Positions 1 to 51,052 of a stretch of DNA of 51,052 bases are shown here, one piece after another. The stretch comes from Synergistaceae bacterium (GTDB lineage Bacteria; Synergistota; Synergistia; Synergistales; Aminobacteriaceae), in NCBI GenBank assembly GCA_017470785.1, contig JAFUXM010000187.1:1-51052 (forward strand). The letters are read 5' to 3'. Numbering within the stretch: the first letter of the stretch is position 1; the number at the start of each line of letters is the position of its first letter. A program made the translations under genes and the position numbers. The notes beneath the pieces were generated by a model that saw only the letters and a program-made list of their open reading frames with translations, was not told the DNA's origin and made no database searches.

Positions 1-230
1 TCTTTAGGCGCTTCAATGCTTTTCGTATCGCAGTCTGACAACATTTAAAAGCCTCTGCAATTTCGCGCAAATAAGCATCAGGATATTTTTTTACAAAGGC
101 GCGTAATTTTTCAGGGGCAATCTTTTTAAATGATCTTATAAAAGTTATAAAAGTATGTTTTCTTAAATGCCCTTCGGCCTTTCTGACGATACTCTAATGT
201 TCTTCTTCTAAATTTTTCATCGTAACTCAT
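1..230 (-). pseudogene. IS630-type transposase N-terminal remnant, frameshifted and running off the window
   Basis: Read on the minus strand from an ATG at 230, the first codons give MSYDEKFRRRTLEYRQ, a typical beginning of IS630-family transposases. The frame then breaks. In another frame the sequence continues as EGHLRKH and then KKIAPEKLRAFVKKYPDAYL followed by REIAEAF, which matches the second helix-turn-helix part of the same N-terminal domain. The stretch normally lying between these blocks is largely missing, so there is an internal deletion as well as a frameshift. The rest of the gene would lie left of base 1. This is a decayed insertion-sequence fragment, not a working transposase. 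No inverted repeat can be assigned from the part that is visible. Confidence 0.75.
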
Positions 231-322
231 AATTTTTTATTGTATCAAGAATAAAATATTTTAATTATAGCATTTAATAAGTGTTTTTACTATACCTTGA
301 AGAGGCGTAGTTGTATAGCAAG

Positions 323-358
323 CATATATAAAAGACCGCCGGTTTAAGCCGACGGTCT
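323..358 (-). terminator. Rho-independent terminator after the S1-domain gene
   Basis: Read on the minus strand, an imperfect hairpin (arms AGACCGTCGG / CCGGCGGTCT, one mismatch, short AT loop) is followed by TTTTATATA. It lies about 30 bases past the S1-domain stop codon. It probably ends the whole distal flagellar/chemotaxis transcript. Confidence 0.7.
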
Positions 359-388
359 GATTTTTATATTTTAATTTAAATCTTAATT

Positions 389-868
389 TTAAAACTCGTT
401 TCTATTATTGCTGCGGCCGCCCCCGCGCTTACGACCGGTACGCGGCGCACTCTTGCTGTTTAAATCAGCTATTTTAGACTCGCTGACTTTCAAGAATGAC
501 GCCATCTTCTTTTCAAATGCCTCGTTGGCAGCACTGCCCTGCGCAGCTTGATTTAGATTTAAAGGCTGATAGACCGGCTGCCGCTCTTCGTCCTTCTTTA
601 AAGTCAAATCGATCCTGCCTTTATCATCGATCTTAATAATCTTTGCCCTGACGTTCTGCCCCAGCGACAAAACATCTTCGACTTTCTTGACGAAATTAAA
701 CGACAGTTCTGAAATGTGAATCATGCCCTTGCGCCCCGACGCGGTCATCTTGACGAATGCTCCGTAGGGCATAATCTGTTCAACGACGCAGTCAACCCAG
801 TCGCCGATGCCGATACTTGAAGCAGAACCAGAGCCAGAAGAAGTGTCGAACTTCCTTTCTTCTTCCAT
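389..868 (-). CDS. S1-domain RNA-binding protein
   Basis: 159 residues with a single S1 (OB-fold) domain at about residues 22-93, including GDWVDCVVEQIMPYGAFVKM and GMIHISELS, the usual S1 signatures. The C-terminal tail is basic and rich in Gly, Arg and Asn (GRKRGGGRSNN), as in small RNA-binding proteins. The layout resembles the YabR / general stress protein 13 group, which associate with ribosomes or RNA, but the exact role here is not known. A good Shine-Dalgarno (GGAGG) sits before the ATG. It is the last gene of the minus-strand flagellar transcript, 89 bases after the preceding gene and before a terminator. It may simply be co-transcribed rather than flagellar. Confidence 0.8.
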   Translation of the reverse strand: MEEERKFDTSSGSGSASSIGIGDWVDCVVEQIMPYGAFVKMTASGRKGMIHISELSFNFVKKVEDVLSLGQNVRAKIIKIDDKGRIDLTLKKDEERQPVYQPLNLNQAAQGSAANEAFEKKMASFLKVSESKIADLNSKSAPRTGRKRGGGRSNNRNEF

Positions 869-957
869 AATAATTAATAAACCTCCGGATATATAAAATT
901 TATAAATTTTTATTTTTATGATTTTAGCATTTAAAGCTTTAAATTAAAAATAAATTT

Positions 958-1572
958 TTAAAGCCATCGCCATTCCGGTTTTGAATTAGCGCCGAGCTTC
1001 TTGCATAGAAACAAGCCCCGTGCACCGAACTTGCGGCTGCTGGGATTATACCAGACTAATAAAGTCCCGCGCTGCTTGTTGAGAATAAATTTCGCGGCTG
1101 CGCCCTCGATAATCGGGCCATAGTAAGCTAATACCATCTCGCCCTGAGCTAATGCCGGCCGCTTGCGCTGCCACTTAAGCCTATTAGTCCGCTCCTGCGG
1201 GAAATTAATTATTTTGCGCAGCGCATTTTCAGGCTTAATATTATTTATTAATTTTATTTTTTTAACTTTAATCTCCTGCGGGACGTAGCGCCTTATTCTA
1301 TCGCCCTTGACGCTTACAAGCTCAGACGCAAATCTAAAGCCGTTGCTCGAGCAGTTTAAATTGCCGTGCATAGCTAATATCTCAGGCGCGTTTACCTGCA
1401 TTTTAGTCCTTAACGGGTGAGTTTCTATATTATTTCTTAAGCTTGAAATTAAAGGCCTGTGAATTTTCAAGCTCGCTTGCTTGATCTTCACGCGGCCTAA
1501 GACATGTCTTGAAAAGTATTCGCGTATCTCGCTGAAATCAAATGCCATATTATATTTATTATTATTATTCAC
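958..1572 (-). CDS. Uncharacterised protein of the flagellar locus (204 aa)
   Basis: I do not recognise a family. The protein is basic, without a signal peptide or membrane segment. Its C-terminal third contains the more regular part (ALAQGEMVLAYYGPIIEGAA, then a Trp/Lys-rich end). The long reading starts with GTG at 1572, overlapping the stop of the gene before it by 8 bases, and adds a low-complexity NNNNKYN leader coded by an AAT run. An ATG at 1548 (MAFDFSEIREYF) is an alternative start; neither has a clear ribosome binding site. The overlap suggests translational coupling with the 179-residue gene upstream. The position at the distal end of the operon, together with two other unknowns, suggests an accessory role in motility, by inference only. 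Confidence 0.65.
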   Translation of the reverse strand: MNNNNKYNMAFDFSEIREYFSRHVLGRVKIKQASLKIHRPLISSLRNNIETHPLRTKMQVNAPEILAMHGNLNCSSNGFRFASELVSVKGDRIRRYVPQEIKVKKIKLINNIKPENALRKIINFPQERTNRLKWQRKRPALAQGEMVLAYYGPIIEGAAAKFILNKQRGTLLVWYNPSSRKFGARGLFLCKKLGANSKPEWRWL

Positions 1573-2104
1573 TAAGCGAAGCTAAAGCCTTTTGAATCCG
1601 GCCAAACGGCTCCATTAACTCCATGCTCTGAGCCGCCTCGATTAAAATATTCAAAGCTCCGGTCATCTCGTCCTGTCTAATCTCTTGCGGGAATACAACG
1701 CGCAGCGGCGCACTTATTGCATCAGCCTGCAATAACACAGCGCCGTTCTCGCCCGCGCTCTCAGTATGACCTACTGCATCAAGCGGCGCATGTGCCGAGT
1801 GCGTTAAATAAGCTGCCCGCACTTTGCCGGTAGTCCTCAAAGGCTGCAATAAATCCATGTCACCGCATATCCATAGACTTGGCCGCGCCTCGACTGCATT
1901 TAATAAGCTCTGCAAAATCAATTCTTCCCGTAAATAAACGTCAAGCGCATTGCCGTATAAAATGCGCTCAAGCCTCGTCGGCCTTATCGGGTCAGTGTAT
2001 CTAAAGTCCATAGGCACGCCCCGATAGTCAACAACAAGCGAAGCCCCCCGTATCTCGCCGTCCGCTCCTTCAATAGTCATGTAGCCTAAGCTGCCCTGCG
2101 CCAT
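1565..2104 (-). CDS. Conserved-looking uncharacterised protein of the flagellar locus (179 aa)
   Basis: A soluble 179-residue protein with no signal peptide or membrane segment. The first half is dense and regular (GYMTIEGADGEIRGASLVVD, then FRYTDPIRPTRLERILYG and LDVYLREELI), which looks like a constrained fold rather than random coding. The second half is Ala/Leu-rich, ending in a predicted amphipathic helix. I cannot name a characterised family. It sits between a charged unknown protein and the 204-residue unknown, downstream of fapA, all in one direction with tight spacing. A role linked to flagellar regulation or assembly is inferred from context alone. Confidence 0.65.
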   Translation of the reverse strand: MAQGSLGYMTIEGADGEIRGASLVVDYRGVPMDFRYTDPIRPTRLERILYGNALDVYLREELILQSLLNAVEARPSLWICGDMDLLQPLRTTGKVRAAYLTHSAHAPLDAVGHTESAGENGAVLLQADAISAPLRVVFPQEIRQDEMTGALNILIEAAQSMELMEPFGRIQKALASLSE

Positions 2105-2137
2105 CTATATCATCCCGTCTCTCTTTATTTAAATATA

Positions 2138-2620
2138 TCAAGCATAAAATTCAAAATCCTTTTTCTTAACTTGATTTAAATTATTATCGCCCTGATTTTT
2201 AATTTCTTTATTTTCTTTAATTTCTTTCATATCTTTAAGCTCATGCTCTTTAAGCTCTTGCTTATTCTTTATGCTATTAATAAAATCAATAATATTTTTA
2301 TTCCCGCTGCCCTCATGCTCATGCTCATCATCTTTATTATTCTCATCTTTATTATCTTTATCTTTATCTTGACCAGACCGCTCGAAAGAATCCTGAGAGT
2401 TGCGCCTGCGTTCCTCACGCTCTTCTTCCTGAGTTTTACGGTGACTATTCTGAGCCTCGGCTGCTGCCTCATTGGCCTGCACGGTCTGCGTTACGCGTAT
2501 GCTGTCTTTAACAAGCTCCTGCCCCTGCACAGTGTCCTGCGCTGCGGCCAAAGCGTGCGGCGTATGCTGCGCGTTATGCTCAACATTAAAATGCGACATT
2601 AGCAAACTTATAGGCTCCAT
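2138..2620 (-). CDS. Highly charged low-complexity protein downstream of fapA (160 aa)
   Basis: The N-terminal 60 residues look ordered and helical (MEPISLLMSHFNVEHN and following). The rest is mostly Glu, Lys, Asp, Asn and Arg, predicted disordered or coiled coil. No domain is recognised. The plus-strand reading of the same bases encodes a Leu/Ile-rich hydrophobic ORF that is an artefact of the GAA/AAA codon bias. Gene spacing of about 30-40 bases on both sides fits an operon between fapA and the 179-residue unknown. A similar small charged protein might act as a binding partner of an adjacent gene product, but there is no direct sign of it. Confidence 0.6.
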   Translation of the reverse strand: MEPISLLMSHFNVEHNAQHTPHALAAAQDTVQGQELVKDSIRVTQTVQANEAAAEAQNSHRKTQEEEREERRRNSQDSFERSGQDKDKDNKDENNKDDEHEHEGSGNKNIIDFINSIKNKQELKEHELKDMKEIKENKEIKNQGDNNLNQVKKKDFEFYA

Positions 2621-2661
2621 GATTATTTACACCTCGCAGCTATATAATTTAATTAAAATTT

Positions 2662-4299
2662 TTAAACGGCTTTAGCGTCAAAAGTCCTTAAAGTAATGCC
2701 CCGTGCCTCTTCATCAACTACAAAGGCCGTATATTTGCACTCAGTGTGAACTTGATACGTGAAGCCCTTTATAGAAATTATAACGCCCGGGTAGCAAGTG
2801 TCCTTTACCCGCACAATCCCAACGTCTTTTACAGACCCTAACTGAAATTCTAAATCTGCCTCTTCTATCTTCATGCTCTCAAGCGCGGCCTGCAGCTGAA
2901 ACTTCATCTTAGTCAAATTCACCATCATTAAACGCTTCTGGTCATCAAGCTGGCCTTCGCTCTCAAGCTTCTTTAATAATATTAAATTCGGATCTATTTT
3001 CTCTAAATTTTCTTCACAGCGTTTAATCTCTGACTTTAAGACGCGGCGCCGTTCTAATAAATCCGGCGGCAGTCCTACAGTCACTTCAGTACGCGTACCC
3101 ATCTCGCTGCCAAGCACAGAACAAGTTACTTCGGTGCCGGCCTCTATATGGCCGCCGACTATCTGCGACTTCTTGCCCTTACCTAAAACTATAATAGTCT
3201 TACGGGCGTATAGCTTACTATGCATAATCGCATTCTTAGCTAATATATGACCGCCGCTGCGTATGACAGCCTGATCTGCAAAGCCTAAATTAACGTCCTC
3301 AGCTGCTTTTATAATTCCCTTGCCCATGCCGCGCACTCCGCCGTGAATAATAACAGAAGCTTGACTGTCTATATCAGCGCCCTCGACCATGCCGTGAATG
3401 TCAATATTGCCCTGCGCTATGACATGAAAGCCCTCGCGCACCGATCCCTTTATTCTAACTGCTCCAGTAAAGTCTATGCTGCCGATTCCAAAATCTACGT
3501 CTTTATTTACTTCAAGCTCCGGCAATACAACTAACTTTTTATTTTGATTTTTAAGCTGCCCTTCAGCTATTGCCACTAACGAGAACGGATTATTCTCAGC
3601 CCGCGCCAGCCCTTCACCGAATGCAAACTCTACATTTTTAACAGCAGGCGCTTTAACAGCCGTGCCTATTACAGTCAAGCCGTCACGGCCAGTCTCCAAC
3701 GGATGCTTAATCGCAACTTCAGTGCCGGGATGCACTGTCAATACAGTACTCCTGCTCCAGTAATCTATGCGCTCGTCATCGCGAATCTCAAACGGATTGT
3801 CCGGATCTTTTATTAATTCTATATACGCATCTTTGCCTGGTATAGGCTCTTTGCCCTTGGCCACTACAACATGCTCTTCAATTATTTTATTTTCGATTAA
3901 ATTTTTAATAGCCTCTTTATCTATGCCAAACACTACATTTTTACTTTTCAGCGCCGCTAAAATATTAGCTTCAGTCGGCCAAGGCTTGGTAAAAAATGGC
4001 GGCTCTATTACAACAGACGCAGTCATAGCGTCTTTAGCTATACTAACAGTAATTTTAGCGTCCTGCTCAAGCTTTGCATCGCGCGGCGCAATCTTAACTT
4101 TCTGACCGGTCTTAGACCTTATAAACAGCTCTATCGACCTTAAATCATACTTGCGCACGCCATGGCTTTTAAGCAGCGCGTATACATCATTCTGATTTAT
4201 TTCATTAAAATTTAAATTTAAATTATCAGCGTCAGCGGCGCAAAGCCATATGCCGTCCTTGTCAGCTTCAAGTTTAATTAAATTATTTAAATCAGCCAT
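2662..4299 (-). CDS. fapA: FapA (DUF342) family protein
   Basis: 545 residues, close to the family's usual length. The centre (about residues 160-400) is the DUF342/FapA beta-helix region, with repeated turns such as SIDFTGAVRIKGSVREGFHV and GNIDIHGMVEGADIDSQASV. A coiled-coil segment follows (about 415-480: ERRRVLKSEIKRCEENLEKI). The C-terminal beta domain ends the protein. FapA proteins are common next to the flagellar sigma factor gene and have been linked to membrane-stress sensing and polar flagellar control in vibrios; the role in this lineage is not known. The gene follows the sigma-28 gene after 3 bases, so they are almost certainly co-translated. Confidence 0.85.
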   Translation of the reverse strand: MADLNNLIKLEADKDGIWLCAADADNLNLNFNEINQNDVYALLKSHGVRKYDLRSIELFIRSKTGQKVKIAPRDAKLEQDAKITVSIAKDAMTASVVIEPPFFTKPWPTEANILAALKSKNVVFGIDKEAIKNLIENKIIEEHVVVAKGKEPIPGKDAYIELIKDPDNPFEIRDDERIDYWSRSTVLTVHPGTEVAIKHPLETGRDGLTVIGTAVKAPAVKNVEFAFGEGLARAENNPFSLVAIAEGQLKNQNKKLVVLPELEVNKDVDFGIGSIDFTGAVRIKGSVREGFHVIAQGNIDIHGMVEGADIDSQASVIIHGGVRGMGKGIIKAAEDVNLGFADQAVIRSGGHILAKNAIMHSKLYARKTIIVLGKGKKSQIVGGHIEAGTEVTCSVLGSEMGTRTEVTVGLPPDLLERRRVLKSEIKRCEENLEKIDPNLILLKKLESEGQLDDQKRLMMVNLTKMKFQLQAALESMKIEEADLEFQLGSVKDVGIVRVKDTCYPGVIISIKGFTYQVHTECKYTAFVVDEEARGITLRTFDAKAV

Positions 4300-4302
4300 G
4301 CT

Positions 4303-5052
4303 TTACGCCTCCTCCTTTAATATAGCTCTTAACAAGCTCAACGCCTTGCCGTGTATCTGCGACACTCTCGACTCAGTCACGCCTATGACCCGGCCGATTT
4401 CCTTAAGCGATAATCCCTCATAATAATACAGCGCAAGCACTTGCTGCTCTTTCTCGCTTAATTTTTTAATCGCATTCATTAATAATTCTTTGTCGTCCTC
4501 GGCTTCAAGCCGGTCAAGCGTACTCTCGCGGTCATCGGCCAAAGTCGCCTCAAGCGATACGTCGCCGTCCTCAAGCTCCATTACTTCGTCAAGCGATGCA
4601 ATATAGCTCCGGCTTGCCAGCTCCTGCACTTCAAAATACTCTGCCTCGTCAACGCCCATCTCGCGCATCACGAGCTCATCTTTAATATGCCCCTCGTCCC
4701 GCAAGACCTTTTCCATCGCCCGATTTAATTTCTGCACTTTCTCACGGCCGGTGCGGCTGAACCAGTCGCATTTTCTCAGCTCATCAAGCACAGCACCGCG
4801 TATTCTCGGCACTGCGAAAGTCTGGAACGAAAAGCCCTTAGACAAATCGAACCTGTCTATAGCGTCAAGCAGGCCAAAGACGCCAAAGCTCAATAAATCC
4901 TCGTAATCAAGACCCGGCGGAGGCGTCACGGCCATTCTACCGACAACGTACTTTATCAGCGGCAAATATCTTTTCACAATTTTTTCACGATTTATTTCAC
5001 TCGGGTTACCCGCGTAATCTTCCCATAATTTAGCGTCGTTCTCCTGGCTCAT
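4303..5052 (-). CDS. fliA: Flagellar sigma factor, sigma-28 (FliA/WhiG type)
   Basis: About 249 residues with sigma region 2 (YLPLIKYVVGRMAV, then GLDYEDLLSFGVFGLLDAID and FSFQTFAVPRIRGAVLDELR), a region 3 segment, and region 4 with a helix-turn-helix (LSLKEIGRVIGVTESRVSQI). The DELR and SRVSQIH motifs are typical of FliA/WhiG. It would direct RNA polymerase to late flagellar and chemotaxis promoters. The longer reading starts at a GTG at 5064, but that GTG lies inside the likely ribosome binding site (AAGGGGGTG), so the ATG at 5052 (MSQEND) is preferred. It lies between cheD and fapA. No FlgM anti-sigma gene is in the window. Confidence 0.92.
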   Translation of the reverse strand: MSQENDAKLWEDYAGNPSEINREKIVKRYLPLIKYVVGRMAVTPPPGLDYEDLLSFGVFGLLDAIDRFDLSKGFSFQTFAVPRIRGAVLDELRKCDWFSRTGREKVQKLNRAMEKVLRDEGHIKDELVMREMGVDEAEYFEVQELASRSYIASLDEVMELEDGDVSLEATLADDRESTLDRLEAEDDKELLMNAIKKLSEKEQQVLALYYYEGLSLKEIGRVIGVTESRVSQIHGKALSLLRAILKEEA

Positions 5053-5106
5053 AACAGCGCCCACCCCCTTAATTAATTTTTTAAATTTATAAATTTTAAA
5101 TTATTT

Positions 5107-5598
5107 TTAAATTTCAGTAATGCCTTTGCCCAGAGTTTTTATTTTTAACTTCCAGTCTGACGTCGAGAACTCGACAGTACGGCCCTTATTGCCGCCCGTA
5201 TCCGACGCGACTAAAGCAATGCCTAAACGCGCGAGACGCGCAGTCGTCTCTTTAACGTTACGTGCTCCGACAGTTAAAAAATCAGCCGATGCCCCGGGCA
5301 ATGCGAACATCTGCGCTCCGCCGGCAATCTTAGCCTTTATATGCGACTTCACCGCGCCTTTTTTTAACATCTCGTCAATCAAAGCCGGCACGGCTGTATC
5401 AGCAAACTTTCCTACTTTCTCGTTGCCTATTGCGCCTCTGCTGTCAGGGAGCATGATATGAGCCATGCCGGCGACTTTCGCTGTCGTATCGAAGACCACA
5501 AGGCCAATGCACGAGCCAAGGCCTAATGTGACAAGTTTCGCGGGGGCGTGTGCGACAAGCAAGTCGGCCATTCCCAAGACGTAAGAAGCTTCAGCCAT
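5107..5598 (-). CDS. cheD: Chemoreceptor glutamine deamidase CheD
   Basis: 163 residues, full length for CheD. The Thr-Cys-His set is present: Thr24 and Cys30 in LVTLGLGSCIGLVV and His47 in GMAHIMLPDS. The spacing matches the Thr21, Cys27 and His44 known in the Thermotoga protein. CheD deamidates receptor glutamines and also binds CheC, increasing CheC's CheY-P phosphatase activity. The gene overlaps cheC through a TAATG junction, so the two partners are made together. Both partners are intact here, which supports a CheC-CheD adaptation system. Confidence 0.93.
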   Translation of the reverse strand: MAEASYVLGMADLLVAHAPAKLVTLGLGSCIGLVVFDTTAKVAGMAHIMLPDSRGAIGNEKVGKFADTAVPALIDEMLKKGAVKSHIKAKIAGGAQMFALPGASADFLTVGARNVKETTARLARLGIALVASDTGGNKGRTVEFSTSDWKLKIKTLGKGITEI

Positions 5599-6230
5599 TA
5601 CATCACCTTTAACTTTCTAAGAAGCATTTCAAGCGCATCCGGGTCAGGAACTAAAATAATACTTCCTGAGATATTCGCAAGCCCTGCTCCTTCTACCCTA
5701 AGCTGCGTATTTATCATCAAAGCCATTTCCCCCATTTGGCCGAAGATAGACGCAACTACGTCAAGTATCGACGACAGCATATCATGAGCCACTGCCGGCA
5801 CCGAGATCTGATGCTGGGTGCCGATTAAAAGATTTATGGCGTTTAAAAACGAACTTAATATAATATTGCCGACCTCAGTCAGCGCACTGTCCCGCATCTC
5901 TTGAGGCAAATTGTCAGGCAGATAGTCGCCGAACTGCTGCTTTAGCAATAAATCTACCATCAGCTGCGCGTCCTCTTCATTCTGAACGAATATCAAACTG
6001 CAGCCAAAGCCCCCAAGCGAGCGCACAAACACTGCGGCAACCTCGCGCCCGGGGTCGCCGTAGTGCTCTGCTAACTCGTAAATCGAAACAAGTTCTACTT
6101 TTGGAACGTCCATATTTATCATACATGAAAGAAGTTTGGATAAGGCCGTGGCTGCATTGCCCGTGCCTATATTTCCAACTTCTTTTATGGCGTCCAGCTG
6201 TAAGCTGCTAAAAGAGCCAAGGTCAATCAT
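5598..6230 (-). CDS. cheC: CheY-P phosphatase CheC
   Basis: 210 residues with both pseudo-symmetric active sites of the CheC family. The first is D13-x3-E17-x2-N20 in LDAIKEVGNIGTGNAATAL. The second is S-x3-E119-x2-N122 in SALTEVGNIILSSFLNAI. CheC removes phosphate from CheY-P and partners with CheD, the next gene. Because CheD is present as its partner and both sites are complete, activity is likely. The gene lies 58 bases after cheA. The switch protein FliY in this window has lost the Asn of its equivalent site (see there), so CheC may be the main dephosphorylating enzyme. Confidence 0.93.
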   Translation of the reverse strand: MIDLGSFSSLQLDAIKEVGNIGTGNAATALSKLLSCMINMDVPKVELVSIYELAEHYGDPGREVAAVFVRSLGGFGCSLIFVQNEEDAQLMVDLLLKQQFGDYLPDNLPQEMRDSALTEVGNIILSSFLNAINLLIGTQHQISVPAVAHDMLSSILDVVASIFGQMGEMALMINTQLRVEGAGLANISGSIILVPDPDALEMLLRKLKVM

Positions 6231-6288
6231 GGCCGTTCTCAGCTCTCCTTTATTTTAATTTTATTAATTTTAATTTTATTTTTAATTA

Positions 6289-8388
6289 TTAGCCCTTAGA
6301 ATAAAACGAGGCTACGTCAAGAATTAACGCAACGTTGCCGTCACCGAGTATAGTACCGCCGCTTATGCCGTCGATTTTAGACAAAAATCTGCCCAGCGAC
6401 TTTATAACTATTTCCTGCTGGCCTATCAACTGGCTGACTATAAAGCCCGTCTTATTTTTGCCCATCTTAACGACTACGACCGGATATTCATCCCTGTCAT
6501 GCTCGATGCCCTCAGCGCCTAATATATCGCCTAAGTCGCTTAAAGATAATACTTCGCCTCTAAGCAAAGTCGCCGGCTCGCCGTGCATCGTCTTTATATT
6601 TTCTTTCTTGACTAAAATAGTCTCTTCGACGTTTTCAAGCGATATAGCATATGTCTCATGGCCGACCTTTATTAAAAGCGATAAGACTATAGCAAGCGTC
6701 AGCGGCAGCCTGATATAAACATGCGTTCCTTCGTTCTTCTTGCTGACCATGTCAAACTGGCCGCCGAGAGCCTCGACTTTAGTTTTAACTGCGTCCATTC
6801 CGACGCCGCGGCCTGATAAGTCAGTGACGGCCTTTGCCATGCTGAAGCCCGGCAGTAACACCAGCTGCTGCACTTCCTCGTCAGTCATCGAGGCCGCGCG
6901 TTCTTCAGTCACAACGCCGCGCTCTATAGCTTTCTGCCTAACTTTATCGGGATCAATGCCCGCGCCGTCATCCGAGACTTCTATAACAACGCCGCTGCCC
7001 TCTTGATAAGCCGATATTTTTAATATGCCTTTTTCAGGCTTGCCCAGTGCCCGCCGTTCATCAGGATGCTCTATGCCGTGATCCATCGAGTTTCGGATCA
7101 AGTGCACCATAGGATCGCCGATCTCGTCTATAACAGTCCTGTCAAGTTCAGTATCCTCGCCCTCTAAGACAAGCTCAACGTTTTTATTTAACGTCTTGCA
7201 TAAATCGCGAATTAACCTCGGGAATCTATCGAACGTAAACGAAACAGGCACCATTCTTAACTTAGTGACTAATTCCTGAATATCGCCTGAAATTCTGCCT
7301 AACTGCGACAGCGGATCATCAAACTCGCGAAGTCTTGCCTCTTGCACTAATCTTTCAATTCTGGCGCGGCTGATAACAAGCTCACCGACTAAGTTCATTA
7401 ACTTATCAAGACGGCCTATATCAACTCTGACGGTCTGGTTGGCCTTCTTAGCGCCGTCCTTCTTGGCCGGAGCTTGAGGTGCAGCAGCTTGTGCAGCCGG
7501 AGCAGGCGCAGCAGCTTGAGGCGCAGGAGCAGGCGCAGCAGCTTGAGGCGCAGGAGCAGGCGCAGCAGCTTGTGCAGCCGGTGCAGCCTCCGGCTCTTCC
7601 TCTGCCTCTTCCTCACCGATTATCATCTCTTCTATTTCGACCGTGTCAACATCGCTGATTTTTTCAGCTGCCTTTTGCAGTTCTTCAGGGTCTTGCGACG
7701 AGGCTAAATATATAGTGAACTCAAAGTCAAATTTCTCGGCCTCTAAGTCCTCTACAGTCGGATGAGTTTTAAATAACGATCCCATTTCTTCAAGCCTGTT
7801 CACTACCATATAGGCTCTTGCAGCCCTTAATAAACAGCTTGAGCTTAAAGTAACTTTAATTTTATAAGGCGTCATGCTCATTTCATTCGCCTTTTTGACC
7901 CATTCAAGCTCCTGCTCCGAGAGCTTAGGCGTCTTCTTAGCATTAGCCGAAGCTTCAGCTGCTGCAGCGGACTCAGCTGCTTTCAATGCAGCGCCTGCCG
8001 CCGGACTCTCGTCCCTCAAGGCCGATACCATCGCAGCTACATCTATATGCGCATCATTGCCGCCGCCGCGTATAGAATCCGCCATAGCCTGCAGCGAATC
8101 AAGGCCGTTAAATAATAAATTCATGTCGGCCTCGCTTAACGGCCTTGTGCCTTTACGCGCAGCATCAAGCCGGTCTTCCATTGCGTGGGTTAAGCCCATC
8201 ATCTGAGTAAAGCCCATTGTACCGGCCATGCCCTTTAACGTATGTGCCGATCTGAAAATCTCGTTTATGACGTCCATATCGACCATATTTTTCTCAAGGG
8301 CTAATAATAAATCGTCAAGTCTTTGCAGATTATCGTCTGTCTCATCAAGAAACGCGCCTAAATATTGGCTCATATCCATATCTGCCAT
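6289..8388 (-). CDS. cheA: Chemotaxis histidine kinase CheA
   Basis: About 699 residues with all CheA domains. P1 (HPt) has the phospho-accepting His near residue 49 in FRSAHTLKGMAG. A P2-like domain follows at about 160-255. Then come a Glu-rich stretch and an Ala/Pro/Gln linker made of 9-residue repeats (QAAAPAPAP). The P3 dimerisation helices include VDIGRLDKLMNLVGELVI. The P4 ATPase has HLIRNSMDHGIE (N box), EVSDDGAGID (G1) and GRGVGMD (G2). A C-terminal P5 CheW-like domain ends the protein. A longer reading begins at TTG 8409, but that codon overlaps the purine-rich ribosome-binding stretch, so the ATG at 8388 is preferred. It would phosphorylate CheY and CheB. No cheW is visible in the window. 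Confidence 0.93.
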   Translation of the reverse strand: MADMDMSQYLGAFLDETDDNLQRLDDLLLALEKNMVDMDVINEIFRSAHTLKGMAGTMGFTQMMGLTHAMEDRLDAARKGTRPLSEADMNLLFNGLDSLQAMADSIRGGGNDAHIDVAAMVSALRDESPAAGAALKAAESAAAAEASANAKKTPKLSEQELEWVKKANEMSMTPYKIKVTLSSSCLLRAARAYMVVNRLEEMGSLFKTHPTVEDLEAEKFDFEFTIYLASSQDPEELQKAAEKISDVDTVEIEEMIIGEEEAEEEPEAAPAAQAAAPAPAPQAAAPAPAPQAAAPAPAAQAAAPQAPAKKDGAKKANQTVRVDIGRLDKLMNLVGELVISRARIERLVQEARLREFDDPLSQLGRISGDIQELVTKLRMVPVSFTFDRFPRLIRDLCKTLNKNVELVLEGEDTELDRTVIDEIGDPMVHLIRNSMDHGIEHPDERRALGKPEKGILKISAYQEGSGVVIEVSDDGAGIDPDKVRQKAIERGVVTEERAASMTDEEVQQLVLLPGFSMAKAVTDLSGRGVGMDAVKTKVEALGGQFDMVSKKNEGTHVYIRLPLTLAIVLSLLIKVGHETYAISLENVEETILVKKENIKTMHGEPATLLRGEVLSLSDLGDILGAEGIEHDRDEYPVVVVKMGKNKTGFIVSQLIGQQEIVIKSLGRFLSKIDGISGGTILGDGNVALILDVASFYSKG
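7478..7585 (-). repeat. cheA: Four 27-base tandem repeats in the cheA linker
   Basis: Four 27-base units in a row (7478-7504, 7505-7531, 7532-7558, 7559-7585). The middle two are identical and the outer two differ at several bases. They encode the CheA linker repeat QAAAPAPAP and variants. Copy-number change would keep the frame and only alter linker length between the P2 and P3 domains. Confidence 0.85.
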
Positions 8389-8457
8389 GATATGCCGCTC
8401 ATCCCCCAAATCTTTCTATTTATTATTTATTATAATTTTTTATTTTTTAAATTAAAA

Positions 8458-9528
8458 TTATTGCTTCACGCAGCGCACGATTGCATCCGGAATTTCGTTT
8501 AAAGGCAGTATCTCGTCGACTACTCCGGCGTCAACTGCAGCCTTAGGCATTCCGTAAACAACGCAGGTTTTCTGCGATTCAGCTATTACATGCGCTCCCT
8601 TGCGCTTTAAAGCCAAAGCGCCGTCCGTGCCGTCGCGGCCCATTCCGGTTAATATCACGCATAACACATTGCCGCCGAACTCGTCGGCTACGCTTAAGAA
8701 CATTACATTTGCTGCCGGCTTGACCGAGAGTACAGGCGGCGCGTCAGACAACGCGCATACTGCTACGCCGTTGCGCCTCTTAAACGTCAAGTGGCTGCCG
8801 CCCTGGGCTATTACAACGCGACCGGCCTTTAACGTCAGCCCGTCAAAGCCTTCAACTACTTCAACCTGCGACGCGCTGTCCAAACGCTTGGCAAACGACG
8901 GCGTAAATTCTTTAGGCATATGCTGAGTTATAACTATCGGCACAGGGAAATTTTTAGGCAGCTTCGGGATAAGATCGCTTAACGCCATAGGGCCGCCCGT
9001 TGACGACGCTATCGCAACTATGTCGCGCCGCCTCGATACACCGCCTAAATTTAAATTATTTAAATTAAAGCTTGAACTAAATGACGGCTGACTAAAGCCT
9101 GAAGCTTTATAAGGCTTGACCTTGGCCGTACTCGCTGCAATAACTTTCTCGATTATCTCTTGGCCTACTTTATTTATATCGGGCATGTAAGCGCCCGACG
9201 GCTTGGCTATGAAGTCAACGCAGCCCAAAGACAAAGCCTTTAACGTGACCTCCGCCCCCTCGTGAGTTATAGAACTCACCATCACAACAGGCACAGGACA
9301 CGTCTTCATGATCTCTTCAAGCGCTTGTATGCCGCTCATGTTAGGCATCTCAACGTCCATAGTAACGACATCGGGCCTTAAAGTCTTTATTTTGTCAATC
9401 GCATCGCGGCCGTCCCGGGCTGTGCTTATAACATCAATGCGCGGGTCGGACTGGAGAATATCCCCCAGCATCGTCCGCATCAAGGCTGAATCGTCAACGA
9501 CAAGTACTTTTATCTTTCCAGTCCCCAA
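8458..9528 (-). CDS. cheB: Receptor methylesterase / response regulator CheB
   Basis: 356 residues. The receiver domain (about 1-120) has the acidic pair at Asp12-Asp13, the phospho-acceptor Asp58 (VVTMDVEMPNMSG) and the Lys of FIAKPSG. After a linker of about 50 residues rich in Ser and Asn comes the methylesterase domain with its triad: Ser176 in ASSTGGP, His203 in TQHMP and Asp299 in TGMGRDGTDG. CheB demethylates and deamidates chemoreceptors after phosphorylation by CheA. The start is TTG at 9528, supported by a strong GGGAGG eight bases upstream; no ATG is nearby. It lies between flhG and cheA in the operon. Confidence 0.93.
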   Translation of the reverse strand: MGTGKIKVLVVDDSALMRTMLGDILQSDPRIDVISTARDGRDAIDKIKTLRPDVVTMDVEMPNMSGIQALEEIMKTCPVPVVMVSSITHEGAEVTLKALSLGCVDFIAKPSGAYMPDINKVGQEIIEKVIAASTAKVKPYKASGFSQPSFSSSFNLNNLNLGGVSRRRDIVAIASSTGGPMALSDLIPKLPKNFPVPIVITQHMPKEFTPSFAKRLDSASQVEVVEGFDGLTLKAGRVVIAQGGSHLTFKRRNGVAVCALSDAPPVLSVKPAANVMFLSVADEFGGNVLCVILTGMGRDGTDGALALKRKGAHVIAESQKTCVVYGMPKAAVDAGVVDEILPLNEIPDAIVRCVKQ

Positions 9529-9622
9529 GCCTAATTCCTCCCGAACATTTTAAATTTTTATTGCTTAACTTTATTATTATACTTTATAAAATTTTAGAAA
9601 TTTTAAATTTATTTAATTTAAT

Positions 9623-10537
9623 TTATTTTTCTCTAAAAAGTCCGCGGGTCAATCTCGCAAAGAATGCCTTTAAGCCCTTGGGCTCGGGCTTAACCGGCCT
9701 GCCTTCCCACAGCCTTATAATTTCATCCGTGATCTTTCTGACACATGCGGCCGCTGCACTCGACGGCGTGAGCCGATAAAAAATTCTTCGCATTCTAACG
9801 GCTCTTTCTATATTATTATCTTTTAATATATAGCCTAAAAATATAGGCGCACTGCCTAAAAACTGCATAGAAGCCATGCGTATTCTCTCGGCTACGTCAT
9901 AGGCCTCACGCTGATTATTCGCCATGTTTACTATCAGCATTAAATCGCCGCCCTGCGAACTGTGAGCGCCCCCAAGAGATTTAATAACCCCGTAAGCGTC
10001 GCGTATCGACGTAGGCTCTGGTGTCGTGACTAAGACAGTCGTGTCGGCAGCTTGGGCAAAGGCTCTGACGCCCTTATGAATGCCTGCTCCTGCATCAAGT
10101 ATTAATAAATCCGATAATTGCTCTAAACCTGACAGCGTCTCAAATATTCTTGATAACGCGTCATCGTCCAAGTCGGCCATCTCGCGCAGGCCAACGCCGC
10201 CGGGCAGCAGCAAGATATTTTTCTCAATCGGCAGTAAAATTTCATGCAAAGTTCGGCTGCCCTCGACTAAGTGCGACAAATTATATTTCGCGCTCACGCC
10301 GCATAAAATATCTAAATTTGCCATGCCTAAATCAGCGTCTAATAACACAACCTGTTTATTTTTGTCAGCAAAAGCGCACGCAAGCGCAATGGCAACGTTG
10401 CTCTTGCCGACGCCGCCCTTGCCGCTTAATATCGCTAAAGTCTTAGGCCGCCCCTTCTGCCTTAACACTTGCCGCTTCTTTTCAACAATGCGCCTGAGAT
10501 CTCCAGCCTGATCCTGCTCTAATGGCTTATCGCTCAT
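9623..10537 (-). CDS. flhG: Flagellar number regulator FlhG, MinD/ParA-type ATPase
   Basis: 304 residues. It has the deviant Walker A of the MinD/ParA family (LSGKGGVGKS, residues 38-46), the switch-like LLDADLGMANLDIL motif, and LLILDAGAGI as Walker B. The N-terminus carries the short basic/polar FlhG region (AGDLRRIVEKKRQ), which in known FlhG proteins activates the GTPase FlhF. FlhG limits flagellar number and works with FlhF. The gene follows flhF after 34 bases, the usual pairing. The C-terminus (about 255-304) is basic and may form a membrane-binding helix. Confidence 0.9.
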   Translation of the reverse strand: MSDKPLEQDQAGDLRRIVEKKRQVLRQKGRPKTLAILSGKGGVGKSNVAIALACAFADKNKQVVLLDADLGMANLDILCGVSAKYNLSHLVEGSRTLHEILLPIEKNILLLPGGVGLREMADLDDDALSRIFETLSGLEQLSDLLILDAGAGIHKGVRAFAQAADTTVLVTTPEPTSIRDAYGVIKSLGGAHSSQGGDLMLIVNMANNQREAYDVAERIRMASMQFLGSAPIFLGYILKDNNIERAVRMRRIFYRLTPSSAAAACVRKITDEIIRLWEGRPVKPEPKGLKAFFARLTRGLFREK

Positions 10538-10571
10538 GTTAAATTTTCCCGTAATATCTTAATTAATATTC

Positions 10572-12167
10572 TCATGCTAAACGCTCTCCGTCAGGCTTCA
10601 TCAGAAATTCGGCTATGCGCATTCCCGTTGCTGTCTCTATATCTTTAGGCACGTTCTGGCCGGCCGCTAAGAACGAGATCGGCGCTCCTACTACCTGCTG
10701 TATATTAAACACAGCGCCGTAGCTCACTGTCTCGTCAAGCTTAGTGAATATTAAATGCGACACCGGAATACTCGGAATATGCTGCACTACGTCAAGCATG
10801 TCTTTATACTTCATATTTGCAGCTAAAACTAAATGCACTGCGTCAGGATTAAACGCGTTATAAACAGATTCAAAAATTTCAAGGCTCTTGCGGTCTCTTG
10901 GCGCCCGGCCGGCTGTATCCAATAAAATTATGTCTGCATTATCATGCTCTGCAATTACAGCAGGCAGCGTAGCAGGCTCAAATATTATCTCAATCGGCAC
11001 GCCTAAAATCTTAGCGTAAGTTTTAAGCTGATCTACTGCGGCAATTCTGTACGTATCACTTGTTAATAACAAAACTTTTTTATGTTCCCATAATGCTTTT
11101 ATAGCTGCAAGCTTTGCAATAGTCGTAGTCTTGCCGACGCCGGTCGGACCTAATAACATTACTTTACGGCCGCCTGCTACATCGCCGCCGTTATCGCCCG
11201 AACATTTTATTTTAGACGCAAGCCACTCAGTGAAACTTTTCTTTTTACTTTTATCAGCTACGGCATAGTCAGCTAAATATTTTCTAATATATTTCTCGTC
11301 AACTTCAGAATCTCTTAATAACTTTGCGATCTCGCGCTCTTCAGGGCTTAATCCTGCATCAGACACGCCCGGCAGACCGGCCTGAAACTCAGAGCTTGCG
11401 CCGTTATTCATCCGCTGGCTCGCTATCTCACTGCCCACTATCGCAAGCCGCTCAAGCAACGAATCTATACGCTCGCTCAACGCCCCGACCTGCTTTAATA
11501 CTTTCGATTCTTCTTCCTTATTAATATTATTAACATTATTATTATTTAAATTATCAGCCGGAGCTTTAGCCTGCAAATTATTATTATTGCCGTCTAAATT
11601 TGCTTGAGACTGCAAAGCCGCCGGTATAAACGGCGCAAGATTATTTAATTTATTATTATCTGCCTGATTAGCATTATTTGCATTTGCATTAGCATTATTA
11701 TTATTTAAGCCATAGGCATTGCGCAGCCCCTCGCTTGACACACGGATAACATCGCCATCGCTGCTCTTGCTTTGAATAGCTGCACCTGCCGGCACATAGC
11801 CTTCTTCGCCAGTGGCCGGCGGCGTTATAGAATTATTATTATTTGGAGCTGCAAGCGTGTTATTGCTTGAGCGTTCTTTAAGCTCCATAAATTTTTGAAA
11901 CGCCATAACGGTCTCACGGCGCGTCTCCTCGTCGCTCTTCTGCTGATCTTTGGGCTTAGGCTTGGCCTCTTTCTTAGCGGGCTCGTCGTCGGTCAAAATT
12001 CCAGCCGTAACCTTAAGCACAGGCCGTTGAAACAATCCCATGAAGCCGCCCTCTTTGACCATTCTGGTCGATAGAATAACGGCATCCTTGCCAAGCCGCT
12101 CAGACGCAAGTCTTAACGCCTCGGCATCGTCCTTCGCCTCGAAAGTAATTTGATTTATTACCCGCAT
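10572..12167 (-). CDS. flhF: Flagellar placement GTPase FlhF (SRP family)
   Basis: 531 residues. The N-terminal B domain (about 1-65) includes DDAEALRLASERLGKDAVIL. A long low-complexity linker with many Asn runs (about 70-220) follows, then the N and G domains. The P-loop GPTGVGKT is at 340-347. Further SRP-GTPase motifs are DTYRIAAVDQL, LLDTAGR and FTKLDE. FlhF recruits early flagellar components to their place at the membrane, and FlhG stimulates its GTPase. The Asn-rich linker is coded by (AAT/AAC)n tracts and is longer than in many FlhF proteins. Next to flhA upstream and flhG downstream, the standard order. Confidence 0.92.
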   Translation of the reverse strand: MRVINQITFEAKDDAEALRLASERLGKDAVILSTRMVKEGGFMGLFQRPVLKVTAGILTDDEPAKKEAKPKPKDQQKSDEETRRETVMAFQKFMELKERSSNNTLAAPNNNNSITPPATGEEGYVPAGAAIQSKSSDGDVIRVSSEGLRNAYGLNNNNANANANNANQADNNKLNNLAPFIPAALQSQANLDGNNNNLQAKAPADNLNNNNVNNINKEEESKVLKQVGALSERIDSLLERLAIVGSEIASQRMNNGASSEFQAGLPGVSDAGLSPEEREIAKLLRDSEVDEKYIRKYLADYAVADKSKKKSFTEWLASKIKCSGDNGGDVAGGRKVMLLGPTGVGKTTTIAKLAAIKALWEHKKVLLLTSDTYRIAAVDQLKTYAKILGVPIEIIFEPATLPAVIAEHDNADIILLDTAGRAPRDRKSLEIFESVYNAFNPDAVHLVLAANMKYKDMLDVVQHIPSIPVSHLIFTKLDETVSYGAVFNIQQVVGAPISFLAAGQNVPKDIETATGMRIAEFLMKPDGERLA

Positions 12168-12225
12168 TTATATATTTTCCCCATTCAAAATATTTTATTT
12201 TATATTTTTATTATTTATTACTCTG

Positions 12226-12280
12226 CCATTCCGACTGTCTTAATCTGACGGCATAGCCGCTTCCCAAACTATCTCGTTAC
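12226..12280 (-). repeat. Degenerate copy of the flhA 3' end
   Basis: The gap between flhF and flhA contains a second, decayed copy of the end of flhA. Bases 12226-12247 match 12306-12327 over 22 bases without mismatch, and 12268-12279 match 12338-12349. Read on the minus strand the copy ends Q-I-K-T-V-G-M-A-E-stop, against Q-I-K-T-V-G-M-V-E-stop at the true flhA end. Between the matched blocks the spacing differs by 10 bases, so this is a remnant and not coding. Confidence 0.8.
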
Positions 12281-12297
12281 AGCTATACAGCATCTTG

Positions 12298-14481
12298 CTA
12301 CTCGACCATTCCGACTGTCTTAATCTGCACGCCGTGCACTATCTCGTTATAAGACACTACAAATATATTAGGCAGCGAGCCCTCGATTAATCGCCTTACT
12401 ATTAATCTCACGTCAGGATGGACTAACAGCACCGGCGTTAAGCTCTTCGCGAGCATGTCATCGACGGCGCGAGTTATCGCGGCAATCATCTTCTGGACTT
12501 CGCGCGGATCCATGTGCAGCTGCCAGCCTCTCGTTAAATCGCCGTCAACGCCGGTCATAATCTTTTGCTCCCAGTTCGGCGATAAAGTCGCTGCCGTTAT
12601 CACTCCGTCAGGGCCTTGTATCTTAAGTGAGATCAAACGCGATAAGGCTTCACGCGCCCGTTCAGTTAAGAAGTCAACGCTGCGCGACATCTTGCCGTAG
12701 TCAGCAAGAGCTTCAAATATCGTGACTAAATCTCTAATCGGAATTTGCTCACGGATTAAATTCTGCAATACTTTCTGAATTTCGCCCAGCGACAGCGACG
12801 ACATCAAGTCCTCTATTACAGCCGGCGCTGATTCTTTGACCATGTCCGTTAGCTTCTGCACTTCCTGACGCGTTAATAACTCCGCGCCGTTCTTCTTTAT
12901 CACTTCTGACAAGTGCGTTGCTAACACAGACGGCGCATCTACAACCGTATAGCCCATGCTCTCGGCCTTGTCGCGCAAATCCGGCGAGATCCATAAGGCC
13001 GGAAGTCCGAACGCCGGTTCTTTCGTCGGCACGCCTATTAAATCCTCTTCAACGCCGCCGGTGTTCATTGCTAAATAATGATCAGGCAATAATTCGCCGC
13101 GGCCTGCCTCAGCGCCTTTTACTCTTATTACATATTCAGTCGGCTTAATCTGTATGTTATCGCGTATTCTGATCGGCGGCACGACTATGCCCATCTCAAC
13201 TGCCATTTGCTTACGTATCGTGCCTATTCTGTCGAGCATGTCGCCGCCCTGCGCCGGATCAATAAGCGGTATAATCGCGTAGCCTATCTCGGCCTCCATC
13301 GGCTCGACCGTCAATAACTTCATGACGTCTTCAGGTGAGACCGGCGCAGGCTTCTCTTGAGCGGCTGCCTGTGCAGCTTGACCAGCCGGTGCGCCTGCCG
13401 CTGCGCTTGCTTGACTTGCCGTGCTTGCAGCTTGACCGGCTTGACTTGCCGGACTTGCAGGGCTTGCAGCTTGACCTGACTCTGCCGACTGCATGACCGC
13501 CTCACGCCCGACCATATAGCCTGCAAGGCCGGTTAATATTCCTAAAATAGTGAACGGCACTGTCGGCAAGCCCGGGATTATCGCCAGCGACAATAACATT
13601 CCCGAGCCGATATATAACGGCCTCGGATATTTAGTAAAGGCATTAATTAAGTCCGGGCCAAGCTCAGACGATGCAGCCGCCCGAGTGACGATAACGCCCA
13701 TTGCAGTTGATAATAACAAAGCTGGGATTTGACCGACCAAGCCGTCGCCGACTGTCAATAAGCTATAGTGCGCCGCCGCGTCTCCGGCACTCATGCCCCG
13801 CATGAACACGCCTATTGACAGCCCGCCCACTATATTTATAGTAGTAATAATTAAGCCGGCTATCGCGTCGCCCTTGACGAACTTCGACGCACCGTCCATT
13901 GCGCCGTAAAAGTCCGCTTCTTTTTGAATTTCTTGACGGCGCTGCCTCGCGCCCTGCTCGTCTATCAAGCCTGAATTTAAATCCGCGTCGATAGACATTT
14001 GCTTACCTGGCATAGCGTCAAGCGTAAATCTTGCTGCGACTTCTGCGACACGCTCAGCGCCTTTAGTAATAACTAACATCTGGATTATTACTAAAATTAA
14101 AAACATGATCACGCCGACAACATAATTGCCGCCGACGACGAAATTGCCGAATGCGTTTATCAGCTCGCCGGCGTTGCCGTAAAGCAAAATTAATCTCGTT
14201 GTCGAGACGTTGAGCGATAGTCTAAACAGCGTCGCGATTAATAATAAAGTCGGAAATATAGATAAGTCTAAAGCGCGCTTGACGTAGAACGTTACGAGTA
14301 AAGTCACGACCCCTAAAGTTATGTTCAGCGCAAGAAATATATCTATGAGCCACGTCGGCAGGGGTATGACCATCATGACTATTACCAGCACCATTAACAG
14401 AGCTACTCCGATGTCTGAGTAGCTCTGAATTTTTTTGCGCATATTATTCACTGTTCCTGCTGTTCCTACAGAGCCTTCCAC
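12298..14481 (-). CDS. flhA: Flagellar export gate protein FlhA
   Basis: 727 residues. The N-terminal half has about eight membrane segments (first about 25-45) and the FHIPEP signature RFTLDAMPGKQMSIDADLN (about 151-169). Residues 331-382 are an unusual Ala/Gln/Ser/Pro-rich linker (SGQAASPASPASQAGQ and on) before the soluble C-terminal domain (about 383-727) that docks export substrates and chaperones. The start is uncertain: GTG at 14481 gives the longest reading, with an in-frame TAA only a few codons upstream, and a second GTG plus ATG 11-14 codons in (MRKKIQSYSDIG) are alternatives. FlhA forms the nonameric ring of the type III export gate. It begins the distal half of the locus; its usual partner flhB lies 21 kb away. 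Confidence 0.92.
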   Translation of the reverse strand: MEGSVGTAGTVNNMRKKIQSYSDIGVALLMVLVIVMMVIPLPTWLIDIFLALNITLGVVTLLVTFYVKRALDLSIFPTLLLIATLFRLSLNVSTTRLILLYGNAGELINAFGNFVVGGNYVVGVIMFLILVIIQMLVITKGAERVAEVAARFTLDAMPGKQMSIDADLNSGLIDEQGARQRRQEIQKEADFYGAMDGASKFVKGDAIAGLIITTINIVGGLSIGVFMRGMSAGDAAAHYSLLTVGDGLVGQIPALLLSTAMGVIVTRAAASSELGPDLINAFTKYPRPLYIGSGMLLSLAIIPGLPTVPFTILGILTGLAGYMVGREAVMQSAESGQAASPASPASQAGQAASTASQASAAAGAPAGQAAQAAAQEKPAPVSPEDVMKLLTVEPMEAEIGYAIIPLIDPAQGGDMLDRIGTIRKQMAVEMGIVVPPIRIRDNIQIKPTEYVIRVKGAEAGRGELLPDHYLAMNTGGVEEDLIGVPTKEPAFGLPALWISPDLRDKAESMGYTVVDAPSVLATHLSEVIKKNGAELLTRQEVQKLTDMVKESAPAVIEDLMSSLSLGEIQKVLQNLIREQIPIRDLVTIFEALADYGKMSRSVDFLTERAREALSRLISLKIQGPDGVITAATLSPNWEQKIMTGVDGDLTRGWQLHMDPREVQKMIAAITRAVDDMLAKSLTPVLLVHPDVRLIVRRLIEGSLPNIFVVSYNEIVHGVQIKTVGMVE

Positions 14482-14746
14482 CGCGTCAGCTGCGAATTAA
14501 ATTTAATTTTAATTTTGCAGCGCGCCTCCTAATTATTTTTAAATTTTTAAACATTTTATCACAAGTAGAATTTTATTTAAAATAAATTACACTGGCTGCA
14601 TAACGCGGTGATTTGCACAAGCAGCGTGCTGTGTTTTAATTTTTTTGAGCCGGCATCTTAAAAATATTTTAAATAAAAAATTATATGAAAGATTTTTTGA
14701 TGTAGAATAATAAAAATTTACAAGAAAGCAGATGAAGTAAGCAATT

Positions 14747-16141
14747 ATGGATGAAGATATGTTCAAGCTTGCTGGGACTGTCAATATTCCTGAGGCAAAG
14801 CGAGATGAGTTTAATCAAAAAGTTCTTGCAACGCTTTACCGCTGCGGAATACGCAAGACGGAGACGATAACGCTCAATGGCATTGCTTTTAATGTTGTGC
14901 GGCCTCCAGAGGCAAATGAAAACGGGATCGTTGATTTTGATTATTCTATATTTGAAAAGAAAAAACGCGCTATAAGCAGCTTTAACACTTTGACAGGCGA
15001 GTTAAAGGCGGCGGATTGCGGCTACGGCGAATACAGAATTGTAATCAACATGATCATGGCGCTGCAGCAGGCATACAGCAGCACTCCTTGTTTTTTTATG
15101 AGTGAAGGCAAGCCGTGTCATGCAGATTTTTATGCAAATATTCTGGCAGCAGTACTAAACGAAAAAATAAAATTTAATAACGGCAATGATGTATGGGAAA
15201 ATATTTTATTTTTTCATAGAAGCCGCGAGTATGATGATATTGATAATATTGATGCTTTGCACATGATCCCGTATAAATCGTTTTATCAAGTCCTGCTTGC
15301 TTTATCGCTTGATAATAAAAAAATCGAACTTACAGAAGACGGCTCGCAAATGACAAAAAGCAAAATTGCAGCTGCAAAGTACTGGGTGCGGTATGAATAT
15401 TTATATCGTATGCTCATGCAGTGCTGCAATGAGCCGGACTTTGAAGTATGGTTCAGAGAATTGCTTAATGAAGATTTTGCTGTCAGAAAAGAAAAGTCCA
15501 AACAAGAAGACGCGAAGGGAATAATCGCGGAACTGTCTCTTTATATTTGCTCTCAGGGTATGGCTATGCAGTATGCTTCAGCAAAGAATGAGGACTTTTG
15601 GACTGTCTGGGACAGACTTAATATAACAGGCTATCGGGATATAATAGAGGAAGAAGATTGGCGTAAAGAATATGCAAACACTCCGTATCCGTTTTATTTA
15701 GTAATGCGCAAGCAGTCTGAAGATGAATTTTTGGATTTATGGGACGGAACAAATCTCAAGCTGTCAGATAAACTTGAAAAACAGATTTTGCAGTGGAAGC
15801 AGCTTTTTGATAACGTTTCTTTATATTTAGATTTTGACTTGGAAAAAGAACTGGCTGCCTCACTTTCTGAAATGGAAAACTATTGGAATTGCCGTTTTGT
15901 TGACAAAGCTTTTGTTATTGATTTTATAGAGCATAAAGACGATAAAAATTATCAAAAATTTCTTATGGTGCTTAGGGAATATCTGGACAAGGACGTGTCT
16001 CTTTTCCCTGAATTAACGCCGCAGAAGGCAAAGGAATGGGCTATTACTAAATATAGAAATAAATATGATTTAACTCTGATCTCATGCTATACAACGTTAA
16101 TGGCAAATATAGCTCAACGGAAGCGTATATTTAAAATATAA
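14747..16141 (+). CDS. Uncharacterised protein, paralogue of the next gene (464 aa)
   Basis: I do not recognise a family. The protein is soluble, with no signal peptide or membrane helix, and rich in aromatic and charged residues. It is a distant paralogue of the 507-residue product encoded just downstream. Shared landmarks in order: IPEAKRDEF near residue 14; an early G-I-x-D/N-F-D/N-Y block; ALQQAYSSTPC near 115; DFWTVWDRL near 288; LWDGTNLKLSDK near 335; and a short basic C-terminus. The gene is the first on the plus-strand island after flhA, which it diverges from across a 265-base AT-rich gap. The ATG at 14747 has a weak ribosome binding site. Function unknown; co-transcription with the neighbour is likely. 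Confidence 0.75.
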   Translation: MDEDMFKLAGTVNIPEAKRDEFNQKVLATLYRCGIRKTETITLNGIAFNVVRPPEANENGIVDFDYSIFEKKKRAISSFNTLTGELKAADCGYGEYRIVINMIMALQQAYSSTPCFFMSEGKPCHADFYANILAAVLNEKIKFNNGNDVWENILFFHRSREYDDIDNIDALHMIPYKSFYQVLLALSLDNKKIELTEDGSQMTKSKIAAAKYWVRYEYLYRMLMQCCNEPDFEVWFRELLNEDFAVRKEKSKQEDAKGIIAELSLYICSQGMAMQYASAKNEDFWTVWDRLNITGYRDIIEEEDWRKEYANTPYPFYLVMRKQSEDEFLDLWDGTNLKLSDKLEKQILQWKQLFDNVSLYLDFDLEKELAASLSEMENYWNCRFVDKAFVIDFIEHKDDKNYQKFLMVLREYLDKDVSLFPELTPQKAKEWAITKYRNKYDLTLISCYTTLMANIAQRKRIFKI

Positions 16142-16172
16142 ATTTATAAATATAAAAAATCGAGGGGATAAA

Positions 16173-17696
16173 ATGGGAACATTTGCGTCATATCACGGCT
16201 CGGCATTCATTCCGGAAGAACTTCGGCCACAATTTTCGGAGCAGATGACGAAAATTCTAAATTACGGCGGCATGATGGAATTTGAGGAAGTGAAAATCTA
16301 TAAACATAGAATTGATTTGCTTAAGCCCGTAAAAATTTCGCCGGGCGGTCAAATCAGCTTTAACTATAATTACTTTGAGGATGATGCTTGGGAATACGCA
16401 GGCTTTGATGCAGCTAAAGCAAAACTTTGGTCAAACAAGATAGGAAGCTGCGAGTTTAATTCAGTAATGCTTGCTGCCTATACGCTCTATGAGCTGTATG
16501 ACTCAGAGCCCGAGTTCGCACTCTTGAATAACGATATAGTTAATGCTTATTATATAACAGCATGGATCAACCATCTTCTTGGAACTGAATATACGCTTGA
16601 AAAAAGGATTAAAAGGCTATGGGAGCTTGCGGAAAATTATGTATTGGCCGACGGCGAAATGTATAATGCTTTATCGTATAGTGACCTTATGCAGATAATT
16701 CCCAAACAGCTTCTTAAAGCTGCCGGCGGATTAGATCTTGCCGATCTGTGTTATATCATCAATGGGACAGCAAGCCTTGAAGCTAATAATATCAAACATG
16801 GTACTTATCCGGCGGATGTACTTGAATGCAAAAACAGAATCCGGCGTTATTTTGAAAACGCTCAAGCTAAAAATGCTAAAGATGCTGAAGAGGAATTATG
16901 GAATTTGCTTCAAAAAGATAAAGCGCATAGAATAAATAAATCTGAGCAGCAGCTTCACGAGATAGCAGAGATGACAATGTTTCTTCCTGCAAGGGTAATA
17001 GCTTATTTAGCATCGGAGTTGCTGGGGCAAGACTTTTGGAAGAACTGGAACAAGCTGCGGCTAAATGTGTATCATGATGAGCAAATAAAGGCCTACGCTA
17101 ATCTTCAGCTTACAGAGTTTAGAAATAAAATTCTTTCAGAACCGATACCCGGTCTTAGAACCAGTGTTTTTTTGCGTGAAGAAGACTGGTTCACATTCTT
17201 TTCAACTCCAGAGGAACTGCGGGATAAGCCCGAATATTTTGTCTCTGACGATGATAGGCTCTATTGGTGGGATGGAAGCGATGAAGTGATAATTTCAGAT
17301 AAAACAGACGCTTGGCTGAAGGAACTCGCGGAACGCCATGCAGCGCTTATGAGCGATTATCACGCAGATAATTATGCAGGCACTGACGGTTTCGTGAAAG
17401 ATTTTATTAAACTTTTGGCCAAAATTGAAAATACTTATAAACGTATATTTCCTTTTCAAGATATGTTCTATGAGTTTATGCAGAACGGCAATAAAAAAGA
17501 ATTTCAGGCAGCAGTCGCTTTGCTCCGTGAATTATCTGAAAAAAATAAAGCTGAGGGTAAAGCGATACGCTATATGGACGGCAGCTGGGATATGACCAGC
17601 CGAAAAGTTACGTTTAATTCCGGCCGTATCAAAATGAAAAGATTTATGAGCGTTATGGCAAATAGAAAACTGCGTAAGCTATATTTTAATTTTTGA
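16173..17696 (+). CDS. Uncharacterised protein, paralogue of the previous gene (507 aa)
   Basis: Soluble protein of unknown family, 31 bases after its paralogue and with a good ribosome binding site (GAGGGG). It shares with that paralogue the landmarks IPEELRPQF, QISFNYNYFE, CEFNSVMLAAYTLYELYDSE, DFWKNWNKL and YWWDGSDEVIISDK, in the same order and spacing, though overall identity looks low. The W-D-G-x(6)-S-D-K block and the D-F-W-x2-W block are the best candidates for a conserved core. It has extra length in the middle (about 150-260). Paired, diverged copies in one operon suggest two subunits of one complex or an actor-and-partner pair. No catalytic motif is recognisable. Confidence 0.75.
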   Translation: MGTFASYHGSAFIPEELRPQFSEQMTKILNYGGMMEFEEVKIYKHRIDLLKPVKISPGGQISFNYNYFEDDAWEYAGFDAAKAKLWSNKIGSCEFNSVMLAAYTLYELYDSEPEFALLNNDIVNAYYITAWINHLLGTEYTLEKRIKRLWELAENYVLADGEMYNALSYSDLMQIIPKQLLKAAGGLDLADLCYIINGTASLEANNIKHGTYPADVLECKNRIRRYFENAQAKNAKDAEEELWNLLQKDKAHRINKSEQQLHEIAEMTMFLPARVIAYLASELLGQDFWKNWNKLRLNVYHDEQIKAYANLQLTEFRNKILSEPIPGLRTSVFLREEDWFTFFSTPEELRDKPEYFVSDDDRLYWWDGSDEVIISDKTDAWLKELAERHAALMSDYHADNYAGTDGFVKDFIKLLAKIENTYKRIFPFQDMFYEFMQNGNKKEFQAAVALLRELSEKNKAEGKAIRYMDGSWDMTSRKVTFNSGRIKMKRFMSVMANRKLRKLYFNF

Positions 17697-17769
17697 TTGT
17701 GTCTTACTTTACACTTTAAAACTTTAGAGCTTAATTGTTTAATGTAAAAATTTTAAAAAAATTATTTAA

Positions 17770-17778
17770 TGCTATAAT
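17770..17778 (+). promoter_or_regulatory. Extended -10 promoter element before the glycosyltransferase array
   Basis: TGCTATAAT, a perfect extended -10 box, lies 28 to 36 bases before the likely start of the first glycosyltransferase. No good -35 is visible at the normal spacing, which is tolerated by extended -10 promoters. A transcript from here would cover the three glycosyltransferase genes. Confidence 0.55.
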
Positions 17779-17805
17779 TTTAAAAAATTTAATCAAAACG
17801 GGGTA

Positions 17806-18795
17806 TTGAAGTTGAATGAAGCAGAGCAGCATTGCAAGCTATTAAGCGTTGTAATACCGGCCTATAATGCTGAGAAATTTTTAGCTAAGTGCGTCGCAAG
17901 CATCGCTGAGCAAATTTATAAAAATATAGAAATTATAATAGTGAATAACGGCTCGCAGGACAACACGCCTAAAATTTGCGAAGAGCTTGAAGCTAAATAT
18001 AATAATATAAAATTTAAAATTATAAATTTAAATCCCAATCAGGGCATTAATTACGCGCGGCGCGCCGGCGTTGAGAATGCGAGCGGCGAGTATATAGCGT
18101 TTATAGATTCAGATGATTATTTAGAGCCTGAGACTTACGGGACAGCTATAAAAATTCTTGAAGCAAATAATTGCGATATAGTGCAGTTCGGTATAAAACG
18201 CGTTAATCTCAACGTAAAAATTTTGGGCTTGTGGCGCAGGAAGGACATGACGATTAATAATTCTCAAGAGATTTATAAATATTTCCTGACTGATAAAATC
18301 CCGACTTGGAATGTATGGGACAAAGTTTATAAGCGTGAAATATTTAATAATTTAATTTGGCCGAAGGTATCAGCCCTTGAGGATTATTGCATGTCGGCGC
18401 AGATATTTGCAAAAGCGCAAAAAATTATGACGATAAATAAATTATTTTATAATTACGTTCAGCATCCCGGCAGCACTATGAGATTAAATAGCGTTGAACA
18501 GTCAAAATGTGATGAGGGGAACACGTCTTTAGCTATCGTCATGAACTTAACTCAAAATAAATTTCCGGACTTGCTGCCCGAGGCAATCGCACGGAAAATT
18601 CTGTTCACAGCCAACGCTGATGCTGATGACTATAAGCTCATGAAAGCCGAGCTTAAAAGGCAAGGCCGCAGTAATATTTTATTAGAATTAAGCTTAAAGC
18701 ACAGAATTTATTTATGGCTGTCAATACACTGCCGAAGCTTATATAAAATTTATTTAAGAACGCGCCTAAAAATTCACGCGCTGACCGGGATTTAA
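17806..18795 (+). CDS. Family 2 glycosyltransferase, copy 1
   Basis: 329 residues, GT-A fold family 2. The nucleotide-sugar site is shown by LLSVVIPAYNAEKFL, then IIVNNGSQDNTP, and the DxD-type motif FIDSDDYLEP. The acceptor-side ED motif is in SALEDYCMSAQIFAKA. There is no membrane segment. The start is TTG, either at 17806 or more likely at 17812, where the GGGG at 17800-17803 is at proper distance; no ATG is available. The first 120 or so residues are almost the same as copy 2 while the C-terminal 130 differ. It would transfer a sugar to an unknown acceptor (surface polysaccharide, glycolipid or a protein such as flagellin). Confidence 0.85.
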   Translation: MKLNEAEQHCKLLSVVIPAYNAEKFLAKCVASIAEQIYKNIEIIIVNNGSQDNTPKICEELEAKYNNIKFKIINLNPNQGINYARRAGVENASGEYIAFIDSDDYLEPETYGTAIKILEANNCDIVQFGIKRVNLNVKILGLWRRKDMTINNSQEIYKYFLTDKIPTWNVWDKVYKREIFNNLIWPKVSALEDYCMSAQIFAKAQKIMTINKLFYNYVQHPGSTMRLNSVEQSKCDEGNTSLAIVMNLTQNKFPDLLPEAIARKILFTANADADDYKLMKAELKRQGRSNILLELSLKHRIYLWLSIHCRSLYKIYLRTRLKIHALTGI

Positions 18796-18829
18796 ATTAT
18801 ATAAATATAACACGAGGTATAAAATCAAC

Positions 18830-19840
18830 ATGACAGATTTAAAAAAATTAAGCGTGATAATACCGGCCTATAACGCTGAGAAATTTTTAGCTAAGTGCGT
18901 CGGCAGCATCGCTGAGCAAATTTATAAAAATATAGAGATAGTGATCGTGAATAACGGCTCGCAGGACAGCACGCCTAAAATTTGCGAAGAGCTTGAAGCT
19001 AAATTTAATAATATAAAATTTAAAATAGTAAATTTAAATCCTAATCAAGGCATTAATTACGCGCGGCGCGCCGGCGTTGAGAATGCGAGCGGCGAGTATA
19101 TAGCGTTTATAGATTCAGATGATTATTTAGAGCCTGAAACTTACGAGACAGCTATAAAAATTCTGGAAGAAAATAATTGCGATATAGTGCAGTTCGGGAT
19201 AAAGCTCGTTGATCTTGACGGAAAATTGACTGATGAGTGGCCGCGGCAAGACATGACGTTTAATAATTCTCAAGAGATTTATAAATATTTCCTGACTGAC
19301 AAGACATCTCCGACTTGGAACGTATGGGACAAAGTCTATAAGCGCAGCTTATTTGAAGATATAACTTGGCTGAAGATCTCAGCGCTTGAGGACTACTGCG
19401 TGTCGGCGCAAATTTTTGCTAAGGCAAATAAGCTGATTACTATAAATAAATTTTTATATAACTACGTTCAGCGGCCTGACAGCACCGGCAACCAGCAAAA
19501 GCTAAGCAAATCAAAGCTTGATGATATAATTGCGGCCTCAGACTTCGTAATTAACTTAACCGGGCAAAAATTTCCCGCGCTTCAGCCCGAGGCATTAGTC
19601 CGTGAACTGGAAGCCTTATCCCAGTTTACAATCGCCTTTTGGCCTGAAGTATCTCAGGCTATCCGCCGCAGCTATATTAATATGCGCAGCACGCTTAAAA
19701 ACTGCGGCATAGAATTTAAAATCAAGAATACAGCTAACCGCAAGGATTTACTTCATGCACACTGCTTAACAAATTACCCGAAATTATATAAATTTTATTT
19801 AACAACGCGCTTGAAGATTCATGCCTTGACAGGAATTTAA
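18830..19840 (+). CDS. Family 2 glycosyltransferase, copy 2
   Basis: 336 residues with the same GT2 core as its neighbours: LSVIIPAYNAEKFL, VIVNNGSQDSTP, NPNQGINYARRAGVENASGE, the FIDSDDYLEP metal-binding motif and the acceptor-side SALEDYC. Against copy 1 only about ten of the first 120 residues differ; after residue 200 they diverge strongly, apart from the shared end RLKIHALTGI. The 34 bases before its ATG are almost identical to the 34 bases before copy 3, including the ribosome-binding CGAGG. This is a tandem gene duplication whose donor-binding half is conserved and whose acceptor half has changed. Confidence 0.87.
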   Translation: MTDLKKLSVIIPAYNAEKFLAKCVGSIAEQIYKNIEIVIVNNGSQDSTPKICEELEAKFNNIKFKIVNLNPNQGINYARRAGVENASGEYIAFIDSDDYLEPETYETAIKILEENNCDIVQFGIKLVDLDGKLTDEWPRQDMTFNNSQEIYKYFLTDKTSPTWNVWDKVYKRSLFEDITWLKISALEDYCVSAQIFAKANKLITINKFLYNYVQRPDSTGNQQKLSKSKLDDIIAASDFVINLTGQKFPALQPEALVRELEALSQFTIAFWPEVSQAIRRSYINMRSTLKNCGIEFKIKNTANRKDLLHAHCLTNYPKLYKFYLTTRLKIHALTGI

Positions 19841-19874
19841 ATTATATAAATATAACGCGAGGTATAAAATCAAC

Positions 19875-20912
19875 ATGACAGACTTAAAGAAATTAAGCGT
19901 AATCATACCGGCATATAACGCAGCAAAATTTTTAGTTAAATGCGTTGACGGCATTGCTAATCAGACTTATGAAAATATTGAAATTGTTATAGTGAATAAC
20001 GGCTCGCAGGACAACACGCTCGAGCTTTGCGAAGAGCTTAAAGCTAAATATAATAACAGGGAATTTAAGATAATAAATTTAAATCCTAATCAGGGAATTA
20101 ACTGGGCGCGGCGCGCCGGATTTGAAAATGCAAGCGGCGACTACGTCACGACTATCGACAGCGATGACTATATAGACTTAAACGCTTATGCAAGAGCTAT
20201 TAAAGTTTTGGAAGCAAATGACTGTGACATGGTACAGTTCGGGCACTACGAAGTTTATCCCGACGGCAGAATTCTGGAAGAACATAAATGCAGGCCGGTC
20301 AAAGCTGACAATGCTCACGACGCGTTTAAATATTTTGCGTCTGTGATATTAAACAGCGCCACTTTATTATGGGACAAAGTTTATAAGCGCAGCTTATTTG
20401 AAAATTTACAGTGGCCGAAAGTATCTTACACTGAAGATTATTGCACGGACACACAACTATTTGCGAAAGTGCAAAAATTTATGTCAATAGACGAGAGCTT
20501 TTATTATCATACCGCCAATCCAGACAGCGTGTGCAGCAGGGTGTTAGTCAATAGACAAAGCATCGAGGATTTTATTACCGGCTCTAAATTTGTCACAAAC
20601 TTCACGGCTAAGGCTATGCCGGAATTTTTACCCGAAATTTTATGCTATTCAGTTTATATTAATTTCAGTATAATTATCGGGCTTATCACACTATATTATC
20701 CTGAAGACTTATGCAAAATTATGAGCAGAGATTATAAGCGCATGAACAGCGAACTCAAACGGCAGAACCGGAAACTTGACATGAACCCGCCGCTCAGCAG
20801 CAAGCTTAGCCGCAAGCAGCGAGTGATAATGTATTTGCTGGCAAATTGCCCGCGTTTATACTACGCATATTTAAAGACTCGCCTCACAATAAAAAAATTA
20901 ACCGGCATTTAA
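19875..20912 (+). CDS. Family 2 glycosyltransferase, copy 3
   Basis: 345 residues, the most diverged of the three. It keeps SVIIPAYNAAKFL, VIVNNGSQDNT, NPNQGINWARRAGFENASG, a DxD motif TIDSDDYIDL, the W-D-K-V-Y-K-R motif shared with the others, and an acceptor-side Glu-Asp in SYTEDYC. Its C-terminus ends KLTGI like the other two. The stop lies two bases from the stop of the convergent priA gene, with no terminator between them, so the ends of the two transcripts probably run into each other. Confidence 0.87.
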   Translation: MTDLKKLSVIIPAYNAAKFLVKCVDGIANQTYENIEIVIVNNGSQDNTLELCEELKAKYNNREFKIINLNPNQGINWARRAGFENASGDYVTTIDSDDYIDLNAYARAIKVLEANDCDMVQFGHYEVYPDGRILEEHKCRPVKADNAHDAFKYFASVILNSATLLWDKVYKRSLFENLQWPKVSYTEDYCTDTQLFAKVQKFMSIDESFYYHTANPDSVCSRVLVNRQSIEDFITGSKFVTNFTAKAMPEFLPEILCYSVYINFSIIIGLITLYYPEDLCKIMSRDYKRMNSELKRQNRKLDMNPPLSSKLSRKQRVIMYLLANCPRLYYAYLKTRLTIKKLTGI

Positions 20913-20914
20913 AT

Positions 20915-22711
20915 TCACTCAGCATAGATAACTATATTTTTTATCGAGTTATAGTCTTTATGATTAAATAAATCAAAATACGGCTCTAAGATTTTATAAA
21001 TATTTTTAACAGACGGTGCGCTGATCAACAGCGTGCCGTTATTTATATTTAAATCATCGCTCAAGTCCATTGCGATTATACCGGTCTCGTCAAGCTTGCT
21101 AATTAAACTTTCGCGCTTGAGCTTATTTGCGCAATTTAATTTAATTAATAAATTAAACGGCGGCAGATCCAAATCGCGGCGCGTCTCAAGCTCACTGCGC
21201 CAAAATTTTTCCCAGTTGAGATTATTTAAGCTAAATTTTAAATTTTCCCGCCGCGTCTGAATTAAGACTTTGCGGGTTTGCTCTTGTGACAGGCCGCGCC
21301 GGCACGACTGCCATATCATGCTGAATACCCGCCACCTTGCGTTATAGTCACTGCGCCTAAGTTCAGCGTCCAAGTCAAGCCACGCAATAAGGCTTATATC
21401 AAGTTCGCTGCACAGGCTTAACGCGCCGCGCGTTCCTAAAATTAAGTACGGCTGCGCAAAATCTTTTAAATTAAATTTTTTATTCACGTCATGAATTATA
21501 ATTTTATAATCTTTAATCAGCCTATTAGCCGCATTAAACAGCACCTCAAGCCCGGGCCGCTTGCCTGATAAAATTTCGCCGCCGCACTCCGGACATTTAT
21601 TAAACATCTCTTGAACATTATTGCAGTGCGGGCAGCGCAGAAATTTCCCGTCATGTTCGCTGCGCATGATGCTGCCGCACTTGCTGCACTTAACGGCTTT
21701 GCCGCAGTTTAAGCAAAATACTTCAGCAGCTCCGCCCTTGCGATCCAACAGCCATAAGACATTATGCCCAGCTCTAAGCTCGCTGCGGGTTCTTTCAAGC
21801 ATCGATACAGTGACCGGCAGCACGCCCTCAATGCCCCGCTCTTCAACTTTTAAAGATCTATTTATATCTACAAATATTAAATCTAAATTTTTATTATTTT
21901 TATAATTTTTATAATTAATATTTCCGCGCAAAAAAGTTTTGGCTGACGGTACGCTGCCGCCTAATATTAACTCGGCCTTTAAATCTAATGCGCGTTTGCC
22001 CGCGATGCTTCGAGCTGAGAATACAGGCGTCCTGCGCGATAAATAGCCCTCGCTCGCCTCGTCTTCAACTATGACACAGTCAAAATCAAACGGCGCAAAT
22101 ACTCCGCCCGGCGGCGCGATCACATTTTTAAAATTGCCAGAATAAATTTCGCGCCATGCGTCCCATAATTTTTTGCCGCCGACGCTCGGCCATAATATAG
22201 ACAAGTCTTTTAAATCACTAGGCAAATTCTTAAAAAATTTATTTGCTGAATTATTTTCAGGGAATAAAATTAAATTCTTAACCGGCCGCCGCAGCATCTC
22301 GATATAAAAATCCAAGCGCGAATACTCCCGTGAATCAAAGAAATTTTTTTCATAAAAATTTTTATTTAAATTATTTATATTTAAATTAAAATTAAATTTC
22401 TCGCCGGTTAAAATCTGTGACGGCAGCATAGTCTTAAGAGCCATGCCTGCGCCGCATAGATACGTCCGGCCAAGCCATAACGCAAGCTCCCATAGTCCGA
22501 ACTGCAAAATATTATCTGCATCTATCGGCTCTATAATATCTTTAATCTCAAAATTATTTTGCTGACTGGAATTTACGCCGCAAATAAAGCCCACGCGCCC
22601 GCCGTTCCCAAATGGAATGCGGACACGTGAGCCTGATTTTAAATTATTATTATTAAAATTATAAGTAAATGCGTTCCACCATGGCCCGGGGACTATCACG
22701 TCAAGCAGCAT
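20915..22711 (-). CDS. priA: PriA-like primosomal protein without recognisable helicase motifs
   Basis: 598 residues, about 130 shorter than usual PriA. The N-terminal 3'-DNA-binding domain is clear (DVIVPGPWWNAFTY; GSRVRIPFGNGGRVGFICG). The Zn-binding cluster is complete with four Cys pairs: CLNC, CSKC, CPHC and CPEC. The ATPase core has decayed. No G-x4-GK[ST] loop occurs anywhere; the DEEH box reads VEDEASEGYLSRRTPVFSAR; and the QxxGRAGR box reads WQSCRRGLSQ. Actinobacterial PriA proteins are known to lack helicase motifs in a similar way. It probably still binds forks and loads the restart machinery, but without unwinding. It is the last gene of the yicC-gmk-rpoZ-coaBC-priA operon, starting right after coaBC. 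Confidence 0.85.
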   Translation of the reverse strand: MLLDVIVPGPWWNAFTYNFNNNNLKSGSRVRIPFGNGGRVGFICGVNSSQQNNFEIKDIIEPIDADNILQFGLWELALWLGRTYLCGAGMALKTMLPSQILTGEKFNFNLNINNLNKNFYEKNFFDSREYSRLDFYIEMLRRPVKNLILFPENNSANKFFKNLPSDLKDLSILWPSVGGKKLWDAWREIYSGNFKNVIAPPGGVFAPFDFDCVIVEDEASEGYLSRRTPVFSARSIAGKRALDLKAELILGGSVPSAKTFLRGNINYKNYKNNKNLDLIFVDINRSLKVEERGIEGVLPVTVSMLERTRSELRAGHNVLWLLDRKGGAAEVFCLNCGKAVKCSKCGSIMRSEHDGKFLRCPHCNNVQEMFNKCPECGGEILSGKRPGLEVLFNAANRLIKDYKIIIHDVNKKFNLKDFAQPYLILGTRGALSLCSELDISLIAWLDLDAELRRSDYNARWRVFSMIWQSCRRGLSQEQTRKVLIQTRRENLKFSLNNLNWEKFWRSELETRRDLDLPPFNLLIKLNCANKLKRESLISKLDETGIIAMDLSDDLNINNGTLLISAPSVKNIYKILEPYFDLFNHKDYNSIKNIVIYAE

Positions 22712-23926
22712 TTATAATTTATCGCTGACCAACACGTCCCACATCTTATCGGCGACTTCAAATTTAGTGCCGTCAAGTTCAACTATATCATCATAGCTGC
22801 GCGAAATTAATTTTATATTATTCAAGTCCGACTCAAAGCCGCCCTGCTCAGCCAAAATATCATTCGCCATAATATAATCAAGATTTTTGCGCTCAAGCTT
22901 TAACTTAGCGTTATTAATTAAATCGTCAGTTTCAGCTGCAAAGCCTACTAAAATCTGCGATCTGAGTTTTCTAATCCCGACTTCTGCTGCTATGTCAGGA
23001 TTTTTTGCAAGCTCGATTACAATATCATCCTGCTTCTCACGCTTAATCTTATGCTCTTGAAATTCTTTGGCTTTATAATCGCCTACAGCTGCGGCCTTAA
23101 TTATAAATTTTGCCCAGTCCAAATTCTCTATCACGGCCTTTAGCATCTCCTGAGCCGAGCTGACTTTAATTACCTCAAAGCCGTATAACGAGTAATCGCC
23201 CTGCGGCGGCGTGACCGGCCCTAAAATTAATTTCACGTCCGCGCCGCGCCGCCATGCCGTTCTGGCAACTGCAATTCCCATTTTGCCCGAGCTTGGATTA
23301 GAAATAAATCTTGCAGGATCTAAAAATTCGCGCGTCGGCCCGGCCGTCACTAAGACATTACAGCCCAATAAATCATGATCTTCTACTGCTGCACGCATGA
23401 CTTCCTCAAAAATTTCATCAGGCTCGGGCATCCGGCCTTTGCCTTCAGCGCCGCAAGCTAAAAATCCAGCTTCAGGCTCGATAATATACGCACCCCGCTC
23501 ACGCAATATTTCTATATTCTCCTGCGTAGCTGCGTTATCAAGCATGTTTGCATTCATTGCCGGAAAAATTAATACAGGCATATCAATAAAGCCGCTGGCT
23601 AAAATTACAGAGCTTAACAAATTATCAGCGTGACCATGCGCAAACTTCGCAATACTATTAGCCGTGCACGGCGCGACTGCTATCACATCCGGCCAGTTCG
23701 CTAAATTTATATGCGGAATTTCAAAGCCTTTATTATCATCAAGCAAATCCGCGTCCCGCCATACGCGCTTATGATTTAAACTTGCTAATGCCAACGGACT
23801 TACAAATTTTGCTGCACTGTCAGTTAAGACTATCTCAAGCTCACAGCCGGCCTTCTTTAATAATCTTACTAAAAACGGGATTTTATACGCAGCGATGCCG
23901 CCGGTCACGCCTAACAGCACGCGCAT
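22712..23926 (-). CDS. coaBC: Bifunctional CoaBC: phosphopantothenoylcysteine synthetase/decarboxylase
   Basis: 404 residues, full length. The N-terminal flavin-dependent decarboxylase CoaC has GVTGGIAAYK, the active His in IPHINLANW, the ADNLLS stretch, and the catalytic Cys in GFLACGAEGKGRMPEP. The C-terminal synthetase CoaB begins at VLVTAGPTREFLDPARFISN with the SSGKMG nucleotide-binding motif and includes KAAAVGDY and LAKNPDI. Together they convert 4'-phosphopantothenate to 4'-phosphopantetheine for coenzyme A. The gene directly abuts rpoZ and priA, the standard order in many bacteria. Confidence 0.95.
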   Translation of the reverse strand: MRVLLGVTGGIAAYKIPFLVRLLKKAGCELEIVLTDSAAKFVSPLALASLNHKRVWRDADLLDDNKGFEIPHINLANWPDVIAVAPCTANSIAKFAHGHADNLLSSVILASGFIDMPVLIFPAMNANMLDNAATQENIEILRERGAYIIEPEAGFLACGAEGKGRMPEPDEIFEEVMRAAVEDHDLLGCNVLVTAGPTREFLDPARFISNPSSGKMGIAVARTAWRRGADVKLILGPVTPPQGDYSLYGFEVIKVSSAQEMLKAVIENLDWAKFIIKAAAVGDYKAKEFQEHKIKREKQDDIVIELAKNPDIAAEVGIRKLRSQILVGFAAETDDLINNAKLKLERKNLDYIMANDILAEQGGFESDLNNIKLISRSYDDIVELDGTKFEVADKMWDVLVSDKL

Positions 23927-24160
23927 TTATACAAGCTCATCAGGCGTCACGGCCACGCGCTCGCCCGGTGCTAAAATTCCGCGTCCCTGATCGATCTCGG
24001 CCAGCGCGATTGATAAATAACGCTCGTTAGCAAAAATATCGCGGTCGCGTTTATTATGCTCGCTCAGCCACCTTGCTCTGGCCGACACCCGCGCGGTGAT
24101 CTCATATTTATTATCAGTCCCGCTCCGCTCTGACAAACCCTCTAAATCATAAAATTTCAT
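23927..24160 (-). CDS. rpoZ: RNA polymerase omega subunit
   Basis: About 77 residues; the family is 60-100. It shows the conserved N-terminal helix pattern (DNKYEITARVSARARWL) and the ERYLSIALAEIDQGRG helix typical of omega. A longer reading begins at an ATG at 24175, but a GGGGGA ribosome binding site lies inside that extension, seven bases before the ATG at 24160, so MKFYDLEGLSERS is the likely start. Omega helps assemble RNA polymerase. It sits between gmk and coaBC, its usual place. Confidence 0.88.
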   Translation of the reverse strand: MKFYDLEGLSERSGTDNKYEITARVSARARWLSEHNKRDRDIFANERYLSIALAEIDQGRGILAPGERVAVTPDELV

Positions 24161-24196
24161 GCTGCAATCCCCCATTATTAAAATTTTTAATTTAAT

Positions 24197-24763
24197 TTAA
24201 TTTCTATAACTTAATATAATTTCTTTAAGCTCTTGAGCCGCGCGGTCAAGCTCATCATTTATAATAACATGTTTATAGCTTGCGGCCTTGCTCATCTCGT
24301 CAACTGCATTATTAAGCCTGACTTTTAAAATTTCCTCGTTCTCAGTGCCCCGCGCTCTTAAACGCGATTCTAAAATCTCACGCGACGGCGGCATGATAAA
24401 TATTAACACAGCCTCGCTTAAAATATTTTTAACCTGCTCGGCGCCCTGAACGTCGATCTCTAATAATACATCATTGCCGGCCTCAAGCTCACGCTCGACG
24501 TCATCTCTTAACGTGCCGTAATAACACCCGTGAACGTTAGCATATTCCAAAAATTCATGTAAATTAATTTTATTTTCAAAATCGCCTTTACTTATAAATC
24601 TATATTCAACTCCATTAGTCTCACCGGCTCGGGGCGGCCTTGTAGTGCATGAAATAGAATAAACTAAATTTTTAACGCCGCTTAGCGCAATAGCTCTTAA
24701 CGTTCCCTTGCCTGCGCCGCTCGGGCCTGACAATATAAATAATTTGCCCCGCTTACTCGACAT
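24197..24763 (-). CDS. gmk: Guanylate kinase
   Basis: About 188 residues. P-loop LSGPSGAGKGTL at the N-terminus, GMP-binding region with SCTTRPPRAGE and VEYRF, then LLEIDVQGAEQVK, and the lid IFIMPPSREILESRLRARGTE. It phosphorylates GMP to GDP with ATP. A longer reading starts at 24790 inside yicC. The ATG at 24763 (MSSKRGKLF), which overlaps the yicC stop and has GAGCAGGTG before it, is preferred. The overlap indicates translational coupling. Confidence 0.95.
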   Translation of the reverse strand: MSSKRGKLFILSGPSGAGKGTLRAIALSGVKNLVYSISCTTRPPRAGETNGVEYRFISKGDFENKINLHEFLEYANVHGCYYGTLRDDVERELEAGNDVLLEIDVQGAEQVKNILSEAVLIFIMPPSREILESRLRARGTENEEILKVRLNNAVDEMSKAASYKHVIINDELDRAAQELKEIILSYRN

Positions 24764-25652
24764 TCTGCACCTGCTCCCGTATGCGCTCAAGGCACGACTT
24801 CGCCTCGACTATTCCCCATCTGAAGTCAGCGTCGGCAACTTTCGATCCCATAGTATTTATCTCGCGATTCATCTCTTGAATTAAGAAATCTAAGCGCCGA
24901 CCGGCCGGTTCGCTGCCGTCCATAGTCTCATGAAAATGCGTTATATGCGCATCTAATCTTGCGATCTCTTCAGATACGTCCCACTTGTCCGCCATGAGCG
25001 ACACTTCCTGTGCAACCCGCGCCTCATCAAGCTCAAGCGCAAAATGCTCAGTCACTGTCTCAATGCGCGTCTTTAAACTCTCAAGCGCTGCGTCCCGAGC
25101 TTCAGCCCATCTGTCTGCCAGAAATTTATTTATTCTCTCAAATTCTGTTAAATCTTTATGTATCACTTCATATAATTTATCGCCCTCGAGCTTCTTCATG
25201 GCGTTCAACGAAGCTGCAGCTTGACTTAACAGCTCAAGCCAAATTTCAAGCCCTGCGTCACTATCACTATTATTATCATCAATTCCTGATAAGTCTTTAG
25301 CCTCGCATACCCCGGGCAGAGTTAAAAATTTAGTTAAGTCCGGCTGAAATTCTAAATTATTTTTAGCTGCAATTTCCTGCACGCGGCGCACAAGCAGCAT
25401 CAAGCCGTCTTCGTCAATCGACGGCGTCCTTGCGCCCGGATTCCAAGCTATGTCAGCCGTAAGTTTCACTTTGCCCCGCGTGATAAGCGACCGCATCGCG
25501 ACAACTAACCGGCTCTCCAACACCGCAAGCTCCCGCGGCAATTTAGCGTTAAAGTCTTGATATCTATGATTAACTGAATTTAATTCAAACGTGACAGTTC
25601 CCCATTCAAATTCGCGCGACGCACTGCCGTATCCCGTCATGCTGAGAAACAA
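24753..25652 (-). CDS. yicC: YicC-family endoribonuclease-like protein
   Basis: 299 residues, full length. N-terminal MTGYGSASREFEWG and NSVNHRYQDFNAKLPREL, and C-terminal GRRLDFLIQEMNREINTMGS are family hallmarks. YicC proteins have been described as endoribonucleases in RNA turnover. The start is TTG at 25652 (giving MFLSMTGYGSA), supported by a GGGGG ribosome binding site a few bases before it; this matches the usual family N-terminus. It is the first gene of the yicC-gmk-rpoZ-coaBC-priA operon. The promoter should lie in the 100-base divergent gap shared with mnmA. Confidence 0.93.
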   Translation of the reverse strand: MFLSMTGYGSASREFEWGTVTFELNSVNHRYQDFNAKLPRELAVLESRLVVAMRSLITRGKVKLTADIAWNPGARTPSIDEDGLMLLVRRVQEIAAKNNLEFQPDLTKFLTLPGVCEAKDLSGIDDNNSDSDAGLEIWLELLSQAAASLNAMKKLEGDKLYEVIHKDLTEFERINKFLADRWAEARDAALESLKTRIETVTEHFALELDEARVAQEVSLMADKWDVSEEIARLDAHITHFHETMDGSEPAGRRLDFLIQEMNREINTMGSKVADADFRWGIVEAKSCLERIREQVQNVE

Positions 25653-25754
25653 ATCTATAACCCCCGAATAAAATATTATTTACTAAAATATATATTTTAG
25701 CATTAAGTTTATTATAATTATAATAAATTTTTTAATTACAAAGCGAGTTGATTA

Positions 25755-26858
25755 ATTATAAATAATAAAGTCTTAATTGCGATGAGCGGCGGCGTTGACA
25801 GCAGCGTAACAGCATATTTATTAAAGCAAAATAATTATGACTGCAGCGGCGCGACTATGCGCTTATTCTTAAACGGCGACATCGGCGTTGACCCTGCGCG
25901 TCCCTGCTGCTCACAGCAAGACGTTCAAGATGCTGCTGCAATTTGCGCAAAATTAAATATAAAGCACGAGACGCTTTATTACATGATTGAATTTAAAGAA
26001 TGCGTGATAGATAAATTTATTAAGACTTATCAGGCCGGCGGCACGCCAAATCCCTGCATTGACTGCAATAAATATTTAAAATTTAACGCGCTGCTTAATC
26101 ACGCATTAAATAATAATTTTAATTACATCGCGACAGGGCATTACGCCAGAATAGAATTTGATAAAAATTCAGGCAGATATTTATTACGGCGCGGCATCGA
26201 TTTAACGCGCGATCAAAGCTATGTATTATATATGCTCACGCAAGAGCAGCTGGCTCATACGCTCTTCCCGCTGGGAAATTTAACTAAGCTTCAAGTCAGA
26301 GCTATCGCTGCGCAAAATAATTTTATTAATGCGCGTAAACATGACTCGCAAGATATTTGCTTTGTGCCTGATAAAAATTATGCGGCCTTTATCGAAAATT
26401 ATACGGGTTCTAAAAGCAAGCCGGGCAAATTTATATTAAAGTACACCGGCGAGATTTTAGGCGAGCACAAAGGCATAATTCACTACACTATCGGCCAGCG
26501 CAAAGGCTTAAATATCGCGTCAAGTTCGCCGCTGTACGTCACGGACATAGACGTAATTAATAATAATATAATTTTATCTCACAGCCAGAGCGATTTATTT
26601 ATTAATAAAATTTTAGTAAATAATATAAATCTAATCGCGTATAAGCAGCTTGACGAGCCTATTCAAGCCGCTGCTAAAATTCGCTATAGGCAAAGCGAAG
26701 CTCAGGCAGTAATTACTCAGCTTGAAAGCGATATATTATTAATAAATTTTCATGAGCCGCAGCGCGCTCCTGCAATAGGCCAAGCCGCCGTGATTTATGA
26801 CTTAAGCGACCCGAGCTTAGTCATCGGCGGCGGAACGATTTTTAAAATTATAAAATAA
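25755..26858 (+). CDS. mnmA: tRNA-specific 2-thiouridylase MnmA
   Basis: About 367 residues, if the ATT at 25755 is the start. It has the PP-loop SGGVDSSV, RPCCSQQDVQDA, the catalytic Cys in TPNPCIDCNKYLKF, the second active-site Cys in HDSQDICFVPD, and the C-terminal TIGQRKGL block. It makes 2-thiouridine at wobble position 34 of tRNAs for Lys, Glu and Gln. The first ATG (25782) is the Met of the conserved A-M-S-G-G loop, which would cut the preceding beta strand. In frame before it the codons read NNKVLIA, a normal family N-terminus, but only ATT (25755) or ATA (25758) is available before a TGA. A weak GCGAG lies seven bases before the ATT. Confidence 0.9.
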   Translation: MINNKVLIAMSGGVDSSVTAYLLKQNNYDCSGATMRLFLNGDIGVDPARPCCSQQDVQDAAAICAKLNIKHETLYYMIEFKECVIDKFIKTYQAGGTPNPCIDCNKYLKFNALLNHALNNNFNYIATGHYARIEFDKNSGRYLLRRGIDLTRDQSYVLYMLTQEQLAHTLFPLGNLTKLQVRAIAAQNNFINARKHDSQDICFVPDKNYAAFIENYTGSKSKPGKFILKYTGEILGEHKGIIHYTIGQRKGLNIASSSPLYVTDIDVINNNIILSHSQSDLFINKILVNNINLIAYKQLDEPIQAAAKIRYRQSEAQAVITQLESDILLINFHEPQRAPAIGQAAVIYDLSDPSLVIGGGTIFKIIK

Positions 26859-26860
26859 TA

Positions 26861-26899
26861 AAAAAATCCTCGGGTAAGTTATCTCGCCCGGGGATTTTT
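26861..26899. terminator. Bidirectional terminator between mnmA and the chemoreceptor gene
   Basis: A hairpin with arms AAATCCTCGGG and CCCGGGGATTT-like, one mismatch, lies between two convergent genes. On the plus strand the stem is followed by TTTTTG, and on the minus strand by a T run. It can end both transcripts. Confidence 0.75.
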
Positions 26900-26935
26900 G
26901 TTAATTATAAACTTTAATTTTTAATTCTAAGCTAA

Positions 26936-29131
26936 TTAACCCTTAAGCGCTTTCTGACCCTTTGTAGTCTTCTTTTTCTTCCTGGCTACAGCGTTGTCCT
27001 TGTCCTCTTCGTCAATCTTGAACATGGACAGCGAGTCTCTCAAATCCTGAGCCAACTGCGTCTGGTCATTGGCGATATTAGCAGCACGCTCTGCTACGAC
27101 AGCCGTATCATCCATTGAGTTCTTAATATTCTCAAGGTTCTGGAGAATTTCTGTCGTTGCCTTTGTGACATTGTCGATGCCGGCTGCGATCTCACGGCTT
27201 GAGGCCGCCTGCTCTTCAGCGACTGCTGCGATATTCTGAATTCTATCGTTTGCCTTGTCGATCTGGCCCATTGCCTTAGTAAGAGAATCTTGTGCACCGT
27301 TCGCCTTCTCAACCGTCTGAACGAGTAACGCGCCGACTTCATCGCTTGACGTCTTAGTGTCGCGGGCGCCGCTCTGTAATGCCTCCATAAGGCCGCGTAC
27401 GCTCTCAGCTGCTCTGCTCGACTCTTCAGCCAGCTTACGCACTGATTCAGCAACGACTGCAAATCCGCGGCCTGCCTCACCGGCTCTCGCTGCCTCGATT
27501 GCCGCGTTAAGCGCTAACAAGTTCGTCTGGTCTGCGATTGACGTGATAACTCCGATAAATTCAGTGATCTTATCAACCGAGTCAACAAGTCCCTGTAACT
27601 TCTCGCCGCTCTCTTCGGTCTTCTTGGAAAGAATGGCCATATTAGCGATAGCTTCCTGCACTGCCTCAGTTGCCTTATTAGCAACCTGCGTAACGTTCGA
27701 GATAAACTCGGCGCAGTCCGTCGCAGCCTGTGCCGACGTCATCGATGCCGCCGACATCTCTTCCGTTCCGGCGTTGCTCTCTTGCAGCGACGAAGCGTTG
27801 CTCTCCATTAATTTAACCGTATTGCTGACTTCCTGAAGCACTGTCTTCGTACTCTGAAGGTTAGTCGCCGCGTCCTCACGCATGGTCTGCGCCTTGTCAG
27901 TCGAAGTATTAGCGTTCTCACGGATTTCGCCCATTGCCGTTCTAAGCGATATAAACATTGAAGACAAAGCGTCGCGTAAATCGCCGAGTTCGTCACGGCC
28001 GTTATAATGGAAGTCATCGTCTGTGACTGCCATATCTCCGTCGCGTGCATTAGTGGCAAGCTCAACAACTCTGTTAAGCGGCTTTCTGATAGCTCCGGCA
28101 ATGAAATATGCAATAGCAAAGCCTACGACTACTGCGACTACAGCAAGACTGATTAAAAGCAATATAGCGCTTCCGAGCGCGTCGTAACCGTTCTGGGTTA
28201 AGCTGATTAACTTGCCGACAGCGTCGTCCATTATAGCATTGGCTGCGCCCATAAGCTCGCGGCCGTCGCTTAATAACGCCTCGAATAACGGGCTTGTCTC
28301 GTTGAACGAGCGAAGAACGTCCGCGAAACTGGTCTTAAATATCGTGAAAGCATTCTTGCCGTTGTTAAGCTTCTCGCGAACCTCAGGGAAACGTGCTCTG
28401 TCTGCGAAATTATTGCACGCCGTCTCAAGGTCATTAAGCTGCGTCACTACATCGTTAAGTATCTTAACATCGCGCGTTACCATACCTTCCTGATAGTGCC
28501 ACGCCGCCGTAAGCAGTCTCTCGCGCAAATTTTCAATAGTCTTAATTCTCTCAAGACTTGTTGTAAGCTGGGCTACAGTGTCGTTGCCGCCGTCGCCGCT
28601 CGCTGCCATTTTCGTTAAATTATGAGCATCTTTAGCTGTAGCATCATACTGAAAGTTAATTACATCCGTAAGAGTGTTATAAATTCCCTTGATACCATCG
28701 TCAAGTTTTGCGACCGCCGCTCTTTTAGTTCTAATCATCGTCGCAACTCTGTCAAGAGCCGTAGTACTGTTGCGCAGCGTACGCTCAATCTCGGACATCG
28801 TATTCAGCGAGGTGAGCTCGGGAACGCGCTGTTTAAGGTCATTCGCAACCTTGACAAAGTCACGCATCTCGTTCAGCCGACCGGTCAGATCGTTAATATC
28901 CGCGTCGCTCTCCGAAAAACGCAGGTCTCGAATGCCGGCGCGAATCCACGCAACTGTGTTGTTCATGTCGTTAGCAGCCTTCATTGCCTGCACAACTTCC
29001 TGAATAAACGCGATGTCGCGCTGAACGCTGGAAATGCTCATCCAGCTCAAAAATACCGCAATGCCGAACAGGGTAAGTACCAGTCCGAATCCGACGCCCA
29101 ACTTCATTGGAATTCTTAAATTCTTTAACAT
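26936..29131 (-). CDS. Methyl-accepting chemotaxis protein with a large helical sensor
   Basis: 731 residues. TM1 at about 11-32, then roughly 290 residues of predicted all-helical periplasmic sensor, TM2 at about 322-346, a HAMP domain up to about 400 and a signalling domain. The hairpin tip reads [20 protein letters not shown] followed by [20 protein letters not shown], the standard contact for CheA and CheW. The sensor has the size of helical bimodular (HBM) domains but could be another helical type; the ligand is unknown. The end [13 protein letters not shown] is basic, with no CheR-docking NWETF-type pentapeptide. It is a single-gene unit ending at the shared terminator and is an obvious substrate for CheD and CheB in this window. 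Confidence 0.92.
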
Positions 29132-29255
29132 TTAATACGCTCCTCGGTAAAAAATATTCGCGCAAAAACACCGCGCATTTTCTAATTAATTATAGCCTAT
29201 TATAACTAATAAATCAGCAAAATTTTAAAAAAATTTTTAAAAATTTTAAATAATT

Positions 29256-29801
29256 TTAATTTAAAATTTTTTCACGCGCCATCAGCCACGCAAGCGCTGC
29301 ATAAGTCTTAGAATCGCGTATCGTGCCGTCAGTCATAATTTTAGGAATGTCGCTATATGCAACTTCTTTCACATGCACGTCCTCGTCATCGTCCTGCGGC
29401 AGCTGCGACGCAATCAAATCTTCTGCTATAAATACATCCACAAATTCAGTGCAAAATCCCGGCGACGCGTAAAAGCCGCCGATCTTAGTCAGCTTGCCCG
29501 GCTTAAATCCCATCTCTTCCTGCATCTCGCGCATCGCTGCTTCGCGCGGCTCTTCACCCGGCTCGATTAATCCAGCGCAGATCTCAAGCGTATCTTCATT
29601 AACTGCGTATCTATACTGCTTAACTAACAACACGCTTTTTTTACCCGTCAGCGCAAGCATTCCAACCGCCGGCTTATGCTCCACTATTTCACGCGTCGCT
29701 TCACGGCCGTTAGGCAATTTAACTTTGTCGACCCGCACGCTTAAAATCTTGCCGTCAAAAATTTTATTTTGACTTACGCACTGCTCCATCAGCAATAACA
29801 C
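29256..29801 (-). CDS. Nudix hydrolase, ADP-ribose pyrophosphatase type
   Basis: 181 residues with a perfect Nudix box: GLIEPGEEPREAAMREMQEE followed by MGF (G-x5-E-x7-R-E-U-x-E-E-x-G-U). The N-terminal strand-rich region (KILSVRVDKVKLPNG) and IGGFYASPGFCTE after the box are typical of ADP-ribose pyrophosphatases, which cleave ADP-ribose into AMP and ribose-5-phosphate. The exact substrate is not certain. The start may be GTG at 29801 or ATG at 29789 (MEQCVSQNK). It is 27 bases after purM and probably in the same transcript. Confidence 0.88.
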   Translation of the reverse strand: MLLLMEQCVSQNKIFDGKILSVRVDKVKLPNGREATREIVEHKPAVGMLALTGKKSVLLVKQYRYAVNEDTLEICAGLIEPGEEPREAAMREMQEEMGFKPGKLTKIGGFYASPGFCTEFVDVFIAEDLIASQLPQDDDEDVHVKEVAYSDIPKIMTDGTIRDSKTYAALAWLMAREKILN

Positions 29802-29828
29802 ATCCCGTTATTAAATTTAAATTTTAAT

Positions 29829-30923
29829 TTAAATTATATTTATTTTAGCTAATAATCCGTCCGAGTTATCGGCAATTTCACCGATTATATACGCGTCAAT
29901 ATTATCAAGCTTTAAAATTTTTAACGCCGCGTCAGCCTCATCAGGCGATAAAATTAACGTCATGCCTACGCCCATATTAAATATATTCAGCATCTGCGTA
30001 AAATCAATATCGCCTTCGCTCATTAAATATTTAAATATATTTAATACTCTTAATTTATCTTTAAATATATTCGCGCTGACTTTATTATTTAAACTTCTGG
30101 GAATATTCTCGAAAAATCCGCCGCCGGTTATATGCGCAATAGATTTTATATTTATATTTTTATTATTTAATAAATTCAAAACCGGCTTAACGTAGATTTT
30201 AGTAGGCGTTAATAATTCCTCGCCCAACGTCTTTCCAAAATCTTCTACATATTTAAATAATATATTATTATTAACTTCATCAAGCTTAAAAATTTTGCGC
30301 ACAAGCGAAAATCCGTTAGAATGCACGCCCGACGACGGCAAGGCGATAATAACATCACCGGGCTTTACGTTATTATTATCTAAAATTTTAGTTTTTTCAG
30401 CTATGCCTACTGCAAAGCCGGCCAAGTCATACTCATCCGGCGCATAAAATCCCGGCATCTCCGCCGTCTCGCCGCCGATCAACGCGCACTCAGCCTGCAC
30501 GCAGCCCTCAGCCACTCCCGAGACTATAGCCGCGACCCGCTCCGGCAAATTCTTCCCCACTGCAACATAATCCAGAAAAAATAAAGGCTTAGCTCCGCAG
30601 CATAATACATCATTTACGCACATAGCCACGCAGTCAATCCCTACAGTATCATGCTTATCCAATAAAAACGCGATCTTTAACTTCGTCCCGACGCCGTCAG
30701 TGCCGCTTATCAACACCGGCTCTTTATAATTATTATTATTATTATAAAGTGATAAATCAAATGCACCGCCGAAACCTCCAAGCCCTGACATCACGCCCTT
30801 AATTTTAGTCCTTGCTACCGGCCCGGCAATTAATTTCACAGCTTCATAGCCGGCCTCAACGTCAACTCCGGCCTTTATATACGCCTCGCGGTTATTTATA
30901 TTATTTTCATCAATCTTCTTCAT
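29829..30923 (-). CDS. purM: Phosphoribosylformylglycinamidine cyclo-ligase (AIR synthetase)
   Basis: 364 residues. Family motifs are clear: SGLGGFGGAFDL, ISGTDGVGTKL, DCVAMCVNDVLCCGA, LIGGETAEMPGFY and AHITGGGFFENIPR. It closes the imidazole ring in purine synthesis, using ATP. A run of five Asn (SLYNNNNNYKEP) coded by an (AAT)n tract is inserted between two conserved blocks near residue 60, in a loop of the fold. The gene follows purE after 27 bases. Confidence 0.95.
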   Translation of the reverse strand: MKKIDENNINNREAYIKAGVDVEAGYEAVKLIAGPVARTKIKGVMSGLGGFGGAFDLSLYNNNNNYKEPVLISGTDGVGTKLKIAFLLDKHDTVGIDCVAMCVNDVLCCGAKPLFFLDYVAVGKNLPERVAAIVSGVAEGCVQAECALIGGETAEMPGFYAPDEYDLAGFAVGIAEKTKILDNNNVKPGDVIIALPSSGVHSNGFSLVRKIFKLDEVNNNILFKYVEDFGKTLGEELLTPTKIYVKPVLNLLNNKNINIKSIAHITGGGFFENIPRSLNNKVSANIFKDKLRVLNIFKYLMSEGDIDFTQMLNIFNMGVGMTLILSPDEADAALKILKLDNIDAYIIGEIADNSDGLLAKINII

Positions 30924-30950
30924 TATACATATGCCTCTTCTAAATTTAAT

Positions 30951-31436
30951 TTATAATCCCCTGACTTTCGCGTCCTTTAACTCAACTTCAGCGGCCATAG
31001 TTAAAGCCTCTTGCTCAAGCTTTGCTGCTAAATCTTCATCATGCAGCGCTAAAATTCTCGCTGCAAGCCACGCTGCATTAGCCCCGCCGTCTATTGCCAC
31101 AGTCGCGACCGGCACGCCCGACGGCATCTGCACAGTCGCCAGCAGCGCATCAAGTCCGCCCAAGTCATTACCCTTAACCGGCACGCCTATCACAGGCAGC
31201 CTCGTGTTCGCCGCAATAAATCCGGCCAAGTGCGCCGCCTTGCCTGCTATCGCGATTATCGCTCCGAAATTTAAATTTTTAGCGTTTTTAGCAAACTCCA
31301 AAACTTTATCAGGCGTCCTGTGCGCCGACATCACCCGCAGCTCAAATTTTATATCAAGCTTCTTTAAAACATCAGCTGCCTTCTCAGCTATCGCTAAATC
31401 GCTGTCGCTGCCCATTATTAGTGCTATTTGCTTCAT
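30951..31436 (-). CDS. purE: N5-carboxyaminoimidazole ribonucleotide mutase
   Basis: 161 residues, class I PurE. The catalytic region is complete: LIMGSDSDLAIAEKAADVL, VMSAHRTPDK, AIAGKAAHLAG and TRLPVIGVPVKG, then MPSGVPVATVAIDGGANAAW. It moves the carboxyl group from N5 to C4 of carboxyaminoimidazole ribonucleotide in purine synthesis. A clear GGAG-type site precedes the ATG. It lies 38 bases after the restriction endonuclease gene and leads purM and a Nudix gene. The class I form normally needs PurK, which is not in the window. Confidence 0.95.
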   Translation of the reverse strand: MKQIALIMGSDSDLAIAEKAADVLKKLDIKFELRVMSAHRTPDKVLEFAKNAKNLNFGAIIAIAGKAAHLAGFIAANTRLPVIGVPVKGNDLGGLDALLATVQMPSGVPVATVAIDGGANAAWLAARILALHDEDLAAKLEQEALTMAAEVELKDAKVRGL

Positions 31437-31474
31437 TGCCTCCAGCTCCTTTTAAATTATATTTAATTTTAAAA

Positions 31475-32548
31475 TTAAATAATCTTTGCGCGAATATCGC
31501 TTATTATACGTGACAAAGGCCGTACATAATCTTTCATACCGGCGTGATTAGCCGCGCGTAAATATACATCGCTCTTGTCATTTAAATAAAATATCTGCCG
31601 CTCTTTGCCTAAATTTACGATCTTATCGTCCGACAGATCTTTATCATACGTAATAATATGCCAAATTTCTTTAATTTTATAATGCGACAGGTCAACGCTC
31701 TTTGCCCCCGAGAGCTGCTTCCACCTTTCCCTAAGCGTTCGTTTGCAGCTGATGCCGATAATCCACCCGTCAGCACACTTAAACCATTTATCGACTTCTA
31801 TATTTTGATCAAAATGCTCGGGGCTTTCAACCTGCGAAAAATTATAGTAATTAAATAAAAAAGATGTGACGCTCTCGAGGCTTGCGCCGCCACGAGCTTT
31901 GCGCTTCTGGCCGAGCCTGCGCTCAAACTCTTGAATAAATGCCGTCATGATTATATTATCGTCGAGCTTATCATGCTTGATTTCAAGCCGCGTTAAGTTA
32001 TCAGTTAAGTTTGCAAAGCCCTCAATCACAGCCGCGCGTTCAGCCTCGAGACAGCCTCTAACGCCAAGCTCGTCCCAGACGCTTATCACAGTTCCGACCG
32101 CACTCTCTCCGTAAGTATCAAGAATTATCTTCGCCGTCTCAACGCAAAAATCTTTATCGCTCGACGGGATAATTTTTAACGCCGTATTAATCGGCACGAC
32201 AATATATTTTACTGTGAGACAAAAAATTATCATGTCGTCAAGGCTTTTAATCCCGTCATTAATAAATTCTAAAAATTTAAGATGCTGCCTGCGCCGCTTG
32301 CTCCCATCTTTAGACATGGCAGTAATAATATCAGCCAAGATATTTTGAGCCGTCAATAATTTTTGATTAGCCGGCATCTCACGGCTTGCTAAAATAATTT
32401 CAACTTTCTGCACTGCGCTCAATAATTTTGCCTCATGACTTGTGCCGATTGCCGAATATTGATCCGTATTTACTAACGCCCGCGCGAACCAGTAAATATT
32501 TCTAAACGGCGAGCTGTTAATTTTCATTAATAAATTATTCATGTTCAA
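31475..32548 (-). CDS. Type II restriction endonuclease, PD-(D/E)xK type (predicted)
   Basis: 357 residues, in an overlapping pair with a DNA methyltransferase. The likely nuclease core is near the C-terminal third: an acidic residue in IEVDKWF, then WIIGISCKRTLRERWKQ. This E/D...xCK-x-R-W-K-Q arrangement is common in type II enzymes. The N-terminal two thirds are helical and may give dimerisation and site recognition. I cannot predict the recognition sequence. The start overlaps the end of the methyltransferase by 14 bases, so the nuclease is made after the protecting enzyme. Confidence 0.8.
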   Translation of the reverse strand: MNMNNLLMKINSSPFRNIYWFARALVNTDQYSAIGTSHEAKLLSAVQKVEIILASREMPANQKLLTAQNILADIITAMSKDGSKRRRQHLKFLEFINDGIKSLDDMIIFCLTVKYIVVPINTALKIIPSSDKDFCVETAKIILDTYGESAVGTVISVWDELGVRGCLEAERAAVIEGFANLTDNLTRLEIKHDKLDDNIIMTAFIQEFERRLGQKRKARGGASLESVTSFLFNYYNFSQVESPEHFDQNIEVDKWFKCADGWIIGISCKRTLRERWKQLSGAKSVDLSHYKIKEIWHIITYDKDLSDDKIVNLGKERQIFYLNDKSDVYLRAANHAGMKDYVRPLSRIISDIRAKII

Positions 32549-33362
32549 AGCCTATCTCGAACTGGCACGGCTCAAAATTATTTGCGTCCCGCCATTCATA
32601 ACCGTCAAGTCTCGCCTTGGCCATCCTGCAATACTCTTCCGACTTCTCGATTAAAATAAAATCACGATTAAATTTTCTGGCTGATACTCCGGTCGTGCCG
32701 GAGCCTGCAAACGGATCAAGAACAATTTGCCCGCCCGCGCTGCTCAGTATTCTATCAATCAATGCCTCGGGAAACGGCGCCGGATGCGGATTTTTTAATT
32801 CCTGCGTTATCTCCCACACATCCGTATATTTATTCGCGCCCTTAATTAATTTAAAATTTTTATCGCATATCATATAAATTTGCTCAGTCGTAGGCAGAAA
32901 ATATCCTGAATTAAAATTAATCGCGCCGCTGCGCTTCCAAATTATAACTTGCCTCAACGGCAGCCCGCGTACTATCTCGCCCCTGTCCTGCAGCAAGCCG
33001 CCCTGCACCCGATTTTTATTATTATAAAAAATCGCGCCGCCGTCCTTAATTAATCTATACATCTCGGCCAAGCAAGCTTTTTGCCATTTAACATACTCGT
33101 CATACGGCATATTATCGTCATAATTTTTATAGCCGTCTTTAATGGCAGCGTTCTTCCATTTGCCGCAGCGCGTATTCTTTTTAAGCCCGTTGCCCGTGCT
33201 GTTCAGCAAATTATAAGGCGGCGACGTGATGACTAAGTCAACGCACTTGTCCGGCAGTTTCTTCATTACTTCAAGACAATCGCCGTGAATTATAGAATTT
33301 AAAAAATTTTTTATATCTAAAATATCTTCGCATTCATTAAATTCTTTTATATCTACGCTCAT
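32535..33362 (-). CDS. Site-specific DNA methyltransferase, beta class
   Basis: 275 residues. Motif IV reads VDLVITSPPYNLL near the N-terminus. The AdoMet-binding motif VLDPFAGSGTTG and the following IEKSEEYC lie near the C-terminus, the motif order of the beta class (N6-adenine or N4-cytosine). The SPPY form is often N4-cytosine but does not decide it. The target-recognition part would be about 75-190. It is the modification half of the restriction-modification pair and is transcribed first. It lies 42 bases after a LysR-type regulator gene. Confidence 0.92.
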   Translation of the reverse strand: MSVDIKEFNECEDILDIKNFLNSIIHGDCLEVMKKLPDKCVDLVITSPPYNLLNSTGNGLKKNTRCGKWKNAAIKDGYKNYDDNMPYDEYVKWQKACLAEMYRLIKDGGAIFYNNKNRVQGGLLQDRGEIVRGLPLRQVIIWKRSGAINFNSGYFLPTTEQIYMICDKNFKLIKGANKYTDVWEITQELKNPHPAPFPEALIDRILSSAGGQIVLDPFAGSGTTGVSARKFNRDFILIEKSEEYCRMAKARLDGYEWRDANNFEPCQFEIGFEHE

Positions 33363-33403
33363 GACCGCTCCGTTAAAAATTTTTAAATTTAAAATTTTTA
33401 TAA

Positions 33404-34279
33404 TTATATATTATTCGCGATCTCCAAAAATTTTGCGGCAGCCTGCGATAACACTGCGTCCTTCTTCCATGCTAAGGCAAGCCGCGCCTTAATCTCAGGC
33501 CGTAACGGCAAAAATTTTAACTCGCTGCCCTCAAACTCAGTGTCTATTATCCCGTCAATAGTCAGCAAAATTCCCAGCTTTTCCCTAAGCATCACAGACG
33601 CGTTGTAAATTAAATTATGCGTGCCGACTATATTTAAATTCTCTTCTGAATAGCCAAGCCACTCTTCAAATTCGCCCTCGCTTACCGCCTGATACGATGC
33701 CAATAACGGCCGCCCTAATAAATCCTCAGCTTCAACAAAGCCCTTTGCAGCCAGCGCATCATCTTTTAAAACTAAAACGCCCCAGCTGTCTTGCCCCGGC
33801 AAGACTATATAATTATATTTATCAAGATTTGCCTTGCCTACAAATACTCCAAAGTCTATTAAGCCTCTATCAAGCTTCCAGCTCACGCCTTCACGATCCT
33901 CGCTGATCATTCTGTATTTAACTTTGGGATATTTATTAATTAAATTTTTTAAAATTTTGCCGATAAACGCCATGCCTGCAGTCTCACCCGCGCCGATATA
34001 AACAACGCCGCTTATCTCGTTATCAACACTTGCGAACTCGTTTTTAATTTTATCTTCAAGCTCTATAATCTCCTGCGCCCGCTTCTTCAACAAAATTCCC
34101 TCGGGCGTGAGCCGTATATTATAGCTGCCTCGGTTATAGAGCTTCACGCCAAGCTCTTCCTCAAGCTGATGCAGCTGCCGCGTCAACGTAGGCTGCGTGA
34201 TGTGAAGCCGCGCCGCTGCCTTAGTGATATTGCCGTCACGCGCCGCTTCAAGAAAATATTTCAAAACTCTAAGCTCCAT
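33404..34279 (-). CDS. LysR-family transcriptional regulator
   Basis: 291 residues. The N-terminal winged helix is standard (MELRVLKYFLEAARDGNITK, then AAARLHITQPTLTRQLHQLE), followed by the linker helix and a periplasmic-binding-type effector domain at about 90-290. The gene is divergent from a secreted hydrolase gene with a 183-base gap, the usual layout in which a LysR protein controls the divergent gene. A 7-base inverted repeat with A/T-rich centre lies in that gap. The effector is unknown. Confidence 0.9.
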   Translation of the reverse strand: MELRVLKYFLEAARDGNITKAAARLHITQPTLTRQLHQLEEELGVKLYNRGSYNIRLTPEGILLKKRAQEIIELEDKIKNEFASVDNEISGVVYIGAGETAGMAFIGKILKNLINKYPKVKYRMISEDREGVSWKLDRGLIDFGVFVGKANLDKYNYIVLPGQDSWGVLVLKDDALAAKGFVEAEDLLGRPLLASYQAVSEGEFEEWLGYSEENLNIVGTHNLIYNASVMLREKLGILLTIDGIIDTEFEGSELKFLPLRPEIKARLALAWKKDAVLSQAAAKFLEIANNI

Positions 34280-34323
34280 GCACTTATCCCTTCTACTTAA
34301 TAAATTAAATTAAATTTTAAAAA

Positions 34324-34344
34324 GAAATGCATTCAAAGCATTTC
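34324..34344. promoter_or_regulatory. Candidate LysR-type operator
   Basis: GAAATGC-7 bases-GCATTTC, a perfect 7-base inverted repeat that includes the T-N11-A style pattern of LysR operators. It lies 45 bases upstream of the LysR-gene start and 119 bases upstream of the hydrolase start. A possible promoter for the hydrolase (TTGGAC at 34364, TAAAAT at 34389) follows. Assigned by position and symmetry only. Confidence 0.5.
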
Positions 34345-34462
34345 ATGAATTGCTTTTAAAGTATTGGACATTTCTATTATAAATTTTCTAAAATATTTTT
34401 GAAATTAATTTTTAATCTAAATTTAATTTAAATTTTTTATTTAATCAGGAGGAAGTTTTAAC

Positions 34463-35536
34463 ATGACGAAAATTTTTATGCTGGCTTTGATTTTAGCGTT
34501 AAGCTTCAGCTCAGTTTCATTTGCAGCCGACGCGGCGATTTCAGATTTGAAATCAGATGAAGACACGCGCGTATTTGCTAAAGACTCTGCTATTCAGGTT
34601 AAGCTCGCGAAGTTTCATAATCGTTACGGCATCGACTTAGTCGGACATCTTTATCTGCCGAAAGATTTTAATGCGTCTAAAAAGTACGCAGCTATTGCAG
34701 TATCAGGGCCGTTCGGCGCAGTGAAAGAGCAGTCGTCAGGACTTTACGCTCAGGAGATGGCCAAGGCAGGTTATGTTGCCATTGCATTTGACCCGTCGTT
34801 CACAGGTGAGAGCGGCGGCGTAGGTTCAGTAAGAAATATCGGCTCACTTGAGATCAACACCGAAGATTTTTCAGCTGCAATAGACTTTTTAGCAACTCGG
34901 GATTTTATTGACGCTGAGAGGCTTGGCATAATCGGCATATGCGGCTGGGGCGGAATGGCAATTAATGCAGCAGCTGCCGACACGAGAATTAAGGCGACCG
35001 TATCAACAACTATGTACGACATGTCGCGCGTCACGGCCAACGGCTATTTTGACGCAGGCAATAATGAGAAGGCCCGCTACGAGATGCGCAAGGCTCTTAA
35101 CGCTCAAAGAACTTTGGACTATAAAAACGGCAGCTATGCAAGAGCCGGCGGCGTTATCGACCCGCTGCCTGACGACGCTCCGCAGTTCGTGAAAGATTAT
35201 TACGCGTACTACAAAATGCCGCGCGGCTATCACGCCCGTTCTGTCAACTCCAACGAGGGCTGGAACACAACTTCAGCATTGCCGCTGGCAAACTTCAAGC
35301 TCTTAGCCTACTCGAACGAAATCCGCACGCCGGTATTAATTATTCACGGCGAGAAAGCCCACTCAAGATATTTCAGTGAGGACGCATTCAAGAACATGAC
35401 GGCCAACAGCGAGTTTAAAGACAACAAAGAGCTTGTAATAATTCCGGATGCTTCGCACGTTGATTTATACGATAATTTTGATAAAATTCCGTTCGCGAAA
35501 ATTAAAGCTTTCTTTAATGACGCGTTATTAAAATAA
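34463..35536 (+). CDS. Secreted alpha/beta hydrolase
   Basis: 357 residues beginning with a signal peptide (MTKIFMLALILALSFSSVSF, cleavage probably after FAA, residues 20-22). The body is an alpha/beta-hydrolase of the dienelactone-hydrolase-like group: oxyanion strand AIAVSGPFGAVKEQSSG, nucleophile-elbow region GIIGICGWGGMAINAA, acid region LIIHGEKAHSRYF and the catalytic His in PDASHVDLYDN. Related proteins have GICGSGG here; the change of Ser to Trp leaves Cys as the more likely nucleophile. The substrate is unknown. Strong AGGAGG before the ATG. It is probably controlled by the divergent LysR regulator. Confidence 0.88.
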   Translation: MTKIFMLALILALSFSSVSFAADAAISDLKSDEDTRVFAKDSAIQVKLAKFHNRYGIDLVGHLYLPKDFNASKKYAAIAVSGPFGAVKEQSSGLYAQEMAKAGYVAIAFDPSFTGESGGVGSVRNIGSLEINTEDFSAAIDFLATRDFIDAERLGIIGICGWGGMAINAAAADTRIKATVSTTMYDMSRVTANGYFDAGNNEKARYEMRKALNAQRTLDYKNGSYARAGGVIDPLPDDAPQFVKDYYAYYKMPRGYHARSVNSNEGWNTTSALPLANFKLLAYSNEIRTPVLIIHGEKAHSRYFSEDAFKNMTANSEFKDNKELVIIPDASHVDLYDNFDKIPFAKIKAFFNDALLK

Positions 35537-35551
35537 TTTAAAAATTTTTAA

Positions 35552-35592
35552 GCAAAAAAAATAGCTCCCTGTAATTTCAACAGGGAGCTATT
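35552..35592 (-). terminator. Strong terminator of the proximal flagellar transcript
   Basis: A perfect 13-base stem (AATAGCTCCCTGT / ACAGGGAGCTATT, 7-base loop) lies between flhB and the convergent hydrolase gene. On the minus strand it is followed by a run of T, an excellent rho-independent terminator for the flbD-to-flhB transcript. The plus-strand side (TTAATTTATT) is weaker but may end the hydrolase transcript too. Confidence 0.9.
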
Positions 35593-35611
35593 AATTTATT
35601 AATTAATTTTA

Positions 35612-36697
35612 TTATTTAGCTTTTAATTTATAGACCATAGCAAGAATTTCAGCGACGCCTCGGTATAAATCAGCCGGTATCTCTTCGCCGACTTCGACCT
35701 GCTCGTACAGCGCCCAAGCAAGCGGCTTATTCTCGATCACAGGCACGTTATTTGCTTCTGCTATTTTTCTTATCTGCAGAGCTAAATAGTCTTGACCTTT
35801 AGCTATGACCTGCGGTGCGCTCATGAACTCCCGCTCATATGCTAACGCGATAGCTAAGTGCGTAGGGTTCGTGATAACAACGTCGGACTTCGGCACGTCC
35901 GCCATCATGCGCTGCTTGGCCATCTCACGCTGCTTCTGCCTAATCTTGCTCTTGACCTGCGGATCGCCCTCCATCTGTTTATATTCTTCTTTAATTTCCT
36001 GCTTGCTCATCTTGATAGAGCGCTCAAATTCCCATTTTTGATACAGATAATCCGCGCACGCCATCACTAACAGCATTGCCGCCAGTCTCATAGCCAGCGA
36101 CCATAGCATGTCCCAGAATGCCGAGCCGCCTATCGCCAATGGCATCTGCATAGTCTTTGACGTCTCGGGCAAATAATTTTTTATCGCCGTGTAAATCACG
36201 ATCGCAAATAAACTCGCCTTTAATAAGCCTTTTAATAGCTCAACTATAGACCTTAACGAGATAATTTTTTTCATGCCTGAAATGGGATTAAGCCTGTCAA
36301 ATTTAGGTTTAAACGGCTCGCTCGTGAACGCGAAGCCGACTTGACAGATTAATACAGCCATCGAGAACAGCGCGATTAATAATCCCAGAGGCAGCCATGA
36401 CAAAAAATAATCTTGAATTGCTTCCCATGATACAAAATACAGCCAGCCGTCATCGTTCAAAGTCTTATCGCCCATAAAATTTACGCTGAACGTGATTAAA
36501 AACGTCAAAGTCCGCCAAGTCAACGCGCCGAGCATTAACATTCCCATTAAGCCCACTATAAGCTCAGTAGCTGCCGTTAAGTCCTTGCTCACGCACACGC
36601 GGCCCTCTTCACGGACTTTCTCACGCTTACGCGGCGTAGCAGGCTCAGTCCGCTCTTGACCAAAGAACTGAATATTAAATTTAAATTTTATCGCCAT
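35612..36697 (-). CDS. flhB: Flagellar export protein FlhB
   Basis: 361 residues. Four membrane segments in the N-terminal half (about 42-62, 98-120, 155-175, 195-215), with the typical N-terminus ERTEPATPRKREKVREEG. The soluble C-terminal domain has the self-cleaving NPTH at residues 277-280 (VVITNPTHLAIAL). FlhB switches the export apparatus from rod/hook to filament substrates after cleavage. The start overlaps the stop of the chimeric gene upstream by 10 bases, just as that gene overlaps fliR. Its first 89 residues are duplicated in the chimera. It ends the proximal flagellar operon, followed by a strong terminator. Confidence 0.95.
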   Translation of the reverse strand: MAIKFKFNIQFFGQERTEPATPRKREKVREEGRVCVSKDLTAATELIVGLMGMLMLGALTWRTLTFLITFSVNFMGDKTLNDDGWLYFVSWEAIQDYFLSWLPLGLLIALFSMAVLICQVGFAFTSEPFKPKFDRLNPISGMKKIISLRSIVELLKGLLKASLFAIVIYTAIKNYLPETSKTMQMPLAIGGSAFWDMLWSLAMRLAAMLLVMACADYLYQKWEFERSIKMSKQEIKEEYKQMEGDPQVKSKIRQKQREMAKQRMMADVPKSDVVITNPTHLAIALAYEREFMSAPQVIAKGQDYLALQIRKIAEANNVPVIENKPLAWALYEQVEVGEEIPADLYRGVAEILAMVYKLKAK

Positions 36698-36824
36698 AGC
36701 ATGATTGCCCCGAGCGCAAACTCAATCCATCGTTCCATTAACGGGAATAACATATCGACAGCTAAGGGCAGCACTGCCGCTAACACAAAAAATCCCAGCG
36801 CAACTTTAACCGGCAAGCCAACTA
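36432..36824 (-). repeat. Tandem duplication, copy 1 (flhB start plus end of chimera)
   Basis: 393 bases matching 36830-37222 with ten substitutions and an offset of 398. It covers the 3' end of the fliR-like part of the chimera and the first 89 codons of flhB. The 5 bases 36825-36829 separate the copies. A 6-base deletion relative to copy 2 (loss of two codons, NIFVVG to NIVG) lies at the border. Confidence 0.95.
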
Positions 36825-37095
36825 TATTCACAAAATACAGCCAGCCGTCATCGTTCAAAGTCTTATCGCCCATAAAATTTACGCTGAACGTGATTAAGAA
36901 AGTTAAAGTCCGCCAAGTCAATGCGCCGAGCATCAGCATTCCCATTAAGCCCACTATAAGCTCAGTAGCTGCCGTTAAGTCCTTGCTCACGCACACGCGG
37001 CCCTCTTCGCGGACTTTCTCACGCTTACGCGGCGTAGCAGGCTCAGTCCGCTCTTGACCAAAGAACTGAATATTAAATTTAAATTTTATCGCCAT
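36688..37095 (-). CDS. Chimeric duplicate: FlhB N-terminus fused to FliR C-terminus
   Basis: 135 codons, fully open. Residues 1-89 are identical to FlhB 1-89. Residues 90-135 are the last 46 or so residues of FliR (NIVGLPVKVALGFFV to GAIMLWR), with two residues lost at the join. It arises because the fliR-flhB junction is duplicated in tandem; the break fell so that the FlhB frame continues into the FliR frame. The 10-base overlaps with fliR upstream and flhB downstream are kept, so all three could be translationally coupled. The product would be a small membrane protein of about three membrane segments. It may be functional, a recent by-product, or an assembly error from mixed strains. Confidence 0.6.
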   Translation of the reverse strand: MAIKFKFNIQFFGQERTEPATPRKREKVREEGRVCVSKDLTAATELIVGLMGMLMLGALTWRTLTFLITFSVNFMGDKTLNDDGWLYFVNIVGLPVKVALGFFVLAAVLPLAVDMLFPLMERWIEFALGAIMLWR

Positions 37096-37222
37096 AGCAT
37101 GATCGCCCCGAGCGCAAATTCAATCCATCGTTCCATTAACGGGAATAACATATCGACAGCTAAGGGCAACACTGCCGCTAACACAAAAAATCCCAGCGCA
37201 ACTTTAACCGGCAAGCCAACTA
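36830..37222 (-). repeat. Tandem duplication, copy 2 (fliR end plus chimera start)
   Basis: The upstream copy in transcription order: the 3' end of the true fliR and the first 89 codons of the chimera. The ten differences from copy 1 are all silent, since the two FlhB segments and the two FliR segments translate identically. Confidence 0.95.
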
Positions 37223-37871
37223 CAAATATATTCATCTGAGGCACAGTGCGGGCAAGAAAGCCAAGGCCAATATCTGAAAGCACTAAAGCGCAGTAAAACG
37301 GCACGACTATACGCATCCCTATGCTAAATAAATTTTGCAGCCACGTCCCTACTGCAACGTCGCCGGCCGGCAAAAATGACAGCTGCCCGAGCGGCACAAG
37401 CTTTATGCTCTCGATTATAGCTTTGATCATTAATAAATGGCCGTTCCAGTGAAAGTAAAACCATAAGGCAGTTAAGAAATTTAATTGGCCGATTAAGGAC
37501 GTCTCCGCCTGCGTCATCGGGTCCATGACTTGAGCCATTGAAAAGCCCATGACCGTGCCGATCTGCTCACCGGCTAACCTCACTGCAACTAAAGGCAGCG
37601 ATGACAAGAAGCCAAATGCAAGCCCGATTATTAATTCCCTTACGGCTAATATAACAAGCGTGAAGACATTATCGAAGTTTATTAACGCAACTTGCGTCTC
37701 ACCGGCTGAGTAAACAGACGCGAATGTTAATATCACAGCGAAGATATAGCGAACCGGCGTCGGTGCCATGATGCCCGTGAACACCGGCGAGTTAAACGTC
37801 ATTCCTACAAACCGTAAATGCAGCAGCAAATATGCTATTAGCAGCTGCGTCGGAAGCTCGATACCGCGCAA
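37086..37871 (-). CDS. fliR: Flagellar export gate protein FliR
   Basis: 261 residues, with six or so hydrophobic segments. Family blocks include RFVGMTFNSPVFTG, VRELIIGLAFGFLSSLPLVA and SMAQVMDPMTQAE. It forms the export pore with FliP and FliQ. The start is TTG at 37871 with no obvious ribosome binding site. No ATG or GTG lies upstream in a better place. It overlaps the next gene by 10 bases; the natural partner flhB comes after the chimera. Confidence 0.93.
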   Translation of the reverse strand: MRGIELPTQLLIAYLLLHLRFVGMTFNSPVFTGIMAPTPVRYIFAVILTFASVYSAGETQVALINFDNVFTLVILAVRELIIGLAFGFLSSLPLVAVRLAGEQIGTVMGFSMAQVMDPMTQAETSLIGQLNFLTALWFYFHWNGHLLMIKAIIESIKLVPLGQLSFLPAGDVAVGTWLQNLFSIGMRIVVPFYCALVLSDIGLGFLARTVPQMNIFVVGLPVKVALGFFVLAAVLPLAVDMLFPLMERWIEFALGAIMLWR

Positions 37872-37921
37872 TTTTTTAATTTTAAATTAAATTAATTTAT
37901 TTTTAATTTTTTATTATTTTA

Positions 37922-38197
37922 TTACTGAATAAATCTCTCGAGCTGGCCTAAAATTTCGCGTGCCATGACAAGCATTCTCTGGCTCATCCACGGCGCAAGC
38001 AAAATTATGCACGCGAACACGGCTATGATCTTAGGGATAAATATTAAGGTCTGCTCCTGAATTGATGTCGCAGTCTGCAAAATTCCTATCAATAATCCAA
38101 CTGTCATTGCGACAATTAAAATCGGCAAAGCCACCGAGAACATAGTCCATACAGCTCCGCTCAAAATATCATAAAGACTTAACACAGTCACGCCCAT
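37922..38197 (-). CDS. fliQ: Flagellar export protein FliQ
   Basis: 91 residues, full length, with two membrane segments (about 15-38 and 53-72). The family core IGILQTATSIQEQTLIFIPK is present. FliQ wraps around FliP and FliR in the export gate. It lies between fliP and fliR, the usual order. Confidence 0.95.
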   Translation of the reverse strand: MGVTVLSLYDILSGAVWTMFSVALPILIVAMTVGLLIGILQTATSIQEQTLIFIPKIIAVFACIILLAPWMSQRMLVMAREILGQLERFIQ

Positions 38198-38246
38198 ATC
38201 CTGACTTCGCCTCTCTTTTAAAATTTTTTTAATTTTTAAATTTTAT

Positions 38247-39071
38247 TTACGGAATATTAGTGAAGCTTTTTAATATGCTCATTACGACCAAGTTCCAGCC
38301 GTCCGCCATCACGAATAATAAAATCTTAAATGGCAGCGAGATCATCATCGGCGGCAGCATCATCATGCCCATAGCTAACAGCACGCTCGAGACGACCATA
38401 TCTACAACTATAAACGGGATATAAATTACAACGCCCATCTGAAACGCAGTTTTTAACTCGCTAAGCATGAAAGCCGGAACTAAAACTCGTGTCGGCACGT
38501 CGGCCTGAGTTGCCGGCCTCTCCTCTTGAGACATCGAGATAATTAACGATAACTCTTCCTGACGGGTGTATCTCAGCATAAATTCACGCACCGGCGCTTC
38601 TGCGTTCTGCCACGCTACGTCGCCTGCAATTTCACCGGCCATGTACGGCGCGAGCGCATTCTGATAAACTCTATTCCAAGTCGGATACATCGTGAACATA
38701 GTTAGAAATAATGCCAAACCGGCTATGACCTGCTGGGGCGGCGACTGCTGAAGTCCTATCGCCCGCTGCACAAAACCCAAGACTATCACTATTCGCGTAA
38801 AGCTCGTCAGCATTAATAATATCGCCGGAACTAAACTTAATACAGTCATCACCGCAAGAATTTGCAGCGATAACGCGACATCACGCGGCGAGTCGGCAGG
38901 CGTCACGCCTATTTGCAGCGACGGCAAAGGAATTCCAGACAGCGCGTCAGTTCTGACAGCAGCAAAGCATAATTCAGGCTTAAAAATAAAGCTAAATAAA
39001 ATTATTAATAAAATTAATAAATATTTATTTAAGCTCTTGCTCTTGATTATTAAATTTAATCCAGTCATCAT
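38247..39071 (-). CDS. fliP: Flagellar export protein FliP
   Basis: 274 residues with an N-terminal signal segment (about 16-38, to CFAA), then the FliP core: MLTSFTRIVIVLGFVQRAIG, QSPPQQVIAGLALFLTMFTM and VVDMVVSSVLLAMGMMMLPP. It forms the core of the export pore. The ATG at 39071 overlaps fliO by 47 bases but is well supported by GGTGG four bases before it. Confidence 0.95.
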   Translation of the reverse strand: MMTGLNLIIKSKSLNKYLLILLIILFSFIFKPELCFAAVRTDALSGIPLPSLQIGVTPADSPRDVALSLQILAVMTVLSLVPAILLMLTSFTRIVIVLGFVQRAIGLQQSPPQQVIAGLALFLTMFTMYPTWNRVYQNALAPYMAGEIAGDVAWQNAEAPVREFMLRYTRQEELSLIISMSQEERPATQADVPTRVLVPAFMLSELKTAFQMGVVIYIPFIVVDMVVSSVLLAMGMMMLPPMMISLPFKILLFVMADGWNLVVMSILKSFTNIP

Positions 39072-39318
39072 ACTTCCACCTGCCTATCACAGACGCACCG
39101 CCCGCGCCCGTTATAAATGCAATCACATCAGGGCCGCACCGCACAACAAAAAAAGCATCCTTACCCAGCGATAAGGACGCTAAAATCTCCACCGCCGCAC
39201 CCTTAGCAAAACCGCGCATTTTATTAAATTTTAATTTAATAAAAAATGCTGCGGCCAGCAGTAAAGCCAAAGCAAGCGAAACTCTAATTAAATAAGCGGT
39301 CAGACTTGTATCCGCCAA
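39025..39318 (-). CDS. fliO: FliO-like protein
   Basis: 97 residues: one membrane segment (about 8-28), then a small beta-rich domain (AVEILASLSLGKDAFFVVRC), the form of short FliO proteins. FliO helps assemble FliP. The start is TTG. Identification rests on topology, a weak motif match and position before fliP, since FliO is poorly conserved. Confidence 0.8.
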   Translation of the reverse strand: MADTSLTAYLIRVSLALALLLAAAFFIKLKFNKMRGFAKGAAVEILASLSLGKDAFFVVRCGPDVIAFITGAGGASVIGRWKYDDWIKFNNQEQELK

Positions 39319-39381
39319 TATTATTTTTTAATTTAAAAATTTAAATTAATTAATTTAATTAAAATTTAATTTTAATTAAAA

Positions 39382-39744
39382 TTACGATAAAACTTTCGTG
39401 ATGGCCTCGATAACGCGCTCGGGCTGGAACGGCTTGACTATAAAGTCATTAGCGCCGGCCTGTATCGCCTCGATGACCATCGGCTGCTGACCCATAGCCG
39501 ACACCATTACGATCTTTACGCTCGGATCAAGAGCCTTAATTGCCTTGACTGCGTCTATACCGTTCATCTCAGGCATCGTGATGTCCATAGTTACAATATC
39601 CGGTTTATATTTCTGATAAGCGGCGACTCCGGCCTTGCCGTTTTCCGCCTCTGCGACCACTTCAAAATCATTTTTCTGGAGAATGTCTTTTAACATCATC
39701 CTCATAAAGGCCGCGTCATCAACGATCAAAACTTTCTTGCCCAT
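39382..39744 (-). CDS. cheY: Chemotaxis response regulator CheY
   Basis: 120 residues, receiver domain only. Acidic pair Asp9-Asp10 (VLIVDDAAFMR), phospho-acceptor Asp54 (VTMDITMPEM), Ser/Thr switch in MVSAMGQ and Lys104 in IVKPFQPE. Phosphorylated by CheA, it would bind FliM and FliY and be dephosphorylated by CheC. It lies between fliY and fliO in the operon. Confidence 0.95.
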   Translation of the reverse strand: MGKKVLIVDDAAFMRMMLKDILQKNDFEVVAEAENGKAGVAAYQKYKPDIVTMDITMPEMNGIDAVKAIKALDPSVKIVMVSAMGQQPMVIEAIQAGANDFIVKPFQPERVIEAITKVLS

Positions 39745-39834
39745 AGCAATCCCTCGCTTGTTTCAAATCTTAATTTTAAATTTAATAAATTATTTAATTG
39801 CATTATATCATAAAATAAAATTTAAGCTCATAAA

Positions 39835-40887
39835 TTATACAGGCTTTGCAACGCCTATTATGTCAGTTATTCTAACGCCGAAATTTTCGTCTATAACTAC
39901 TACTTCGCCGCGGGCTATTAACTTGCCGTTGACTAAAATATCGACCGGTTCGCCGGCCATTTTGTCAAGCTCTATTACCGAGCCGTTAGTCAAGGCCAGA
40001 ATTTCCGACACGCTTTTGCGCGTCTTGCCTAACTCTACAGTCACTCTAACGGGAATGTCGGCTATCATGTCGATAGGACTTGACGCGCCGGCTGCGCCCC
40101 CGCCTCCTAACGGCTGAAACGCCGCAGGTCTAACGTCCACCGGAGCTGACGAAGCTCCCCCGCCCCCGAAGTTCATAGCCGGAGCTCCCATTGAGGCTGG
40201 AGATCCGGCAGGATTATTATTTGCATCTGAAGCCTCCCTGATTGCTCTTGCCAGATTACGCGCTCCCTCAAGCGAAAGCGCCGTCCACATGTTAAACGCA
40301 TCAAGCCCCTCTATTCTTACGCTGGCAGGGCTTATCCATAATTTTGTATCGGGCGTCATTGAGGCGAAAGCCAGCCACTCGCCCTCTCCCAACGCTGAAA
40401 TTATATTCTCAGGCGCTAACTTGCGCTTATTTAATAAACCGCTTATGCTCGTAAAGGCAGAGCCGACCATCTGACTTATGCCCTCTTGAGCTGCGTTTAA
40501 ATATAAATCGCTCGGCTCAGGCAGCTCTTTGCCCGCGCCGCCCATCATTATATCAGCTAAAGCCAACGCACCGTTCTGCTCTATTAATATAGTTAAAGGT
40601 ATATCGTCAAGGCCGCCGAACGTGGCCGAAAATATAAACGGCGGCGTATCAGGCAGCGACTTGCGAAAATCTTCCTGCGTTAAAATCTCAGAATTTTGCC
40701 GGTCAACTTCGACAGTCTTGCCCGACAGCATAGATATTACGCTGTTCTCAGAGCCCGAAAATATTTCAGCTACTTCGTTTAATTTCTCTTCTTCAGAACT
40801 CGAGAGATCAGAACCGGAGTCATCGTCCATGTCGCCTCCGCCGGAAAGCAGCGCCGCTATTTCATCACTGCTTAAAATATCGTCCAT
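39835..40887 (-). CDS. fliY: Flagellar switch protein FliY (FliN with a CheC-like domain)
   Basis: 350 residues. The N-terminus MDDILSSDEIAALLSGGG resembles the CheY-P-binding peptide of FliM and FliY. The middle (about 70-200) is CheC-like. Then follow a Gly/Ala/Pro linker (about 220-265) and a C-terminal SpoA domain (about 270-345) as in FliN (IPVRVTVELGKTRKSVSEIL). In the CheC-like part only one site can be seen and it reads N-x3-E135-x2-S138: the Glu is kept but the Asn needed for CheY-P dephosphorylation is replaced by Ser. It is likely structural in the switch rather than a phosphatase. Confidence 0.9.
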   Translation of the reverse strand: MDDILSSDEIAALLSGGGDMDDDSGSDLSSSEEEKLNEVAEIFSGSENSVISMLSGKTVEVDRQNSEILTQEDFRKSLPDTPPFIFSATFGGLDDIPLTILIEQNGALALADIMMGGAGKELPEPSDLYLNAAQEGISQMVGSAFTSISGLLNKRKLAPENIISALGEGEWLAFASMTPDTKLWISPASVRIEGLDAFNMWTALSLEGARNLARAIREASDANNNPAGSPASMGAPAMNFGGGGASSAPVDVRPAAFQPLGGGGAAGASSPIDMIADIPVRVTVELGKTRKSVSEILALTNGSVIELDKMAGEPVDILVNGKLIARGEVVVIDENFGVRITDIIGVAKPV

Positions 40888-40896
40888 TTATACTGC

Positions 40897-41940
40897 TCAC
40901 TCTCCTTCTGCTCCAGCTCCAGCTGCATTAGCCGCCGCTAAAATCTGATCGGCCTTGCCCAAGCCAAATACTTTAGTCAGCTCCACGGCTAAATGGCCGT
41001 TCAAAGTCCCGGGCTTGGCCATAAATCTAACTTGATTGCCCACTCTAACTGAAATATCGCTGTCTTTATTCTCGTCTAATTTAATTACATCGCCGGGCTG
41101 AAGCGCATATACGTCCGACAGGCTAAGTATAGTATGCCCTAACTCCATCGCAAGCGGTATCTTAACCTGCTTTAAAGACGAGATTAAATTAATCTGCTCC
41201 TCTTCATCTTTCTTATGGCTTGTTGACGCGAACCACTGCTGCGACGACAGCCGGTCTATAATCGGCTCCATTAAGAAATACGGGAAGCATAAATTTAAAG
41301 TCCCCTCGATCTCGCCGACTTTAAGAGCCATAATTACGACCAAGACCATATCGCTCGGCGAACAAATCTGCACAAAGAACGGGTTGCTCTCCATGCTCTC
41401 AAATCTAAATCTTACGTCTACGACAGTACTCCAGCTATCCTCAAGCAATTCAAGCACGCGCATCAGCACGCGCTCTATTACCGTCTTCTCTATATCCGTA
41501 AGCTCGCGGACCTTTCCTGAGAAATCGCCGCGGCCGCCTAACATCCTGTCTATTATGCCAAATACTAAGTTCGGCGTGATCTCAACCAGCATATTGCCGT
41601 CAAACGGGTGCATCTCAACAAGACCTATTACAGTCGGCTGCACCATGTAGCTTACAAATTCTTCATATGCAAGCTGCTCAACCGACGACACGTCCGACGC
41701 AACTATCGACCTTATAAGCGTTGACATTACAGTCGTAATCTGCCGCGCAAACGCCTCGTGTATCATCTGAATTGCGCGTATCTGGTCTTTGCTGAACTTA
41801 TCAGGCCGCTTAAAGTCATAAACTTTAAGCTTCGCATATTCATCCGTCTTGTCCTCAGCCAGCGTCGTTATGTCAGTGCCGCTGTTGAGGGCATTTAAAA
41901 GCGCATCTATGTCGCTCTGAGATAAAACATCAGGAGCCAG
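40897..41940 (-). CDS. fliM: Flagellar switch protein FliM (CTG start inferred)
   Basis: About 347 residues when read from CTG at 41940. This gives APDVLSQSDIDALLNALNSG, the conserved N-terminal CheY-P-binding peptide, then DFKRPDKFSKDQIRAIQMIH. There is no ATG, GTG or TTG in frame between an upstream TGA and an ATG at 41766, which would remove 58 residues including the CheY-binding peptide. An AGGTGAG ribosome binding site stands five bases before the CTG. The remainder has the FliM middle domain (about 75-255) and a C-terminal SpoA domain. FliM links CheY-P binding to the C-ring. It is 42 bases from fliL and 9 from fliY. Confidence 0.93.
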   Translation of the reverse strand: MAPDVLSQSDIDALLNALNSGTDITTLAEDKTDEYAKLKVYDFKRPDKFSKDQIRAIQMIHEAFARQITTVMSTLIRSIVASDVSSVEQLAYEEFVSYMVQPTVIGLVEMHPFDGNMLVEITPNLVFGIIDRMLGGRGDFSGKVRELTDIEKTVIERVLMRVLELLEDSWSTVVDVRFRFESMESNPFFVQICSPSDMVLVVIMALKVGEIEGTLNLCFPYFLMEPIIDRLSSQQWFASTSHKKDEEEQINLISSLKQVKIPLAMELGHTILSLSDVYALQPGDVIKLDENKDSDISVRVGNQVRFMAKPGTLNGHLAVELTKVFGLGKADQILAAANAAGAGAEGE

Positions 41941-41982
41941 AGCATCTCACCTGCCTTAATTTTAAATTTAAATTTTTATATT

Positions 41983-42441
41983 TTACTGCACTACTATGGA
42001 CTCAAATAAGACTTGAACTATAGGCGCTTCGCCGCCGAAGTCCGGCAATATCGCATTTAATGCCCGTTTAATATCGCCGGCGAACTGCAGCGTGCCCTCC
42101 GCACTGTTCAAGTCGTCATAGACTTTATCTTTTACAAGCAAAAATATCTCGTTGCGTATTCTCACAAGCCAGCCTGCATTCTGCAATAATGCGCTTGCCT
42201 CTTCTTTAGTAATTAATTCAAGCGACAGCGTAAAGCTTATCACGTGACGGCCAGCGCCGGCTAAATTGTTTGTAAATTCGCCTATAGACACTATAGGCCC
42301 GGGTTCGGCTATCTCGCGGCCGCCCTTGACATTGCTAGCATCGCCCTGCGGCGCAAGCCTCTGACCAAGCAACAGTCCGCCTCCAAAACCGGCTCCGAAC
42401 ATTACAAGCCCTACAATTAAGAAAACTATAATGCGCTTCAT
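41983..42441 (-). CDS. fliL: Flagellar basal body-associated protein FliL
   Basis: 152 residues: a single membrane segment (about 4-27, with glycine-rich GAGFGGGLLLGQ) and a C-terminal periplasmic domain (about 50-152). FliL stabilises stators and increases torque. Between motB and fliM, the usual order. Confidence 0.9.
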   Translation of the reverse strand: MKRIIVFLIVGLVMFGAGFGGGLLLGQRLAPQGDASNVKGGREIAEPGPIVSIGEFTNNLAGAGRHVISFTLSLELITKEEASALLQNAGWLVRIRNEIFLLVKDKVYDDLNSAEGTLQFAGDIKRALNAILPDFGGEAPIVQVLFESIVVQ

Positions 42442-42508
42442 GATTTAACACTCACTGCCCGTTCAGCCCCTTAAATCTTTTTATTATTTTAATTATTATC
42501 TTTATATA

Positions 42509-43237
42509 TTATCTTTTAGGATACTCAGACAAAAACACAAGCTCAACTCGCCTATTTAATGCCTGATGCTCCGGCGAGTCATTCGGCACTACCGGCTGCG
42601 ATGACCCGAAGCCCACGGCCTGAATTTTCACCGGATCAAATCTGCCGATCCGCTCGAAATACGATGCTACAACAGCTGCTCTCATCGACGATAAGCCCCA
42701 GTTGTCACGATACAATCCGCCGCGCATCGGCGACGAGTCCGTGTGGCCTTCTATTGCGACAGCAGGCACTTTATCGCGCGTAAGCTCAGCTATTTTATAT
42801 AAAGCTCTTTGACCTTCAGGTCTGATCTCCGCGCTGCCAGATGCAAATAAAAACTGATCTGAAATCGAGACTGCAACGCCGCGCTGATTAATCGTAACTT
42901 GAATAGATTTTTCAAGCCCTTCTGCCCGTAAAAAGCTGTTTATAGTATAAGCAACGTGGCGCGTATCGAGCTCAACATGAGGCGATGAACCCGGGCTGCG
43001 CTGCGTCTCTCCGCCCTGCCGCGTCTCTTGAGCTTCTTCGCTCGTCTCACCGCCGCGCAATACGCCTAACGATCCCCTAAGCGAGATTAAAGCCTTTTGA
43101 AATTTCTGCGAGTCAACGCTCGACATGGCGAATAATAATATAAAAAAGCATAATATTAACGTAACCATGTCGCCGTACGTTCCCATATAGAACGGCGCTG
43201 AAAGTCCCGGCTCTTCCGGCTTTTTCTGCCGAGCCAT
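42509..43237 (-). CDS. motB: Flagellar stator protein MotB
   Basis: 242 residues. One membrane segment (about 20-40) with the proton/ion-binding Asp23 in MGTYGDMVTLILCFFILLFA, then a plug/linker and an OmpA-type peptidoglycan-binding domain (about 118-238; IEGHTDSSPMRGG, SSMRAAVVASYF). The A-M-S-S-V region after the membrane segment is typical. Its start overlaps the stop of motA by one base. Confidence 0.95.
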   Translation of the reverse strand: MARQKKPEEPGLSAPFYMGTYGDMVTLILCFFILLFAMSSVDSQKFQKALISLRGSLGVLRGGETSEEAQETRQGGETQRSPGSSPHVELDTRHVAYTINSFLRAEGLEKSIQVTINQRGVAVSISDQFLFASGSAEIRPEGQRALYKIAELTRDKVPAVAIEGHTDSSPMRGGLYRDNWGLSSMRAAVVASYFERIGRFDPVKIQAVGFGSSQPVVPNDSPEHQALNRRVELVFLSEYPKR

Positions 43238-44019
43238 TAGCCCTTATCCTCCTGCTCAAACGCAAGCCGCATTTTAGGCGGTAAGAATACTTTTAATTTC
43301 TCTTCAACTATTCTGGGGTTCTCGCCGGCTTGTATAGCCAAAATGCCCTCGACCATCAGCTCCATTCCTTTGACTTCCTGAGCTGATCTGGCCGCAAGCT
43401 TCTTGCTGCAAGGAATTGCAAACATGTTCGCAAGCATTGAGCCATACATGGTCGTGATAAGAGCAACGGCCATACCAGGGCCTAACGCGCTGACGTCCTG
43501 CAGGTTTCCAAGCATTGCGATAAGGCCTATAAGCGTACCGATCATTCCGAACGAAGGGCCGAACTCCGCAAGCGTATCAAACATGGATTTATTAGCCGAA
43601 TGCCTGTCCTCAAAGACGCCGATCTCAGTGTCCAAGATCGCGCGCACTAACTCAGGGTCAGTTCCGTCGACTACAAGCTGAATAGATTTCTTTAAAAAGA
43701 CGTTATCAAGTTCCGCGACGTCGCCTTCAAGCGCTAACAAGCCCTCACGGCGCGCCTTCTCGGCAAAGCTGACTATCATCTGCACCATGCCGACTAAATC
43801 AATCTGCTTAGAAAAAAATACGCTCTTGAAACTGCCGCCGACGGCCTTAAGCCTATCGGACGGATTAGAGATAATAGTAGCCCCGATAGCTCCGCCCAGC
43901 GTGATCATTATAGACGGTACGTCAACGTAAGCTCCGAAATTTCCTCCCGAAGCCATCGAAGCAAGAACTAATATCCATGTTATCAAAAAGCCAATAACAC
44001 TCGTTAAATCCAAACTCAA
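43237..44019 (-). CDS. motA: Flagellar stator protein MotA
   Basis: 260 residues with four membrane segments. The conserved G-P-S-F-G-M-I-G-T-L-I-G-L and GPGMAVALITTMYGSMLANM blocks carry the prolines linked to torque. The start is TTG at 44019, overlapping the flbD TGA stop (TTGA), with AGGGGTGA just before it; this implies coupled translation. Ion specificity cannot be read securely. Confidence 0.95.
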   Translation of the reverse strand: MSLDLTSVIGFLITWILVLASMASGGNFGAYVDVPSIMITLGGAIGATIISNPSDRLKAVGGSFKSVFFSKQIDLVGMVQMIVSFAEKARREGLLALEGDVAELDNVFLKKSIQLVVDGTDPELVRAILDTEIGVFEDRHSANKSMFDTLAEFGPSFGMIGTLIGLIAMLGNLQDVSALGPGMAVALITTMYGSMLANMFAIPCSKKLAARSAQEVKGMELMVEGILAIQAGENPRIVEEKLKVFLPPKMRLAFEQEDKG

Positions 44020-44276
44020 ATCACCCCTAAATCTGCGCTCTTGTCATATCCGCAGGAGTCTAACGACTCTTCGGCGGAGTTTGCGACTATACAAGTATAA
44101 CCCGCGCTCTTCCTGAACGCTAAAATTTTATCACATATCTCATTCATTTTCTCAAGCACGATATATCTATGTCCGTTCAACAGCCGTATCACCGTGTCGG
44201 GCGTGACATCGATAGTCTCGATCATGTCCGAGTTCAGCAAAAATAATTCGCCGTTCAGACGATGCAGCTCTATCAT
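44016..44276 (-). CDS. flbD: FlbD-family flagellar protein
   Basis: 86 residues. The N-terminal 60 residues match the small FlbD family seen before motA in many lineages: MIELHRLNGELFLLNSDMIE and TPDTVIRLLNGHRYIV, then a helix. Its function is not well established. It is the first gene of the proximal flagellar operon, with GAGGGAT as ribosome binding site. Confidence 0.9.
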   Translation of the reverse strand: MIELHRLNGELFLLNSDMIETIDVTPDTVIRLLNGHRYIVLEKMNEICDKILAFRKSAGYTCIVANSAEESLDSCGYDKSADLGVI

Positions 44277-44480
44277 TATATACTATCCCTCTTAAATTAA
44301 AAATTTTAATTTAAAAATCCTTTCTATATTTTAAACATATTTTCAAAAAATTTTAAATAAAAATTTAATTAATTTAAAAAATTTTTCGCGCTAATAAAAA
44401 TAAATAAAAAATAAAAATGCCCAGCGTTAAAAATACAGAAAATAACATCTCTATTTGTTGATACGCTGAGTTGATAAGAG
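44277..44480. other. AT-rich gap upstream of the flagellar operon
   Basis: No ORF is supported here. It should contain the promoter for flbD and the operon, but no convincing -10/-35 or sigma-28 box could be picked out of the A/T runs. Confidence 0.4.
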
Positions 44481-44522
44481 AAAGTTCCCCGAACGCTTTT
44501 ACACGTCCAGGGAACTTTTTTT
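44481..44522. terminator. Terminator after the exported Sel1-repeat gene
   Basis: Nine-base stem AAAGTTCCC / GGGAACTTT with a 20-base loop, 20 bases past the stop of the 705-residue gene. The plus-strand side ends in seven T. The minus-strand side has TTTCTCTT, which is weaker. Probably ends the exported-protein operon and insulates the flagellar promoter. Confidence 0.75.
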
Positions 44523-44541
44523 AATCAGCTGCAAACGGCAC

Positions 44542-46659
44542 TTATTTTGCGCTTTTATAACGGAACTCGGTATCCCTTACGTTTGTATAGAACTCTATGG
44601 TTGCGTTTCTTCCTTGTTCTTTTATGAGACGACAGAAAATATCGCTTCGAATGTTAAAACAACTAAACATTTCGTAAGCACTTAGAACGCTATAGCTATA
44701 TAATTTCTCGCGCACGAGATACAGACAGGTTTTCGCATTGTTTTGGTTAAAACCTCTGGCTTTCTTCAACTCTTCCGGAATTGTAACCTGACGCAGCGTA
44801 ACGCCGTAATGCTTCCAGACCCAATATTCAGGATCTTCATAGCCGGCTTTCTCTGCGAACTGGAAATATCTTTCAGCTCTCGGAATGTCCTGCTTTGTTC
44901 CAAGACCTTCGATGTAAACATGGCCAAGAGCAGCCGCTGCTAACGGTAAGCCCTGACTCGCTAAGAGTGAAAGAATCCTTATGCCCTCTTTGTAATAAAA
45001 CTCCGCACGTTTGGGGTTAGGCTTTACGTCATAGAAGCCCTGCTCGTACACTTCACCCATTCGTATCATTGCCTCGGGATCAACCATTGCCGCCTGAGTG
45101 AGATACGGCACGCATTTTTTCTGGCTCTCATAATTTCCAGTCTCTTGCTCAAGCCTTAAAACCGTAGCATTAAATGCCGCGTGATTTCCCTTGTCTCTGA
45201 ATTCCGCAAGACGGTCGACAACTTCATTAAGCAAAAGGCCATTTGCGGTTAATATCTTGTTCACGTCAGTATAGTCAGCGGCAACTTGAGCTAACGGATA
45301 TTCAACTTCGACGCCCGAATTAAAATCGGCTTTATTTGCTTTTTGAGTTAGAGCATTAATCGCAGTGTTGTGAAGAGCGTTTCTTGTTTTGACTGCGGCC
45401 TCTGCGAAATCGTCTTCAAAAATAAATTTCACGTTAACCTCCGCCGTAAGGTCCTGATATTCTTTCGGAAGCTCAAAGCGCAGCGGCAGAGTAACGGCTT
45501 TATTCTCGACGTATAAAGGCACAAGGCTATACATTCCCATGTAATTCATGATTGACGGATGGAAAGCCCAGAGATTATTGCGGACTACGCTGTCGGTGAG
45601 CAGGTACGGCAAAGTGACTTTCTGCTCTTCAGTTGAAACTATATCGCCGTTTTTATCAAGCCGCTCAATCTCAAAGCCTTTCAACTTTGCAATACGGCCT
45701 CTGAATTTAGCTAACAGGCTGTCAGAATTATTCAGGATTTTATCCGCATCTTCTTTCTTGAAAGAATAGAGACGGCAGCCGAAACGGTCAGGCTTGTCAT
45801 AGACCGCAAGCTGAAAATCATTGTCCTTCAAGCCTGCGCCGTACATAACAACGCTCGTATCAGCCATAGGGGCGCCTTTCTTATTGACTATGCCGCGAAG
45901 AATATCACGCTGTTTAGTGAGAGTAATATCTTTCTTTTTTGCCGCGATTGAATCAAGAACCTGCTTCAAATCCGGAATAAAAGCCTCATTGTATAGAGTG
46001 TCATTAAAAGAAACTTCGACTAAGACCTGACATAAATCTTCGGCCTCTTTGCCTTTAACGGGCGTAACTTTTCCGACGACTTTAATGCTTATAAAATCTT
46101 CGGGATTATAACGGTCAAGCATTGCCGAAAGAGCTTCAACGCCTGACGAGGCATTAGACTTATTTGTCGCTGCCATTGCGTCTTTGTTTTCAAGAGCAGC
46201 GGCTTTCAACTCGTCTTTTTCGGGCTGCAAGTCTTCTTTTTTGAATGCGACTTTTGAAGTGTTGTTAGCGGCAACTTTTACGCCGTCCCTAAGCAAATCG
46301 CTCTCGACCCAAACTTTTAATTTGACGTTATAAATTCCTGCGTCAGCTTTAGTATCATCAGCCATAATGACTTCGTATTTTGAGATAGAGCCGCGCGAAT
46401 AAGAAATTATGCGTTCGGTCAATTCATCGTTGTTGAGTTCGGATTTTGAATCAATAAAACTTCCTGATGCAAGGCGCAAAGCCTCGACTAATCCGCCCTC
46501 AATGGCCGCCAACCGATTTTCGCCCTGAGTTTCTACCGTAACGACGGTGTATTTTCCGTCAGTTTCGATATTATCAGCAGCTGAAGCTGAAGCTGAGAAC
46601 GCCGACAGGCTTATAAAAAGCGCGAAAAGCATTGCCATACAAAAAAACTTTTTAGACAT
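44542..46659 (-). CDS. Exported protein with FlgT-like N-terminal region and Sel1-like repeats
   Basis: 705 residues. Signal peptide (about 1-27, ending ASASA). Residues about 30-125 resemble the LPP20/FlgT-type N-terminal domain: AAIEGGLVEALRLASGSFI, SYSRGSISKYEVI and YNVKLKVWVESDLL. The middle is of unknown type. Residues about 520-625 carry helical Sel1-like repeats (AMIRMGEVYEQGFYDVKPNP; AAAALGHVYIEGLGTKQDI; RAERYFQFAEKAGYEDPEYW). Strong GGAGG before the ATG. It is the last of four exported proteins in a row. The likely location is the periplasm. I cannot name a pathway; a structural or assembly role in the envelope is an inference. Confidence 0.8.
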   Translation of the reverse strand: MSKKFFCMAMLFALFISLSAFSASASAADNIETDGKYTVVTVETQGENRLAAIEGGLVEALRLASGSFIDSKSELNNDELTERIISYSRGSISKYEVIMADDTKADAGIYNVKLKVWVESDLLRDGVKVAANNTSKVAFKKEDLQPEKDELKAAALENKDAMAATNKSNASSGVEALSAMLDRYNPEDFISIKVVGKVTPVKGKEAEDLCQVLVEVSFNDTLYNEAFIPDLKQVLDSIAAKKKDITLTKQRDILRGIVNKKGAPMADTSVVMYGAGLKDNDFQLAVYDKPDRFGCRLYSFKKEDADKILNNSDSLLAKFRGRIAKLKGFEIERLDKNGDIVSTEEQKVTLPYLLTDSVVRNNLWAFHPSIMNYMGMYSLVPLYVENKAVTLPLRFELPKEYQDLTAEVNVKFIFEDDFAEAAVKTRNALHNTAINALTQKANKADFNSGVEVEYPLAQVAADYTDVNKILTANGLLLNEVVDRLAEFRDKGNHAAFNATVLRLEQETGNYESQKKCVPYLTQAAMVDPEAMIRMGEVYEQGFYDVKPNPKRAEFYYKEGIRILSLLASQGLPLAAAALGHVYIEGLGTKQDIPRAERYFQFAEKAGYEDPEYWVWKHYGVTLRQVTIPEELKKARGFNQNNAKTCLYLVREKLYSYSVLSAYEMFSCFNIRSDIFCRLIKEQGRNATIEFYTNVRDTEFRYKSAK

Positions 46660-46706
46660 TAATATGCCTCCTTATAAAATATAAAATATAAAATAAAAAT
46701 TAAAAA

Positions 46707-47813
46707 TTAAATGTATCTAACGGATACGAAATTAGTGCCGTCGTACTCGTAAATATCGCCGTTTTGAGAAACTGCATAACGCCCTGTCTCGTTAAAATTA
46801 AATGATGCTGAAAATTCAAAGCATTTTTTCCCGCTAATCTCAACATCCGAAAGATATTCAAGCATTTCATTAGGCTCAATTTTTCCAAGCTCAATCAAAC
46901 GCTCTGCAAGAAAATCCGCAGCATCGTCTGAAGAATTGAGATTTACAGTTTTCTTAGCCTTAGACGCAGATTTTTTATTATGGCTATTTGAATTATCAGG
47001 AACGTCATCGGGTAAGTCGCTGGGCAAATCATCGGGAACATCATTATAAATATTTTCACTAATATTTTCATTATTATCATAATGTTCAGCTGTGCTTAAA
47101 TCCGTTATTCCGTTCACATATTGATTTATATATTCAGCGCGTGAATTAGTAACGGCTGTATAAGCCTCAACTCTTGACATTGTCTCCAACAAAGCTTTTG
47201 CCTCTTTATCGCGGTCTCTTTTAATCCAAGCCATTTGACTTTTCTGAAGAGCTGCAAAGTCCTTTTCGGACAAAGAACTATCCGCATTTTTCCATGCCTG
47301 ATTAAGAGCTTGATCGGCGGCTGCAAAATCAGAATTTTTCAGCATCTGCTTATATTCGCTGTCGCTCAGTCGAGTATTAGATTTTTTAGCGTCAGAATAT
47401 TCCTCTTTTGTCATCGGCTGTGCATATTGTCCGAAAATCCATACAGTTTTAGTTTTGCCGCCTGCCCTATACTCTCCGACGAACCAGCGGCTGCCGTCAG
47501 GATGTGTCCATTCGCCGAGATAAACAGGCCATTTCTCTGGTTCATTATCACTAAGCTGAACGATAACGTTTGATTTTGTATTAGGCTGTGAACGCAAATT
47601 CACGTTATAACCTTTTATTCCAATTATATTATAATTAGAGTTATAAACGAATTTCCCTTTGTCGCGCACATACATCGGAATTTTCCCAGCAGCGACAAGT
47701 TTATCAGCCCTATCAAAATCAGAAATTTTTTGAGCCGCGAACGTTGTTGAAATCAAAGAAAAAATTATTGCTACAACAGCTGCAGCATAAAAAAATTTTT
47801 TGTAATTTTTCAT
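46707..47813 (-). CDS. Exported SH3b protein with an LprI-like (DUF1311) region
   Basis: 368 residues. Signal peptide (about 1-26). An SH3b domain follows at about 62-130 (YNVNLRSQPNTKSNVIVQLS and the later VWIFGQY), typical of cell-wall binding. Residues about 150-225 look like the LprI/DUF1311 helical domain (QALNQAWKNADSSLSEKDFA, then SQMAWIKRDRDKEA). An acidic linker with repeated DLPSD/DVPD is next, then a C-terminal beta domain (about 300-368). The start overlaps the previous gene's stop by ATGA. It may bind peptidoglycan in the periplasm. Confidence 0.8.
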   Translation of the reverse strand: MKNYKKFFYAAAVVAIIFSLISTTFAAQKISDFDRADKLVAAGKIPMYVRDKGKFVYNSNYNIIGIKGYNVNLRSQPNTKSNVIVQLSDNEPEKWPVYLGEWTHPDGSRWFVGEYRAGGKTKTVWIFGQYAQPMTKEEYSDAKKSNTRLSDSEYKQMLKNSDFAAADQALNQAWKNADSSLSEKDFAALQKSQMAWIKRDRDKEAKALLETMSRVEAYTAVTNSRAEYINQYVNGITDLSTAEHYDNNENISENIYNDVPDDLPSDLPDDVPDNSNSHNKKSASKAKKTVNLNSSDDAADFLAERLIELGKIEPNEMLEYLSDVEISGKKCFEFSASFNFNETGRYAVSQNGDIYEYDGTNFVSVRYI

Positions 47814-48715
47814 TTTTTATCTCCCTGAGATTTAAGAAGCCCGTACGCCAGTTCCAAAACATTAAAGCCCTCATCTTTTTGGCCGGCATTGAATAGAATT
47901 TTCCCTGCGTTTGCCATTTCATCAGGTTTCATATCCTTGCTGAACACGTTGACAAGTTCGGAAGTCAGCTTTATTGCGTCCTCTTTTTGATTCATTTTGA
48001 GGAAACACAGCGAAGCTCCGATATAAGCGTCAATATTTGCCCATGTCATATAATGAATTTGATGAAAAGTTTTCAAGGCTTCGTCAAATTTTTTTGCATT
48101 AAATAAATCGTTCGCGGTTTTGTAAAGATATTTGCAATAATCTTCAGTAAACTGAAATTCAGATTGAATTTTACTGTCTTCTTTCACAGAGCCGCGCTTT
48201 ACCCATACAAGACTTACTGCGTAATCATCGTTAATTGCCCGCGACAATGATTGAATGCCGCCTTTAATTTTGCTTCGATACGACATCAATAAAGCATAAT
48301 TTGCCGCATTCTCATTTGAAAAACTTTGACGGTTTAATTTACCGTTATCAAGATACAAAGCCAAGCGCAAAGTAGCTCTCGATAATGAACGTCTAACAGC
48401 TGCCTGATTATTTGAATTTTGATTTGATTTAATTTTTGCCTGCGGTATTGCGATAACTTCAATAGCATAAACTGTATCTTCAGATATAATTTCATCAGCC
48501 CAGCCTCTCGAGTTGCGGTCATTGCTCACGCATGAAATTAAAAGATTTTTAGCTTCATCTGAAATTGACAGATGAGATTCTTTAAGAAAATAAATTGCGG
48601 CAGCATCAAACGAATTCCCGAATGCTGCACCCGCACACGCAATTAACAATAAAGCGGTGAGACTCAGGATGCTGAGCCTCACCTTTGAAAATAAATTCAT
48701 ATAATTCATTTTCAT
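47810..48715 (-). CDS. Predicted lipoprotein with TPR-like repeats
   Basis: 301 residues. The N-terminal hydrophobic segment ends in LLLIAC-AGAA, a fair lipobox with Cys near residue 27. The body includes a region on a strand-rich fold (about 45-180) and a C-terminal pair of TPR-like helices (about 200-290: ANDLFNAKKFDEALKTFHQI, IGASLCFLKMNQKEDAIKLT). It ends in ATGA overlap with the SH3b gene. The likely role is scaffold or partner for the other exported proteins. Confidence 0.72.
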   Translation of the reverse strand: MKMNYMNLFSKVRLSILSLTALLLIACAGAAFGNSFDAAAIYFLKESHLSISDEAKNLLISCVSNDRNSRGWADEIISEDTVYAIEVIAIPQAKIKSNQNSNNQAAVRRSLSRATLRLALYLDNGKLNRQSFSNENAANYALLMSYRSKIKGGIQSLSRAINDDYAVSLVWVKRGSVKEDSKIQSEFQFTEDYCKYLYKTANDLFNAKKFDEALKTFHQIHYMTWANIDAYIGASLCFLKMNQKEDAIKLTSELVNVFSKDMKPDEMANAGKILFNAGQKDEGFNVLELAYGLLKSQGDKK

Positions 48716-48757
48716 TATTTTATTAAAATTATTAAAATTTCATTAAAATAAAATCCA

Positions 48758-50152
48758 TTAAAGCGGCTGATCGATCGTTCCTGAAACTCCTGGCTGGAGT
48801 GTGCCGGAATCTTTGTAGGTCTTGCTGTCGATTTTAATCTGCGGCTTGCCCTTGGCCTTATCTGCGGGTGAGCCTTTTTTGACTTCATAAGGCTGAACAA
48901 TCTGCGAATTTTGCATATTATAATTCATCTGAGCAGCCTTCTGAGTTACTGACGGGATATAAACCGCAACGGCATAAGCAAAAGTTCCTTCGTCATTGAG
49001 CCATGCTCTGGGGCTGACGCCAGGAGGAATTATACCTTTAACCGCGCTTTGAATTATCTGCTTATTGCTGTCCTCGCTTCTGAACCCTTGCGCGTCTTTT
49101 TGGGCTTCTGCTTTTTCAGAGCCGCTTACTAAATCATCAATCGGGTCGGATAAATCATTTTTTTTGTTCCCGATATAACTTTCGCTGTTATTTCCAGCGT
49201 CTAACGCATCTGAATCGTCTGCCTTGATATTATCGCCCCTGATAATTCCGCAGAGAGACGCTTCAGCTCTCAAGCTTGCTCTTCTCCGCGCTGACTGTCT
49301 GTTATCCGCTCTTGCTTTTTTGTTGTCGGCCGGGCGTACTACTTCGCTTCCGAAACCTACAAAAGCGATTTCGCCGGTTTCCGGAACGTTGACAATTCTT
49401 CCGCCGACTGGAGGCACAACGCCGCTTTGAATTTCGGCAAAAACTTTATTAATGCCTTCTTTCAAATTTCCAGCCTGCTGAGTTTCGCTTGTCGGTCTGC
49501 TGTAGATACCTTGGGTTCGCGGAGTGCTTGCAAGAGTTACATAGACTGTCCCGTTCTCAGTGTCATCACGGACATCGTAAGTAACATAGACTTTCAAAAA
49601 CGCTTCCGTTACGCTGTTAATGGTCATGGTGAAATTTTCGCTTCTCGTCGATACGCCGGAGGCCGCTTCATCATTTGCTGCTTCCTCATTAGCAAATAAC
49701 TGAAGCTGTTCAATACTCGCGCCCGCGAAATACCGTGCCATAAGCCTTTTTGCCTGAAGGAACGCGACATAATAAGCTATCTGCTGTTCTCTGCGCTGCG
49801 CAACAATATTGCTCATTTCCGAGCCGTAAGTTCCAGTCCCGACAGCGACCAATCCTAAACTGCCGTCAGGCAGCGCGACTGATTCGCAGCCGTCTCCGCC
49901 GTCAGCATAGTAACGCTGCATAACGCTGTTAATCGCGTCCTGCGCAGTCGCGGCGCGAGTAACAGGCTTGTTGAGTTTGGGGTCAACTTCGGTCTTGACT
50001 TCCTCTGGGTGCTGGACGGTCAATAATTCTTGGCGCTGTTCTGCAGGCGCCTGAACTACTGGAATAAAATCATCAGCGGTCAGAAGCGGCGCAGCCCAAC
50101 TCGAAGCGCATAAACAAGCTGTTAATGCGATTGCGAATAAAACTTTTTTCAT
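48758..50152 (-). CDS. Exported protein with two LPP20-like segments
   Basis: 464 residues. Signal peptide (about 1-20, ending SSWA). Two segments have the same pattern: GLVAVGTGTYGSEMSNIVAQ with REQQIAYYVAFLQAKRLMAR near residue 105, and EIAFVGFGSEVVRPADNKKA with RQSARRRASLRAEASLCG near 260. The pattern (G-x-G, then a long Arg/Ala helix) is that of LPP20-type envelope domains. The C-terminus is polar and probably unstructured. First gene of the exported operon, with AAAGGAG before its ATG. No catalytic residues seen. Confidence 0.75.
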   Translation of the reverse strand: MKKVLFAIALTACLCASSWAAPLLTADDFIPVVQAPAEQRQELLTVQHPEEVKTEVDPKLNKPVTRAATAQDAINSVMQRYYADGGDGCESVALPDGSLGLVAVGTGTYGSEMSNIVAQRREQQIAYYVAFLQAKRLMARYFAGASIEQLQLFANEEAANDEAASGVSTRSENFTMTINSVTEAFLKVYVTYDVRDDTENGTVYVTLASTPRTQGIYSRPTSETQQAGNLKEGINKVFAEIQSGVVPPVGGRIVNVPETGEIAFVGFGSEVVRPADNKKARADNRQSARRRASLRAEASLCGIIRGDNIKADDSDALDAGNNSESYIGNKKNDLSDPIDDLVSGSEKAEAQKDAQGFRSEDSNKQIIQSAVKGIIPPGVSPRAWLNDEGTFAYAVAVYIPSVTQKAAQMNYNMQNSQIVQPYEVKKGSPADKAKGKPQIKIDSKTYKDSGTLQPGVSGTIDQPL

Positions 50153-50202
50153 GTTAAAAACTCCTTTATAAAAAATTTACTTGCATACTTTATTTTTTGC
50201 CG

Positions 50203-50337
50203 TTAAAAATTTACGGCCTTTCTAATAACGTTATATTTAGCACCTTCTCTAAAGAATCTTATTGAAATTATCTGTCCTGCTCCTGTTATATTCATAATTT
50301 CATTGAAATCCTTGACCTTTGATCGATGTAATAACAT
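50203..50337 (-). CDS. Possible small ORF (44 aa) in the leader of the exported operon
   Basis: ATG at 50337 to TAA at 50203. The product (MLLHRSKVKDFNEIMNITGA, then GQIISIRFFREGAKYNVIRK) looks like a normal globular piece rather than low complexity. Only a weak ribosome binding site (AAGAAG) precedes it. It could be a leader ORF, the remains of a longer gene, or chance. An inverted repeat overlaps its start. Confidence 0.3.
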   Translation of the reverse strand: MLLHRSKVKDFNEIMNITGAGQIISIRFFREGAKYNVIRKAVNF

Positions 50338-50339
50338 CG
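50324..50339. promoter_or_regulatory. Inverted repeat CGATGT-4-ACATCG, possible operator
   Basis: Perfect 6-base arms with a 4-base centre, about 170 bases before the first exported-protein gene, in the region where its promoter should be. No regulator can be assigned. Confidence 0.35.
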
Positions 50340-50525
50340 CTTCTTATCGTTACTACATCTTTTCCTTATTTTCAAAATTTTTACAAGCAGTTAAAACTAA
50401 AATTAAAAACTTCTTCGTCCGGCCGCCGTACCCGCAGCCGCGCAGCATGAACTATCGCGCTATGTTTACTCTTTTGTGCGTACATCAATTAAAACACTTT
50501 TCACTGAATTAAATAAAATATAAAA

Positions 50526-50574
50526 AATTTCCCGTCACAGAGCGCAAAAATTTTTGCGTCTCTCAACGGGAATT
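50526..50574. terminator. Large hairpin, possible terminator or processing element
   Basis: Outer arms AATTTCCCGT / ACGGGAATT enclose inner arms GAGCGCAAAAA / TTTTTGCGTCTC, giving one long, nearly complete stem of about 49 bases. The T run after it is weak on both strands. It lies between the repeat region and the exported operon's upstream region. Confidence 0.5.
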
Positions 50575-50656
50575 TATTGATTAATTTTATAGATTGATTT
50601 AGAATAAAAAGTTTTTGAGAATTTTTATAATTTTTATAACAGGGTATGGTTACGGC

Positions 50657-50704
50657 GCGTCTGAGCGTCTGAGCGTCTGAGCGTCTGAGCGTCTGAGCGT
50701 CTGA
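50657..50704. repeat. Octanucleotide tandem repeat (GCGTCTGA)6
   Basis: Six perfect, contiguous 8-base units with no variation, followed by GCGA. It is GC-rich within very AT-rich DNA and not inside a supported gene. Such perfect short repeats are prone to slippage. Confidence 0.95.
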
Positions 50705-50819
50705 GCGATTATAGCAACTTTGCGCACAACTGTCTACCCCTTTCTTTAAATTTTTTAATATTTTTAAATTTTTTTCATTATACCATAATCAATATCATAA
50801 TTATAAAATTTTTAATTAA

Positions 50820-50854
50820 TTATAAAAGCACCGCCATTAATTAACGACGGTGCT
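50820..50854 (-). terminator. Terminator of the Synerg-CTERM gene
   Basis: On the minus strand, hairpin AGCACCG-14 bases-CGGTGCT is followed by TTTTATAATT. It lies about 80 bases past the stop of the Synerg-CTERM gene. Confidence 0.8.
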
Positions 50855-50855
50855 G

Positions 50856-50874
50856 CCAGGGGCTGAGCCCCTGG
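50856..50874. repeat. GC-rich perfect palindrome CCAGGGGCT-G-AGCCCCTGG
   Basis: Nine-base arms, one-base centre, beside the terminator. Similar CCAGGGGC.../...GCCCCTGG elements are common intergenic repeats in unrelated bacteria, so this may be a REP-like element. Only one copy is in the window. Confidence 0.6.
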
Positions 50875-50934
50875 ACCTGTTTACAAAAAGTGTCTTAGCT
50901 TTCACTATGAGCTGCGTTGTCCTGACATGAACGC

Positions 50935-51052
50935 TTATTCATATTTAGCTTTTAGCTGAAGCACCACCAACACTGCAATTAAAGCTAACGCGCCGCTCAA
51001 CACTCCTGAGTTGCAACCGCTACTTGAGCCGTTAGAGCTGCTGTCAACATCA
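50935..51052 (-). CDS. C-terminal end of a Synerg-CTERM-type surface protein (partial)
   Basis: The last 39 codons of a gene that begins beyond the window. They read DVDSSSNGSSSGCNSG, then VLSGALALIAVLVVLQLKAK and YE-stop: a Ser/Gly-rich spacer, G-C-N-S-G, a hydrophobic segment and a short charged end. This is the tripartite pattern of the Synerg-CTERM sorting domain, which is restricted to Synergistota and suggests processing at or near the Cys by a partner enzyme and surface anchoring. The body of the protein is not visible. Confidence 0.8.
   Translation of the reverse strand, partial: DVDSSSNGSSSGCNSGVLSGALALIAVLVVLQLKAKYE

Follow-up and report, generated by a model that had tools for sequence, protein, structure and literature searches.

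False segmental (haplotype) duplications have been described in assemblies of diploid eukaryotes (Kelley and Salzberg, 2010; PMC2864568), and metagenome-assembled genomes are known to contain local errors, including duplicate sequence at joins, among which are joins made despite overlapping flanks and a consensus that lacks local support (Chen et al., 2020; PMC7111523). A natural fusion of FliR and FlhB occurs in Clostridium (NCBIfam NF009411/PRK12772; mentioned in PMC7064499). Here we describe a duplication at the fliR/flhB boundary of a Synergistaceae draft genome that gives rise to an open chimeric reading frame. Comparison with relatives and with the remainder of the draft indicates that this is very probably a false tandem duplication from metagenome assembly, in which the alleles of two strains were concatenated, and that the chimeric ORF is most likely an assembly product rather than a gene.

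The window, by which we mean the whole stretch of DNA analysed, is one entire contig of 51,052 bp from a draft assembly of 2.57 Mb in 300 contigs, 96.5% complete and with an estimated contamination of 4.2%; the relatives of the source genome are Synergistaceae and Synergistales metagenome genomes, mostly ruminant-derived. A sequence-only reading of the window had reported a 393-base repeat at an offset of 398 with ten differences, and an open frame of 135 codons between intact fliR and flhB. Both observations were confirmed (Table 1): the two copies are 97.5% identical, and the minus-strand order is fliR, chimera, flhB, with a 10-base overlap at each boundary. Pfam and NCBIfam profiles confirm the FliR and FlhB identities, the intact FlhB scoring 390.4 bits against TIGR00328 (cut-off 349.25) and the intact FliR falling a little under the TIGR01400 cut-off with a strong Pfam match. 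The chimera scores 45.4 bits against TIGR00328, over model positions 1-104 of 348, and does not qualify as a functional FlhB. No second copy was found elsewhere in the Synergistaceae draft.

Table 1. Features of the fliR/flhB locus in the window and near-adjacent duplications on other contigs of the draft.
Feature	Position	Strand	Identity	Details
fliR, intact	37086-37871	-		261 aa, TTG start; Pfam Bac_export_1
Apparent chimeric ORF	36688-37095	-		135 codons; FlhB 1-89, N-I, FliR 218-261
flhB, intact	35612-36697	-		361 aa; TIGR00328 flhB above cut-off
Repeat copy A	36432-36824	.		N-terminal part of intact flhB and the chimera's FliR C-terminal part
Repeat copy B	36830-37222	.		the chimera's FlhB part and C-terminal part of intact fliR
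Junction between repeat copies, TATTC	36825-36829	.		fliR continuation minus 6 bp
L112 duplication	7950-8286/8423-8761		94%	end of argS and following ftsB-like gene
L126 duplication	3252-3534/3561-3844		95%	
L136 duplication	5603-5886/5904-6191		94%	LPG-synthase-like gene next to bioY
L167 duplication	13032-13360/13376-13704		96%	end of rarA and RQC-domain ORF
L202 duplication	1-215/241-454		94%	
L130 duplication	11109-11551/11539-11967		91%	

The earlier statement that both parts of the chimera translate identically to their intact counterparts holds for the mismatches, all ten of which are silent, but fails at the join. There, N90-I91 of the chimera correspond to N214-I215 of FliR and residues F216-V217 are absent: on the coding strand fliR reads ATG AAT ATA TTT GTA GTT GGC and the chimera GTG AAT ATA GTT GGC, so that the chimera is without the TTTGTA (Phe-Val) next to the join, a 6-bp deletion relative to fliR that was read by eye, an automatic short alignment not rising above shuffles. 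The FliR part is thus imperfectly preserved, and it comprises the last 44 residues of the protein rather than the 46 first proposed.

Elsewhere in the window lie three tandem glycosyltransferase-like genes (17733-20912; 329, 336 and 345 aa) with VVIPAYNAEKFL and SDDY motifs, the family being assigned by eye; they are spaced 1006 and 1045 bp apart with 64-89% identity and form an ordinary diverged gene array. A perfect 8-bp tandem repeat, GCGTCTGA, is present in 6.4 copies at 50657-50707, near the contig end and in an apparently intergenic stretch.

The most telling support for an assembly artefact comes from similar duplications in unrelated genes of the same draft. A scan of 140 contigs, including that of the window (about 1.10 of the 2.57 Mb), for near-adjacent duplications, with minima of 150 bp and 90% identity, recovered at least six further cases of 215-444 bp and 91-96% identity, and several additional duplications are located at contig ends. 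These interrupt unrelated genes and yield truncated surplus ORFs, such as the 104-residue fragment that adjoins the intact LPG-synthase-like gene on L136 and the broken 112-residue copy of the RQC-domain ORF after rarA on L167; a homologue search in relatives for the latter ORF and for the N-terminal part of the former gene returned almost none at the sensitivity used, so that it says nothing on whether these loci are single-copy there and is left out of the evidence. On L112, argS was identified by its DALR and catalytic domains and the ftsB-like gene by eye. Between the copies on L112, L126 and L167 the spacer consists of nearby flank in diverged form with internal deletions, which compares with the loss of 6 bp where fliR is joined, while the likeness of the L136 spacer to its flank is only suggestive. 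Scanned at the same thresholds, 489 kb of the relatives' fli loci contained zero near-adjacent duplications. At seven duplications per 1.10 Mb, a stretch of 0.49 Mb would be predicted to contain about 3, and the Poisson probability of none is about 0.045; since this control is mostly one locus, the zero count is weak on its own.

Two other repeated regions were seen in the draft. At the start of contig L085 (1-1116) the C-terminal part of an ADP-ribosylglycohydrolase is present as three consecutive copies that are 93-96% identical, which is probably the same strain-variant artefact, and L076 carries at 8862-10908 an array with a period of about 484 bp and copies 88-91% identical, which could either encode a genuine repeat protein or be one more stitched region.

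Overlaps between contig ends offer a second line of evidence. The end of L169 and the start of L093 share 300 bp at 97.7% identity, with seven codons and no residues differing, and the end of L136 overlaps the start of L122 by 403 bp at 96.5% identity, where 13 codons and one residue differ. In length and in silent divergence these ends match the fliR/flhB copies, and concatenating such contig ends would produce the pattern seen at 36432-37222; they appear to be the same phenomenon in unjoined form. Taken with the internal duplications, several such diverged end overlaps mark the draft as one that holds unmerged strain variants.

The assembler step that we infer from the observed duplication, its silent divergence, its absence in relatives and the other duplications of the draft would run as follows. 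In the sampled population this Synergistaceae species would have been represented by two or more strains, approximately 2.5-4% apart in conserved genes. The assembly path of one strain would end about 89 codons into flhB, and that of the other would begin or extend from a point about 44 codons short of the fliR end. Strain differences would cause the assembler to miss the overlap, and the ends would be joined with the 393 bp present twice. The chimeric ORF would then be a read-through of the join between the two strain paths, and at the real locus flhB would simply follow fliR, the two overlapping by 10 bp. Against an artefact, no Ns separate the copies, and a plain de Bruijn path should leave the junction k-mers in the reads, and there might accordingly be a molecule that carries the join.

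The pattern of silent change is that of ordinary alleles. The sister species L032 (JAFSNU010000408.1, from goat reticulum; 85-88% DNA identity to the window) has one fliR-flhB junction and lacks the duplication. Across the duplicated codons it differs from the window at 48, of which 46 are silent (16 of 16 in FliR and 30 of 32 in FlhB), and over the whole of fliR only 5 of the 90 differing codons are nonsilent. Ten silent differences out of ten, which the sequence-only reading had considered unexpected of a free duplicate, are therefore to be expected for ordinary alleles, the probability being about 0.65 for these and about 4e-7 for unconstrained change. The latter value leads us to reject neutral divergence after duplication. 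Silent divergence between the copies is about 0.12 per site, approximately a tenth of that to L032, and lies on a within-species scale. An identity of 97.5% combined with wholly silent differences is the allele-like divergence that a false tandem duplication from strain variants predicts. When the differences are polarised by L032, the sister-like base stands in the chimera at six of the eight informative sites and in the intact genes at two, a distribution that suggests neither free drift of the chimera nor its special preservation. As a separate observation, the FlhB of L032 (2331-3473) has an N-terminus 19 residues longer, with a second FKFKF-like stretch, which suggests that a short segment was locally duplicated or inserted where flhB begins.

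Assembly stitching of two strain variants is the best supported of the three explanations put forward by the sequence-only reading. Another, a true tandem duplication generated by unequal or illegitimate recombination between diverged strain alleles, with a passive and functionless chimera as its by-product, is unlikely. It accounts for the strain-level silent divergence and for the intact operon on both sides, a small deletion at the join is as in illegitimate recombination, and the sister-like bases of the chimera show no excess decay. Such a model would, however, require independent events of a like kind to have occurred at six or more unrelated loci within a single draft, and it leaves the diverged overlapping contig ends unexplained.

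That the chimera is a real gene kept by selection, as an extra export-gate membrane piece or a regulator of FlhB, is very improbable. Its ORF is open, in register with the operon and separated from the intact genes by silent differences alone, but we reject selection on the chimera as the cause of those changes, as intact alleles and species show an equal silent excess. A search of 36 same-genus and 24 same-order genomes found separate FlhB and FliR matches and no chimera, L032 likewise has none, and no viral contig searched encodes a relative of it. The PQMNIFVVGLP motif of FliR is near-invariant across 45 relatives, and it is this motif that has lost its FV in the chimera, which retains no more of FlhB than its first 89 residues and no more of FliR than its last 44. 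Furthermore, similar duplications in the draft give obviously broken gene fragments. Slighter still is the prospect of a species-specific FlhB(1-89)-FliR(C-terminal 44) membrane protein that is under selection, is translated between fliR and flhB and modulates export-gate assembly.

An assembly origin carries a caution, namely that when strains are mixed in a draft metagenome genome, chimeric genes can arise that are open and in register and whose differences, being all silent, mimic selection. The further partial duplicates in the same draft would mislead studies of gene families and of duplication.

Among known systems, the Clostridium fusion resembles the chimera in combining FliR and FlhB sequence within a single ORF. 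In that fusion, however, FliR precedes FlhB, whereas here an FlhB N-terminus precedes a FliR C-terminus and both are fragments. Against the 610-position NF009411 model the chimera reaches 37 bits (cut-off 739), over the FlhB N-terminal stretch only, and membership of this family is rejected. The locus shares with the errors of metagenome-assembled genomes (PMC7111523) a join made despite flank overlap that leaves duplicate sequence, although the overlap case described there carries Ns, whereas in the window 5 bp free of Ns directly connect the two copies, which are 2.5% apart. With the false duplications of diploid assemblies (PMC2864568) it shares two diverged versions lying adjacent, with unique flank on each side, that create an illusory duplication; in place of the two versions of a diploid genome, those at fliR/flhB would derive from bacterial strains co-resident in a metagenome.
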